From Powellomyces hirtus (lineage: Eukaryota > Chytridiomycota > Chytridiomycetes > Spizellomycetales > Powellomycetaceae), in contig JAHLKG010000020.1 in NCBI GenBank assembly GCA_025526995.1, positions 1-64,000 on the forward strand: 64,000 bases of DNA, read 5' to 3'. Position 1 is the first letter of the stretch; the number at the start of each line of letters is the position of its first letter. The position numbers and the translations under genes are program-made. Shown here piece after piece: positions 1 through 64,000 of the stretch. The notes below the pieces were generated by a model. That model saw only the letters and a program-made list of their open reading frames with translations. It was not told the DNA's origin and made no database searches.

Positions 1-959
1 GCGAGTCGGCCCTCGTGAAAGCCGCGTGCGTGGGGCACGTGGACGCTTGCCGCGGGTTGATCGACGGTGGCGCTCGCCTTCCGACTGCGTGGAGGAGGCC
101 GTTGGAGCCCGTCTTTGAGCGCGACAGTCGAGACGTTCTTGCGCTGCTGTTGGATCGCGGCCTGTACACCCTGGACTGCCCGGACGGGAAGGAAACCATC
201 TATGATATCGAAAAGCATGGAAGCTGGGACATTCTCGGGATGTACCTCGCCAGGGGCTGGAATCATCGACAGGATTACACTACGCTCGACGCTGCCGCTG
301 TCCAACGCGGCGAGCTTGGCAACCTCAAACAGCTCATGGAGCTTGGCGTGTGTCCCTACGGCGACCTGTTAATCGAAGCGGCGCTGAGCGGCCACACCGA
401 GATCGTCATGTACCTGCTTGAGGACCAAGAGTGGAATCCTCAGTGGGCTGATGAGTACGACAGGGATGTGTTGGAAATTGCCGCGAGTTGCGGCGACGTA
501 GACATGCTGGCCGCGCTCCTGGAACGCGGCGTGCACAGATACCCCGAGGAACGGTGGAGCATCCATGCGGCCATGGTTCAGGCGCAGCACTATCGAAACT
601 TGGACATGGTCAGGCTGATGGTCACCCACGGTTACTACGACATGACCTTTGAAGCGGGCGACGAAGTTCTCGAGTGGGCCGTGGAACACGGAGACGTGGA
701 GCTCGTCGAGTTCCTTCTGGACGCCGGTGCAGGCGTCCAACCTGTGCTCGGCAGGGCGCTCCGCGTCGCAATCGAGCTGGGCAAGTCGGACATGGAGCGG
801 GCGCTCCGCCGGCTCTGCGACGAGCCCGTGGACGGCTCCACCGCGTCTCCGCCTCCCTCGGACTACTTGGAGGACCCTGAGTGGTGGGGAACCGACTGGC
901 GGCTCAGGCGCGGGCCGCAAAAGCCGCTCAGTTATCGCCGACTGGACATTCGGCCGTGA
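1..959 (+). CDS. Ankyrin-repeat protein, 5' end cut by the window
   Basis: The frame is open from base 3, upstream of the GTG at 15, so the true start lies outside the window and this is the C-terminal part. About seven degenerate ankyrin units are visible, with helix pairs such as ALSGHTEIVMYLL, AASCGDVDMLAALL and AVEHGDVELVEFLLDAG spaced about 30-35 residues apart. The last ~50 residues are Pro/Arg-rich and outside the repeats. Ankyrin repeats are protein-binding scaffolds. No catalytic domain is seen here, so the partner and role cannot be given. The repeats are loose, as is common in large expanded ankyrin families of early-diverging fungi. The gene is GC-rich and appears intron-free over this stretch. 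Stop TGA at 957-959. Confidence 0.75.
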   Translation, partial: ESALVKAACVGHVDACRGLIDGGARLPTAWRRPLEPVFERDSRDVLALLLDRGLYTLDCPDGKETIYDIEKHGSWDILGMYLARGWNHRQDYTTLDAAAVQRGELGNLKQLMELGVCPYGDLLIEAALSGHTEIVMYLLEDQEWNPQWADEYDRDVLEIAASCGDVDMLAALLERGVHRYPEERWSIHAAMVQAQHYRNLDMVRLMVTHGYYDMTFEAGDEVLEWAVEHGDVELVEFLLDAGAGVQPVLGRALRVAIELGKSDMERALRRLCDEPVDGSTASPPPSDYLEDPEWWGTDWRLRRGPQKPLSYRRLDIRP

Positions 960-1763
960 TTCCCTTGTGGTGTAGGTGCGTCTTGAATCTTGCGGTGATG
1001 GTTCTTTTGGCATTGTTTCTAATCAGTTTCCGTGGACTTTTTCTTAAAGTTTTAGATTCGCCATTTGCTCTGCAACGACCTTTACGTAGCCACGGGCTCT
1101 CTGCTGCATGGTAAGAGATACAAAGGCGTAGAATTCGGTAAAGAGTATTTGCGTAAAATATCGCCCTCGCTTTGGCGATTTTCTGGATTACACTGTGACG
1201 GGTACATTAAAGTTTAAAATAGGAGAGATTACGCTCCTGCGCCTGCAAAGAAAAAAAGGCGGTAAATCAGAAATCTAAAATCGAAAAAAGTATATATATA
1301 TATATACAAAGAAATTAGCAGAAAAACGCACGTCGCGTCACCCCGCGTCGCCCAGCGTTTGCCCAAAAGCGGAGTTCCGTCAAGTCGGGGCGGGGATGTT
1401 CCGGCGTCGTCATTGTCGTGCCGGAAAGGTAGCGCCGGCGAACAAGCGAGCCAAACGGCGGGCAGCTTTTGCGACGGTGAGTGCGGCGGGCGTCATTGCT
1501 CGACCCAGACGAGTAAGCAAAACGAAACACGCGGACGAACGACACAGTCTCGGTGGCTGTGCATGCTCCGCGTCTCCGACGGTCGGCGGACTTGCGCGCT
1601 GGTGTTCACGGCGACCGCCGTCTTCCCGCTGCCTTCGTACAGAGGACCCGCGCAACGTCATGCCCAGGTGCGCAACGCCGGACGTTAGTATCTCTCGGCT
1701 TCGTCCACAGCGGCGCACCTCACCAGCCGCACCCTATACTTCCCTTATTTTTTTCACTCCCAG
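960..1763. other. Intergenic, no supported gene
   Basis: AT-rich spacer up to about 1310, including a short (TA)n run near 1290-1305, then GC-rich sequence. Open frames at 1359-1720 have no recognisable domain. They may include the lost first exon (mitochondrial presequence) of the YebC/TACO1 relic, because a good pyrimidine tract and CAG acceptor end at 1763. No start can be fixed. Confidence 0.5.
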
Positions 1764-2190
1764 ACAACAAGTGGTCCAAGAAAAAACGGTTGAAAAGACT
1801 GCAACGACCTGCAGCGCGCAAAGCAAACGCCAAAATCACCAGCCAGATCATATCCTCCGTCAAAGCCGGCGGCGGGGCGACGGACCCCCGCCCCACAACC
1901 TGTACCTCGCGACGGCGCTGCAGGTAGCGCGCGCGCATCAGATGCCCAAAGCGACGCTGGAGACCGCGTTGAAAAAAAGCTGCGGGTGTAGGCGGCAGGG
2001 TCCGCGGGGGAGGAAGATGTGATTTCGTCCGTGTACGAAAGGCTCGCTCCGCCCGGCGTGGCGCTGATCGTCGAAGCGCTCACCGACAACAAGAACCCGC
2101 ACGTTCGCGGAATCCGGCACGCGTTTAAAGACGCCGGCGGGGAGCATGAGGCCCCGTCGCGTACCTCTTTTGAAGCTGCTGGAAAACACG
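1764..2190 (+). pseudogene. YebC/TACO1-family translational activator, frame-broken and truncated
   Basis: Three reading frames in turn give pieces of a YebC/TACO1 protein: NKWSKKKRL and ANAKITSQIISSVKAGGG (from 1766), then NLYLATALQVARAHQMPK and ATLETALKK (about 1896-1978), then [14 protein letters not shown] and [10 protein letters not shown] (about 2056-2140). TACO1 is the mitochondrial regulator of cytochrome oxidase subunit I translation. YebC relatives act on translation of proline stretches. The frame changes lie at or next to homopolymers (C runs near 1886-1894, A7 near 1972, G5 near 2006, C run near 2096, T4 near 2167). The C-terminal half of the family is missing: homology fades near 2185 and the RRP15 gene ends at 2329 on the other strand. 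The consensus GLAPGG is altered. A broken, truncated gene is the best reading. Poor consensus quality could explain the indels but not the missing half. Confidence 0.72.
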
Positions 2191-2328
2191 GACGACGTCG
2201 CGAACGTACATCACAACGCGAGATAACCCGCCAGACAGTTGAGCATGAAACATTAAAAAAATAAATTAAACCGGAAAAGAACAAGAGATGCTATACTACG
2301 TCGCCGTCCTCCTCCTCGCCTCTTCTTC

Positions 2329-3290
2329 TCAGTGGTTTGGCGCCTTCATCATATCGTCCTCCTTGGCCCACGATGGACCAGAGTCGGTGGATTCTGCGGG
2401 TTTCGTGCTGGTCTTCTGGAGGCAGCGAGGACAGCGTTCCAGCACATCGTCAAAAGCATTCTGACGCTATCCCCGAGCGTAGCGGCCCTTACCTCGGCAG
2501 GCCCGGTTTTTGTTGCACCTTCCGTGGCGCTCTTCGGGTTGAGTGTGTCCAAGAAGGAGTTTTTCGAGATGACCGGCGCTAAAAGAGAAAAAGAGGTTTG
2601 AAATCCGCGTCTACTTGCTAAAGATCAAGACCCGAACAAATTTGCAGATGTCACTCACCCGCGTCCCTGCTTTCCCAGATGCCGTCCGACTTGACGATCT
2701 CGGCGGTCTTTTGAGCCACCCTGATGGCGTTGAACAGCTGGACCACGCCTCGGGTGGAGACTTTTTCGCGGAGTTTCCTTTCGTAGTCGGTGATGGTGTG
2801 GTCGGGGACGGTGTGACCAACCTCGGCCTTCTTTTTCTTCTCGGCTGTGATGACTCGCCGAGCCTCTTCTTCGAGCTTTTCATTGTCGAGGTGCCTTTGC
2901 TTTGCGAGGATAGGTCGCTAATTGCCGGGAAATGAAAAAGCATCAGACAAGGGCTTCGGCTGCGAGTTTTGGTCTGACGTCTCGCCGCCACATGCCCTGA
3001 CGGGGATGTACGTACGGATGGTCCTTGCCGCCAAGCTCGCCAGAGAGATTCTCTCCAATCGCGCCGGCGAGCTTAGACTCTTGTGTTTCGCGCGGGCCGG
3101 CGGAGGCAGCGACATCGCCTTCCAACTCCGCCTCCTCTTTTTGCGCCCCTGAGTCGTCGTCCATGGCGTCCATGTCAAATTCGTCGCCCGCTTCGTTGTC
3201 CTCGTCCTCGTCCCCCTCCAGGTTCTCCAGACCTTCCGCCTCGCTTTCGTTGCTGGAGCCCGCCACGGCAGCCGCTTGCTCAAAGCTCAT
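2329..3290 (-). CDS. RRP15: RRP15-like ribosomal RNA processing protein (60S biogenesis)
   Basis: Four exons: 3290-3012, 2917-2659, 2578-2493, 2415-2329. All phases agree and give 236 residues. Rrp15 is a nucleolar pre-60S factor needed for 27S pre-rRNA processing. The N-terminal ~65 residues are Glu/Asp-rich (DEDEDNEAGDEFDMD). Exon 1 ends in the conserved stretch ESKLAGAIGENL. Exon 2 holds the core RPILAKQ, a Lys/Glu helix and RGVVQLFNAIRVAQK, the family hallmark. Exon 3 holds ISKNSFLDTL and exon 4 ends in GPSWAKEDDMM. Introns are short with GTACAT, GTGAGT and GTAAGG donors. The ATG at 3290 is the first Met and is followed directly by acidic coding sequence. The gene is intact, in contrast to the broken TACO1 relic beside it. 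Product assignment is by family motif recognition. Confidence 0.85.
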
Positions 3291-3296
3291 CAGATC

Positions 3297-3312
3297 GGGT
3301 TAGGGTTAGGGG
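3297..3312 (-). promoter_or_regulatory. Telomere-repeat-like box upstream of RRP15
   Basis: Two tandem TTAGGG units (CCCTAA on the coding strand) lie 7-22 bases before the RRP15 ATG. Such boxes in promoters of ribosome-biogenesis genes are known binding sites for Tbf1/telobox factors in fungi and plants. Only two units are present and coding sequence flanks one side, so this is not a chromosome end. The regulatory role is inferred. Confidence 0.5.
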
Positions 3313-6156
3313 TTTCAGATGCTTCTTGTTACGCGAGGATTTTATACGGGGAGTCTATCTGGGGGGTGGCAGGAGTGAGGTCCTAACTCGAATCTATACT
3401 GCCAGCGGGGATGTCAGACGAAGAGGGGCCGTGCGCTGCGGGCCCGCGCAGGGCTTCCGGCGGAGCCGGCGGGCCCCTCGTGGTCGGCGTGGTATTTGCG
3501 GGCGTCGTTGGCGTCCCGTGCAGTTGCAGCGTCGGGCGTCCCGTGGGGATGCGCTCACGTCGGCGCATGTGTCGTGAGCCGCGGGGGTCGGAGGGGTCGC
3601 CGACCCTGCGTGGGGATTGCGCAGCGGTCGGCGGAGTCCCTGGCGTTCGCGTGTGCCGCGCGCGCCGTCCCTTTGTTCCCACCCCGTCCAGCTAGCGGCA
3701 GCTTGAGATATGCCAGCATCGCCGGTTAAGTCCGTTTGCCCGCCGCACCTCGTTGTTTCGTCGTGCGAGCTGTTTCCGTTGGCCCCGTCACCCCGTTGCT
3801 TGCCGAGCGCCCATCCCGCTGTCCCGTCCTTCCTTTTCTTCGTCCCGTCGCTCTCCTTGTCGCCCTTCGGCCCGCGTTCCTGCACCCTCGTCCTTTCGCC
3901 CGTCGCTTTCGTCTTCCGTCTTTGCGTTGCGTCCCCTGCTGCTTGTCCGTCCGCCGCTTCTTCGCCGTCTTCTTCTTCGCCGCTTTCTTCGTCCTCGTCT
4001 CCAACAATATGCCTCGTTCCAAAACGCCGACCTACCATACGATGGGTAACGTCACGTCGCCCCCGTGCCGCCCGGGAATCCGCCCGTGGATTCGCAGAGC
4101 GTTGCTGCCTGCGATTGCCGATCGGAAGGGCGTCGCATTGTTGCTTGCCGGGTACTGCAAGCAGATCGCGCGCCGCGGCGCCGTCTCGTCCAGGTAGGCC
4201 CGGAAGTACACCAAGTACGTCACCGCCCGGCTCGTCGCGCCCGTCTCCACCGCTACCCCCACCATCGCCGGGAATTGGCCCGCTCCCCACGCGGACATGG
4301 GCAAGGACGACATGGCCGCTAAGTTGGACTCCGACGTTGATCCCCAACAAAGTGGCTTCGTTGCAGACATGGGCTCGGCCTCCAGGCGGGGGCGCGTTCC
4401 TCATCTCGGCGCGGCGTTCGCTCCAGTCGCGGCCGGCGCCATTTGTGCGTCGGGCAAGATCGTCCCCGACGGCAAGAACCGCTCTGAGTGGGTCCTGGCG
4501 CCCTGGCCCCACGCGGGGCAGCGGGCTCTCGCACGGTCGATCGTGGAGCGGATGCGCATGTACCTCGCTCAGGACACCTCTCACGCGAAGCGGTTCCTCG
4601 CCCTTTCCGCCGACCTGCACGGGAGGGTTAGGAAAAAGGTTGGACCATGATTGTTTGCTCAACCTGATCTTCTCCTCATCCAGTTTCAGTTCAAACTGGT
4701 GCAACCGAGCGCAGTCCGCAAAACATTACCTTGTCTCCCGATGGAGCAGAGCTGACGTCTGACGAGGACGTCTCTAAGGCTGCCTGCCCCAGCTGCAGGA
4801 CGGTATTATGCCCCGTCGAGACGCGACCGAGAGGATGACGATTTCTTTCCGTCAGTGCCCCACGTCTGGCCTGGTGCGGCATACGCCCGGTGAGGACGTC
4901 AGAGAAGCTGTCAGTCTGAGCCCTCCACGTTCTCAGCTGCCGATCAGTACGGTGCCCCGTCGAAACTCGACCAACATGGTGGTGACTTCTTCTTGTCAGA
5001 GCCTCAAGGAACGGACAGGGCGCAGTGTATGTCTGCTGGACCTGGAGTTCAGGAGTGCAGGCTGCGAGGCTCCCCCCTCTTTCCTCTATCACGCAGCTGA
5101 TTTCTGGAGAAGATGTCCCTGAACCCGTTTGGCCCAGCCCGCCACGCACCCCTTGAAACAGCAGCGGGTCGAGTTGCGACGGAGACGATTGCCTGTTTCT
5201 TCTTGGCATCGCCGCAAGGAACTGAGCAAGTCCTGATGCCTTACGTCAATCAAAGTGACCTATCGTGGGGCATCAAGAGCATGATCCGCTTCAAATGGTG
5301 AGCTCGGGGCAGCCTTTCCTTTGATCATGTGCGGTGAAACTCATGCTGTTCTTTTAGCTATACACTCCCAAACTATGGCATGACTTCGTTAAACCACGTC
5401 AAGTTTCACGGCCTGCATACATTTTTCAGCATGCCATACAAACCTCGGCGCGGGAACAACAGGCTTTGAAACGAACAAGCAATCGCGAAGTTGAGCGAGA
5501 GAATCTGTGGATTTTCTTGAGTGTTGAAGCAATCCGTCCACTTTGTGAAGCCTTTGTTTGTCAACTTTGAGGACTTTTGAGTAGTTTCTGGTGAGCATTC
5601 ACTGTATTTGGGGTGTTTGAGCATTTCTGCAAGATGCTGAGACAAATCTAAATCAAGAACAAATACATCAAGGGATACCTCTGTTCTGTCCGCGCTCTCA
5701 GCTATGGAAGCATTGCAAACCACATCACTGTGGCTGTGGACGTACGGAAGCTCCAATATGCCGTGACGCCCCAGTTAAGAGCACAGGGATGCTCTGCAAG
5801 TTGCGGGCACAGAGCTGGAGGCGTCACGGCGGCGTTTACAAAACCTGAGGGTGGGGGCGTTTGCGAGGATGGCGGGCATCTCTTGAGCTCAACCAGCCAG
5901 CGAGATGTGTATATATTTTCGGAGACATAAACTAGCAGGGGGTGGCTTAATAGCATTTTTTGGAATAATAGCATTGCACACGTGGCGGTCAGGCCATCCC
6001 TAACGCGAACGATGAATCGAAGAACAGACAACGTCCAAATTCAAACACGGCCACGCCGATTGTGGTACTGCACTGGTAAGACGTCACGCGTCCACGCCCC
6101 AGTAGTAGTACGATTACCCCAATCCTCCATCGACCTCCACCGTCTTCTCTGCCTAC
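3313..6156. other. 2.8 kb without a recognisable gene
   Basis: GC-rich to about 5300, then more balanced. Long frames exist on both strands (for example 3710-4762 plus and 4704-3394 minus), but they overlap each other, are Arg/Pro/Ser-rich and have no domain I know. The most protein-like stretch is plus strand 4009-4650, interrupted by a TAG at 4195 (pieces such as LLLAGYCKQIARRGAV, and KIVPDGKNRSEWVLAPWP from about 4457). It could be a relic or a two-exon hypothetical gene. From 5300 to 6156 I see nothing. Confidence 0.4.
4764..4972. repeat. Two diverged tandem copies of a ~130-145 bp segment
   Basis: GAGGACGTC followed by a related stretch occurs at 4764 and again at 4892. A block from CAGCTGC to CCCCGTCG.GAC.CGACC occurs at 4790-4828 and 4934-4972 with most bases shared. 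The shift between copies is about 128-144 bases. Both copies lie in sequence with no supported gene. Confidence 0.4.
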
Positions 6157-7578
6157 TCAAAAATCGACAAACTCGTTGGCAATCTCTGCAAGTTAAATGA
6201 ACATCATGTGAGTACAGTAGGCATCCTTGCTCAGCGCTCTAACACGCTTACCGTTTGTGGCCTGACCCAGGTCGATCAGCCGAACGACGCCATTCGCAAT
6301 AACGAAATTCTCCCTTTTGACGTCGTTGTGGGCGAAACCAAGGCTGTTCACCTGGGCGAGACAGTCGTTGCACATTGCTCGGAGAGTGGAGAGCACCCCA
6401 CCGTTGGTTTCGTAAGTCCCGAGGTTCTCGCCACAGTCCTCGAGGACCAGGATCTGCAGCATGTCCCAAACTTCGACGTAGGCAATGAGGCGCGGGATCA
6501 CGCTACCAGAGAGGGAAGCCAGCGCCTCATACACCGACACCTCCCACTCCAGCTCTTCCGCAGCTTCTTGTTGCTTCGACGCATCAACAATCTTCATTAC
6601 GACCGGAGCGCCGAAGTATGTTCCGCGAACGATTACGCCGACTCGGCTGCGGTCAACACCTCTGCTGAAGTGGATGGCTCGGACGTCGACGTTCTGCAGT
6701 GTGTAGGGGTCCGAGGAAGCGCTTGGAATGGGAGGGATGGTAGTTCGCCGGGTTGGGGCTGATGAGGAAGTGGGCGAGGCGTAAAACCAGTTGTGTTCAG
6801 CAAGTACAACAACCGTAAGATACGCTTCCAGCAGGGCCTTCGTATTCGTGTAGGGAAATGCGTCCGTGACCTCCAAACGACCTCCGCCAGCGTCGACTCT
6901 CCGGAAGAACCACGTTTGGACGTAGTTGGTCAAGATCCCGTACCGGAGGTGGTTGAAGGTCATGTATCCATAGAGCTGGTGGACGACTCTGGTGAGCTTG
7001 GCCCGTGGGTTGTTGCGAACGGAGGGCCATTCGGTGAGGATGGGAGCGGTCTAGTAAGGAATATGACGGTCAGCTTAGAATATCTCTGGCAAGTAGGGGC
7101 TTGCCGCTCGCTAAGAAAAACTTTGTCGGCAACTGACCTGCGGAAATGCCCAATCCGTCTTTACTTCGATAACCAACTTTGGCTTGGTGCTCGGGCCGGA
7201 ACGGTAAACATAGTCAGGGAGTCCGATGGCGTGCTTGTTTCCTCCTATTATCGCAAAAGCAGGACTGTCGTACAGCGGCGCCAGGCACTTCAGCAAAGAC
7301 TTGTGGACCGTTGTGCGGATGGCTAACCGAACGCATTCCTCGCCAGTGACGGGCTCTGGGTCAAACGGCCCAAGAGCAGCGGTGGCGGGCACCTGTGCGA
7401 CGCCCCAGGTTTCTTTCGCGGTGGCGACGTCGGCAGAGAAGGTCTGCCAGCTGGCGAGAGTGTTCAAGTCAGTCCGCGGATACCTCGGCGTGGTGGTCGT
7501 TGTTGACGTGAGGTGCTTATCGTATTCGAGTGGGGCAAGAAGCGATGAGTTTGCGACCAGCGAGGCGACAGTCTGCAT
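6157..7578 (-). CDS. PD-(D/E)XK nuclease-fold plus protein-kinase-like fusion (Crinkler-effector type)
   Basis: Exons 7578-7138, 7050-6252 and 6185-6157, phases consistent, 422 residues. The N-terminal part ends in a textbook PD-(D/E)XK motif: P121-D122, fifteen residues, then E138-V-K140 (LPDYVY ... LVIEVKTDW). A divergent kinase domain follows: the ATP lysine in APVVMKIV (K300), catalytic loop HNDVKREN (H388-N-D390) and IDLGQA in place of DFG (D407). The protein ends about 15 residues after DLG, so the usual kinase C-lobe helices are missing. Restriction-endonuclease-fold plus kinase fusions are described among Crinkler (CR) effectors and related conflict systems of oomycetes, chytrids and other eukaryotes. 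No secretion signal is evident. Nuclease or kinase activity is inferred from residues only. The gene is divergent from TIP41. Confidence 0.72.
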
Positions 7579-8019
7579 TGTAAAGGGTGAAGTTTGGTGG
7601 GGTTTGTTTGGTGTGTGCAGGAAACGGAAATAATGTCTGGCAGAAGTGGAGTTTTGGCCGAGCCGTTGCGGGGGAGGGGGGGGGGGGGGGGGGGGGTTTG
7701 GGTGGAGCGACGCTGGCGGGAATGTGTGGTTGACCTCGTTTGATTCTTCGAAGTTGTGTTTAAGGGAAAAAAGAAAATGCACAAACAATTTTATCTGGAC
7801 TCACCCTGTTATTGTATTGCGAGGCACTTTACACAAAAGAACACGAGAAGTTGCAACATGGTCTGACGCGGGCGTGATGTAGTGACACCCAGAAAGTAAC
7901 GAAGAAACTCGCCCAAAGACTTACTACATCGTCAAAAAAGGCAGGGAAGAAGAAGGAGAAGGTTATTTGCGCAACACACTTTCGGAAGTGACTGTAACGA
8001 TCGCTGAACAGCAACAAAA
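7579..8019. promoter_or_regulatory. Divergent intergenic region with a 21-G homopolymer
   Basis: This 441-bp spacer separates the nuclease-kinase gene (minus) from TIP41 (plus), so it must hold both promoters. It contains a run of 21 G at 7676-7696, about 100 bases upstream of the minus-strand ATG. No clear TATA box or other known motif is seen. Confidence 0.4.
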
Positions 8020-9212
8020 ATGACGAACCCGCCACACACCTTGATCAGCAATGGTCCCGAGAAAGGAATCAATCTGCATGGGTGGACAATCACAACATGC
8101 AAGACCGCCATTTTCAACTGCGGCGAGCTGGAAAGGTAAAAGTTGGAGCCGGCCAAACACTAGAGCTATGCTGCCTGTCGGAGACTCTGAGTTCTGATCG
8201 TGTTGCGTGTAGAGCTTCGCAAGAACTCGCAGTGCCAAATCCGGAAATGCTCTTTGGCAACAACCATTTGACGATCGCTCACGAGTCGGGACTGAAGATC
8301 ACGTTCAAGGCCATGGATGCCCTCCAGCGGGTCGATGCATCACCGAATGCTGCTGAAGGAATCAAAGTCGCATGTGCTGTTCACTGGGCAAAGAACAAGT
8401 AGGTTGCGCCCAAGCTCAAATTCGATCCTCAAGCTTGTTCCTGATCGAAAGAAAACTAGTGCAGAAGCCGCCGAGAAAATCAAGGATGTTATCAAACCGT
8501 ACGATTGGACGTACACAACCGACTATACGGGCACCGTGGAGTCGGCCGCTCAGCCTTTCCAGACAACTCGCGATACCATTAACATTGAGCAACTCAAGAG
8601 GCCGGATCCGATACTGTTTTACGACGAGCTAGTATTATACGAGGATGAATTAGCAGACAACGGGACGGCCATGCTCAGTTTACGGGTGGTAGGTGTTAAG
8701 AACCACCAATAATGCACATTAGCGCCGCAGGAGTCTAACTCTCGGCATTACTACCACACGTATTGCAGAGAGTAATGCCAACATGCTTCCTCATTCTGTT
8801 GCGATTTTTCCTACGAGTGGATGATGTTCTGTTCCGCGTGAATGACACGCGTCTGTACCACGAGTTTGGCACAAACCATCTGGTGCGTGAGTATACCAGC
8901 CGAGACGAAGAATACAGCCGGATACGAGGAGTAAGTAGCCTTCCTGTTGCGACTGGTCGTCAAAATTGAAATGTGATCTGAACTCTTTTTGTCTCGCAGA
9001 AACTCCCGAAAGCCGCTCCGTGGGACTTGCGGAAACAGGGCGCCGAGGACTTATCATCGCTGACAGATCCAAACTGGGTGTCGGCCACCATGACCGCGGT
9101 CGGTCCATCCGCGCCGACAACAGTTCTAGATTCCGTAGCAGAACTGAAACCTAGCCTTCCATCCCCTGGGAAGTACCTCCTGATTCGAGAGAGCGTAAAG
9201 GTCACCGCGTAA
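8020..9212 (+). CDS. TIP41: TIP41-like protein (TOR/PP2A-phosphatase regulator)
   Basis: Five exons: 8020-8135, 8213-8398, 8460-8688, 8769-8930, 9000-9212; 301 residues. Tip41 binds PP2A-type catalytic subunits and the Tap42/alpha4 regulator downstream of TOR. Family blocks appear in order: [10 protein letters not shown] in exon 1, [14 protein letters not shown] and [11 protein letters not shown] in exon 2, [14 protein letters not shown] and [10 protein letters not shown] plus [10 protein letters not shown] in exon 3, [18 protein letters not shown] and YHEFG with REYTSR in exon 4. The exon 2 donor at 8399 (GTAGGT) removes an in-frame TAG. The last ~70 residues (exon 5) are poorly conserved in the family. 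The ATG is chosen because it opens the frame 16 codons before INLHGW. Confidence 0.9.
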
Positions 9213-9887
9213 AAGTTCACGATCACAATCGAGCGATATTCCGAAACTATCTTCGGTGGCCCATATCTTTCCGCCGTAGCTTCCTTCAATCGGATGTCAA
9301 CACCGTTCTCCTCCTCCCTTCCCGGCCAGGTTAATCGCATTTGAAGCGGCAATCTGTGAGCACACGAGATGTATGCTGATTTTCGAGCAGCTCAATGCCG
9401 GTGACACCAAGATCATAGTTAGCCTCTATAGTAACGACCAGGGGTCCTGCCACAGGAGCATTTGTGCCAGCTCTCAATTTTTGCAGTATTTTTGTGACAA
9501 CTGGCGATACTTGTGGTTATTGGCAAAACGACATTGCTGATGTTTGATCCCAAGAACTTTGAAATTTTGAGTGTTGATAATATTTGATCCATGAAAGCTT
9601 TGTATTCTATTACAAAATTGCCTAATCAAGATGATGACTTGGTTTTCATCAGTTCTTACAGAGTTTGTGGTCTAAATTTAATGCATAGCCTTATTCGTTG
9701 TCATTCTGTGATGGTACTAGTCCTTATAAGCAAGATGAGATTGCACCGTTGTGTTGGTCAGATTCAACGTTTGTATAGTTGTTAATACGTAAGATCTATC
9801 TGATGATATAACTCCAAAATTGTATGCCAGCAAGGGAATTTGTACAAAGCGTGTCCTGATGTCAAGGATAAAACAATGTACGGACTT
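9213..9887. other. Convergent intergenic spacer, nothing recognised
   Basis: AT-rich sequence between the 3' ends of TIP41 and RPC25. A 64-codon frame at 9591-9785 has no recognisable motif and ordinary AT-rich composition. Confidence 0.4.
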
Positions 9888-10829
9888 CTATCCATCCCAC
9901 CATGCGGTGAGGCCTAAACCTGGCTCCGCAATGGAGACCTGTGATGAAGAGTCTAGTCAGGAACTGAGGCCGGCACTGATACCAGTAGGCATGGCAACGC
10001 ACCATTAGCGAGTACGGAGCCGCCCGCTTTACTTCCTGGTCGCCCTGCCGCACTGGACCGACATCCACAAACTGTTCCACCTCGAGTCGGAACCGGATTG
10101 GTTCGTCAATGTCCATGTAGAGGTCGTTGCCTTCGTATCGCCACACCCATAGCTTCTCCTCTTCATCGCTACAATGCCAATGTGAGTGACACTCCTCGAA
10201 CATTGTACACCAAAAGAACCTCGTGTGCCACATCGCAACTTACAATTCCGTTCCAGGCTGCATGAAAGCTGGCGGAATCAAGATGTCATCGAAGAATTCC
10301 ATCGAAACTACAAGGAGGATGCACGCGTGAATACTCGCTATTCCGGTTGCGCTAATGAGTAACTGTAGAGCGTCATACCTCTGACGCCTTCTATCGGATC
10401 ATTCTTGGCCACCTTTCCTGTCAAAATCTCCCCTTTGAATGGACGATATACTACAAGTCTGAACGTCACTTAGAAAAAACCCAAAGATCAATCAAACGTT
10501 CTGCCTAACCCGAGCCTCATGTTCCCTATGGTCTTCTGGGATTCACCTTTGCTTTGTGACGATCCATCTTGCACCATGTGCACGATCTCATCAGAAGCCT
10601 CTATCACATCCCATACTCGTATTCCCAGACCAACATTGTGCAAGATCTGCGCGGAATTCCTAGCGTTAGAAGCGATTGCACAAATCAAATGAGATACTGG
10701 CACACGAATGAATAACACCTTGTTAGCATATTTTGCGTTCAATTCGTCTACGAGCGCTTGCGCGCGGGGCTTCCGGAAGTCTGCTGGATGCGTGCGGACA
10801 TTGTCGCGCATTAATGTGAGAACAAACAT
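9888..10829 (-). CDS. RPC25: RNA polymerase III subunit RPC25/Rpc8 (POLR3H)
   Basis: Six exons: 10829-10719, 10646-10547, 10468-10379, 10307-10244, 10168-10003, 9938-9888; 193 residues, all phases consistent. It is the Pol III counterpart of Rpb7, forming the stalk with Rpc17 and acting in initiation. The N-terminal Rpb7-like part shows MFVLTLMRDNVRTHPADF, then DELNAKYANK spliced to LHNVGLGIRVWDVIEASD. The C-terminal OB/S1 part has TFRLVVYRPFKGE, MEFFDDILIPPAF, EEEKLWVWRYE and DLYMDIDEPIRFR. The tail APYSLM is spliced to SIAEPGLGLTAWWDG, matching the family end exactly. The exon 1 donor (GTGTTA) is weak but forced by phase and homology. It is head to head with URI, whose product helps assemble RNA polymerases. 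Confidence 0.9.
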
Positions 10830-11095
10830 ATGGCTGTGATCGCCGTGACAAGGTGAAAAATTAAGGAGTCGGAGAGAGTATGTGGAGGAGCTATGACCAA
10901 TATCGCCAAATAGTTTCCTCCAGCTAGCCAGTCCTAGTAAGGTGCTGCTTTGCAAAAAAGCGAACATGTCAGTCAAACAATGCATTGACAGTGGGAGGTG
11001 TTGTTGCCGTGCCAACACGTCGCGCAGAATCCTGTCAAAACGCACTTCGGTCACTATCGATTTGCATTGACAGTATTTGAATACCAACTGCCGAA
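10830..11095. promoter_or_regulatory. Shared divergent promoter of RPC25 and URI
   Basis: Only 266 bases separate the two start codons, so both promoters lie here. Beyond CG-containing stretches and short A/T tracts no named element is clear. Confidence 0.55.
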
Positions 11096-13306
11096 ATGTC
11101 GACCATGAGAGACACAGAAGAAGCCTCCGCGGCTATTATGAGACGATATAAGCAAAAGCTTCAAGAGGTTTGTAACTGGCTTTTTTGCCTCAAATACAGT
11201 TGGACCATGTGACTTACCCACCATTGGAAGATGATTTCCACCACGGAGAGTAACATCGAGCATTGGGAGAAGTACGATAAGGACTATGTGAAGCTGGTGG
11301 ATTTCATGCAGGATGCTGTGACAACGACACAAAAAGATGTCAAGGTAAACATGTGCACACTTAATATTTGTCAAACTCGACTGATTAACGAAACTTCTCG
11401 GAAAGTAGGTTCCTTTTGGGCCGTTTGCCTTCATACCGGGCCAGCTATTTCACACCAACGAAGTGACTGTGCTACTGGGGGACAATTGGTTTGCCGAGCG
11501 CTCGGTTGCGGAAGCTATAGAAATAGTTGGAAGACGGCGGGAATGTAAGCTATACCGTCACACTTTTCGCACTTTGTGGCACTTGGCTGACAGGGTTGAC
11601 CACTTCACAGACACTTCCGAGCAGCTGGAATCACTCAAGGGAACTCTGAAGGACCTAAATGCGCGTGCAAAGTTGGCCGGCATGGGCGTGAAAGGCGCGT
11701 TGGGGGATCATCAGCTTGAGAATTCCCGCATTGATGACGATGGAGACGAGGTCAACGAGGAAGGTTTGAAATTTGTGGAAATCCGAGAAGGGTACGAGGA
11801 AGTTGGGCCAGAAGACAAAGACCGGGGTAAATCGCGCATCGAAGCCTCTGTTGAAGCGAAAGCGGAATCCTTAGAGTCACCAACGAAGTTAGGCGACTTT
11901 GAGCAACGACTCTTTGAACGCATCGCCGAGTTGGAGCGCAAAGAGACTTTGGGATACGACGAGGACAGCGATGATGAGGAGGGAGAAGACGAAGACGAGT
12001 ATGGTGATGAGGACATAGCTGCAGACTCTGATGAGGAACGCAGATTCGAAATCATGGATGACGATGACGACGACTACAATGACGGTGTCAGCAGCGGTAT
12101 CAGTCGGCCAGGAGGTCTTCGACCGAAGTCATCCAAAGGGCCTACCACTGCCAAGCATGTCCGCTTCTCCAACGACACGATTGCTGAGTCCCAGCAACAA
12201 CCACAGCCCGCAATTAGAAGCCCAGCCGACATATATAAACAGATGGCCGTACATGCCAAGTCGGGATCCACGGCGGCAGCAGCAGTAAACCCACCGCCGC
12301 TTGCGGCCCCGCACCGTCCAACGCACAATCCTTCTCTCAACGACCTTGTCATAGAACATGATGGCATCGATTCGATCGACGAAAGCGACACCGACGATTT
12401 CCTTTTTGGACGCGAACTGCTGAGTGAATATCACCGTAAGCGGAATTTAATGCTCCAGGCCGATACCGTCAACCCGTTGACGCCAGAGGATGAATATGTG
12501 CGTGCAAAACCACATTTCCACGACGAACATGAATGTACGAAAGCTAACTCGTTGCCCCCTGCAGATGGCGCAGGAAGAAACCAATCAGAATCGGGATGCA
12601 AACATTTCTCGTTTCCGCGCTGCGCGCATGGCCATTCGCCAAGCGGTAGAGAATGCAATTGAGATAGAGCCACCAGTTCAGGTATATTGCGTCTTATTCT
12701 TCTCTCACAATCCGATGCCTAACACAGCTCTCCCGGTAGTCGAAAATACAACGCGAAACACAGGAAGTCGAGCAGCCTTCTACTCCCGAATCCAAAATAG
12801 AGGACCTGTCAAAGAAAACAATGAAGACAGTGCTGACGCCTAACACCACCCCGCGGGTGTCGCGATTCAAGGCTGCGCGAATGGCTGCTACCGAGTCGCC
12901 GGCTACATCCTCATCGGCGCCCACCGTGCAGAATCCGCAGCCAAATGAAATGGATGATGAGCAGGAGGTCAGTTATTAGGTTACGCATTATGCATGGAAC
13001 TTGAAAAGCACGTGCTGACGGGACACTTTTTCTCTTGCAGCAACAGCCACGGAAGGTGACACGAGCAACGGCAGTCCCCGTGGTCGGCCGAGGTAAGCCG
13101 ATACCGGAGATATCAAAGCCAGATTTTGAGTCCCGAGCGATATCAGCTGCTCCATCTTCCACCGAGGGAAAGCCAGATGAGGTGGGCTCATTAGTACTAA
13201 TGTCTCGTGGCACACAAAATTTACTTGCCTTACTAAGGTGGTTTAACCACAGCCGGGACCAAGGAAGATGTCACGTTTCAAAGCGCAGAGAATGGGTCTC
13301 GAGTGA
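11096..13306 (+). CDS. URI1: URI/Bud27-like unconventional prefoldin (RPB5 interactor)
   Basis: Seven exons: 11096-11167, 11231-11344, 11409-12497, 12565-12681, 12764-12967, 13041-13181, 13253-13306; about 596 residues. URI/Bud27 is a prefoldin-like chaperone that binds Rpb5 and R2TP and is needed for assembly of RNA polymerases I-III. The prefoldin core spans WEKYDKDYVKLVDFMQ, PFGPFAFIPGQLFHTNE and TVLLGDNWFAERSVAEAIE. An acidic middle follows (EDSDDEEGEDEDEYGDED), then KHVRFSNDTI. Exons 4, 5 and 7 each encode a copy of SRF(K/R)AxRM, the repeated motif of the fungal URI C-terminal domain (DUF3835). A possible intron at 11545-11593 would break phase, so that stretch is read as coding. The protein ends right after the third copy. 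Confidence 0.87.
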
Positions 13307-15131
13307 TGTGTCTTTATACCCTCACTACAATCAGCCTCTCATATCCATCACCCGGAGATATATGCATACAGTTACTGCTTTCATTCGGCAAGTTGTGAAT
13401 GGTATAGATCCCCACCAGTGTACATGGTTGTTTGAATGGTGAATTGCAATGAGATAAATTATCATATCAAACTTGCGACCAGCGCAGCCGCGGTCATAAA
13501 TGAGCGTCAAACAGCGCTCCCTTACCAACCAGCTCGGTCACTCCTCCTTTCACCAAGCCTTTCCACTCTCGCCCTCTCCCCGCCGAGCCGTCCTCACTCT
13601 CGTCACTGTCTCTTCGATGGCCGGCCTCTCGCCTTCAAGAATATTAGGTCTCTTGATTTACAGAGTATGGGGATCCTCTAGTTGACACCCGGATGCAATG
13701 TATCAAGGTAGCTTCCACTGTTTTTTGGTTTCTCCTTGCCTGTGGTTGAGGCGCCAGTCGTTTTCCAGGCGCGTCTACTGCCGCCGGGACAGTCAATTTG
13801 TTTCGCCTAGTGTGATCGTATGTCGGTTCTCGGCAATACTCAACTACTCGAGAATGGCATTCAGAACCACTGGCTTCTGCGCCCATCGACTGAGATATCG
13901 AGATATCATCACCTTGGCTCTCCGAAAGTGGTGGAAATGTTTGCCAGAGGTGTTTGAGGCCGTAAAACAGAACTCGTTGGCGCACGTGGTTTTCGAGTTG
14001 CAGAATCAAGCACCCAGTTCTCGATACCCTTTGCTGACGGCACACTCTCTGGATATGTACACTGACGTAGCGACCTCTAGAAGGCTGCTCCAGCTCTCTC
14101 CGTATTGGTAGTGTGGCTGATATCATCGTCTATCTATCGGTCCGCGGTGGCAGCGCAGGGCCTATGAGTTCCTATTGGCAAGGTGAAGCTGCAATGCCAG
14201 TCCGCCTTCGGATGTATGCGGAAGGCGCTTCGTTCAGGAAACTGGTTCTGCATGCGGTTACTATCATGTGGTTGCTTGGTCTTGGCGTGGGCTCGGTGAG
14301 TGAAGTCGGCATGCGTTTATATCGCCTCAACAAGGCAATTCTCGTGGTTGTACAGTTGCTTCAAGAACTCGAAATCGGGCGACCACTGCAAGAATTTTCG
14401 AAGACGATCGAAATCTGTCGGGGCCCGAGACAACAACAGCAATTCCTTTTTGAAGACGCTTGCAATCTGTCGGGACCAATTTGATTTAGAAGAGTACACG
14501 ATATTAATGAATACCCATTGGCTGTTATTCTCGCTTGCTTTGTTTTATGTTTATCAATTGCACGACAACCTCTGCAAGCCTCTCTGCTCTTCATGGTATA
14601 ATCTGTCTGAAGGCAATCCCAACAACTTGCTCGCTTTGTTTCATGTGTATTAGTTGCATGACAACCTCTGCGAACTTCCATTCTCCAAGCCGTTCTTGAC
14701 TTCATTTGTCCCAAGTGAATCCCGGCAACTCGTTCTCTTTGTTTTATGTGATCCATTACACGACAATCTCTGCACACTTCCATTCTCTTAGTCGTTCCAT
14801 GTGGGTTTATTCATTCCATCAGTCACTCAGTGGGCTAAGCTGCAAATGGAGTGCGCCGTGGCCTGGTTGAGGCGAGGCGAGTCGCAAGAAAGCAGCCTCT
14901 TTCTCCGATTGGCGCGTGGGTATGTGCAGCGCTTCACCAATTCTAACCTCATTTTTCGATTATCATGGAAACAACTCGACTCAAATCAGACTGCACTACG
15001 ACTCGAACAAGGACCATGCATTTCTGCAAACGTTAGCTTTTTCTTGGTAAAATGCTGCGTCTTATTGGCAATTCACTACATATGTACAAGCACACTTTAC
15101 TAACGTACATGTGTACAATACAATCCCACTT
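13307..15131. other. 1.8 kb gap, no supported gene
   Basis: A 137-codon plus-strand frame at 13698-14111 and a longer minus-strand frame over the same bases (14126-13644) overlap. Neither has a domain I recognise, so neither is called. The 14.5-14.8 kb part is a tandem repeat, listed separately. Confidence 0.4.
14510..14800. repeat. Three imperfect ~100-bp tandem repeats
   Basis: The core CTTTGTTTTATGT followed ~15 bases later by CACGACAACCTCTGC recurs with anchors near 14537, 14633 and 14736 (periods about 96 and 103). Copies 2 and 3 also share CTTCCATTCTC downstream. Differences are mostly substitutions, so the array is not recent. Confidence 0.65.
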
Positions 15132-17951
15132 TCACTCGGTACTCAGCCTCGCCGCACGCTCACGAATCCTCTGCGTCTGACTTACCTTCAGCAACCGCTC
15201 GGCAGTTACCTCACCCGCCACAACTGCCGCCAGAATCAACGACGACTCCTCCACCTTCTCGAGCGGATCAATATTTTGGCGAACAACAGTATCTACCAGC
15301 GTCTCATCAAAGCAGTGCGTCACAGCAAGCACGACATGCAGCACCGCATGCTCAATCGCCATGGAGCCAGACCGAGACAGCGCATCAAGGAGATCGAATG
15401 CTTGGTTACGCTCGATGGTCTTGTCGGCGGCGGAGAGGGAGTTGGTAGTGGGCGCGGCCAGGATGGATTGGCTGCGAGTGCGTGTCCAGGTTTCCCCCAG
15501 CTTAATAACAGTTGGACGCAGCGCGTTGGCAGTGTCGAGTTTACGCAAATTCTCGTCAAGCTTAATTGGAAACTTCGTGAAGTCCACCCCAGAGTCGCCG
15601 GAGCCACTTTCGGCACTTTGGTCGTGAAGACCAAAGTTGGACTCCGGTTGCTTCAACTCGATCGGATCTCGTCCTTGAGAGCTCAAGGCATCCAACTGCG
15701 CTTGCTCTGGCATTGGAACGCAACTTGGAACGGGTATACTTCCCTCCGCCTGCATTCGGAATTGCGTGGAGCCCGTCGAGCTGCGCGCCATGGGAGCTGC
15801 TGGAGCACGCACCGCTGCCATTTTACGCGATACATGAAACTCCGGAAGGGGAGCGCTGCCCCCGGTTGCTCCAAACGCGCTAATCCCCGGAGCCTGAGGG
15901 AGGATGGGGCTTCCAAACAGACCCGTACTCGAGGCGGCCGCTCCAAACGACTGCGCTGCCTGCGGCGCATTGGCTAAGTTGTGGAGTTGGTTAAAGCGCG
16001 CGCGGTCTAGCTCATTTTCGATGTCCTGTGCGCCGGTGCCTTTGATGGCATCCTTGATCTTGACCACATACTCCCGCACTGCTTCCAATTTCGCGGCAGT
16101 GCTTGACTCCACATCACCGTCAAACCGCAGCAGGTCGCTAGGGATCTGGTACTTTGTAAAAAGCTGCATCAGGTCCTGGGTCAACCGAATCTCTTTTGTC
16201 AACGAGTCGGCAGGGAGATTGAGCAGCAACTCCAGCTGAGGTTTGATTTCTACTACACAGATGCCGAACAGCGTGCTTTCGAGCTGGAGTGCACGCATGG
16301 CTTTTGCGAACTTTTGCTGCTCAGGCGAGAGGGAGTCGATGGCATCTTGAAATTCCTTCGGGGTAGGGATCAGTTCCAACAGCAGCGGGATATTGAGATC
16401 GTCTTTGTTCTGAACGATGATGGCTGCTTGCGGTTGGAAGTCGGTGACCGATACAATTCTTCCTGCCATCAAAATGAACGAACTGAATTGCCGTGCTCGA
16501 GCCTTGAGCGACAGTGACAAGGGTCCCGATTCTGAAAATTGGTGGAGTAGGCAGCCGTGCAGTATGCGCTTGCCAGAGAATGGTACCCTGGTCGCCGCAT
16601 TGATGGAAATATACATCACCGGCGTCTCATTTTGCTCAAAGGTGTAAGAATGCGAGTCCACCATAGGCGCAACGCCACCGGAAGCGTCATTGTTATCAAG
16701 CTCGATGCTAATAATGCCTTCGGGCGAATGATTTGGCCGCTGAACGGCAAAGCAAAAGGCAGCCGGCACATACTGTGGCTTGAACAATTTTTGATTGTTA
16801 AACCGGACAAGCTGTGTGAAGTCTTCGGGTTGCAAGCTGTGCCCGATGGCGGCGATCAACTGATTCCGCAACATACTTTCAACCGTGTCCACGGAACTGG
16901 CATAGGTGGCGGAAAGCGACATAGCGTGCTGCAGTGTGACCATGAGTTTGCCTTCTACGGTGGTGATCAGTTTCCCAGAAGAAACCGCTTTGTCCACCAT
17001 TTGAAACTTCTCTTCCAAGCTGCGCCTTTGCTCTTGGAGGAACAGGCCAAGATCTGCCGGCGATAACATAACTGACGCGCCATCGGACCGCTTCTCGAAG
17101 AGCGGCACTACGGGAACAAAAGTACCCCGTCCGGAAAGGGCCTCCAAATCGATCGCACTGCCGCCGTGAATTGGCCGCTCTGCGAGGTCCACAAAGTAAT
17201 CGAGCACACTTTGTGACCATTGATAGAACTTGGTATAGTATTCCATGACGGCAGTGACGGCCGGATTACGGCGGGGCGTATGACATTTTTCGTCGGTTCT
17301 GTCAATGTGAAATGTAAACGGCTCTTGCGGGTCGTTGTACATGTTTGACAGCAAACATGTGATATTGACATCCAGGGGAGCTTTCACGGCGGATGGATAA
17401 GCTGGAGACACTTGCTTAACTGCTGTCATGAGCTCACAGGCCCGCTCGGCGTTGGTTAGCACAGTCGACGACGCTACGTCTGTTCCAAAGAATATGGACA
17501 GCTTATAATGTACGATGAACTGATACACGTATTCCTTGACCGTCGTCACAAATTTGCTCTTGATGGCGGAATGGTTGTTTAGCCTCGATGACTCAACGCT
17601 GGTCTCCACCGACACTGGCGCCTCTTCTCTCCGTTCCTCCTCTCGCAAAAAGTCACACCTCTCTTCAGCCTCAAACCTCAAAGTCACCCCTGCTCTTTGC
17701 TCGGGTTCCAGCGCTCTCCACTCTCGAACTTTGTCCAAAACATGCTGGTTGAGGCCGAGCAGCTCGAGACAGGTCCACTGTGCGTTGAAAGATGCTGTTG
17801 TGAGGAACTCAGCGAGTAGGTACTTGTCAGAGTAGGTGTGAGTTACATTTGTCGCATAGGTTGGAGATCGGGTCGAATCTAGAATGAGCTTGATTCGGGC
17901 AAGCGCCTCGTCGACCTTTTGTTCGTGGATCCACATGTCGCTGGACGTCAT
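15132..17951 (-). CDS. Unrecognised large soluble protein, single exon, 939 aa
   Basis: One uninterrupted 939-codon frame, unusual in this intron-rich window. I do not recognise the family. The N-terminal ~330 residues look helical and folded. A middle part has well-formed alternating hydrophobic strands (PVMYISINAATRVPF, FSSFILMAGRIVSVTDF). A helical block follows (KAMRALQLESTLFGICVVEI, LTKEIRLTQDLMQLFTKYQI), then a Gly/Ala/Pro/Met linker around residues 660-760 with FG/LFG repeats, and a C-terminal helical domain ending at RERAARLSTE. No signal peptide, membrane segment, zinc site or nucleotide-binding motif is visible. Regular amphipathic structure and balanced codon use argue for a real gene. 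Start: first ATG after a TTC/GAA tract on the 5' side. Function unknown. Confidence 0.75.
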   Translation of the reverse strand: MTSSDMWIHEQKVDEALARIKLILDSTRSPTYATNVTHTYSDKYLLAEFLTTASFNAQWTCLELLGLNQHVLDKVREWRALEPEQRAGVTLRFEAEERCDFLREEERREEAPVSVETSVESSRLNNHSAIKSKFVTTVKEYVYQFIVHYKLSIFFGTDVASSTVLTNAERACELMTAVKQVSPAYPSAVKAPLDVNITCLLSNMYNDPQEPFTFHIDRTDEKCHTPRRNPAVTAVMEYYTKFYQWSQSVLDYFVDLAERPIHGGSAIDLEALSGRGTFVPVVPLFEKRSDGASVMLSPADLGLFLQEQRRSLEEKFQMVDKAVSSGKLITTVEGKLMVTLQHAMSLSATYASSVDTVESMLRNQLIAAIGHSLQPEDFTQLVRFNNQKLFKPQYVPAAFCFAVQRPNHSPEGIISIELDNNDASGGVAPMVDSHSYTFEQNETPVMYISINAATRVPFSGKRILHGCLLHQFSESGPLSLSLKARARQFSSFILMAGRIVSVTDFQPQAAIIVQNKDDLNIPLLLELIPTPKEFQDAIDSLSPEQQKFAKAMRALQLESTLFGICVVEIKPQLELLLNLPADSLTKEIRLTQDLMQLFTKYQIPSDLLRFDGDVESSTAAKLEAVREYVVKIKDAIKGTGAQDIENELDRARFNQLHNLANAPQAAQSFGAAASSTGLFGSPILPQAPGISAFGATGGSAPLPEFHVSRKMAAVRAPAAPMARSSTGSTQFRMQAEGSIPVPSCVPMPEQAQLDALSSQGRDPIELKQPESNFGLHDQSAESGSGDSGVDFTKFPIKLDENLRKLDTANALRPTVIKLGETWTRTRSQSILAAPTTNSLSAADKTIERNQAFDLLDALSRSGSMAIEHAVLHVVLAVTHCFDETLVDTVVRQNIDPLEKVEESSLILAAVVAGEVTAERLLKVSQTQRIRERAARLSTE

Positions 17952-17954
17952 TGT

Positions 17955-18012
17955 TTCTTCTTTCTCTTTCTCTTCCTCTTTCTCTTCTTCTTCTTCTTCT
18001 TCTTCTTCTTCC
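17955..18012. repeat. TTC/CTTT microsatellite in the presumed 5' UTR of the 939-aa gene
   Basis: A pyrimidine tract with about ten TTC units and TTTCTC interruptions starts four bases upstream of the minus-strand ATG, so the 5' leader of the 939-aa gene is purely GAA/AAAG on its sense strand. Remaining bases to 18311 show nothing else. Confidence 0.7.
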
Positions 18013-18311
18013 TGTACAGTACGGTAATCGCAGATTCAATGGACGACGTGTGACAGACGGACGCCGGACGCGCGAATGTTCTGAGTTTGGTGTTTCAAAT
18101 GAGCAGGAAACAAACAACAACCAGGGCCCCTCCCTTGTGAAGCATGAAGCAAAGATACGTTATTGTGTTGACAAAAGTGTTCAGGAAATCTCAGCTCCAA
18201 GTCCAGCTTTCTGCAAGGTTTCTGAACAAAAGTTCTATACCCATCAGGCACCATTCTACAGATTTACAAGGCTAGACAACCCCAATCCCATCCCCGTCCT
18301 CCTCCCCCCAC

Positions 18312-20688
18312 TTAGAAGTTCTCCATCCGAAACACAAACCTACAGTTTGTACTTGCTGTCGTCTTCCTTGACAGCTCCCACAACTCCTCCGCTAAAATCT
18401 CCGGCCCACAAAAGAAAACCCCCACCGTACCCCCTGCAAACGTCGCGGCCGTTTGCTCGAAAACTTCGGCCCAGTCCGGTCGCCCCCAGTAAGCTTCTCG
18501 TGTCAGTCCCGTGAGTACCGATGCGCGCGATTCATTTCGGAGAAGTTGGAGTCCTTTCCAGAGGAGTACGGAGCGGACGTCGCGGGAACTGTTGGCGGAG
18601 GTTATGAAGGTGTGGATGCGGACTAGGTTGTCGGTGGATTCGGATTCGATTGTTTTGAGGAGCTTTGTGAACCAGCTGGAGTGTGGAGTGATGGTGGGGG
18701 TGCATGGATTGCATAATGTTGGTGGGAAAAGTCGGAATGGGTGTCCTAAAATTGAACGAGTGACTTTACCTGAATGCTCCTCGGGACCGGTTTATCCAGT
18801 AAAAGTCCACTCTCTGCAATTTGATCGTCGGCTGCTCCCGTTTTTCCAGAATCCTGATCTGCATATCCCTCAAAATGGACGCAAAAGGCGTCACCCCAAT
18901 CCCCGTCCCAATCAACATCAAATTCTCAAAATCATCATAATGCTGGCTCGGCGCACCCAGCGGTCCATTCACGTGAACATCATGCAACAACTCTGGTTGA
19001 CACCGCGCCAACTTCAACACCTCCCCAGTCCAGTCCCCATTGCACCGGATGTACACGACGAGGGTATTGTCGAGCGGGCTACTGGTCAGAGTGAAGGGGT
19101 GCCATTCGAACTTGGAAATTGCTGGGAATTTAAGGTAGATGTATTGTCCGGGGCGGTATTGGCGATTTCTTTGATTGCGAGGGGTCAGGACGATTTTGAC
19201 AGTTTTTTCCGCTTGCACTTCCAGTTCTGTTATGTCGTATTTGACGAAAACGCCCCGATAGGTACGGAGAACACGTTCACCGAGGTAGATTAGGAGGGGG
19301 AGGCCAAGGTATATGAACATGTGTGGGAATTGAACCCATTGCCATGTTCCGTGGACAATTTGGCAGGCGGCAAAGATGATGAAGGCGTGGTGGCTATACC
19401 AGAAGAGGTTGTAGTGGCGGCGACGGATGGATGGGTGGGAGAAAACGGCGCAGATGATCAGGGCGAGGATGCTCAAAACCCCAGTAAGGCCTGGGACGGT
19501 TGTGAAGAGAAGTTCGGAGTAGGATGGGTTTGAGGGGAATTTCCTACCCAGGATGAGGGAGTTAACAGTGGCCAAGTCGGTCAAATCGCCCAGGGTCTTG
19601 AAGGTGCTGAAGAGATGACTGCATGCGTGTCCGGTTGCGGCCATGACGACTATGTATCCCACTACTTGGTGGAATAGGATTGCATGGTCGAATGGGATGA
19701 CGTTTTCCAACCAGGTCGCTCGGGCGTTTGTGAGAAGGGTTCGTGACATTGTGATGAAGAGGAGAGGGATATTGAAGTATAGGATTCCAGCAAACCCTTT
19801 GGCAACTGGAACACCATGCCCAAGTGATCCAACTATCTCTTTTTTGTTCCAGAAGAGCGTAAAGTACGTTGCAAACATTCCGCAATTGATGAGGACGTAC
19901 GCGGCAATGCACCACGCTTCCCGCGCATGTAACGACAGGAATACCATTATTCGTCGGTAAATACTCCATTTCTTCGGATCAACAATGTCTTCCTCATCCG
20001 TCAGTGCGTAGTTACTTCTCAACAAGAAGTTGACCGCTTTGCGTTCCGCGAAAAGAGGGTTCAGCATCGCATCATTGGTATCCACCGAACTCTTGAATTC
20101 GTCGAATGAAATCCTGTTATCATTGTCCACATCCATATGTCTCATCAAACACTCGGCCACGGCGGCTAGCTCCATCTGCGAGAGCTGAAGCGCATTGTCC
20201 AGTGCCGAATTTTGGATTGTTGCGCAAATCTCGTCCCGGACAATGAACCCCGTTCCCCCGACATCAATCATGTTGAACACGAGTCGAGCTTTGGCGTCTT
20301 TGTCCACGTTCTCGCAGTTTGGACTCAGCAATGCGATATTGGTCAATAGTTTTGCTACATGTACTTCGTATCTCGGTTCATTGCCCGGCCATCCGAATAC
20401 TTCAGAGATGCTGAACAATGACCTGAGTGTATCCGTAACCCGTTGGGAATCCTGTTGCAACTCGATTGCTGGTAACACCTCTGCCAACTCGGACTGGGTT
20501 AGGACGAGGACTTTTTCCACACCGCGATCTGCGTGTTCGTCGCTGGCGTAGTAGATATCTTTGTAATCCCTGACGAGATCATCCATCTTTGCCCAGTCCA
20601 TGTACGAAAAGGCTTTGACGGCCTGTTTGAGCCGAGAGGCATCGCGATTGAGTGTAGTCTTTCGGGGGAAGGTTAGGCGGTTCCGCAT
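18312..20688 (-). CDS. EF-hand NADPH oxidase (NOX5/Rboh-like)
   Basis: Two exons, 20688-18770 and 18675-18312; 760 residues. It transfers electrons from NADPH through FAD and two hemes across the membrane to oxygen, giving superoxide. The N-terminal ~220 residues are cytosolic and carry two EF-hands. The second (D186-V-D-N-D190 ... E197) is canonical and the first (D142 ... E153) is partial. The ferric-reductase transmembrane domain has both bis-histidine pairs: ILFHQVVGYI ... ATGH and FWYSHHAFII ... IVHG, each with 13 residues between ligands. FAD binding is at WHPFTLTSSP, NADPH binding at IGTGIGVTPFASIL, and the terminal VFFCGPEILAEEL ... FRMENF is the usual oxidase end. Calcium control is implied by the EF-hands. 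A second flavocytochrome gene lies just upstream in the same orientation. Confidence 0.88.
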
Positions 20689-21406
20689 ATTACTTTTTTT
20701 CTCTTCTGCTGGGCCAACGCCTTGATGTGCAAAATGTAAAAAAGAGAAGCAGGAATTGCTATGGGCAGTTTGTCTTAAATCCCGGTGCTTCTTTGGGTGA
20801 CAAATAGCTTGTTTCCTTTTAAATGCTATCTGGAAAATAATCGCCAGACGTTTGGGTATAGATACTGGAACACGGAATGATTCTAAACATAGTAAACCGA
20901 TGCTTTTGAGTTATCCGACATTCATCCGGTGTGATGACAGTTTAAAAACTGTATGTCTGATTGCTAAGCAAACTCCGACGTGAACCTCCGAATTAAATGC
21001 CCGTTGCGCGGTAGAAGGGACGGATACGCCAAAGACACCCTCGGCCGCATGATGCCGGCAACTGCAAGCCCCAAGCAGTGAAAACTTTCGGGATGTTTTA
21101 CATTTCATTGTGGAGTGAAATATATAACTCCAAGGCTATAGCGTGTTTTGGGAATTTGCAATGCGGCCGACAAGGCGGCTGACAGGGCCCGCAGGTACAT
21201 AACTATGCAAATCTACACACTTGCGTTGCATGTGAGAAGTGGTAACTTGAACATGATATGTAACTGTGGTACTGCGACACCCCAAAATTGCAGAAAGAGC
21301 CATCAGTAATTCCGCGGAAAGGATGCTTTTGTTTTCGACACTGCTCTTAACTGATATATGCACACAGAGTCCACCATTCGCTATATACAGGGCAGATTCC
21401 CACTAC
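20689..21406. other. Intergenic between the two flavocytochrome genes
   Basis: AT-rich, about 720 bases. It must hold the NADPH oxidase promoter and the 3' end of the upstream gene. No open frame with recognisable content. Confidence 0.4.
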
Positions 21407-23693
21407 TCAAAACTCGAAACCCTCTTCCCAGACGCGAGCGTTCAAATATGTGTTCCTCGGCTCCAAAGCCACTAGCACGTCGTGACGAATGCTACGCCTC
21501 CACCGGCTGGGGCCACAAATGAAGATTCCCACGTTGGTACGGATTTCGGATGGCTGGTTAGAAACATATTGAGACAACAAGTCTTTGCAAGAAAAAAAAA
21601 ATTGTGATGAGATGGAACGAGAGAGCAAAGCGCAACAACATCGGAAGGCGAGAACGCGAAGAAGAACAAGTACCTTCAACATCATTGGTGCTCAAACGAG
21701 AATCAGTGACTTTTACGATGCTTTTCGACGTGGATGTCTCCGTCACGACGTTTCCCTCTCCGACGCTTTCAACATCCACTGTATAAACCGGGGATGCTTT
21801 GTCATCATCAAGACCCACGACAGTAGCGCCCGTGTGAAAGACTTTGACCGCGACTCCTTCTTCTACCGCATCTGAGCATACGAAGGAAAGCACAATGATC
21901 AGCACACGTGTTTAGACATTTAATAGCCATAGAAGTGAAAGGCACACCTTGAATCAGAGATACGTTCTGCCCGCCTGCTTGAGATAAACTCCAGCACACG
22001 GCAACCTTGGGTTTCTGCCCTAGCGCATCCGCGTGTGTCGTGGCGAAGCGAGCAACGGAAAGGGCCGGAGCCAATCCGGTGCCGGCTGCAAAACACAGTA
22101 CAACGTCCTGAGTGGCGGGGTCGAATGCTGGTGAGCCAAATGGCCCATCCAGCCGAATGTACGTTGAAGCCTGTTCGGATGAGGCCGCTGACGCCGCTTC
22201 GGAAAGGCGAAAAGCAAATAGGGACTCAAATGTTGAACCTGCACTAATCGGATTGAAGAAGAGCGTCAAACGCGAGGAGGTCGGTGATTGGGCAAGGCTG
22301 ATGGTAAGGAAGAGTTAGCGGGTACTTTGAAGATTACTGACGCGTTTCGCTGCAACGCGCGACTCCGTACCTGTATGGATGCCATTCAAGCCGTGCTACT
22401 CCAGGTACAGCTATCTTAACCCATTGGCCAGGCCTTGTAATCCATCCTTTCGGCCGTTCAATGTCAACTCGGATATGCCCAGTACTTTCCTTCTTGAATC
22501 CGATGACTTTGACCTTCGGGCCGCTCATTCTCAAAAAGACATCCACGGCATAAAGTCCCAAACCCGGAATAACATAGTAAAAGTCCGAGGCGGCGTGCAA
22601 CCACGCGAAAAGCATCATGGGGAAGAGGAGAAAATGGGCAAAGTAGAACAGTGTGTACAACTTGCGCCGAACAATGGGTAGACTCAGTAGGAAAGCGGGC
22701 ATAAGCAGGATGGTAGACATTACGCCCATGGTAACCATATAACTATTTGAAAAATTCAGATGAGTACGGGAAATCAGTGTATCAGGAAGACGATACTGAA
22801 CTGGCTTGGCTTACTTTCCCTCGTACCAACCCAACGCATGATCCTTGTGAGCGGATTTGTTGCTACCAGTGAACAGTACTGATATCAAATCTTCGTATTT
22901 GCGATAGTGCGCAGTGTATACGACATACACGACAGTGTGTACAACAACAGCCGCCACAAAAAAGTACCCGGTCCATTTGTGGGCTCTCATACTTTTATCA
23001 AAGGACACCCCGAATAGCGTTTGGAGGCCGGTATTCTTAGCGCTCAACAGCATGATAATGCCGAGAGAAACATCAGTGAGCTTTCCGGTAAGCATGGTGG
23101 TAAAGAATGCGGATCTGCGGGAAGGATGCAAGTTTCTGCGCAGATACACTGGACTGTTGAGTAGTTTGTCGGCTTGGACCCAATAGAATCCAAAATTGAA
23201 AGCTAGCAGAGCAACAATGGAGAGAAGAAACAGCGCTTCTCCTTGAGTAAAGCTCGTACTACGTTTAGAGGAGCCGATCGTGATGTGGCGTGAAAGGAAA
23301 AGCTGGAGACGAAAGCTGCGATTGCACTATATTGGGAAGGAGCCACGCGTTAGTGATGCTTGATCCTTGTGAAGCTGCCCTTTTGAAACTCACAAAAACG
23401 ATGACCAATGCAGTTATAGTTATCCAAGCATAAAAGACGCCTAAGGCAATGCGGCTGGCATGTTTTGCCATGTCATAATGATGCTCAATACACCAATCTG
23501 CATAGCATGGCAATTCCATCATGTACATGCCGAGGACAAAGCTTGCGGGAACTGTAGAACAGCAAGGGGGTGGTTGAGAGAGTAAGTTAGTGGGCGGAAG
23601 CAATGAAGAGAAAGCGTGACCTAGTATCGTCCCCCAAATCGGGCTTGGACTACGTGTTTTTGCATTTCTGACAATTTGCGGTCGTCCATTCAT
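21407..23693 (-). CDS. Ferric-reductase/NOX-superfamily transmembrane oxidoreductase
   Basis: Seven exons: 23693-23621, 23551-23394, 23326-22815, 22742-22371, 22297-21948, 21871-21674, 21582-21407; 612 residues, phases consistent. Transmembrane helices include WGTILVPASFVLGMY, GVFYAWITITALVIVF and the heme helices MRAHKWTGYFF ... VVHTVVY and FYFAHFLLF ... AWLHA, each His pair 13 residues apart. The FAD site is WHPYSLAQSP (Ser where oxidases have Thr). The nucleotide site LCFAAGTGLAPALS is atypical, and the end has IFICGPS. There are no EF-hands. The nucleotide-binding half contains a Val/Thr/Asp-rich insert in exon 6. It is closer to ferric-chelate reductases than to superoxide-forming oxidases, but the substrate is not settled by sequence. 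The exon 1 donor (GTCACG) is weak, so the N-terminus is less certain than the rest. Confidence 0.78.
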
Positions 23694-24919
23694 TCTTGCT
23701 TTCTGGCTTTTGGCTTTACAATATTCTAGAACGAGGCGCATTTACGAACCAATGGCACACGCGGAAAGGGTGGCAACCAAGGCAGCTCGAGAAGCGAGAA
23801 TGGGATGTCCCACGGAGAATTCCATGTCAGTATTGTGTGATACCGCATCGGTACGGGCAGTTGGAAGCACTGGGCTACGCATGTCTGGAGAAGGTTTTGC
23901 TGGAAAGTATGTCTGCAACGGCTGGCAGAGCTCCTTTCAATTCGAGGAAGTGCAAGCAGGGTTGCAGAGTACGGGCGACACTCTCGACAAGACTTTTCTT
24001 TCCCAGCAGCGCCTGCTTACGTCAGGGAACTGGCGAAATGGATACCTGAACTCACATGAGTCTTGAAACCCACCCACCAGCTTTCCACATGCCTACACAT
24101 AATGGAGCATTTTGTTTCCTTCTCGACGGGTCTGCTATGTCGTTAAGAGTGCTCCATTCAGTGTTAGTGTTGTTTCCTATGGCCAACCGCAAAAAGCCCG
24201 CGCGCTTGCTTCTTGGAGAAAGGGGCTGAGTAAACAACCAGCTCACTTTGCACTAGTAAATCCTCCCCAATTTCCTCTTCCTTTTCTATTTCAGCTCGCA
24301 GAACCAGCCCCTCCTGCTGAAGATTCAATGGGCATAGCCGTAGTATCTCACGACCAGTATATCACCATTACCGGATTTCATGCTCCAGGCTGAATCAGTT
24401 ACTGGTTGCGTTGCAGATAGCAGCTGGGCCGCTGAAACTGCTGTTTCTTCAACTGAGCTGCTCAGTTTGTGAAGAGAACCATGTTCGCGATTGTGCTGGA
24501 TGACAGCATCTAACTCTGAGCATGAATTTCCGAACGCAACTCCAGCGCCAAGAACGAACGTGTACTTTATGCAATCCATATGTTTTGGCGTCTCTAGTCT
24601 CTTTCTTTATTGCGTGTTCCAAACAATTGACTTCTGTGCTATGCGAGGGGGGAAGTCATTGTTCGAAATGGCAGCAAGCGTTATATATAGTATAGTGTAG
24701 CACAGGACATCACAAGCTACGGGTTCCTGCGTGTGCGTCTTCAGCCTCAGGATTTAGTTGAGAAGGTCCAACCAGAAGTTTGGAGAGTTGGACAACTATG
24801 GAGCCGATCGTCGGAAAGAATAAGATACATTTCTATTCATATCTAGTCCGCACATCTACAGATTCACACTGGATTCCCTGTTATTACCTATAAGCTGTGC
24901 GAAACCGCAACGGCTCACA
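23694..24919. other. Intergenic, one weak candidate ORF
   Basis: An 84-codon minus-strand frame at 24579-24325 (starting MDCIKYTFVLGAG) has a short hydrophobic start that could resemble a secreted small protein, but nothing confirms it. Plus-strand frames at 23696-24066 overlap the oxidoreductase promoter and look random. Confidence 0.35.
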
Positions 24920-26036
24920 CTAGACTGGGAAGAACAGTATGTCATTAGTCCGGAATTGGAATCCCCGACAAGCAAGGTGGAGGAGGCCTTTGTGCACTTA
25001 CCTAGCTTCTTAGCAACAAAGAAGCTCTTCAAATGACGGATCTGCCACGCACAGGTAAGCCCAAGCATAACCAACTGGGCAATTGTCCAGTTTCGGATGT
25101 GCGCGTTGGCTTTTTCGCTAGTGTTGCGGAACTCGGCCTCGCGATCCTTCTGGTAGCCCTGTTCGCGTCGAATGTTTGAAACTTTTACGTTGAGCTCACG
25201 GACACGGAGCGCGAGATCTGCGAGATACAATCAGCCGTGAGTTCATCTCGTGAGTGTAACACGGCTTGAACTGAAGCTACACACCACTGAGGGTTTCCTT
25301 CTGGTGATCGGGCTGGCTGTCGTGCGTTGCCTCTCCGAACACCAAGTCAAGGTGGAGGCGCTGAGAAATATGGAAATTGAGCCTTCTAAAGTACTTTACT
25401 CAAACAATCATGAGACTTTGTCTCTCACCGTTCTTGTGGCTGATGAGAACCATCCAGACGACACCGTGTATCTGCAAGGGGCGAGCAGTTAGCTCTGGTC
25501 GATTCAATGTGCTGTGTGTGAGAAGCCCAACGAACATACAAGCAGATAGAGTACTCTCCAGCGTCCGCGGTCGAGAAAACAAATCGACCGGCGTGGTCTC
25601 CTCGCAAGTTCAGAACGCGGTGGTGGTTGTCTTGTTGCTATTTCATCCACAAGGTTTAGTCGGATCAGCTACTCTTGAAAAAATCACATTTGAGTCATCC
25701 AACCTCCACGTTGATTTGTAGCCCTCTCTCCGTGTTCGGCGCATACAGTCCAGACGCTTCTATCAATTCCTCAGACTTATAGTTTCCTAAAACATGATTG
25801 GTTAGCTCTTGAGATCCTTGCCTCATGACCGTCCCAGCATATCGCTGCAGCCGTTTCTTGAGATTCACAGTGAACAACAGACACGCACCTACGACAGTCG
25901 TCTCGCCAGGTAGCTCCTCGTAGAAGCATCTTTGTTTAGAACCCTCCAAATAAAAGTACAACGCATTCACTTGCGAGAGCAGGAACGAGATGAGCACCAG
26001 AAGCACAGGCAGAGGTGACCGACTCCGCGAGAGCAT
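24920..26036 (-). CDS. p24/TMED (emp24/gp25L) cargo receptor, alpha-type
   Basis: Seven exons: 26036-25889, 25786-25704, 25637-25540, 25471-25429, 25360-25285, 25217-25002, 24924-24920; 222 residues. p24 proteins cycle between ER and Golgi in COPII/COPI vesicles and select GPI-anchored and other cargo. There is a signal peptide (PVLLVLISFLLSQVNA). The GOLD domain starts LYFYLEGSKQRCFYEELP; its second conserved Cys is in GEYSICLYT, and WFSSATRT and LHLDLVFGE follow. A coiled coil (VRELNVKVSNIRREQ) and REAEFRNTSE precede the membrane helix (WTIAQLVMLGLTCAWQI). The tail RHLKSFFVAKKLV has the FF and dilysine-type COPI/COPII signals. The last exon is only five bases: it supplies two bases of the Val codon plus the stop. 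Phase and the family's conserved KKLV end support it. Confidence 0.9.
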
Positions 26037-27986
26037 CGTCGATGGAAGGAATGTATGAGACAGATAGTGAATATGGTGTGGTCTTGTGTGCTGTAAGGGT
26101 GCTGCAAACCGTCAGCGGCGAAATGGAAGTCGGTGGCAATTTGGTAAGGGTGCACCGCGTCGGCCGTGTACCTTTTTGAAGAAGTTCAAGAACGGATCTC
26201 ACCTATGGCTGCCTTCAAAGCCTTTACATACGTACATATATGGGAAGGAAGCTTTTGACATGTTCGCAAACACGGTTCTGTCCTGTGTCATTTTGTTCCC
26301 TTACCTCACTACGCAATTTTCAAGATGCACTTCACGTGTGAAGTGGAATCATTGAACGCCGATGCCGAAGACGCTGGGAGCCACGCCACCAATTCTTCCT
26401 CGCCGCCAAGCTGATGATATTGAATGAGAACTGTGGACGAACCCGGGGGTCCAATTCAGGATAGCTGCAGGATTCTGTTCGCATGTTTGTGCCGCATAGC
26501 TGTAATGGAGGTGCAGGGCCCTTGCCAACATATCTTTACCTGGTAACTTTGCTACTATATGAAGATATCTGCTACAGATACAATGAGCGGAATACCTGGA
26601 CATTTCCATCATTTGTATAGACTCGATGGACGGCTGGGCAAATCTGGAAGGTCGTGTAGAGCGGGAAAAGAGAGCAAAGGAAGAATGATTTTGATGGCTC
26701 AGCGGGGCAGCGAGTGAAGCGAGACGGATCTCTAATGCTAAGGGAAAGAACCGGTTGAGAAACGATATTCTTTGTTGGTAGCGGACGGATAGCTGGCAGG
26801 CGTGATCACACAGCAGGAACTACCCTATAACGTGATTGGCTTTTGGAGAACTACAACTAAGCGCATCCGAGGTTATGAAGATGGCGCACCAGATCATTTT
26901 CTTGAGAGAGGGTCTCATAGGAGATGCCAGAGCCTCGTTGACAAGAGCACATGAAGCGGATTGACGAGACTGGAATGGCGGGAGACTCATATCACACGTT
27001 TTGAACCATCAACAAATGGAGACTCTTTGTTCCGGAAAGACATATTCAACAGCGCGTATCTCATCAGCGAAGAAAGGGGCTGGGATGCGGTCCCTAGTTA
27101 CGGGATCAATGGAATGTGAAAGCAACCTGATTGCCACAGGTTCTCTTATGCTTGCGACTGACGGGTGAAGCGATTGCAGATCGCTTGACTCGAAGAGACA
27201 CAAACACGGAGCTATCTGTCTGAGTTGTCCATCAAAATCCAAGGTCATTGTACGGGCAGGTCATCGTACGGGCAGGTCATTGCTGCTCCTTGAACGAGGG
27301 TGTCACAACAGTGAATTATCGTAGATTCTGGCGATTTCGCACGAGGCAATGGGGTGACAGTTTTCGATGTAATTTGGATTGTAAGCAATGCGTAACGCGA
27401 CGATAACCTAGCCCGACCGACGATCGCTTCACTCGGCCACCGTAGGCCCGTGGGCTTGGTGATTTCTGCTATGTGGCCAATGCAAGCAACTCTGATGCAT
27501 GTGCGTTTCTTTCGGATACGGCCAGGGCGCAAGTCGTCAAATTTACGAATGTTGCTGTCATTGTGAATTACATTTCGTATACATTGTGCATTTGTTGTAA
27601 CAATTTTCATTGTCGAATCGCATGAGTTGTCCTTTTGTGCTATGTTTGTTTGCATTATCCGTTGTCCGAACGGTACCCCACCTGGTGCGCTTTTTTGAGG
27701 GACAGCTGATTGTATTGTGACGGTTTGGACATTGAAGAAATCATTTCTGACTCGGATATAGCGCATGGCATACGGATGATGGAAAGAGCAAGTAATCCAT
27801 TTGGTAACAAGCGGTATGCGGCCGCGGTTTGGGATCATTCACTCGAACGAGGTTCATGCGCGTAGAGGAAGGAACGAAGTTTAGTCAATATAAACTCCGC
27901 CTAAAATTTAACTCACCCACGTAAGGCCAGCTCTGCCGCGTCAACAAGGTTTCTCCTGCAGAACAACGCGCCGCTTCCCAAAAACA
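26037..27986. other. ~1.9 kb without a supported gene
   Basis: A 197-codon minus-strand frame at 27838-27245 has no domain or hydrophobic pattern I recognise and could be chance. At its end, bases 27249-27280 contain two tandem copies of GTACGGGCAGGTCAT. The rest shows no structure. The CHMP2B promoter must lie near 27840-27986. Confidence 0.35.
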
Positions 27987-29027
27987 ATGAACCTGCTAAG
28001 AAAACAGCCGAGTGCAAAAGGTGCGCGAACCCCGCTTCGAGCAAGATGTAATCATTGGCTCATGGATGCACAATCATTCATCCAGAACAGGTGCGAGCGA
28101 CCAGCCGAGAGGTGCGTAGCGTGCAGCGTGAACTCGGCAAGGACCGCGCTTCGCTTGAACGGCAAGAACGGCAACTGGTGGGTCAGAACGCATGTATGAG
28201 ATCTCTGTCAAAAAGAATCTGTAATCCGCTCTGAGAATCAAATTTATCGATCACATTCTCATATACGGGATTTGTTCTTCCCCTCTGTCCAGATTCAGGA
28301 CATCAAAAAAGCCGCTGCACAAGGACGAAACGCCGATGCCCGAACGCTCGCAAAGCATGTCACCGCTATCCGTGCACAGTTAGCTAAGAACAGCGCTGTC
28401 AAATCAAAAGTGTCTGGGCTGGACATGCGCGCCAAGGCACCGTCACGTTTCGGGAATGAACACATCAACCACTTCTTATTCATCTTTGGTGCTCTAATGT
28501 AGACAATGGCGTCAAACAATGTGACGGCATCAGCACTGCAGACGGCAACGCGTGTAATGGCAGCGACAAATTCATCACCAGCGTTGGCCAACCTCCAGAA
28601 GACGACGGCAGAATATCAGAAGCAGAACATCATTTCGGAGATGAACGATGAGATGCGTGAGTAGCTCTTCCGGACGACAATTGCCGCTGACTCCCGTATA
28701 TTCACACTCATTCAATCACGCTATCTGCAGTGATGGATGCACTTGGTCTTGCGGATTCAGACGATGAAGAGGAGGAGGAGGCGTCCACGATTGTGGACTC
28801 TGTCATGGCAGAGATTGGTCTGGATATCACAACCAAGGTATACCTGGCCTTTCTAGCTCTGTATCAATCCAGCCCGTTTTTGACGCATGATACCGTGGCA
28901 GGCTGCGTCGGTGCCACATACTCTGCCAATGTCAGCCGGGCAACGGCAAAGCACGGAAAACAGGAAGGCTGCACAGACTGAAACCGACGAGGCTCTTATA
29001 GAAAGGCTGGCTGGGCTGAACTCGTAA
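27987..29027 (+). CDS. CHMP2B-like ESCRT-III subunit (Vps2 family)
   Basis: Six exons: 27987-28020, 28086-28177, 28293-28436, 28503-28656, 28731-28837, 28902-29027; 218 residues. ESCRT-III subunits polymerise on membranes for multivesicular-body sorting and scission and are disassembled by Vps4. It starts MNLLRKQPSAK, then a basic helix (RELGKDRASLERQERQL), the hairpin partner helix, SKVSGLDMRAK and an acidic block (DSDDEEEEEAS) with VDSVMAEIGLDI. The C-terminus ETDEALIERLAGL is a MIM1-type motif for the Vps4 MIT domain. The order of segments fits CHMP2B better than yeast Vps2. Intron 3 has no usable GT donor: phase and homology demand AAG|GCACCG ... TAG, a GC-AG intron with a poor donor, or a small sequence error. 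Confidence 0.84.
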
Positions 29028-29119
29028 AATAACTTGACAACGCATTTCCATTTACAAGATGACATGGTACAATAGTTACAGAGTTATCTTCACGGGCAAC
29101 TGTCCGTTGACTAAGCCGC

Positions 29120-30832
29120 TCACAGCTCGTCTTTTGCGTGACTGGGCGCTTTTTCCAATCGCGGTAATGTCTCATATCGGAAGAATCTGCCCTTCGCCCC
29201 CGCTACCTCTTTGAGGAAAGCCTTCACACCGTCCTTGTCAAAGGGTCCAGTCAACACGCGATACGCCTTCTTGGGACCGTGTACAGCCACCATGCCAGGC
29301 AAGGCGTCGCTCATCTGGAATTCCCGCATGATCTTCTGACTGTCGGCGTGCTCGAACACACTCACCCAGAGAAAGCGGAATCCCAAGTTCTCTTTTGCAG
29401 CAAGGTCGAGAAGTTTGAGATTTTCGGCGTGGTCCTTCACGCTCTCTTCAAAGTCTGGTTCCAATGCCAAGAACGAAACGACGCAAAAGCTACTCTGGGA
29501 TAGACAGTCGTCGAGGTTGGACTGAGATTTGACTTCTACTACTTCTTCGGAAGTGAAAGGAACATATGTTTTAGCGCGTCGTGCCAGACATGGATGTTTC
29601 GTTGCATCGTCCACAAACCTGGTGCCGCCTCCTTCGCTGGGGCTTCCTTCTTGCTGGGTTTCTTCTGATCTTTTGACGATGAAGATCTCTTTGGTTTTGG
29701 CGCCGCGTACTTGTCGAAGAACTCAGTGAGACCGGCAAACTTCATCTTGCCTACCAGAAAAGGTGATATGAGCATCCAGACTCTCTGTCTCCACATTCGG
29801 TGCTCCATTACCTTCATAAACAATGGGGTCTGTGGATTCCTTCGGGAAAAGCATGATTGCTGGGAAGTCCGTGACGTTCAGCTTTTCCAAAGTGTCCTTC
29901 TCAGATGACTTGACTTCGCCAAAGTGGATTCGGTTGTGGTATTCGACAGACAGAGCTTTCATAAGAGGCGGCGTGGATGACTTTTTGGACGCAAAGATCA
30001 CCCGCGGGAGCTCGTTCTATGTACAACGTTGCGTGAGCCATGGGATCCCAATCGGACTGTGAGCATTCGGAGGATCCAAGCTTTTCGCACCTTCTCCAGG
30101 AATGCATCGTACGATACTGCACGCTTGCCAGTGCCCCCAATCTGTGAGACGTGATTTGTGATTTTCGCGACGACAGCTTCCACTAGGCCCTTTGCGTTGC
30201 GAGGTCCATTGTAGTCTAAGAATATTGATAGCGATGACGAATCAATATATGTGACGCTCCGAGGAATGGAATGGCGCCCGTTATACCTTGCGGAAGCCCC
30301 TTCACACCGCCAGGGAATATCTTTATTGTTGGGAAGCCTATCAGATGAGGTAGGTGAGCAGTGCAGTCCCACGGATGCGGCCGTGTGCAGACTTCCTGAT
30401 ACCTTTAACGTCGTACTGTCCACAAATCGGTTGATTTTGCTGATCATCACAATCAACTGCAACGACTTTCGCCAAGCCTTTGAGCTTTTCAGCCGCCTTC
30501 TTGTACTCAGGCGCAAGGTTTTTGCCTGGAAAGTACCCTGGTTAGAATACCATGTCTTGTCGAATACGACTAAACCTAGCAGCTTTACGTACAGTGGCCA
30601 CACCAAGGGGCAAAGAATTCAGCAATCACGGCATGCTGCAAGAGAATCAACACATGAGCCAACGGACTGCATAGTGGAGGAGGTAGTCCAGTTATCCCCC
30701 CACCTCGGTGTTCAAAACCTCGTCCTTGAAGTTTTTTGGAGTAATCTGAATGACCGCATCTCGAGTGGAATAGAGGGCGTTGACCGACGGCGCGACTGCG
30801 GCCAGAGCCAGGATGGGGAGGAAGGACTTCAT
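29120..30832 (-). CDS. PDIA6/P5-like protein disulfide isomerase with KDEL
   Basis: Exons 30832-30704, 30635-30593, 30525-30403, 30337-~30288, 30215-30091, 30016-29812, 29750-29619, 29544-29120; about 410 residues. There is a signal peptide (FLPILALAAVAPSVNA) and one active thioredoxin domain (FFAPWCGHC) spliced to KNLAPEYKKAAEKL and VVAVDCDDQ. A second thioredoxin fold follows whose active site is lost: FASKKSSTPPL sits where CxxC would be, then LNVTDFPAIMLFPKE and FAGLTEFFDKYAAP. The C-terminal domain resembles the PDIA6 tail domain and ends HAKDEL, an ER-retention signal. It acts in oxidative folding in the ER lumen. The exon 4/5 junction is out of frame by one base if the good GTATAA donor is used; a four-G instead of three-G run near 30300, or a donor at the GTGTGA about 18 bases earlier in the exon, would fix it. 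The gene is convergent with CHMP2B, 92 bases apart. Confidence 0.82.
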
Positions 30833-32327
30833 GTCGCTGAGCGTTAGGAATGCGGAAGTCGACGACGGAGAAATCCGCAAAGGACTTTGTTGTAATGTCC
30901 ACCTTCGAAAGGACCTTCGACTCGAGTCAGTCAGTCAGCGCGTGCCACGTCACACTCATCCCATAATGGCACGCTTCTTACCGAACTGTCGGTTGCGCGT
31001 CGCACTATTGAAAAGATCATCGGTGACTAACGGGACACCGTACTTTAGACTGTCATGGCGGAATGCCGAATGGATGCTTGTAAAGTTGATACAGGGTAGC
31101 ATCTTGCCAAGTATGTGTTCAGCCTTTGGCTTAGACTGCGGTTCAGGAGTGCCATCATGGCCTGCGCGGCAGTTAGCAACACAATAATGAGAAGATCTTC
31201 AACTTGGGAGATGTGTGCCGTCTAGTCTGAGACCTTGCTTACTGAAGCTTATTCTTCGGGAATCTCCGTTCTTGACAACAGATAGTAGCTCCTGTCTGTT
31301 GCAAGCACGACATTCGCGACGGCATAAAAATCTGGGTTGGTTCGTTCACATATGCTCAGCTGACTTTCTTCGCCTCAGCATCGGCGAGGCAATACTGTCG
31401 CGGACATTGTCCCCAGAGGTTCAACCAGCTTTTAGGCTGAGTTTATGGCAGCTCTAGCACTTGGCGGGTTTATGTTCCATTGTTTCTGCTGCTCAGGTTT
31501 ATCGAACAGGAATATCATCACCTCAACTTCCTTTCAGCATTAGGGTATCTGACCACAACTCCCATGTGGAGTCATCTGCATCAGCACATCCATATAGAGA
31601 TCATATCACTTCTTTTTTTTGGTTCCACATTGCTTGTTTCTCGGGTCGCTTGGTTTGTTGTCGTTGAATGCTTGAAAGCTTGTTTAAGGGTTTGTGAATC
31701 CGGAATCCTCAGCTATAATGAATGTGTCTCACCTCGGAGTTGATTGCGTGCCTTCTATGATCCAACATTCAGGGGTATCGGGAAGGTGATGAATATCAGC
31801 TTGACAAGCCCAGGAAAGGTCGCAGATACCTAAGGTTGGAGGAAACTGTAGTTTTAGACTCTACATTGAAAGAGATTCGCATGCGCTGCTTGTGGACTCA
31901 AGTGTGCTTGCTGTGAGGCGGTATCGGAGTTGTCTATCAGCTGCCTGCATATGCGGGGACAAAGAAAATCTTGCGTGGCCCCATTTAAATACAATGCGGG
32001 TATTCACAAGTGGCATATAGGAACGCACATCCCAGAACGTCAGGATGCGTAATGACGATCTCAGAAAACCATGTATCCGCGAATTGAAGGGTCATCTGTG
32101 CACCTTACAAATGTATAGAAGTCTGCCAGCAAAGTTCTTTAATAACCTTTCCACAGCCATCATCCGCACAAAGACATCAGCATTTCATACAAAAAATGAC
32201 AGGTTTTGCGACGCGACGCGACCCAGCCCTTGCTTACGCGACTGACAGGTGATTGTCTCTTCCCACACTTGACATTTCGACTTTCCAGCACATTCCCTCG
32301 CAACTTCCACCGCATATTCTTGAAATA
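30833..32327. other. 1.5 kb divergent intergenic region
   Basis: Between the start codons of the PDI gene (minus) and IFT57 (plus). Several 60-135 codon frames occur, none with recognisable features. I see no RNA gene or repeat. Confidence 0.4.
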
Positions 32328-34225
32328 ATGGATGACATATTGGACAAGCTCAAAGTTCTGAACTATCAGAAAGAGTTCTGCAAACCAATGTAAGTTCAGG
32401 CATCTTAACCACTGTTGAGTTTTATGTGGTAGTACTTGGCGGTCTGCCTCTAACATCGTTTTCATACTCTTATTGCTCGTTTATCAAGGAATCTTAAGCC
32501 GTTCCATAGGTTCTACTTCTGCATACCCGCCGCCAATCTTAATGAGCAGTTTTATCACTTTACCTCGCTTTTTGCGTGGCTAATAAAAATGAACGAAGGA
32601 TCATTTGACCAGCCTGGGCAATTCGACGACCCAAATGCGACAGTCGCTAACATGGGTGTGTAAGGAATCTTGTTTGCTGTCTCGGGAGCGTTGTTGATAA
32701 GTCACCAGCGAAACCATGCTGATACCGGTTTGCTTCCATCTCGCAGCTGCTAAATTGAAGGAAATGGAGATATCAGCGGACATAGCGCTCAACAAACTGA
32801 AACAAGGCTACGGGGATGGTGTGCTTGCTGTTCTACAGTCGCTAGTGGATGGGGCAATGTGGAAAAAGGGAGTCACCTTCCAACAGCCAATGCATAAAGT
32901 CGATGAGTAAGGAAGCCCATCGGCGTTCATGTTAATTCTGATGCACATGTTGCGATGGAGCCTAATGTTGGAAGCCTTCTACAGATACGCTGAGGAAGCT
33001 GAAGTGGATGCCGACGCAGAGTTGACTACGGAAACAATTGAGGAGACTGTCACCGCTGAGGACGACACTAATGATATGTACATTGGCAACAACGGGCCAA
33101 TAACAACCAGCACAGACACCACAAAGTAAGGCTTTCGCATGATGTGATCTAGTTTTTGCGCAGGTCACTCATTTCCCGATTTGACGATGCTCCAGACAAT
33201 CAGTACCAGATTCCAAGCCCAAAGTCGATCTATCTGAGTGGCGGCTGGAGGTTGAACGCGTCACACCCATGCTCAAAGTCCAAATACCAAACGACAATAA
33301 AGACTGGAGAATACATGTGGAAAACATGCGCCATCATCAAAAGGTGCGTGAGTTGATGAGCCATGAGGGCAACTGCGCAACGCGTAATCTCACTTCCTTC
33401 TCCTCGCAGCTCATCACCTCATCCCTCTCAGAAACGCAAACGCAGCTTGATAAACTACATACAGAAATTGAAAAGACTCTGGAGAAAATATCTAGTCGAG
33501 AGAAATATATCAACACGCAGTTCGAGTCGCAAGTACGTGAGCCTAAGCCGATTCCTGGAAAGCAAATCATAGTCCGTGATCGTCCACCAATATAGTATTT
33601 CTTAGACCGAAGAGTATCGAGTCCTGCAGGATCAGGGATCGGAACTTAAGCAAAAATACGGAGTCGCTAGCAGCAACGTGACTGAGCTTACCAACGGTCT
33701 TTCAAGAATATCCGAGGAGCTGGATAGTGTCAAGGTATGAACGTTGCTCATCGCAGGCACAGGGAAATTTGTAGCTTATCTTTTTTTCCCTTCCCTATAC
33801 ACAGTCACAGATGGATGATATTGGAAGCGGAATGACCGATTCCAAACCTTTGTTGGCGATCAAACAAGGGGTGACCAAACTCAAGGTAGTGAGAGCATTC
33901 CGTCACACCGCTAGCAATTGGGAACCGCTTGCTGATCAAACGCAATTGCAGGCTGAGGTAAAACAGATGGATCTCCGCGTCGGCGTGATCCAGCATACGT
34001 TGCTGCACGCAAAGGTGGGACCTACGTACCTATATCATGTCCACTCCGCGCGGAACTTCTCATCTTGCAAATGCAACTTGCAGCTGAAGACAAAGGGTCC
34101 CGTTATGGAACAGCATAACATGATGCAGGTGCGCATCCTCAGCCTGAGCTCTATTGATAGTTGCTGCGAAAGTTTATAATGATGGCTTCCCTCTTGCTCG
34201 TCAGATGTTTGCTATGGCAATGTAA
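32328..34225 (+). CDS. IFT57: Intraflagellar transport protein IFT57 (IFT-B)
   Basis: Eleven exons: 32328-32389, 32489-32655, 32747-32906, 32985-33125, 33196-33343, 33410-33532, 33606-33734, 33805-33885, 33952-34014, 34084-34128, 34205-34225; 379 residues, all phases consistent. IFT57 is a peripheral IFT-B subunit that carries cargo along the axoneme. The N-terminal calponin-homology-like domain shows KLKVLNYQKEFC, HRFYFCIPAANLNEQFYHFT and FDDPNATVANM. Then come YAEEAEVDADAEL, the conserved VDLSEWRLEVERV and DNKDWRIHVENM, and a long coiled coil (ISSREKYINTQFESQ, LLAIKQGVTKLK, LRVGVIQHTLL). The tail after NMMQ is a seven-codon last exon (MFAMAM), the least certain part. Presence of IFT implies a flagellated stage. 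It is convergent with the MFI homologue. Confidence 0.9.
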
Positions 34226-34661
34226 CGACACATGGCATCCGGACCTAGCTTTTCACGGCTGTTCTTTCATGCACGGAGCGGTCAACCAATCCATGATGGC
34301 TGCCCCTTCCCTCACAACTCTCGCGGGCAAAAGAGGAAATTTGAGTACCCTTTTTCTAACGACTTGTTATTACTATGAATGCGTTTGTAGTTGTTGTACC
34401 ATTCCTCACTGCAAACATGAATAGATTGTCTTCACTCTTGAAAATTAATGCGATAACATCACTGATCGTGAGACAGAGATGAAGATGGTATCCAAATGAT
34501 TATAGACCTTCGTGGGCATCAGAGTACGTAGCAAGGTGCAATAATCATCAGCGTAGCAATGTAGCAGAAACCCTGTTATTAAATACAAAAGATCATCATT
34601 TGGGTTTGTTCCCCTTCGCCACACCGCTACTCATATACGGCCAGCAGCGCGCATCAGATTT
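34226..34661. other. Convergent spacer between IFT57 and the MFI homologue
   Basis: AT-rich, 436 bases, 3' flanks of two genes. No open frame or repeat of note. Confidence 0.4.
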
Positions 34662-37121
34662 TCAAAAATCCATCATCTCTCGCTGAGACACCATGAGGTC
34701 ACGCACCGACCGTTCAGACTTTCCTGACCATGGACGGGACTTGCGTTGCTCAGGACTATCTAGCGCAGCCTCGCCCGCAGACTCGGCCTTCGCCGCCGCT
34801 CCAAGTAGAATGTGCTCAGGGGAAGTGAGTTCGGTTGGAGTAATGGGGAATCCGAACGTTCGAGGATCTATTGTACATGGTCAGGAACTGATCGGGGTTA
34901 CAATGTTAAATGGACTTCGAAACTCAAGCGCACCTTCCGAACGGCCACTGGTGGCCATGCACACCCAGTCATTGAAGTATTCCTCAAAGTCCAGCGCTCT
35001 TGTCCATTTGATCAAAACCTCCGGGTCCATATCTGTTTCCAACGATGTGATGTACTCCTCTGGTGGTGGAGTGGGAATCGACCTGGAGCCGTGCCGTTGG
35101 GTCATCACGGAATGCACGGACGGTTTGGATGACTGCAACGGTCCCTGCTGTAGATCGTCATCGACATCATCTGAACGCAGCGTATGCGGCGTTGTAGCCT
35201 CAGCTTCTGCGCGGGAAGCAGCAGCATGGATCATCCGCCTGCCTTCTTGATACCTGTGGAGCAGAGCATGAGAAGCTTCGTCGCCTGTTAGAATTTGCGA
35301 CAGCAGACGTACATCTTTCGCATCCACTGCAGCTTTCGCGCCCGCTTGGCTCTCTCAAGTTCTTGCCTACGCTTCAGCTTAACATGGTGGTACGCGATTA
35401 TCCGGCTAGCCTCACTCGTCTTGTCTGGCGCGTCATCGAATATCTTCGAACACGTGGCATTAGATTGACAATCAACCTTTAAGCCACACAGTCTAAATCG
35501 TCGGCGTACCTTATCAGACACAGGTCGCCAGCCGTTGTTTTCTATCCGACGATACCATCCACCTGAGCGAGCGGCCAGTCAGCACTGAATCCAGAATAAC
35601 AATCCAGACTGCCTTTATAACTTTCCGGTTGTACGTACTGAATGCTTCTGGCTTGACCAGCGGTCCAGTCTTGTCGAACAGATCCACCGGCAAAGGCTGT
35701 TTAGATTCCGGCGAAGTGTAGTCACGAGGACTAAACGCGTTCATGTCAATTAGACTCTTGTGCACAAACACCTTGTAGAAGATCGAGGGCGGGAACGACG
35801 CCTGCATGCAAATCTTTCAGATAACGCACTGCTGTTGCCAGTAGAGGCCAGGGGGATGCGCGAGTAGCCACAGACAGCAAACACTTACGCCGCCTAAGCG
35901 AAATCGAACGTGAATACCCATAGAAGCGTCCATCAAGTCAGCTTCTTGCGGGTTAATGAATTTTAGAAGCTTGCGGGGCTCTCCTCGGAGTCTGAACTTG
36001 ATCAAATCGCGGTGAAAGCGGTATATCTTGCGATTCTGTGAATGCGACCAGATGAGCTCCCCGACGACGACTGCGTGCTGCCTGCTGCATGAACGTACAT
36101 AGTAGCTTCGCCATGCTCTCTGCATTTTGAGCGCCGCCTCGCCCCATGTTGTTGCTTGTCCCGCCTGCTTCCGTGCCTTCCACAGCATCTCTTTACGCGC
36201 CCCAGCCGCCCCAACGCTCGTCCCTTCTTGTCCTAAAACCTGCGAACAAGCGTAAGCAATTTAGACACCTATGAATTTGTGAAGGATTGCGGCGTTACAT
36301 TTTGTTTGAACTTCAGCCAACTCTTTCTGACTACCCACATTCGCCATAGCGCCTGAATGTATGCAGCGGCAAATTCCGGGAATGTAGGAGGAAAGCCGTC
36401 GCGGTTGCGCTTTTCAAGCCAGAAGCAGTACGTATAGTATCGACGTAGCACTTTTTCCTACGACACCAGCGTTAGAACATGGAGATTTTTTAGCTCTTTC
36501 TTCCGCAGATAGACGTTAGTATACCTGAATGCTTAAGCTTTGTGGGTCCACGGGCGGCAAAGCTAACTGGTACGCCGCACCAAGACCGACGCCAATGTCC
36601 GGCGGATCCAAACGGTGTGTGGCGATGGAAAGATGCCCATAAAGCACAGCAATGTATTTGCGTCGGGTTTGCCATGCGCGATATAGAGCTTGAAGAGTGA
36701 GCGTTGCTGCTAATCGCGCCAGCTGCTCCCGCCGCGCCATGTCGTCCCGCAGCTCGGAATTTGCCGTTCCTCCTACGGCATGCGATGTGCGCCGGCGCAT
36801 GTCTTGTGGGCGAGCCACTGGCACTGGTGGTTCGTCCCCATCTAGCGGGAGCCGTTGTATAGCCCGCTGAAAAATCTTATTAGAATCAAACATATGATAT
36901 ACCGATTGCCAGCTCTTTGAGGTTGCTGTACTGACCAAGCGAGCAGCTTTGCTCCGCCGCAGCATGTTCTCCGGTTTGTCATTTGGAAACTCGACTGTTG
37001 CTAGCAACTGCACTGGATCAAACCCCCACATCTGATCTGCTACTACAGAGACCGATGTGTTTGTAACTGGGGTTGGACCCCGCGGCGGCGACGATCGCAA
37101 GGTATAATAGCTTGACGGCAT
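34662..37121 (-). CDS. MFI/C11orf65-like protein with added IQ-rich N-terminus
   Basis: Nine exons: 37121-36936, 36866-36525, 36457-36299, 36239-35889, 35801-35639, 35562-35510, 35443-35313, 35253-34934, 34867-34662; 636 residues. The C-terminal half matches human C11orf65 (MFI): RGEPRKLLKFINPQEADL, GIHVRFRLGG, SFPPSIFYKVFVHK, SGWYRRIENNGWRPVSD, then KLKRRQELERAKRARK and LIKWTRALDFEEY. MFI has been linked to mitochondrial fission control and is expressed with ciliary genes. The N-terminal half, absent from the short human protein, has three IQ-like helices (LQALYRAWQTRRKYI, YIQALWRMWVVRKSW, KMQRAWRSYYVRS), so calmodulin binding is likely. The last exon is chosen by phase from a GTGCGC donor at 34933; reading through would end at 34881 instead. 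Confidence 0.8.
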
Positions 37122-37801
37122 GACTCTTCGACAGTTGGTCAACAGAGAGAAACAAGAAAAAACAGAGGTAAGGAAGTAGTCAAATTTTGTGCAATAATCT
37201 GCTGAGTGATGAAGGCCGTTGCTATTCCAGGATTAACATTCTTTGGTGTCACCCTGAGCTTTATGGGTAACTTAAACTTCGGTTCGCACATTGAAATCCA
37301 CACATCTGACATGAAATAAATAGACTAAAAGGGCTAAAAGACCAGATAATGCTTGATTGGTGTTTGTAATGACAGATGTATTATTCTAATAACTTTGGGA
37401 AAGCTTCCTTTCTGCGAACTTGAACTGCGTATGGCGGTGAAAGTCCCACTACCAAGCCTGTTCTCTACGCTGATCCATTCCAATCAAATACACTGACATG
37501 TTCTTACATACAGCACAAATGCCTGTCTGAAATCTGGCACATGTATGATTGATCGTATATACCATTCGTGCTCTTCTGAATTGAAAGATGTGTATGTGCT
37601 GTCAATCTGTCAATTCCTGGCGGAGGTTTGGCTTACTCAGCCAGAAGGAAGCAAAACCGAACAATCGGGCAACTCTCAAGTTTCCAACAGACAACGACAA
37701 CGCAACGCGTCTACGGAGGGGAGAACTCGTCGTCGTGATCTCTTGTCGTCAGCCATTTTTACAACTCAAACCACACACGGCTACTTTTTAAACACAGCAA
37801 C
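37122..37801. other. Divergent spacer between the MFI homologue and PSMA3
   Basis: 680 bases holding both promoters. A short plus-strand frame at 37545-37805 overlaps the PSMA3 start and is not supported. Confidence 0.4.
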
Positions 37802-39010
37802 ATGACCTCAATCGGAACGGGGGTACGGGCAAAGCTGCTTATCGTCGATTGATTCAGCGTGAAAGACTGACCATTTTACATAGTACGACCTCTCGGCGTC
37901 CACATATTCTCCAGATGGTCGAATCTTTCAAGTTGAATATGCCAGCAAAGCCGTGGAGAACAGCGGGTAGGCAGAGATTTTTTGCAGTAGAAATGGGGAC
38001 TTCCGGGAACTTCATGCTTACTTTGCGCTGTCGTCGACAGAACTTGCATTGGACTTCGATGCAAGGACGGAGTTGTACTCGCGGTTGAGAAGTTAGTTCA
38101 ATCAAAGCTTCTGGTCCCGGGGTCAAACAAGCGGATAGCGACTGCCGACATTCACATCGGCATAGTAAGAGCAGAAATCCCTCCGATTGAGACCGTTAGC
38201 GAATGGGCCCGCTCACGGATGACACTTGCAGGCAACCGCTGGACTTCTGGCCGACACCCGACACCTGGTAAACCGGGCTCGTGAAGAAGCGCAGAGCTAC
38301 AGAGATCTTTACCGTGCACCGATCCCCGCGAAGGTGAATGTTTCACGAAATACTTGACCGTAGCCAGCCACTGACCGCAACGCCTCGTTCGAACAGATGA
38401 TTGCTGACCGAGTAGGCCAATATGTCCAGGCCTACACTCTCTATTCGAGTGTTAGGCCGTTCGGAGTCAGTACAATTCTGGCAACTGTGGATAAGTCGGG
38501 TCCTCAGATGTACATGATTGAGCCATCCGGCATCTACTACGTATGTCGTTTGTGCGCGCTTTCCCGATCTGTGTTCTACACTAACATCTTGGTGTTGAAA
38601 GGGATTTTACGGTTGCGCGATCGGAAAGGGGAGACAAGTGGCGAAGACGGAGATCGAGAAACTTAAGCTGACAGAGCTGACGTGTCGGGAAGTCGTCATG
38701 GAAGCTGCACGAATGTAATCTTCTTCACGCGTGTCGTTACTCCTGTGTTGCAGATGTGCTCATCATCACTTTATCACTTCAAAAAGCATCCACACTGTGC
38801 ATGACGACGTTAAGGACAAGGATTTCGAGCTTGAAATGAGCTGGATCTTGGACAGTACCAAGAAACATGAATTTGTTCCCAAAGATATTGCCGACGAAGC
38901 GGAAAGGGCTGCGAAGGTAAATTCGAGATTGAGAATGGAAGTCAACCACTCCCTGTTAACAATTGTCTGATGCACAGGCTTCGTTACATGACGACATGGA
39001 TGAGGATTAA
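37802..39010 (+). CDS. PSMA3: 20S proteasome alpha subunit (PSMA3; yeast Pre10)
   Basis: Eight exons: 37802-37822, 37884-37966, 38041-38164, 38232-38333, 38397-38540, 38602-38714, 38787-38916, 38978-39010; 249 residues. It is a structural outer-ring subunit of the 20S core, without a catalytic Thr. MTSIGTG is spliced to [20 protein letters not shown], the proteasome alpha signature. Then come [69 protein letters not shown] and a C-terminal acidic tail DDMDED. Exon 1 is just seven codons. Exon 7 uses an AAAAG acceptor at 38786, needed to restore [17 protein letters not shown]. Confidence 0.93.
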
Positions 39011-39320
39011 ACTATCAGTGTCTGAGCCGACCATCGGACGCTTTTTGTCCATCAATCTTGTACATGCTTACGATGTCAAATAACAAAATCTGTGATTGAC
39101 GAGTTATGCCGGAGGATTTTGTTGACACTGCTCTTATTAAGATCCTCACTCAGCGGAAGAGACGTTCAGGAATGTTATGAGCTCTTGATTCTTCATCGCA
39201 CATCCAGCTGTATAATATTGCATAATAAGCAGTAACCCCTCGGACTGACTCCCGGCTTCCATATGAAGCTCAAGCTCAACACATGGATGTCGCAGGCTGT
39301 CCAACATTTACCCTGTTAGA
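39011..39320. other. Spacer between PSMA3 and the DLEC1-like gene
   Basis: 310 bases in tandem orientation; contains the PSMA3 3' end and the next promoter. Nothing further seen. Confidence 0.4.
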
Positions 39321-42300
39321 ATGTCCATACTTTACCTAATGCAGAACTCCTGGACGCGCTCGGACGGCTTACGTAACGCTCCGTTGGAACAGGTTCCGCT
39401 GCTTCTTTTCACTCGATCGAAGATTGGGCCATTGCCCGCGCTCGTCAAATGCCTCACAATGTCCGAGCCACAACTACAGCGACCCTCGTCACTAGTTGAG
39501 CTGCCACTTCTAGACGCTAAATCCCGCAGTTCCTCACTCAAATCGCTGCCGATAAGGAACAACAAAGTAGAATTTCTTTCCAAACCCCGAAATAGCATTA
39601 CCGTGTCGTCCCTCCCGCAACTACGCAAAGGTTTACTGGCTGAACGAAAGACTCTCCCGCACGGACAGTCTGTCGGAGCTTTGCATAAACAGGCACCGGA
39701 TACAGCTGAGACTGATCATCTCCGCGGCTTTAGTCGTGAATTCTTGGGCCTTCCGAAAAGACACGGCGCAAACGAAGATGATGAACAAGAAAAGCACGAT
39801 GATGACGTGGATGCAGGGAAAATTAATGCGCAAAGGGAAAATGTACACGCCGAGGAGCCAACTGGGGAGCCGCTTGGCGAGATGGAGGTTCCCATCAGGG
39901 CAGAAGACTGGAATGACCGGGTCGCCATTGTGGATGAAAACGGCGTGGACATGCGTGGCCATTTCTCACAACCAATTCTCCGATACGCCGTCAAGCGTAC
40001 CAACAACAACTTCAAATTTCCATGGGCAGCGACTCGACCCGTAGCGCCGGAACTTCAGGTTCCTGGTGTGCTGGAAATCGACGCAGACATGATTCAAGCT
40101 CCTCCAGGAACGCTGGAGCCAATTCGCAAGTTTCGCCCGGCGTCAGTGAACTCGATGCACATCTACACAGATGAACAAAAGAGAATGCTTGAGCGAATAG
40201 AATCGCGATTCAATTTCAAGCCCAACCCGAGGTTCCCGCACACCAAGACCTTTATGCGCAGACGTGTGAGCTCTGATCCGCATAACCGGTCGATGCCCGA
40301 CATTTTCATCCCGCCTGGAATCGATACCCGCTGGCTGTCCAAGGAAGCCCCAGCTAGATTACACCAGCCAATTGTTTGCCCTTCCAAAGCGGACATATCC
40401 CATGACATCGGGATTATGGCCATTCCCTCGTCAGTGGTATTTACAGATTACGCACCTAACCGCACGTACGAGAAGGAAGTCATTGTGAAAAATATTACGC
40501 AGAACTCTCGTCGATTCCGTTTAAGTGCTCCACCGCCATATACTCACTCGCCGTATTTCACTGTTGCACTAATCTCCGCGCCCGCCGAACATGGAACCAA
40601 TGGTCTCGTTGCACCTGGAATGAGCTTGCGATACAAAGTCACTTTCACGCCCAATTCCCTTGCAAACTTCCGGCAGATATTCATCGTGTCAACAGAAATT
40701 GGGAAGATTTTCGAAGTCCCATTCATTGCGCAGCGCGAGGCACCCAGACTAACTCTACCGGATGTATTGAATTGCGGGCCCAGCAGAGCAGGATATGACA
40801 ATGTCCGCGTGTGGGATTTCAAAAACGAGGGTGGGCCCGGAAGGTTCTTGATTGTGCCGGAGCACCTGAAAGTGGATCCTTACACTGTTTTTGATACCAT
40901 GGAAGAGCGCGAGAAGTACGCGATCGCGTCAAGTCCGCCGTTCGATGTGTTTCCTGCGTTCCTCACCTTGAAGAAAGGCGAGTCGGGGCAGATCGTGGTG
41001 CGTTACTCACCGACGAAACTTCTGGAAGGAGAGGCGTCGAATGCATTGGGCGGGCGCCGGGACGAAGGTATTTTCAAGCTCGTGTGTGACAACTGCACGA
41101 TATCGGATTTCCCCATCGAGGGACTAGCGCAAGACCCGGGCATCCAAATTGCGGGGATCCATGCGCCCGACGGATCTGTCATTGAAGGGCCCGACTTGTC
41201 GACTGTACCAGGATATGACTTCTACGTGCCGTTTGGAAAGCAGAATCCGGGCTCGACGACACTGTACGTTGTCACGATCCGCAATACCTCTTTACTACAG
41301 CTGCCATTCCAATGGACTGTTTGTAACGCCCCCAGCGACAATGATGGCAAGGACCTCGAGAGTCTGCAGAAAAACCCAACGTTCCAGATAATACCATTGC
41401 GTGGATGGCTCCCGCCAAACGCAGATATGAAATTTGAGGTCGCGTTCACGCCAGAGGAGACAAAGTATTTCAACGTGTTCTGCAATCTCAATTTGCTCCA
41501 TAGTGATCGCCGGAATCTGGGAGAGGCTGGCGACGATAAGATCGTCAACAATGCGTACGGATGTGCTTTGTCAATGCGATGCACTGGACAAGGTGTGCCG
41601 TTCCAAGTCAGCATCAGCCCAGATATTCTCATGATCCCAGACGTTCTGCATACGGGCTCCATCTATTCGACCGTGCTGCGAATGTCAAATGAGAGTGTGT
41701 CGGAGGTCGCATTCGAGTGGGATGCGGACGACATCAGCGAGAATACGCTCGACGTTGCCATTTCGCACACATGGGGCAAAATTGAAGCGTGGGCATGTTG
41801 CAAGATCAAGTTGCAGTGCCGTGGGATTTTCCCCGGCATTGTCTGCGGGACTCTCAACTGCAAGATTGCACACGGTCCCGCGATCAGAGTTCCCATAACG
41901 GCAAGAGTCGCTCTTGCACCAGGAGCGCTACGGTTTGACACCAACCTTGTAGATTTCGGGTTGTTGGCGCTTGGGTCCAAAAAAACAGTTCAGGTCCCAC
42001 TCATTAGCAACGCACCAATACCACTCCACTGGAAAGTAAACGGCTTCAAGCGCAATCGCGAAGACGGCACGCGGGACTGCTACATAACATACGAGCCATC
42101 TGAAGGGCTCATCCTCCCAGGCGAATGTCAGAAGTTGGCAATCACTTACGTTCCGGTGTGGTACCAGAGTCTCCGTGCCATCCTCGAGTGTTCGATTGTC
42201 GATAACGCAACTCCCATCAAGCTTAATAAGAGCGAGTCAGACAATGAGGATGAACATGAATTACGGTCCCAGCAGGTTCGCCTAAAAGAACACGTAGCCG

Positions 42301-45164
42301 TTGCAGCTGTTGAAATGAAAGCTGAGGTGCAAACCCCGCGCGCTACTATCATGGATCCCGTGAACGCATTGACATGCTTTCTCAACGTACCGTGCGCGTA
42401 CTATATCGAGATGCGCAACGTCAGCATGCTTCCTGCTGAGTTCCAGTGGCAGAACATAATTTGCGAACAGTACAGCGTGTCATTCTTCCCACGGACTGGA
42501 AACATACCTGGTGGAAAGGTCATTTCCATCAAGGTGCAGTTTGTTGGCCACGTCCATGGCCACTTGGCTGACCTGCTTTTTGCATGCCACATTGTTGGAA
42601 TGGTAGAACATAACGGATATCTTGGAATTAAGCTGTCGGTCAAGGTCTACGGGATTGACATCGAGCTCCGGCTGGAAGAACCTTTGAACATAGATACTAG
42701 CCTCAGGGCGCAACGCGCAGGTTCACCCAAGCCCCATCAGCTCTCACTTGACTTTGGGGAAGAGTGTCCTATCTTCGCGAAACGGCAAGGGACACTCATC
42801 ATCCGCAATCGAACGGCAATTCCCGCGCCTTTCCGGATATACATGGAAAAGTACGAGGCTACGGCTCTAAAAGGCGATGATGAATTACAGGGCGCGAGCG
42901 ATTCTCTAGACGGCGGGGAAGCCATGGAAAAGGCAATGGTTAACGCAGGGACAACTCCCATAGCCAATGCAAATAGTCCGTCAAGGTCATTGCTCCCTCC
43001 AAGTAACATTGAGAAGCTCGGTTTTAGCTCCAAAACGGGCATGCAGTATATTTCTCAAATCAAGGAAGTCCGACGTCTCATCAAGCGAATGCATGCACTT
43101 TTGCGAGAAGGGCGTGGAGCAGCATTCCACTCGTCGCCTTCCAGCAAAACCATTGGGCCATGGGAAACCGTCCGGGTAAACGTAACTTCTTACAACAATC
43201 TTGTCGGTCTGTATGAAGACAATCTGATTTGCGAGGTACGCGGGTGGGAGAGACAGGTAATTCCAATCCGATTGGGTGTCATTGGACTCCCCGTTCGATT
43301 TTTCGGGGCCCATCTGGTCGCAAAACAAAAGGAATCAACGGACACCATCGACCGTGTCAATTTTGGGACACGAATCACAAACCTCACATGGGCAAGCGTC
43401 AACGGGGTACGCGCATACCCGTATCCTCGAAGCGATCGCACAGAAGAGGAGGCGCTGCAGCTGGGCGAGAAGGAAGCACACAGCAAAGTTATTCACATCG
43501 AGAATCAATCCCCGCGAGATATCCGCCTCACGTGGGTGACGTATATCAAGCATACGCCCCTCGGAAGCAGCCCTCCATCAATCGCCGAAATATTAACTCC
43601 TGAAAATCGGCTAGAACAAGATGCGTTAGGAATGTTTGGTGTAATGCCCGCGACAATGGTGCTCCCTGCGTTCAAATCCACTTCCATTCGCATCTTTTTC
43701 CGCAGCGGTATGGTCGGCGCTTTCGATGGCCTGCTCGTCGCAGACGTCGGCTATATACAAAAGGACGGAAAGCCTCTGTACGGACATGGGAGAAAAGAGT
43801 CCACTCGGCGCCCGGGCACTGATGAGGCGTTCCCCGTGTCTCATCTGACATCAATGGCCTGCGTGCATGTGCAAGGACGAGCTATCGAGCCGCGCCTCAG
43901 CCTTGACATTGGGGATCGCATTCGGATGAAAGAGTCGTTTTGGGGCAAGCAAGATGACGGGCCGTCGCTATCAGGCTCGGAAGGCCGGACAGTCAATGTA
44001 TTCTTGGAAAACAACACAGACTCGGTATGCTCGTTCACGATACACGCAACACCGCGCGAACTGTTTACGGTGACGTGCGCGGATGATCCGGCCGAACAAT
44101 CAAAGGACACAGGACAGAAGAAAGTGGCGCATGCATCTGCCAAGGGTGGGCGAAAACAAAGTGGCACGGCACGATCACGGTCAATGAGCCTAGGGAAAAT
44201 CCTCATGGTCTCCGGCAGCTACCTACACGAGTTGAAACCCACAGAACAGATGCTCATTTCTGTACGCTACACTCCGCATCCGCACCCGGCAAAAAGCCAA
44301 GCTGATGCATTGCCAGGACCTGTCACTGACTCCTTTCCGCTTCCGGTAAAGAGTCCCGTGGCGCCTCCTGCCCCATACTCACCTCGCAGCGCTATCTCAT
44401 CAGTCAGCATGGGGTTATTGTCTGCCAAACAAGACGACCAACTGTCGAGTGATGAAGACGCTGAGAACACGCCCAAGGCACCGGCGGATAATGCAGGCAA
44501 ATTTGCGTCAGTCAACGTACCTCCGTCCTTTGAAGCTGCTGGCATTCCAGATTCGCGTGTCGAGGGAAGTGCACAGAGAATCTCACCCGCAGCATCCGTT
44601 GCGTCACTCAAAGGTTCTTCGCTGCCCATCGAAGCGCCTTTTGGAAAAGACCTTTCTGTGCCTGCGACTGAGACGTTGCATGCAGATCCAGGCAGTGCAT
44701 CGGAAGAGTCGCCCTTGAATTCTGCAACTCCTACTGGGAGCCCGGCAGTTGCCCCGCAAGTTCCAGCAGCAACTGTGCCAGGCTCTGAGGTGAATCTCAC
44801 AAGCGCTGGGCCGGCCGCTGCGCACGATGTCGCGAAGCCACTATCCAAACATGGATCCAACGCTTCATTGAAGGGATCTAATCCGTCGCTACGTGCATCA
44901 GTGGTTCTGCCAAAACCGTCCCGCGCGTCCTCCTCGTCCGATAGAACCAAACGCGCAGTAACAAAGAAGCCTGCTGATACTCCGTCGTTGGAAGAAACAC
45001 CGACCTTGCCGTCCCCGCCAGCAGTCGAACTGAAACCAGACATATCGCTAACGACGAGGCCGATGACTGCGCGGTCGCGCATAGTGGCTGAAGGAACGTT
45101 GAATATCTACTTTACGAATGGCATCAAGCAGCAAATCCCGCTCATTGTCGAAGATACAACATAA
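39321..45164 (+). CDS. DLEC1/FAP81-like ciliary protein with multiple ASH/MSP-type domains
   Basis: A single open frame of 1947 codons, no introns. The first ~150 residues are charged and low in structure. From about residue 370 a series of Ig-like ASH/MSP-type beta domains follows, with recurring patterns such as YEKEVIVKNITQNSRRFR, LVAPGMSLRYKVTFTP, PFQWTVCNAP, PNADMKFEVAFTPEE and LILPGECQKLAITYVP. LNCGPSRAGYDNV resembles the DLEC1 block with LDCGP. Chlamydomonas FAP81/DLEC1 and HYDIN-like proteins bind axonemal microtubule structures, so a flagellar role is likely. Near the C-terminus a Ser/Pro/Ala-rich stretch of about 260 residues (44290-45075) interrupts the last beta domain, whose final strands (EGTLNIYFTNGIKQQIPL) come just before the stop. 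The first ATG is used; a Met about 46 codons in (39459) is also possible. HYDIN, CFAP47 or CFAP65 relatives are alternatives. Confidence 0.75.
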   Translation: MSILYLMQNSWTRSDGLRNAPLEQVPLLLFTRSKIGPLPALVKCLTMSEPQLQRPSSLVELPLLDAKSRSSSLKSLPIRNNKVEFLSKPRNSITVSSLPQLRKGLLAERKTLPHGQSVGALHKQAPDTAETDHLRGFSREFLGLPKRHGANEDDEQEKHDDDVDAGKINAQRENVHAEEPTGEPLGEMEVPIRAEDWNDRVAIVDENGVDMRGHFSQPILRYAVKRTNNNFKFPWAATRPVAPELQVPGVLEIDADMIQAPPGTLEPIRKFRPASVNSMHIYTDEQKRMLERIESRFNFKPNPRFPHTKTFMRRRVSSDPHNRSMPDIFIPPGIDTRWLSKEAPARLHQPIVCPSKADISHDIGIMAIPSSVVFTDYAPNRTYEKEVIVKNITQNSRRFRLSAPPPYTHSPYFTVALISAPAEHGTNGLVAPGMSLRYKVTFTPNSLANFRQIFIVSTEIGKIFEVPFIAQREAPRLTLPDVLNCGPSRAGYDNVRVWDFKNEGGPGRFLIVPEHLKVDPYTVFDTMEEREKYAIASSPPFDVFPAFLTLKKGESGQIVVRYSPTKLLEGEASNALGGRRDEGIFKLVCDNCTISDFPIEGLAQDPGIQIAGIHAPDGSVIEGPDLSTVPGYDFYVPFGKQNPGSTTLYVVTIRNTSLLQLPFQWTVCNAPSDNDGKDLESLQKNPTFQIIPLRGWLPPNADMKFEVAFTPEETKYFNVFCNLNLLHSDRRNLGEAGDDKIVNNAYGCALSMRCTGQGVPFQVSISPDILMIPDVLHTGSIYSTVLRMSNESVSEVAFEWDADDISENTLDVAISHTWGKIEAWACCKIKLQCRGIFPGIVCGTLNCKIAHGPAIRVPITARVALAPGALRFDTNLVDFGLLALGSKKTVQVPLISNAPIPLHWKVNGFKRNREDGTRDCYITYEPSEGLILPGECQKLAITYVPVWYQSLRAILECSIVDNATPIKLNKSESDNEDEHELRSQQVRLKEHVAVAAVEMKAEVQTPRATIMDPVNALTCFLNVPCAYYIEMRNVSMLPAEFQWQNIICEQYSVSFFPRTGNIPGGKVISIKVQFVGHVHGHLADLLFACHIVGMVEHNGYLGIKLSVKVYGIDIELRLEEPLNIDTSLRAQRAGSPKPHQLSLDFGEECPIFAKRQGTLIIRNRTAIPAPFRIYMEKYEATALKGDDELQGASDSLDGGEAMEKAMVNAGTTPIANANSPSRSLLPPSNIEKLGFSSKTGMQYISQIKEVRRLIKRMHALLREGRGAAFHSSPSSKTIGPWETVRVNVTSYNNLVGLYEDNLICEVRGWERQVIPIRLGVIGLPVRFFGAHLVAKQKESTDTIDRVNFGTRITNLTWASVNGVRAYPYPRSDRTEEEALQLGEKEAHSKVIHIENQSPRDIRLTWVTYIKHTPLGSSPPSIAEILTPENRLEQDALGMFGVMPATMVLPAFKSTSIRIFFRSGMVGAFDGLLVADVGYIQKDGKPLYGHGRKESTRRPGTDEAFPVSHLTSMACVHVQGRAIEPRLSLDIGDRIRMKESFWGKQDDGPSLSGSEGRTVNVFLENNTDSVCSFTIHATPRELFTVTCADDPAEQSKDTGQKKVAHASAKGGRKQSGTARSRSMSLGKILMVSGSYLHELKPTEQMLISVRYTPHPHPAKSQADALPGPVTDSFPLPVKSPVAPPAPYSPRSAISSVSMGLLSAKQDDQLSSDEDAENTPKAPADNAGKFASVNVPPSFEAAGIPDSRVEGSAQRISPAASVASLKGSSLPIEAPFGKDLSVPATETLHADPGSASEESPLNSATPTGSPAVAPQVPAATVPGSEVNLTSAGPAAAHDVAKPLSKHGSNASLKGSNPSLRASVVLPKPSRASSSSDRTKRAVTKKPADTPSLEETPTLPSPPAVELKPDISLTTRPMTARSRIVAEGTLNIYFTNGIKQQIPLIVEDTT

Positions 45165-45687
45165 AAACCTCATCGTTCTCTGTACATATTCCTCACATCG
45201 TTTCATTTGATAATACATTTACGTTATTTCCACCGTTCAAATATCTTCGCATTGTCATCACTATGCAACAATGTACTAAACTCCCACCTCCATTTTCTTG
45301 GCAATATCCAGCATGAGTAGGGCATGCAAGGTCTATCATCAGATTTTATTCTTACTTTTTTTTTAATATTTTGTGTTGAGAGAGACTTCAGTAAAGCGGT
45401 GAGAAGCGGACTATACATGCCAGATGTAGGTCAGTCGCCGCCCCCCAGCGAGAAACTCCACGCGTCTGTCGTTCGTCATTCAATCCCAGAACGTCAACGT
45501 TGCCACCAGCAAATCCCCTCGCTAATCGCCAATCGTTCTGCAAAAATATCACCCTGGGAACCTCAAAAGCCCCAGGCCTCGCTTCGCTCTAGTCTATATC
45601 ATCCCTGCAATTGTACCTAGCTGCTTCCGCTAGCGGCTTCCTTCCGTCTCAACCGCTGTTTTCGAGGACTCAAACTTTGTGCCACCA
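45165..45687. other. Spacer before the V-ATPase B gene
   Basis: 523 bases; T-rich run near 45354-45365. It holds the promoter of the V-ATPase subunit gene. No gene or repeat recognised. Confidence 0.4.
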
Positions 45688-47991
<2,304 letters not shown>

Positions 47992-48030
47992 TAGAGGAGT
48001 ACAACCCCTGCATTTTATTCTTTGTTTATT

Positions 48031-48240
48031 GTCTCTTTGCCTGTAAGACGATTCGTATCTCCCGTTGAGAAGTCAATGACATATGCGCTTTTCCCCTTGA
48101 TTGTTTGACAAGAGGTACTGTGCATCGTGACGAGATGTCTTTGTTTGTAAGACGATTCGTATCTCCCGTTGAGAAGTCAATGACATATGCGCTTTTCCCC
48201 TTGATTGTTTGACAAGAGGTACTGTGCATCGTGACGAGAT
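48031..48240. repeat. Tandem duplication, two 104-bp copies
   Basis: The block from GTAAGACGATTCG to GACGAGAT (48042-48136) is repeated without visible change at 48146-48240; the short lead-ins (48031-48041 and 48137-48145) are similar. Near-identity shows a recent event. It begins 40 bases after the V-ATPase B stop, so it probably lies in or next to that gene's 3' UTR. Confidence 0.9.
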
Positions 48241-48722
48241 TGCTCCGTGCCCACGTGGCCAAACCCGACGTGACAAAAACTCAATTGCTCCAAACATAGG
48301 ATTCAAAAACACCTCCAAAAATAAACTGGAGAAAAACAATGGTACGTTTAGAGTTAAACCGCCACACACACACGCACACCAATGTTCCAAATTCCCAAAC
48401 TGAGTATTGAGCAGCTCTGGCTGCCGTTTGTTTATTGTTTCACAAAAAAAAAAAGGAATTAGAGTGTTAGCAACAAAAGAAAAGGAAAAAAAGAAGAAAG
48501 AATGATCGTAAAATCAAAAACAAAAAAAAGTAATTAAAAAAGATAACTTTTTTTGAACAGATGTGTTTATTTTGTGTGTTGTGTATCTATTGATTGCTAG
48601 ATGACTTATGTATTAAAAAGACAATGGGCGAAAGCAACGTTGGTTGGTACCCGGTAAGTACTCAAACCTTGCACAGGCATTTGCAGCTATATGGGGAACA
48701 AAAAAGATGGAGGAAACAAGTA

Positions 48723-48807
48723 GCCCTCGTGGCGTAATGGCAGCGCATCCCCCTCCTATAAAAGGGATGAAAGGGGAAGGTTGCAGGTTCAACCCCTGCC
48801 GGGGGTG
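48723..48807 (+). tRNA. tRNA-Arg (anticodon CCT) with a 13-base intron
   Basis: Acceptor GCCCTCG pairs with CGGGGGT (48800-48806), followed by discriminator G. The D arm lies in TGGCGTAATGGCAGCGC. Anticodon stem TCCCC/GGGGA encloses loop CTCCTA...A with anticodon CCT. An intron TAAAAGGGATGAA follows position 37. T arm GCAGG/CCTGC has loop TTCAACC. A-box and B-box promoters fit, and a T8 run about four bases downstream is the Pol III terminator. CCT reads the arginine codon AGG. Confidence 0.88.
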
Positions 48808-49639
48808 CTACGTTTTTTTTCCATCACAGCACACCCCGAACACAGGCTTGAAAGCTTTGGGGATGACTGCGAGACAGCATGAACGTTCGCTGAGCGCACA
48901 TGTTCTACTATGGTCAAAGAAGTCAGTGATGATGATGCCACTATGCACATATCCATGTATGATCATAAGAAAGAAGAACAGGCAATGAATGTGGGACTAT
49001 ATCCATTAACAATAATAAGAGAAACACCTGAACCCATCTTATGCTTGTGTCCTTGACAATGACGGTCTAGACTCTCTGGAAGTGGAAAGTTGAACCTAAA
49101 CGTCGAAACTGAAACTGAAAGGCAAACAAAACAGGCCTACATCTGGGCTGGACAGTGCGTCAATCACCCCTCTCTCTTTCCAATCAACAGATTCACAGGA
49201 TGTGTGTACGAGGGAGGGAGCATGAGAGAGTAGTGAGTGACGGAGCAAAAACGAGAAGGCAACGAACACTGTATGTCGTTGTAAAGTCCATAAAGTCGCG
49301 CGCGGGAGGGACAAACAAGGTTTGAACAAAAATCGTCGCCATTCCCTGGTCTTCATTCCTTTTCACCTTTTGAGTTATTGTTGTTGTTGTTGTTGTCAGA
49401 TCCTCCTTTACCCTGGTCATTTCCCCCGCATTCACTTCCCCCGCATTCACTTTCTGCCCCTCCGCCCGTCCGGCCGCTTCTTCTCCTTCGCCCGCCTCTC
49501 TCTCGCCACCCGCCAACAATACTTGTATATAGAGGTAGCTCCCGTCCGTCGTCCGAATTCATTCTGTCAACTGCCCCAGTCTTCGTCCCGTCCGCACCTC
49601 TCGCCTCCCGCTCGCCTACTGTCCTGCTCTCTCCTGCAA
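48808..49639. other. Spacer upstream of the solute-binding/SH3 gene
   Basis: Contains the tRNA terminator, A-rich stretches, and a GC-rich pyrimidine-rich leader (49390-49639). Within it CCCCGCATTCACTTC occurs twice in tandem (about 49424-49455). No other gene seen. Confidence 0.45.
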
Positions 49640-52600
49640 ATGTCTCGACACCGGTGGAAACGACGTGCTCCTCCCCACCTCTCAACCACATCCACAGCAT
49701 CAACGGCAAACAAGTCAACAAGAACGTTGACAAAACGCCCTCTATCCACGGCGGAAATTGCCTCACCATTGTCACGCTACTCCGACACCGACTGCCCCTC
49801 ACATAGCACTCCTTCCTCACACCATTCACTAGCACATTTCTTGCGGACAAAAATAGATTCCCTCCCTCGACCGCGCGGAAAACCACCACTGCCGTTCCTC
49901 TGGCGGTCACATTTGTCTCGCGTCCTCCGGCGCCTCGTCCTAGCCATCGTCCTGCTCGCATGTCTCTGGGCCCAACCCGCAAAAGCGCAGGATCATAAAA
50001 AAGTCAATGTACTTATGAAGCCGCTGTTTGACGACTCGGCCACCGAAGAGTTGACTCAGTTGAAGGAGCTGACGACCAATTTCGAGGCCCTGACGGGAAT
50101 CTCGATTCAAATGGACCTGGAACCCACAGTGAGTGTTTAGCACGCCGCAGCGATGAAGTCGAGTGATATGAAATATCTACTACGTACAGCACCTCATGTC
50201 CTTCGCCTCTCTTTCTCTTTCGCTTTCCTTTTTTCCAGCAAAACTCCGACGCTTCCGACTATTTCAGTGTTGTAGACCCAATCATGAATTCACAAAGCAC
50301 GAAATACGACATCATTGCCATCGATTCTTCTTGGATATACCAATGGCCAGAAGGCTTTTACGATTTGCTGTTGGACCAGCCAGGTTCCGCTCAGACGGCC
50401 CAAGATATCCGGAACAGGATAAATGAGGAGGATGATCAGAGTGTGAAGGCTGATGCCACAGATGGCGGGAACGTGGGTAAGTGATTTGCCAGAGGTCTCA
50501 GGAACAAGACTGTGCCTGCACGACAGCGGAGAAGTCAAAACTTCTGTGTGGAAATCTTCGTGGGTTCCTTGTTTTGATCTGCATCTCTGGTTCTTCCAGT
50601 TGCCATTCCAATGTGGGCCGACTATTCTGTCGTTTACGGTCGAGCGGATTTACTCGCAAAATACAATATTACTACGATTCCGACCAGCTACCTGGAAATG
50701 AAACAAGCATGTCAAACAGTCCTCACTGGAGAAGGACCGACTCATCGCTCATTGCAGTGTTTTGTCTCCAGCCTCGGCGGTAAGACTCAATTTCCAGATG
50801 ACTCTTCTTGTTGTTCCTGGTTCATGCAACTCAATATTTCCGTGTTGCCCAGATGCCGACGTTGTTGAATTATTCGCTGAATGGATTTACACAAACAATT
50901 CGACTCCACTCATCAAATACCCAAATACGGTTAGCTTTGATACGGAGAGGAACCGTCAGCTTCTGCGCACGTATGCCGATTGGATCAAGACGGGCAATTT
51001 CATTTCCGACCGGGCGTTGCAATATGACAGTAAGAGTGCCCTGAGCACATGGTTATTGGGTGATGCCTTGTTCTACCGGGGCAAAGCGTCACATGCCTTG
51101 AAGACGTACAAAACGTGGGCGAACAAAGCACCATGGGCCCCCGTGGTCATATCGGGAAACAATCCCGCGGCAGTGAGTCCTATCGTCTCGGTCGTAGGCG
51201 GTTACCATCTCGCTATGCCAAAGTTTGGTGGAAACAAGAATGATACGATGGTCGCGATGGCGCTGTTGTTCTTGACCAGCGCGCCTGTGCAAAAGGCGAG
51301 AGCGCTCAGATTTGGCGCCATTCCCACTTTGACTCAATTGACCAATGGTAAAATATTCCACCCAATACGTCTTGAAAAGCACCGATGAAGTTTACACCGA
51401 GCACTATAATGATTCCCGCATCCTCTTTCGAGCAACCCATCTCATGCTTTCTTTCTTCTTCGGGCAGATCCCGAGACGTGTACTGCGGTAAACTGCTCCA
51501 GAATAGCCAATCTAGCCCCATACGACCTTCCCTCGGAGGCGGCGGCACCGTTCTGGGTCCAAGCTGTAGATGCCATGTCACCCTATTTTACGGGGATCTT
51601 GAACGGCACGTACGACGCAGGAACGGGGCTGGGACAAGCCTCTGCTGCCGTGCAACGGGCCTTCATTGCTGCTGCGCAAAAGCCGACCGAATCCGGCGCC
51701 CTGAGTACCACCGCCGTCATCCTCTTGGCGGTGTTGGTCCCCATGGCCGTGGTCGCCTTGTTGCTCTGTGCGGGATTGTGGTGGAAGAGCCAGCGGTCCA
51801 CCAAAGCGGCCGTTTTGGCCCGGCAAGAAGAGATTACGGTCGGCTCGGCCGCCACGGGAACGCGGGAAACGACCAGAGTACCGTCCATGGCGGAACGAAA
51901 AGACCATGGCGTTGTCAACCTCTCCATCCGACCCGCCCGCCGTCCCGACGCATCCAACGCCGCCGACATCCAGCGCGTGGTCGGCACGGGCGCCGCAGCA
52001 GGGAGCGTCAAGAATGCTGGCCCCAACACACCCACCCCGAGCGGCCTCACCGCCCACGACGGCGACGCCACAGCATCGGGCTACGCAGCAGGACCCGGAA
52101 CCGCAAGCGAATACCGCGACCGCAACAGCACCGACGTACCGGACTCCCAGTACCCGCATCGATCCCCGCGCAGCCGCACCTCGTCGGGCGACTACCCCTA
52201 CATCTCCCAACGCTTCACGGTCATCCACGCCTACAAACCCGCAGTAGGCGACGAACTTGAAATCCGCCCCGGTGACGTGGTTTCGGTTCGACTCGCCTAC
52301 GACGACGGCTACGCGTTTGGCCACAATGAAATGACTGCCACGGCCGGGGTCTTCCCCCTCGCGTGCCTTCTGCCCGTAGGAATGGAGGTCGGCCTCCCCT
52401 CCCGCCTCGAATCGGGCGCGTCAAATTTCAACGCGATGCAGCATGCGAGCGAAAAAGTCGATTCGCTCGAAATGCTCCTCCTCTCGGGGAGAATCACCGA
52501 ACAGACCTATCTGTCGCTGCGAAGGGAACAGGAAGAGGAACTGAGAACGCAGCGCCAGATTACGGCACTCAGGGAACGACTTGCCCAGCCCAACCTCGAA

Positions 52601-52657
52601 GACGCGGAACGCAGGAAATTGCAGAATCGATTGGATGAGCTCGAATTGGGAATTTGA
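49640..52657 (+). CDS. Receptor-like protein: bacterial-type solute-binding ectodomain, one TM helix, cytoplasmic SH3 and coiled coil
   Basis: Five exons: 49640-50128, 50239-50476, 50600-50779, 50853-51347, 51468-52657; 700 residues, phases consistent. Residues ~95-116 form a late signal sequence or anchor (VLRRLVLAIVLLACLWA, then AKA). Residues ~120-375 look like a periplasmic-binding-protein type II (SBP_bac_1, sugar-type) fold: NVLMKPLFDD, FEALTGISIQMDL, KYDIIAIDSSWIYQW, IPMWADYSVVYGRADLLAKY, and LRFGAIPTLTQL near its end. A membrane helix follows at ~386-411 (AVILLAVLVPMAVVALLLC). The cytoplasmic part is low-complexity to ~550, then an SH3 domain at ~553-610 (FTVIHAYKPAVGDELEI, DDGYAFGHNE, GVFPLACLLP), then a coiled coil to the end. 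No kinase or transporter domain is attached. A sensor role for an external small molecule, signalling through SH3 partners, is inference. Confidence 0.82.
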
Positions 52658-53109
52658 CCTCCTTTCGATCATGATGAGCAACCCCCCGCGGCAATCCTAT
52701 CTTCCTTCTTCAATCCACGCCCCCCACGCCCTGCATCGCCCTATACATATACACGCAAATCCAACCTATCTTATGTATTTTTCTTTTTTCTCTTAATTTG
52801 TGTTTTGTGCTTTCATCTTGCATTCTGTCAAAGAACAAAGCTATTTATATCATCCCAGATTATGAAAGGTGGCATGGTCTTTTGTGGTGGATGAGAATGT
52901 GGTGCTTGGGTGTTGCTTTGATCTGAAACTATCTCTTTCACAATCATGATTCCTCTTTCGTACATGAACAGGGCCACAGGTCCATAAGCCATCTGCCAGC
53001 TGCCATCACATATTCAAAGCGCAGCAGGTCTCCACATTCCCCATTCCCATTTCAATCCCCCCCCCCCCCCCCCCCCCGGCGGGGTCTTTCTTCACCACTC
53101 AATCGCCTC
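52658..53109. other. Convergent spacer with a 21-C homopolymer
   Basis: 3' flanks of the solute-binding/SH3 gene and of BIR1. A run of 21 C occupies 53057-53077. No gene recognised. Confidence 0.5.
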
Positions 53110-56100
53110 TCACTTCCCCACTTGAGCCTCACCCCTCTCCCTAATCCACACCTCCAACCTTCCAAACTCCTGTTCCACTTTTTCCCACGCGCGTTGTCGT
53201 TTAGCCCTGAACGCGGCGCGGGTCACGTCAGCTTGGTATGCGGCAAATTGTTGGATCGACATGGTTGCCATGGTCGTTGGAGTCATGGTGTCGTTGGTGT
53301 GAGTGTTGGTGTGTTCGAGGGGTGTGATTCTGACCGGGTTGATGATGGTGTGCTTGCTGTGTTGTGTGCTGGGTAGGGCGGGGTTGGTGGTGCATGAGGC
53401 GACGGCGGCGGGGGTTTCGGGTGGTGGCGGGAACGAGTGGTGGTGTTGGTGGTGGTGTCGTATCGACTTTCCGGCCGTTATCGCCGCATGGGAGGGTTCA
53501 GCCGCTGGTGCTACTGCTACTACTGCTACTCCAATTCGCGTATCCTCGTGCTTCTCCTCATCGTCGCCACTCTTCTTTTTGCTGCTGTTGCTGTTATTGT
53601 CATGATTCACAAAATCCGAAGTCGTCGAGCTAATCATCGTCAACGCCGGGAGGAGTTCCAATGAATTGACATGAGCCTCCACCTCCTCCTCCTCCCACAC
53701 CGCATTCTCGGTGTTATCCTCCACTTGCGGTGCAGTCATGTCGGTAATTGCGGGACCATCATTCCGTGCTGCTGCTGTTGTTTTCGTTTGTTTAGACAGG
53801 TCATCACGTGTTCTAAGAGCAGCAGCACCCTCATTCCCATTCTCATCGCCATCATCCCCATCCTCGTTATGGGGTGGGACGGTTACGCGGGGCATCGCTT
53901 TCTTTTGGACAGGCTGTCGACCACGGGTGGGAGCAGCAGCAGCAGTGGTCGCTTTCTTAGCGACCGCAGCAGCTGGCGGTGGTGACGATTCTTCTTGTTC
54001 CGGCATGGTGTCACCCGAAGCGTCCGCATCTGGCCTGTCGCGAGTGGGTGGGGTTGCATCAGCAGGAGTATTGTCAGAGTTGGTGGTCGTCGAGGCCGTT
54101 ACGGGTGCTGCTATTGCCGCTTTCCTGCGACTCCCAGTAGCACGGGTGGCAGTAGAACGGGTGGCAGGGCCCCGTTTTGTGGTTGGTGCGGTATGTGGTT
54201 CCGTGGATGATGCGCGAGAAGTTGACCCTGAGCCCTCACTCGGTGCGGGTGCGTCAGCCGCGAGACTGGTGACGGTAGTATCCTCTGCAGCAGCATCTGC
54301 AGCAGCAGCAGAAGGTCTGCCTCGTCGTCTCGTTGCCCCCGCTGGCTTTTTCATGCGTGGTGGTGGGGAAAGTGGCGGCACCACCTTCTCCGCCTGCTGT
54401 TCCGAGAGTTCAGATTCAGTCTCGGTGGTGAGTGGGGGCACAACGTCGTTCGCTGGAGGCGCCACCGTATCGGCACCACCATCAACGCTTTCCAAACTAG
54501 TCCTATATTTCCGACCCGCCGCTTTTCCCTTTGCCGCTTTCGCCAAGACCTTCCTCAGCGACGGCAACTCTTCCTGGCTAGATTCACTTGCTCCGGCCGA
54601 AGATAGTTGTTCAGTAAGTGGTGATGACACCGGGGTAGCGGGTCCAGAGGCAGTTTCCTGTTCGCTTTCGTGGGTGACGACGGGGGCGTTGGGGATCAGA
54701 GGTTTTTTCCCCTGAGTTGCTGTCGCTGCTTTCCCCCGTGTTTTTGATGTCGCCTTTTTTGTTAGTGGGAGGGCTACTTTCTGCTGGTTCCCAGGTTCAT
54801 CGTCGATGGTGGCAGGAACATCAACCGCCGCGGGGACAAGCGTGGAGAATGTGCTCTGACTACCGGTAGCGATGCTGCGACTGCCGGTCGATTTCTGCCC
54901 GATTGCTCTTCCACGAGTCTTCTTCACTGGTGCCGGCGGTGACGACGCCACAGTCTCCGGTCGCTCCTGTTCCTGCTCGACCACCGCGGTTTCATGGTCA
55001 GTAGTCACCGGCGCATGCGTTTCCAAGTCGGTTGGGTTCGTGGGCGAGGGAATGGTCTCCGCAGCTGCTTCATCCCTGGTAGTGGCGGTCGTCACAGCAG
55101 CATCAGCAGCAGTAGGAGACGTCGCTTTCTGCGTGCGCGCCCTTTTGGTTTGACGAGGCTTTCCGTCCAGATCCACCACATCCTCGGCATAGCACACCCC
55201 TTTAGCCTTTTCGCGGCGCGGGCGCCGCACACCCGCCGTGACGGTGGGTGCGGTGTTGGAAGATTCGGTGGTTGTTGTGGTTTGGGAGTCCGGCGCCGAG
55301 GAGATAGAGGCTGGTTCCACGGCATCTGACGATTGTGTGATTGCTGCTTCAGGTACGGACGCCACAAGATCCATCGAGTTTGTTGCCGAACTCTCCTCAG
55401 CTGGCGGCTCGATATTCTCAGCAGAAGCATTGGCGGCCTGTGATATTGGAAAATGAGCGTCTAGCGCTGAACGCAAAGACATTAAAAAGTGGTGTTGGGC
55501 CTCCTACCGTGGTCGTCTTCCGTGTCCCAGTTTTTGGTCGTTTACCAGCCTGCGGGGCCACGGCCACCTCCACCGCGACCACTTTTCGCTTGGCTCGAGA
55601 AGAGGAAGCCGCTACAGCGGGTACAACAGGGTCAGACTCGATTTCCTCCTCTGCGAGAGCTTCCGATCCCAGCGCTGTTTGTTTCGCTTTGGTCGTTCTC
55701 CTCGTAGGGACAGCGGTGCTGGCTCGGGATGAAGACACCACTGTTTTCCGTGCGGCTGCTGCTTTGGTTGTCCCAGCGCCTGCCGTAGTTGCGCTGCCCG
55801 AGGCTGAGGTCGTGGGAGGATCAAAAAATTGGCATTTTGCAGCTCGTTTTTTATGTTCTTCTCTGAGGGCAGTAAGAAATGGATAGTGTCAGTCTTTCTG
55901 AGCTACCAGTAAGTCATGTTGCGGCGGTTCTCCTCTTTCCTTACATTGCGTTGTCTGTCTCTTCCCAACCATCGAGTGAAACATCACAGTACGGACACAA
56001 TACCGTGTCGGGTGCATCCGACAATGGTTGATGGATAAAGCCAGCGGCAGCCATCTAACAGAGTCATCAAAGAATAGCACAATGTATAAGAGACTCAGCC

Positions 56101-56595
56101 TTTCTACATTTAACCCAAAATTCCAAGAAATTACAATGTACATACCTTCTCCCCACTCAAACCCTCCCAGCCCTCCTTGCCTTCATAAGGCCACGAGCAT
56201 GCGCTGAACGTTCTCTGCCGAAGCTCCACGTTGCGCTGTGAGTGGATGTCGCTATTTGACGAGAACGCGGACCAGAAAGCTCCTAGTGCACATGTCCTCG
56301 TGTGGCCGGTGAACGGATCGTCGGTGAGCGAAAACTCTTGTCGGGTTGCGTCGCAAACGGCGCACACGCACGACATGGGGCCTTTTTGGAGGTACCATCC
56401 TGATCTAAACACCTATACAGTCATGTCAAAGGTGAATACCACAGATTCTGACGGTTGTAAGGGCGAGACTGTGCTGCACGCACGCAGGCATGCACGCACC
56501 TTGATGGTATAGATCTTCTGGTCTTTAAGACGTTTGTAAGGCCAGACGGGTCGTCCTTTGGCAAAGGACTTTTCACGCGCGTCGAGAAAATCCAT
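53110..56595 (-). CDS. BIR1: BIR1/survivin-like chromosomal passenger protein, two BIR domains
   Basis: Five exons: 56595-56500, 56412-56146, 56054-55945, 55862-55508, 55437-53110; 1051 residues. Fungal Bir1 is the survivin subunit of the chromosomal passenger complex (with INCENP, borealin-like and Aurora kinase). BIR-1: MDFLDAREKSFAKG, WPYKRL, FRSGWYLQ, then CAVC, 16 residues, H, and C after only three residues (HTRTC). BIR-2: RTFSACSWPY, MAAAGFIHQPLSDAPDTVLC, PYC, DGWEETDNA, spliced to EEHKKRAAKC, with canonical C-x2-C-x16-H-x6-C spacing. The remaining ~860 residues are Ala/Thr/Ser/Pro-rich and disordered with basic patches (KRPKTGTRKTT), ending in an amphipathic helix (KVEQEFGRLEVWIRERG). 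Large disordered C-terminal regions are normal for fungal Bir1. Long plus-strand frames here are shadows of the biased composition. Confidence 0.86.
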
Positions 56596-57233
56596 TTTAC
56601 GTTCGTCGACTTTCGTGTCCTACGCCTATTTTGCAACCCCTGGCGTCGAAACGTTTTCGTTAGCGCGGATGGCAGGCGCCGAGTCGTGGTAAAGGCATGA
56701 TCTACGATGCAGTCGCCAATCCCCGTCGGGGAGCCCACAACGCAGAAGAGTTGTCTCGAGAAGAGGCGCAGACCTTACCTTTCCTTTCTTTTTCTTTGGC
56801 ACGAGGACGCACGGATGGTGCGGCTTGCTGCTGCTGCTTGCTATCGCTGCTGTTGACGTTGAGGGTTGGGGGTTTGTCCGGATGGTTGAGCTTCCTTTGG
56901 TGCCAAACGCGAAACAGACGAGCCTTTTGACAATAGTTTCACAATGTCTGACGCGGCTGACTGTGTTTGACGCGTCTGGTCTCGCTGACTTTCCTTCTTT
57001 CTTTCTCGCTCTCACACTCCACAAGCATGGGGGCATAGACCCCCTTTGTTCCGTCAAACCTTTTCTTCTCCCTTTTTGCCAAACTGCCGCTCTTTTCAAG
57101 GAAACGCTTTCCCTCACGTAAGGCTCTCTGGGCGTCCCTCTCCACCTTTACTCCACTCGCCCCCGCTCAGGCCCCAAGAACCACCCACGCAGCAAAGAAA
57201 CGCAACAAGAAACGCAAACGGATTGACCTCACA
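56596..57233. promoter_or_regulatory. Divergent region between BIR1 and the 2H-phosphoesterase-like gene
   Basis: 640 bases with both promoters. A candidate 5'-UTR intron of the plus-strand gene (GTAAGG at 57119 to CAG at 57171) is visible. Nothing else is recognised. Confidence 0.4.
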
Positions 57234-58056
57234 ATGGGAAACGGTCTGTTCCCCCTCCCCAATTGCAAGCTACGCACATCATTCGCTCATTGTATTGATT
57301 TCTTTTGCAATAGCAGCACCTGTTAGGGTCCGCCGACGCACCATCCTCTACCTCGAACCCCGCCCCGGAACGCCTCTCCGCACTGCTCTCGACGAGTTTC
57401 GCAGCACGTCTGCCCACAAATGGGGGCCGACCGATGCCCACGCGTACCACCCCCACTGCTCAGTCACGGGGTTCTGGGAACTCCGTCCGATGAACACTCT
57501 CGCGAACGGCATCGATGGGCCCAACACCGAAGAACAAGCTGCCGTTGCGCTTGTGGAATTGGCCATCAACGCTCATACCAAGAACTGTGCCGCAGATCAG
57601 CAAACGGGGACACGCCTTCCACCTCCCACAGTCCTCCCTCCCCTCATCCCCCCGAAAAAGAAATCATGCCTTATCCTGCCCCTCAAGCCACCCACAGAGT
57701 ACACCGACCTCGCCAAATCTATCTCACATCTTTTTGGCGACTCCAATCTCTTCATCAACCGACTGCAACCAAAGCGTTGCGACCACATCTCCCTAGCCTA
57801 CTATTCCCACGACAACGTGGACGGTGTGCCCGCATCGCCCCAACCTTCACCCGCGGTTCTCGAGCAGGAGGGAGAGTGCATTAGAGAGATGCGGCTGTAT
57901 GCTGATGAAGTGCTTGCGCCTCTCGTTGCTGAGGGAGTGGACGTAGGGGCTGGGGGCTGGGATCTCGTTTACTATGACCTGGTCAGAGAGGAGATGGAGC
58001 CGAGGATGGGAGGGGAGCACGAGTTTAAGGAGATACGCAGATGGCCGGTTGCGTGA
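57234..58056 (+). CDS. 2H-phosphoesterase-like (LigT fold) protein
   Basis: Two exons, 57234-57243 and 57314-58056; 250 residues. The 10-base first exon gives MGN plus one base, which joins in phase to APVRVRRRTILYLEP. Two H-x-S motifs typical of the 2H superfamily (LigT, 2'-5' RNA ligase, cyclic phosphodiesterases) are present: HPHCSVTGFWEL near residue 65 and CDHISLAYY near residue 176, with matching strands around them. Such enzymes act on 2',3'-cyclic phosphate or related RNA ends. Substrate unknown. Between the motifs is a Pro/Lys-rich insertion. Upstream in-frame sequence exists, so an earlier start is possible if the first intron is not real. Confidence 0.6.
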
Positions 58057-58275
58057 ATGCGGCGTAGGATTGGTGCGTATGTAGCATAGGTAGCACATCA
58101 TTTTCATATAGGACAATATTTTTCAGGCCATCTGCTGAAATACATCATTTTCTTGCATCGAACATGAACAATCAAGATATCATTAGAGCACTCATTACTT
58201 GTCACAGCACACTGGTAGCGCAAGACATAGACATATCCTTGTCGCAAGCAATACGAGAGCCCATCGCTCATCCAT

Positions 58276-58348
58276 GCGAGATTGGCTCAGTTGGCAGAGC
58301 GTGAGTCTCATAATCTCAAGGTCGGGAGTTCGATCCTCCCATCTCGCA
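58276..58348 (+). tRNA. Elongator tRNA-Met (anticodon CAT)
   Basis: Acceptor GCGAGAT/ATCTCGC, D arm GCTC/GAGC, anticodon loop CTCATAA (CAT) in a TGAGT/TCTCA stem with the T-T pair also seen in yeast elongator tRNA-Met, T arm GGGAG/CTCCC with loop TTCGATC. No intron. Discriminator A, followed by AAAACT rather than a strong T run; TTTTT occurs about 10 bases later in interrupted form. Confidence 0.92.
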
Positions 58349-58803
58349 AAACTATCGTTTTTGCCGAAATTTGGGTTATGGGGGTATGTTGGCGCTGCTT
58401 TGGGATGTCCTGAATCCCAGTTTTGCTCACGCGTAACGCCAGATTTCACGCAGGTGCTCGATCAAGCGACATACCAATATACTGAATACAATGAGGCTAT
58501 ACATGTGGCACAGGGCAGGGAGTGGGCGGGGATATATACAGATGGGTGCCCGTCAGGAACGATTGAAAACTCGCGATGATATCCATGTTTTGCTATCATT
58601 TGTGCGCTGCGAATGTCGTTTTTTTTGTTTTTTTTTTTTGTTGTGTGTGTCGTGAGATGAATTCAATTCAATATCGTCTAAAATCAAAAACGCTCTGCAG
58701 CTCGCTGACGGTCAACCAGACCCATTCCTAATGCAAAAATAAATAAAGAGAAAAATGCGCGGGATGGGTTATTTTCACCATTCACTGTTGTTCGTGCCAA
58801 ATC
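58349..58803. other. Spacer between tRNA-Met and the seven-helix protein gene
   Basis: Contains T-rich runs at 58619-58640 and an AATAAATAAA stretch at 58738-58747. A 126-codon plus frame overlapping the tRNA is a shadow. No gene recognised. Confidence 0.4.
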
Positions 58804-60662
58804 TCATTCTGATCCTGGTTTGCTTGGGCGGTTTTTTTTTACATTTACCTCCTTATTTCGTCTCCACTCGCGTCTCACGATTTCAAACCACAGGAGCTGG
58901 GCGACAAATCCCGCCCAAATCAGGAGATCGACGTTGCTAGCCCATCCATGGAGATTGGTGGCACTTTCATTTCCAATTCCAAAAAAGGTCAATGACGCCG
59001 CAGTCAAAACTGAACCGGCTTCAGTGCTCATGTTGTTGTCGTTGATGGTGTCCGCGTCAATCCACCACCAGGGTGGTACAATACACACCGCATGCTGCGT
59101 CTCATTGTTGCTTCGTTGGTACAAACTCTTGATCGCCCTGGCCAAAACACTGGGTTCGACAATCCAGGGCAGGGAGAGGAGTGCCGCGAATGCAACGAGG
59201 GTGCGGGTCGTGAATGTGGGTCCGTCCGGGTGATGCTCGTGGTGGTGATGATGGTGGCGGGAGGAGGTGCTGACGCGGGGTTGTTGACGCACGGTGGGTG
59301 GGAGGGTGGAGGGCGTGGTTTTGTACTTGTTGGTTGTGATGTAGTAGGCGAGGATGAGGGGCGGCAGGTGTTGAATAATAGAGGTTGTCGTGTTGAAGAG
59401 GAAGAAGACGCTGGTAGTGTTATGGTCAGATATGGGTTGTTGGCCCGGTTGAGTTGGTGGGCGGATGCTGGAGGAAAACACACTAGAGGTCAGCACGCCG
59501 GGACAGAGAAGCCGGGACAGAAATGACAGTCGAACAAGGAATCGTGCAACCTACATGGTGAGATACATAGCAGCCAAATTCGCCACAAACAATGCAAAGG
59601 CGACAAACCCCCATGTCGCAAATACTCTCTTCACACACCGTCTCAATCCACACCACCTGCCCAACATTCCCCTGTCTTCTCCCTCATCATCCACATCATC
59701 AAATGCAATCTCGCCATTCGCGTGGCGATAAGCAGCGAGCAGGCCCTGTTCTTCATCCGTGCCGGTGCGCCGTCGCGGGGCGTGGTTGGCTGTAGGGGTG
59801 GTGGTTGTGTTGGTTGTGTTGGGTGCGGGGTCGGCGGTGGTCGAATCGTTAGAGGCACGACGGGTAGACGAATCGGTAGCGTTGTAAGTTGGGTACGAGG
59901 ATGGACGGCGAGATGCGGGTGTTGACGAGTGAGCGGATGAAGGGCTGTTGGATGTGGATTCGCGACGGCGAGCGGCGGTGGCAGCGGCAGAGTTTGGCAT
60001 TTCTTTCGAAACAGCTAATCAAAAAAAAAAAAAAACAAATATCCAACTTTCAAATCAGCTTTTTTGCCTCCTCTCCCTCTGATGTAAGAACAAAATGCAC
60101 CTACAATTCGACCGATGCCGCAGCTGATAATGCAAAGCAAGCGTCAACACCAACACTGCAAAACTGCGCAAAACAGCCGAGGACAGGAGCAGCCACGCAT
60201 CAATGACTTGCGGCTCGACCGTCGATTCGTTGCGCGGGCGGGCGGGAGGTGTTATTGTCGGAGGTGAGGGAGTGACTTGATGAGGCAAGTCAAGTGCGTA
60301 TCGGATTGAATCAATGAGGAAACTAAAACACAGCAAAATCAACATTACAGCGCGCCAAAAAGAGCCAACCACCCCGCAGTGCTCTCATACCTAGTTCCCA
60401 CTACCGCAAAGTACACGGCCCATCTGGCGTTCCTCACACTCTTATCCGCAACGTATCGATTAAACACTCTCGCGCCATCGTAGCGGGCTTTGACGAGGAT
60501 GGCAAGGACGAGGCAGGTGGTGCCGATGAGGAGGAACGAGAGGGAGACGTTCGGGTTGTGCAGTTTGGCGGTGGTGGGTGAGGATGGGGGAGGGACCGAG
60601 GAGGATGCGTAGGGACAGGTTGGGAGGGGAGTGCCGTGCAGAATGTCGAGATGGGTGGGCAT
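58804..60662 (-). CDS. Predicted seven-helix membrane protein, family not recognised
   Basis: Four exons: 60662-60391, 60322-60105, 60014-59555, 59482-58804; 542 residues, phases consistent across all joins. Hydrophobic helices in order: LSFLLIGTTCLVLAILV, WAVYFAVVGTSFLIDSI, AWLLLSSAVLRSFAVLVL, FVAFALFVANLAAMYLTIVF, SVFFLFNTTTSIIQHLPPL, RTLVAFAALLSLPWIV, VDLLIWAGFVAQLLWFEIV. Basic residues flank the sides expected to be cytoplasmic if the N-terminus is outside (ARYDGARVFNR, LRRCVKRV, and the tail RREWRRNKEVNVKKNR). The loop between helices 3 and 4 is ~115 residues and Ser/Thr-rich; the loop before helix 6 has His6. Topology is GPCR-like, but no GPCR family motif is seen. A pyrimidine tract of 15 T precedes the exon 3 acceptor. 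Confidence 0.65.
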
Positions 60663-61072
60663 GGTGGTATAGGACGAAAGGGGAGGACGTTTTGCAGTAG
60701 GTGGGGATTTGTACAGAGTTATGACGGGTGAGTACGTTGAGTGATAAGACTACTAACAGATGGTCAGTAACGTTTGCTAGCTGTTCGTTCCCAGTTTGTG
60801 GTTTGTGCGTGTTTGCTAGATGCCCCAATCTGTCTGCCTGTAGAGTATGTGGTTGAATGAATGAACGTGTTCCAATTGTTTCAATTGGGCGAAAAAAGCG
60901 TCCAGGAAAAACGTCAACGCGTTCCAAATGTCACACGTCACACTCAAAAGTCACACTTCCCTCTCTCCTCCAAATACACCTTCCCCAAAAAAAACAAACA
61001 CCCCTCCACCTTTTCTCACCCCTTCATTCCACCCATTCCCTTCATCTCATTGCAATCCTCTTGCGCGCAACA
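60663..61072. promoter_or_regulatory. Divergent spacer between the seven-helix gene and the flavin-reductase-like gene
   Basis: 410 bases with both promoters; the plus-strand leader (60950-61072) is C/T-rich. No motif named with confidence. Confidence 0.4.
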
Positions 61073-61910
61073 ATGTCCACCCCTCTCCCGCCCTTCTCCT
61101 CCTCCTCCTCCTTCACACTCACCCAACCGCCGCATCCATCCTGGGTGCCCACGGCGCATCAACCCGCGCCCGCGCACCACGGGCACACGCTGACGCTCGA
61201 CCCCGCCGAGATGGCCAAACCGGACGCCTACAAGCTGCTCATTAGCGCGGTCGTGCCTCGACCCATTGCGCTGGTGTGCACAGAGGATAGGGAAACGGGC
61301 ACGATCAATGTGGCGCCGTACAGCTATTTCAATCTCGTGTGTCATGACCCCCCGACATTAATGGTAAAGAGACAAAGAGAGAGAGATCGCAATTGCATTT
61401 GGACACCGCTAAAAGGTTTTATGTTGGTTTTCCGTGGTTTCTTTTTAGATTTCGGTTAATGCAGGCCGCACGGGGCCCAAGGACACACTCCGCAACCTCC
61501 TCTCGCACCCTGAACTCGTCATCAACACAATGTCGGAACATTTCGTCGAATCCGCCAACCACACAACGACCAATTTCCCGCACTCGGAGTCCGAGCTGCC
61601 GTCGTCCGGGCTCACGACCACCCCCTCCCTCCTCGTTTCCCCGCCGCGCATTGCCGAATCCTGCGTCGCGTTCGAGTGTAGAGTCGCCCACATCAACTTG
61701 CTGCATAATGATGACGGCAAACAGACGGCCGCCGTCGTGCTCGTCAGGGTGTTGAAGGTCCATGTAAAGGAGGGCGTGTGGAATAAGGAGAAGCAGGTGG
61801 TGGATATGAAGGAGTTTGCCCCCGTAGGGAGGCTGGGGGGTGTCATGTATGGACGCGTGATTGAAGGGTTTGAGCTGCATAGGCCGGTGGTGAATGCCAG
61901 CAGCAAGTAG
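61073..61910 (+). CDS. Flavin-reductase-like FMN-binding split-barrel protein
   Basis: Two exons, 61073-61363 and 61449-61910; 250 residues. Conserved family elements: KLLISAVVPRPIALVCTED, TINVAPYSYFNLVCHDPP, then ISVNAGRTGPKDTLRNL, ELVINTMSEHFVESAN, LVSPPRIAESCVAFEC and VVLVRVLKVHV. These proteins bind FMN and reduce or bind flavins; many fungal members have no assigned substrate. The first ~35 residues are Ser/Pro/His-rich without a clear targeting signal. ATG at 61073 is chosen as the first Met before the domain; intron donor GTAAAG and a TTTTTAG acceptor keep phase. Confidence 0.85.
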
Positions 61911-62184
61911 GGGAGAACTGCGTGGACAGCCGAGCGATACGAGCGACTGCGAGCGAGGATCCGTGAAATAGGTTGTTTGCGGATCGTATATGAAGATTGT
62001 TTACAGTACGTTGTGGTGCTAGACCTAGCCATATATATAGACCCACATTTTTTTTATCCTTCCAGCCATGAATTCAAAGGATAAACAAAGCCAAAAAGAA
62101 AAAACATCCATGTACATGCAGCATAAATATATATATAGAAATCACCCAGACAGAACAAAGTAAAATCTCAAGTATCAAGTCACC

Positions 62185-64000
62185 TCACTTGCGCTTTGGT
62201 TTCTTGACCACCTTTCCACCCTCGCCGGCGTCCTTCTCCTGTTCCTTCTGCGCCCTGACCAAGTCCTCCAACCTCACACTGACGCCCTGGACCCAGGGCT
62301 CGACCAACCTCACGACCAGCTTGCTGCGCCGCGCGGCGCCGCCCGCTTCCTCCACACACACAATCACCGTACATTTCGAAAACAACTTGATCTCCACCTC
62401 CTCCTCCTGCCCCTCCTTCCCATTCGTGGTCCCCGCGGCGCCGACGGCAGCGCGCGCAACCAGCCGATTCTGGTCCGCGTCATACGTGAAGGGTGATAAT
62501 GGCTGTATGGCTGTTGTTGTTGTTGTCGACGCCTTGGTGTTGAGGGGCGTCGGGGCAGCTTCGGCATAAACATAACCCTCGATTCCAAATTTGGGGATGA
62601 GGACCGAGAACCCGTTCTTCATGACGCGGATAACGTACGCTTCTTCTTGCAGCGTCTTGTCTTTGAAGAAGAGGTTGGTGAAGAGCTCGACCGAGGAGCG
62701 CGAGGCTTGTTGGGCTTGGCGGTGGCGGTAGTTCAGAACTTTGGGGGAAAAAAAAAATTTAAAAAAAATCAAACCGTTTAGTGAAATAGGATGAAAAGAA
62801 AAAAAAAACAACACGCGCGCATCCCATCTCGCAACTCACCATCACTCAACTCCTTCAGCTTGACCTTATCCACCAACTCACTCACATACCCCTTCTCATA
62901 GCCAATCGCGACCGCCAAAAGGCGATGCACGACGAGATCCGAGTAGCGTCGGATCGGGGACGTGAAATGGGTATAAATCGGGGTGGCGAGTCCATAATGC
63001 CAAAAATCAGGCTCCGAGAGCGTTGCCGAGCAAAAATAGACAGCCTGCATCATGCAGCGGGTGGTGAGGATGCGGATGAGTTTGTTAATGTACGGGTCGG
63101 TGGGCACAATGGCCTTGTCGAGCGAGTCGGCGAGGGCGCGCGAGGTGGACGCGTCAATGGAGATGCCGAGTTCCGCGACGGCTTTTTGGAGGGCTTCGAA
63201 ATTCGAGGGCGGGGGTTGCGGGTGTCGGCGGAGAATGGAGGATTCGGGGAAATGCTGATACACTTTTTTCGCCACCCAGATATTGGCAAGCAACATAAAT
63301 TCTTCCACAAGTGCGTTCGTGTCTTTGAGTTCTTTGAGTTCAACATCCACGGGGTCCTGCTGGTCTTCTTCGAGCTTGAAGCGGACTTCGGGGGATGCGA
63401 GGGTAAGCGCTCCAGCCTCCATGCGTTGAGCGCGGAGTTTCTTGGCGAGGGCGTTGAGGAGCTTGATGCCCGTAGTGACGGGGTCGTTGGCAGTAGTATC
63501 GTCAAGTCGGGCCTGGGCTTCATCGTACGTGAGGGAGGCTTTGGAGCGAATGACCGATTTGGTGTAGTTGACCGAGACGACGGTTGCGTCGCGTTTCATT
63601 TCCCATATGCAGGAGAAGGCGAGACGGTCGACGTTGGAGCGGAGAGAGCACAGGTTGGTTCCGAGGAGGGAAGGTAACATGTCGATCCGCTTGTTGACGA
63701 GGTAGACGGTGGTTCCACGGCGACGGGCTTCCATGTCCATAGCATTGTCGGGGCGGACAAAATGTGACACATCCGCAATATGGACTCCGACTTCGAGGTT
63801 CCCGTTGGGTAAGGGCCGGCAATGGAGTGCGTCGTCAATATCGGTACACCCAGGGGGATCGATCGAGCACACATCGAGGTGACGGAAATCGGTCCGGCCG
63901 GCAAGGTGGAGGTCGTCACGGACGATCCAGTCTTCTCCCTCGACGGGGAGATGGCTGAGGACTTGCGGGGAAAAGGGGGCAAAGGGCACGTCGTGTTCCA
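62185..64000 (-). CDS. DIS3: DIS3/Rrp44 exosome ribonuclease, N-terminal part outside window
   Basis: Two exons seen: 64000-62840 (open to the window edge) and 62738-62185, joined in phase. DIS3 is the RNase II-type 3'-5' exonuclease of the RNA exosome. EHDVPFAPFSPQVL begins the window part. The RNB catalytic loop SIDPPGCTDIDDALH with its metal-binding Asp residues is intact. HIADVSHFVRPDNAMD, YLVNKRIDMLP, CSLRSNVDRLAFS, LANIWVAKKVY and FTSPIRRYSDLVVHRLL follow. The last exon covers the S1 domain (FKDKTLQEEAYVIRVMKNGF, FGIEGYV) with a Thr/Gly-rich loop and a basic tail KKPKRK. The PIN domain, CR3 and cold-shock domains lie outside the window. The GTG at 63989 is not a start. Confidence 0.93.

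Follow-up and report, generated by a model that had tools for sequence, protein, structure and literature searches.

The gene at 49640-52657 (+) of the window, by which the whole analysed stretch of 64,000 nucleotides is meant, encodes a single polypeptide. Its parts are, in order, an ectodomain predicted to be a two-lobed clamp (Venus flytrap) of the kind known from sugar solute-binding proteins (SBPs), one membrane helix, a linker that is long and probably disordered, an SH3 domain and, at the C-terminal end, a helical tail. An earlier note on this DNA had described a five-exon gene with an SBP ectodomain, a membrane helix and an SH3 domain in one protein, and this description was borne out by the splice model and by fold and profile matches. 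The host, Powellomyces hirtus, belongs to the chytrid order Spizellomycetales and has a genome of 29.3 Mb in 60 contigs. The reading preferred here, with somewhat more confidence than doubt, is that of a type I single-pass receptor with a solute-operated clamp outside the cell and an SH3-tail output inside.

Gene structure and homologues

The five exons are separated by GT...AG introns of 110, 123, 73 and 120 bases, and the splice model yields a product of 863 amino acids with one terminal stop (Table 1). When residues 100-863 of the window protein were used as query, the database protein PhCBS80983_g04553 of P. hirtus (P0001, 738 residues) was 99% identical at 97% coverage, and it agrees with the window splicing throughout its length. 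It starts at an internal Met, 125 residues later than the window model, and the leader is absent from it. Because several homologue records also begin later or have shorter leaders, the start codon of the window protein must be regarded as uncertain. In the modelled leader, residues 92-110 are hydrophobic and are followed by an apparent signal cleavage site, located by eye rather than by computation; if this segment stayed uncleaved, the protein would have two membrane segments. By hydropathy, the strongest hydrophobic segment of the protein is that of residues 550-568, and a strong hydrophobic segment was present upstream of the SH3 domain in all 21 sequences (the window protein and 20 homologues).

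Table 1. Features of the SBP-SH3 gene in the window (numbers in parentheses are residues of the 863-residue model)
Feature	Position	Strand	Content or assignment	Basis
Exon 1	49640-50128	+	N-terminal extension, hydrophobic segment (92-110), start of binding domain	splice model, hydropathy
Exon 2	50239-50476	+	binding domain	splice model, alignment with database protein
Exon 3	50600-50779	+	binding domain with W248-A-D250; D250 corresponds to Thermus D118	splice model, alignment
Exon 4	50853-51347	+	binding domain with G-Y420-H421; Y420 corresponds to Thermus W287	splice model, alignment
Exon 5	51468-52657	+	end of binding domain, membrane helix, linker, SH3, tail, stop	single frame
Hydrophobic segment followed by AKA-QD	49913-49969	+	likely cleaved signal peptide, possibly uncleaved anchor	score 1.82; cleavage site by eye
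Membrane helix (550-568)	51713-51769	+		hydropathy 3.07; helix in predicted structure of a homologue
Cytoplasmic linker with PARR (623) and RSRTSS (702)	51770-52210	+	probably disordered	pLDDT about 30 in homologue model
SH3 domain (716-770)	52211-52375	+		domain and fold matches, predicted structure
Conserved helical tail (796-863)	52451-52654	+	no family found	alignment, predicted structure

Exon 5 lies within a single open frame of 414 amino acids, counted from stop to stop. Since this frame extends from the end of the ectodomain through the membrane helix and the SH3 domain to the tail, the linkage of ectodomain and SH3 is independent of splice prediction. Wrong joining of two genes could have produced such a composite, and two homologue records, P0002 and P0013, seem to be misjoined at their N-ends to a CorA gene and an amidase gene, respectively; no sign of this was seen in the window. 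The undivided frame, together with the identical domain order in the homologues described below, makes such an artefact extremely improbable here.

Twenty homologues were collected by short-word searches (15, then 5 more), and the distribution given here is that of the matches so returned. The hosts belong to the Spizellomycetales (Powellomyces, Thoreauomyces, Geranomyces, Fimicolochytrium, Spizellomyces and Gaertneriomyces), the Rhizophlyctidales (Rhizophlyctis and Borealophlyctis) and the Chytridiales (Dinochytrium, Irineochytrium, Phlyctochytrium and a Chytridiales strain), with a further homologue in Blyttiomyces, for which no order was given; one record, P0014, is a protein without a name. 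All named hosts are Chytridiomycetes. The search of other zoosporic fungi that had been suggested earlier recovered the same architecture: 16 homologues, from 11 named genera plus two records without a genus, had the same domain order. In the P. hirtus genome the gene is apparently single-copy. The linker was of low confidence in the predicted structure of a homologue, and PARR-like and RSRxSS motifs recur in it in many, though not all, of the Spizellomycetales and Rhizophlyctidales rows.

The binding ectodomain and its candidate ligand site

The closest solved structures were those of the Thermus thermophilus alpha-glycoside-binding protein (PDB 6j9w and its mutants) and the Thermococcus trehalose/maltose-binding protein (1eu8). 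Used as a single sequence, the ectodomain matched Thermus SBP entries with a best E of 4.3e-14 (residues 234-472) and 1eu8 with an E of 5.8e-10 (residues 138-525), and with a family profile an E of about 1e-37 was reached over profile positions 36-425. The two-lobed SBP fold (SBP_bac_1/8, PBP-like II) was found across the whole binding domain. The SBP-type ectodomain of the earlier note was upheld by these matches, whereas its extent, put there at residues 120-375, had to be revised, the domain running from about residue 119 to 545. The window protein alone did not match the Pfam SBP models even at E <= 10; at E <= 1, SBP_bac_1 matched 11 and SBP_bac_8 matched 4 of 15 homologues (best E 4.9e-17). 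Judged by the nearest folds, a ligand of the sugar type is likely, but two of the four Thermus ligand residues are changed.

The candidate ligand site was compared in an alignment of 16 of the 20 homologues, the four fused or partial ones being omitted. The titles of the Thermus structures list the mutants R49A, D118A, W287A/F and R356A, which marks these residues as important. The equivalent of D118 is Asp in 16/16 homologues. At the W287 position Tyr or Phe was found in 15/16 (Thr in P0014), and the residue directly after it is a His that is invariant in all 16 and specific to this family. The arginines fared differently from D118: R49 is replaced by Tyr or Phe in 16/16, no homologue having Arg there, and R356, read from the alignment by eye, is kept in only two of the 16 (P0017 and P0019). 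The equivalent of D70, a residue implicated in domain closure of the Thermus protein in the available text of PMC7949145, is Asp or Glu in every one of the 16.

With R49 replaced and R356 mostly lost, binding could be altered or lost. The ectodomain might accordingly be a degenerate clamp that holds no small ligand and serves as a protein-protein or adhesion module, and its faster drift relative to the SH3 domain and tail fits such a role. Against this, all 16 homologues have the equivalents of D118, D70 and W73 and the family-specific His either unchanged or as a chemically similar residue, and degeneration is considered improbable. The pattern would rather suit a working clamp with changed specificity, whose ligand is probably other than that of the Thermus protein.

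The SH3 domain and the conserved tail

An SH3 fold was found at about residues 716-770. The SH3_9 model scored 23.2 bits with the window protein, which is under the Pfam cut-off of 30, and matched 15/15 homologues at E <= 1; precomputed PF14604 assignments exist for 18 of the 20 homologues, P0001 and P0015 being the exceptions. A structure was predicted for the C-terminal 158 residues, as translated from the window itself, on the basis of an alignment of 19 rows; its SH3 part had a pLDDT of about 90, and the tail was helical with values of 83-91 in most blocks. Matches of the SH3 included POSH, FUT8, JIP1 and Src-type domains.

The position that we take to be that of the pocket tryptophan is occupied by Tyr749, and Tyr was found there in 20/20 homologues. 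Among the other SH3 domains of the same genome that have a residue at this position, 16 of 17 have Trp and one has Met; this count was made with a profile from this SH3 family on 36 fetched loci, which favours similar SH3s, and the strongest ordinary SH3s are hardly represented in it. The last pocket position is Cys. Since Cys is also present in five other SH3s of the genome (L011, L012, L014, L019 and L026), it is the Trp change alone that marks this family. The domain probably does not use an ordinary PxxP pocket. The unusual pocket makes signalling through SH3 partners, as proposed in the earlier note, less likely where partners of the ordinary kind are meant.

A possible but doubtful alternative to peptide binding is that the SH3 acts by self-association, forming a receptor dimer or cluster; as a variant of the receptor reading, it shares part of the likelihood of the latter. 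The uniform Trp to Tyr change and the helical tail are in line with it, as is the presence among the near folds of FUT8 and of JIP1/IB1 entries whose titles describe them as dimerising. However, POSH and Src-type SH3s scored about equally, and the ranking among SH3 folds is uninformative in this respect.

The 68-residue tail is nearly invariant among the homologues. No Pfam family reached its cut-off with it, and nothing in NCBIfam was above cut-off for four family members. With the 158-residue query, two weak matches in the P. hirtus genome extended into the tail, one as far as residue 112 and the other as far as residue 126. A G-x-I-T-x-x-x-Y spacing had suggested a SHOCT domain; this candidate was dropped when four tails gave no PF09851 match at E <= 10. 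PF09851 had no match in the P. hirtus genome either, in a search that detected 11 of 14 controls, 4 of them over the cut-off (for the domain, see the available text of PMC3581485).

Related proteins, origin and proposed function

Type II SBP domains were found at no fewer than three loci of the genome, namely the window gene, L040 and L041. The SBP_bac_1 search of the genome missed the window gene, so the counts of SBP loci are lower bounds. At L040 (contig C2:49500-58500) an SBP domain at about 52.5-53.9 kb is followed by a 7tm_3 domain at about 54.0-54.8 kb (E 1.2e-36 for the 7TM part). This locus encodes a class C GPCR whose ectodomain is an SBP of the bacterial type, and it retains the GGW of the Thermus ligand site. 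PF00003 had 26 matches in the genome, at about 13 places by manual grouping, so that class C GPCR genes are fairly numerous here. In L041 (contig C7:947500-956500, at about 950.2-952.1 kb) the SBP domain is accompanied by a single membrane segment, and the short tail lacks an SH3. The window protein had no 7tm_3 match and has one hydrophobic segment after the ectodomain, and it does not belong to the class C GPCRs.

The source of the ectodomain was approached through database searches and a tree. A protein profile search scored 7999 candidates and yielded nothing beyond 7 members that were already known. With the ectodomain of P0018, tblastn matched 266 plasmid records (24.8-28.8% identity in the 15 listed), and a scan of genome contigs gave 7 bacterial loci with 23-39% identity. 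The tree contained 17 family rows (the window protein and 16 of the 20 homologues, the fused or partial P0002, P0009, P0013 and P0016 being omitted), 11 of 13 bacterial loci (without L048 and L050), the Thermus protein, L040 and L041. The SH3 family formed one clade (100/100), which grouped with L040 and L041 (99/98) and away from the bacteria, in a midpoint-rooted tree whose bacterial rows had been chosen by likeness to the SH3 family and whose L040 and L041 rows are approximate. The pairing of L040 with L041 was not firm (57/14), and four long-branch rows, L041 among them, were flagged. The sampling covered bacteria and, as the only eukaryotes, chytrids; within it, the grouping suggests one transfer of the SBP into fungi.

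In contrast to the Thermus and Thermococcus binding proteins, the clamp of the window protein is joined to a membrane helix and an SH3 domain. In an exon-wise genome search for the importer permease PF00528 one match was obtained, at 20.8 bits against a cut-off of 26.4, whereas 14/14 controls exceeded the cut-off; as the genome bears introns, this negative is weak. The earlier statement that no transporter is attached thereby gains some, if slight, support, and the window protein is unlikely to belong to an ABC importer.

Two related kinds of fungal protein have been published (PMC3251606 and PMC5168858, available text), namely class C GPCRs that carry SBP domains and SBP proteins that have membrane helices, and SBP-7tm_3 proteins are described for Plasmodiophora in the available text of PMC4815078. 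As in the SBP class C GPCRs, a bacterial-type SBP ectodomain is combined in the window protein with a eukaryotic membrane protein, presumably a receptor, but it has one helix and an SH3 domain where those have seven helices and, in the text available, no SH3 is described. The SBP proteins of gut fungi, which have one or more membrane helices, also carry a type II sugar-type SBP, and L041 looks like them. In the available text of PMC5168858 a role in directing zoospores was speculated on, and the term 'sh3' has 0 occurrences in the main text of that paper. Literature searches found no work on SBP combined with SH3, many subscription papers lying outside their reach; in the literature searched, the clamp is known and its combination with an SH3 output module is undescribed.

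Membrane proteins with an SH3 domain look common in P. hirtus. In-frame membrane segments were present upstream of the SH3 at 10 of 18 non-window SH3 loci (L011-L014, L016, L020, L022 and L026-L028, with varied N-terminal parts), and L025 has several; the 18 were read out of 22 matches, without three others and without L024, which probably duplicates L023. Fus1 and Sho1 are fungal membrane proteins with a cytoplasmic SH3 and are not known to have an SBP ectodomain. The window protein resembles them in pairing membrane protein and cytoplasmic SH3, and differs in its SBP ectodomain; from most other SH3s counted in its own genome it is set apart by the replaced pocket Trp.

Instead of a signalling receptor, the window protein might be a surface sugar catcher or wall tether, its ectodomain retaining sugars or glycans of the wall while SH3 and tail attach it to the cortex or polarity machinery. 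The frequency of SH3 membrane proteins in this genome would fit such a role, and the suggestion that gut-fungal SBP proteins may be sugar sequesters (PMC5168858, available text) points the same way. Yet conservation is higher in the C-terminal module than in the ectodomain, seemingly beyond the needs of a mere anchor, and the closure residues are kept, so that this alternative is held to be rather unlikely.

For the preferred reading, that of a receptor, the following sequence of events may be envisaged. A small carbohydrate or similar solute would bind between the lobes outside the cell and close the clamp; closure, or receptor clustering, would be relayed through the membrane helix; and the SH3 domain with the tail would then bind or release a cytoplasmic partner, or engage another receptor. 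Such a receptor might serve the zoospore, as the nutrient or host-signal sensor imagined in the earlier note, or the growing thallus. Tentatively, and with less confidence than the receptor assignment itself, it may be proposed that chytrids wired a bacterial-type clamp to an SH3 whose pocket departs from the standard and to a helical tail peculiar to chytrids, giving a chemoreceptor class parallel to the SBP class C GPCRs, with one clamp lineage having three outputs in this genome (7TM, bare membrane helix and SH3). If so, bacterial-type clamps have been coupled to eukaryotic signalling by more routes than the published GPCR one. To our knowledge, the molecular sensing of sugars and other solutes by zoosporic fungi is poorly known. 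As a conserved and apparently single-copy putative receptor, whose clamp ligand could be measured in vitro and whose compact SH3-tail part could be used in partner pull-down, this protein makes such sensing directly testable.

Elsewhere in the window, a tRNA-Ile gene (anticodon TAT, 86 bases) lies at 48723-48808 and a tRNA-Met gene (CAT) at 58275-58349. An open frame of 1965 amino acids at 39267-45164 is reminiscent of flagellar proteins of the HYDIN/MSP type.
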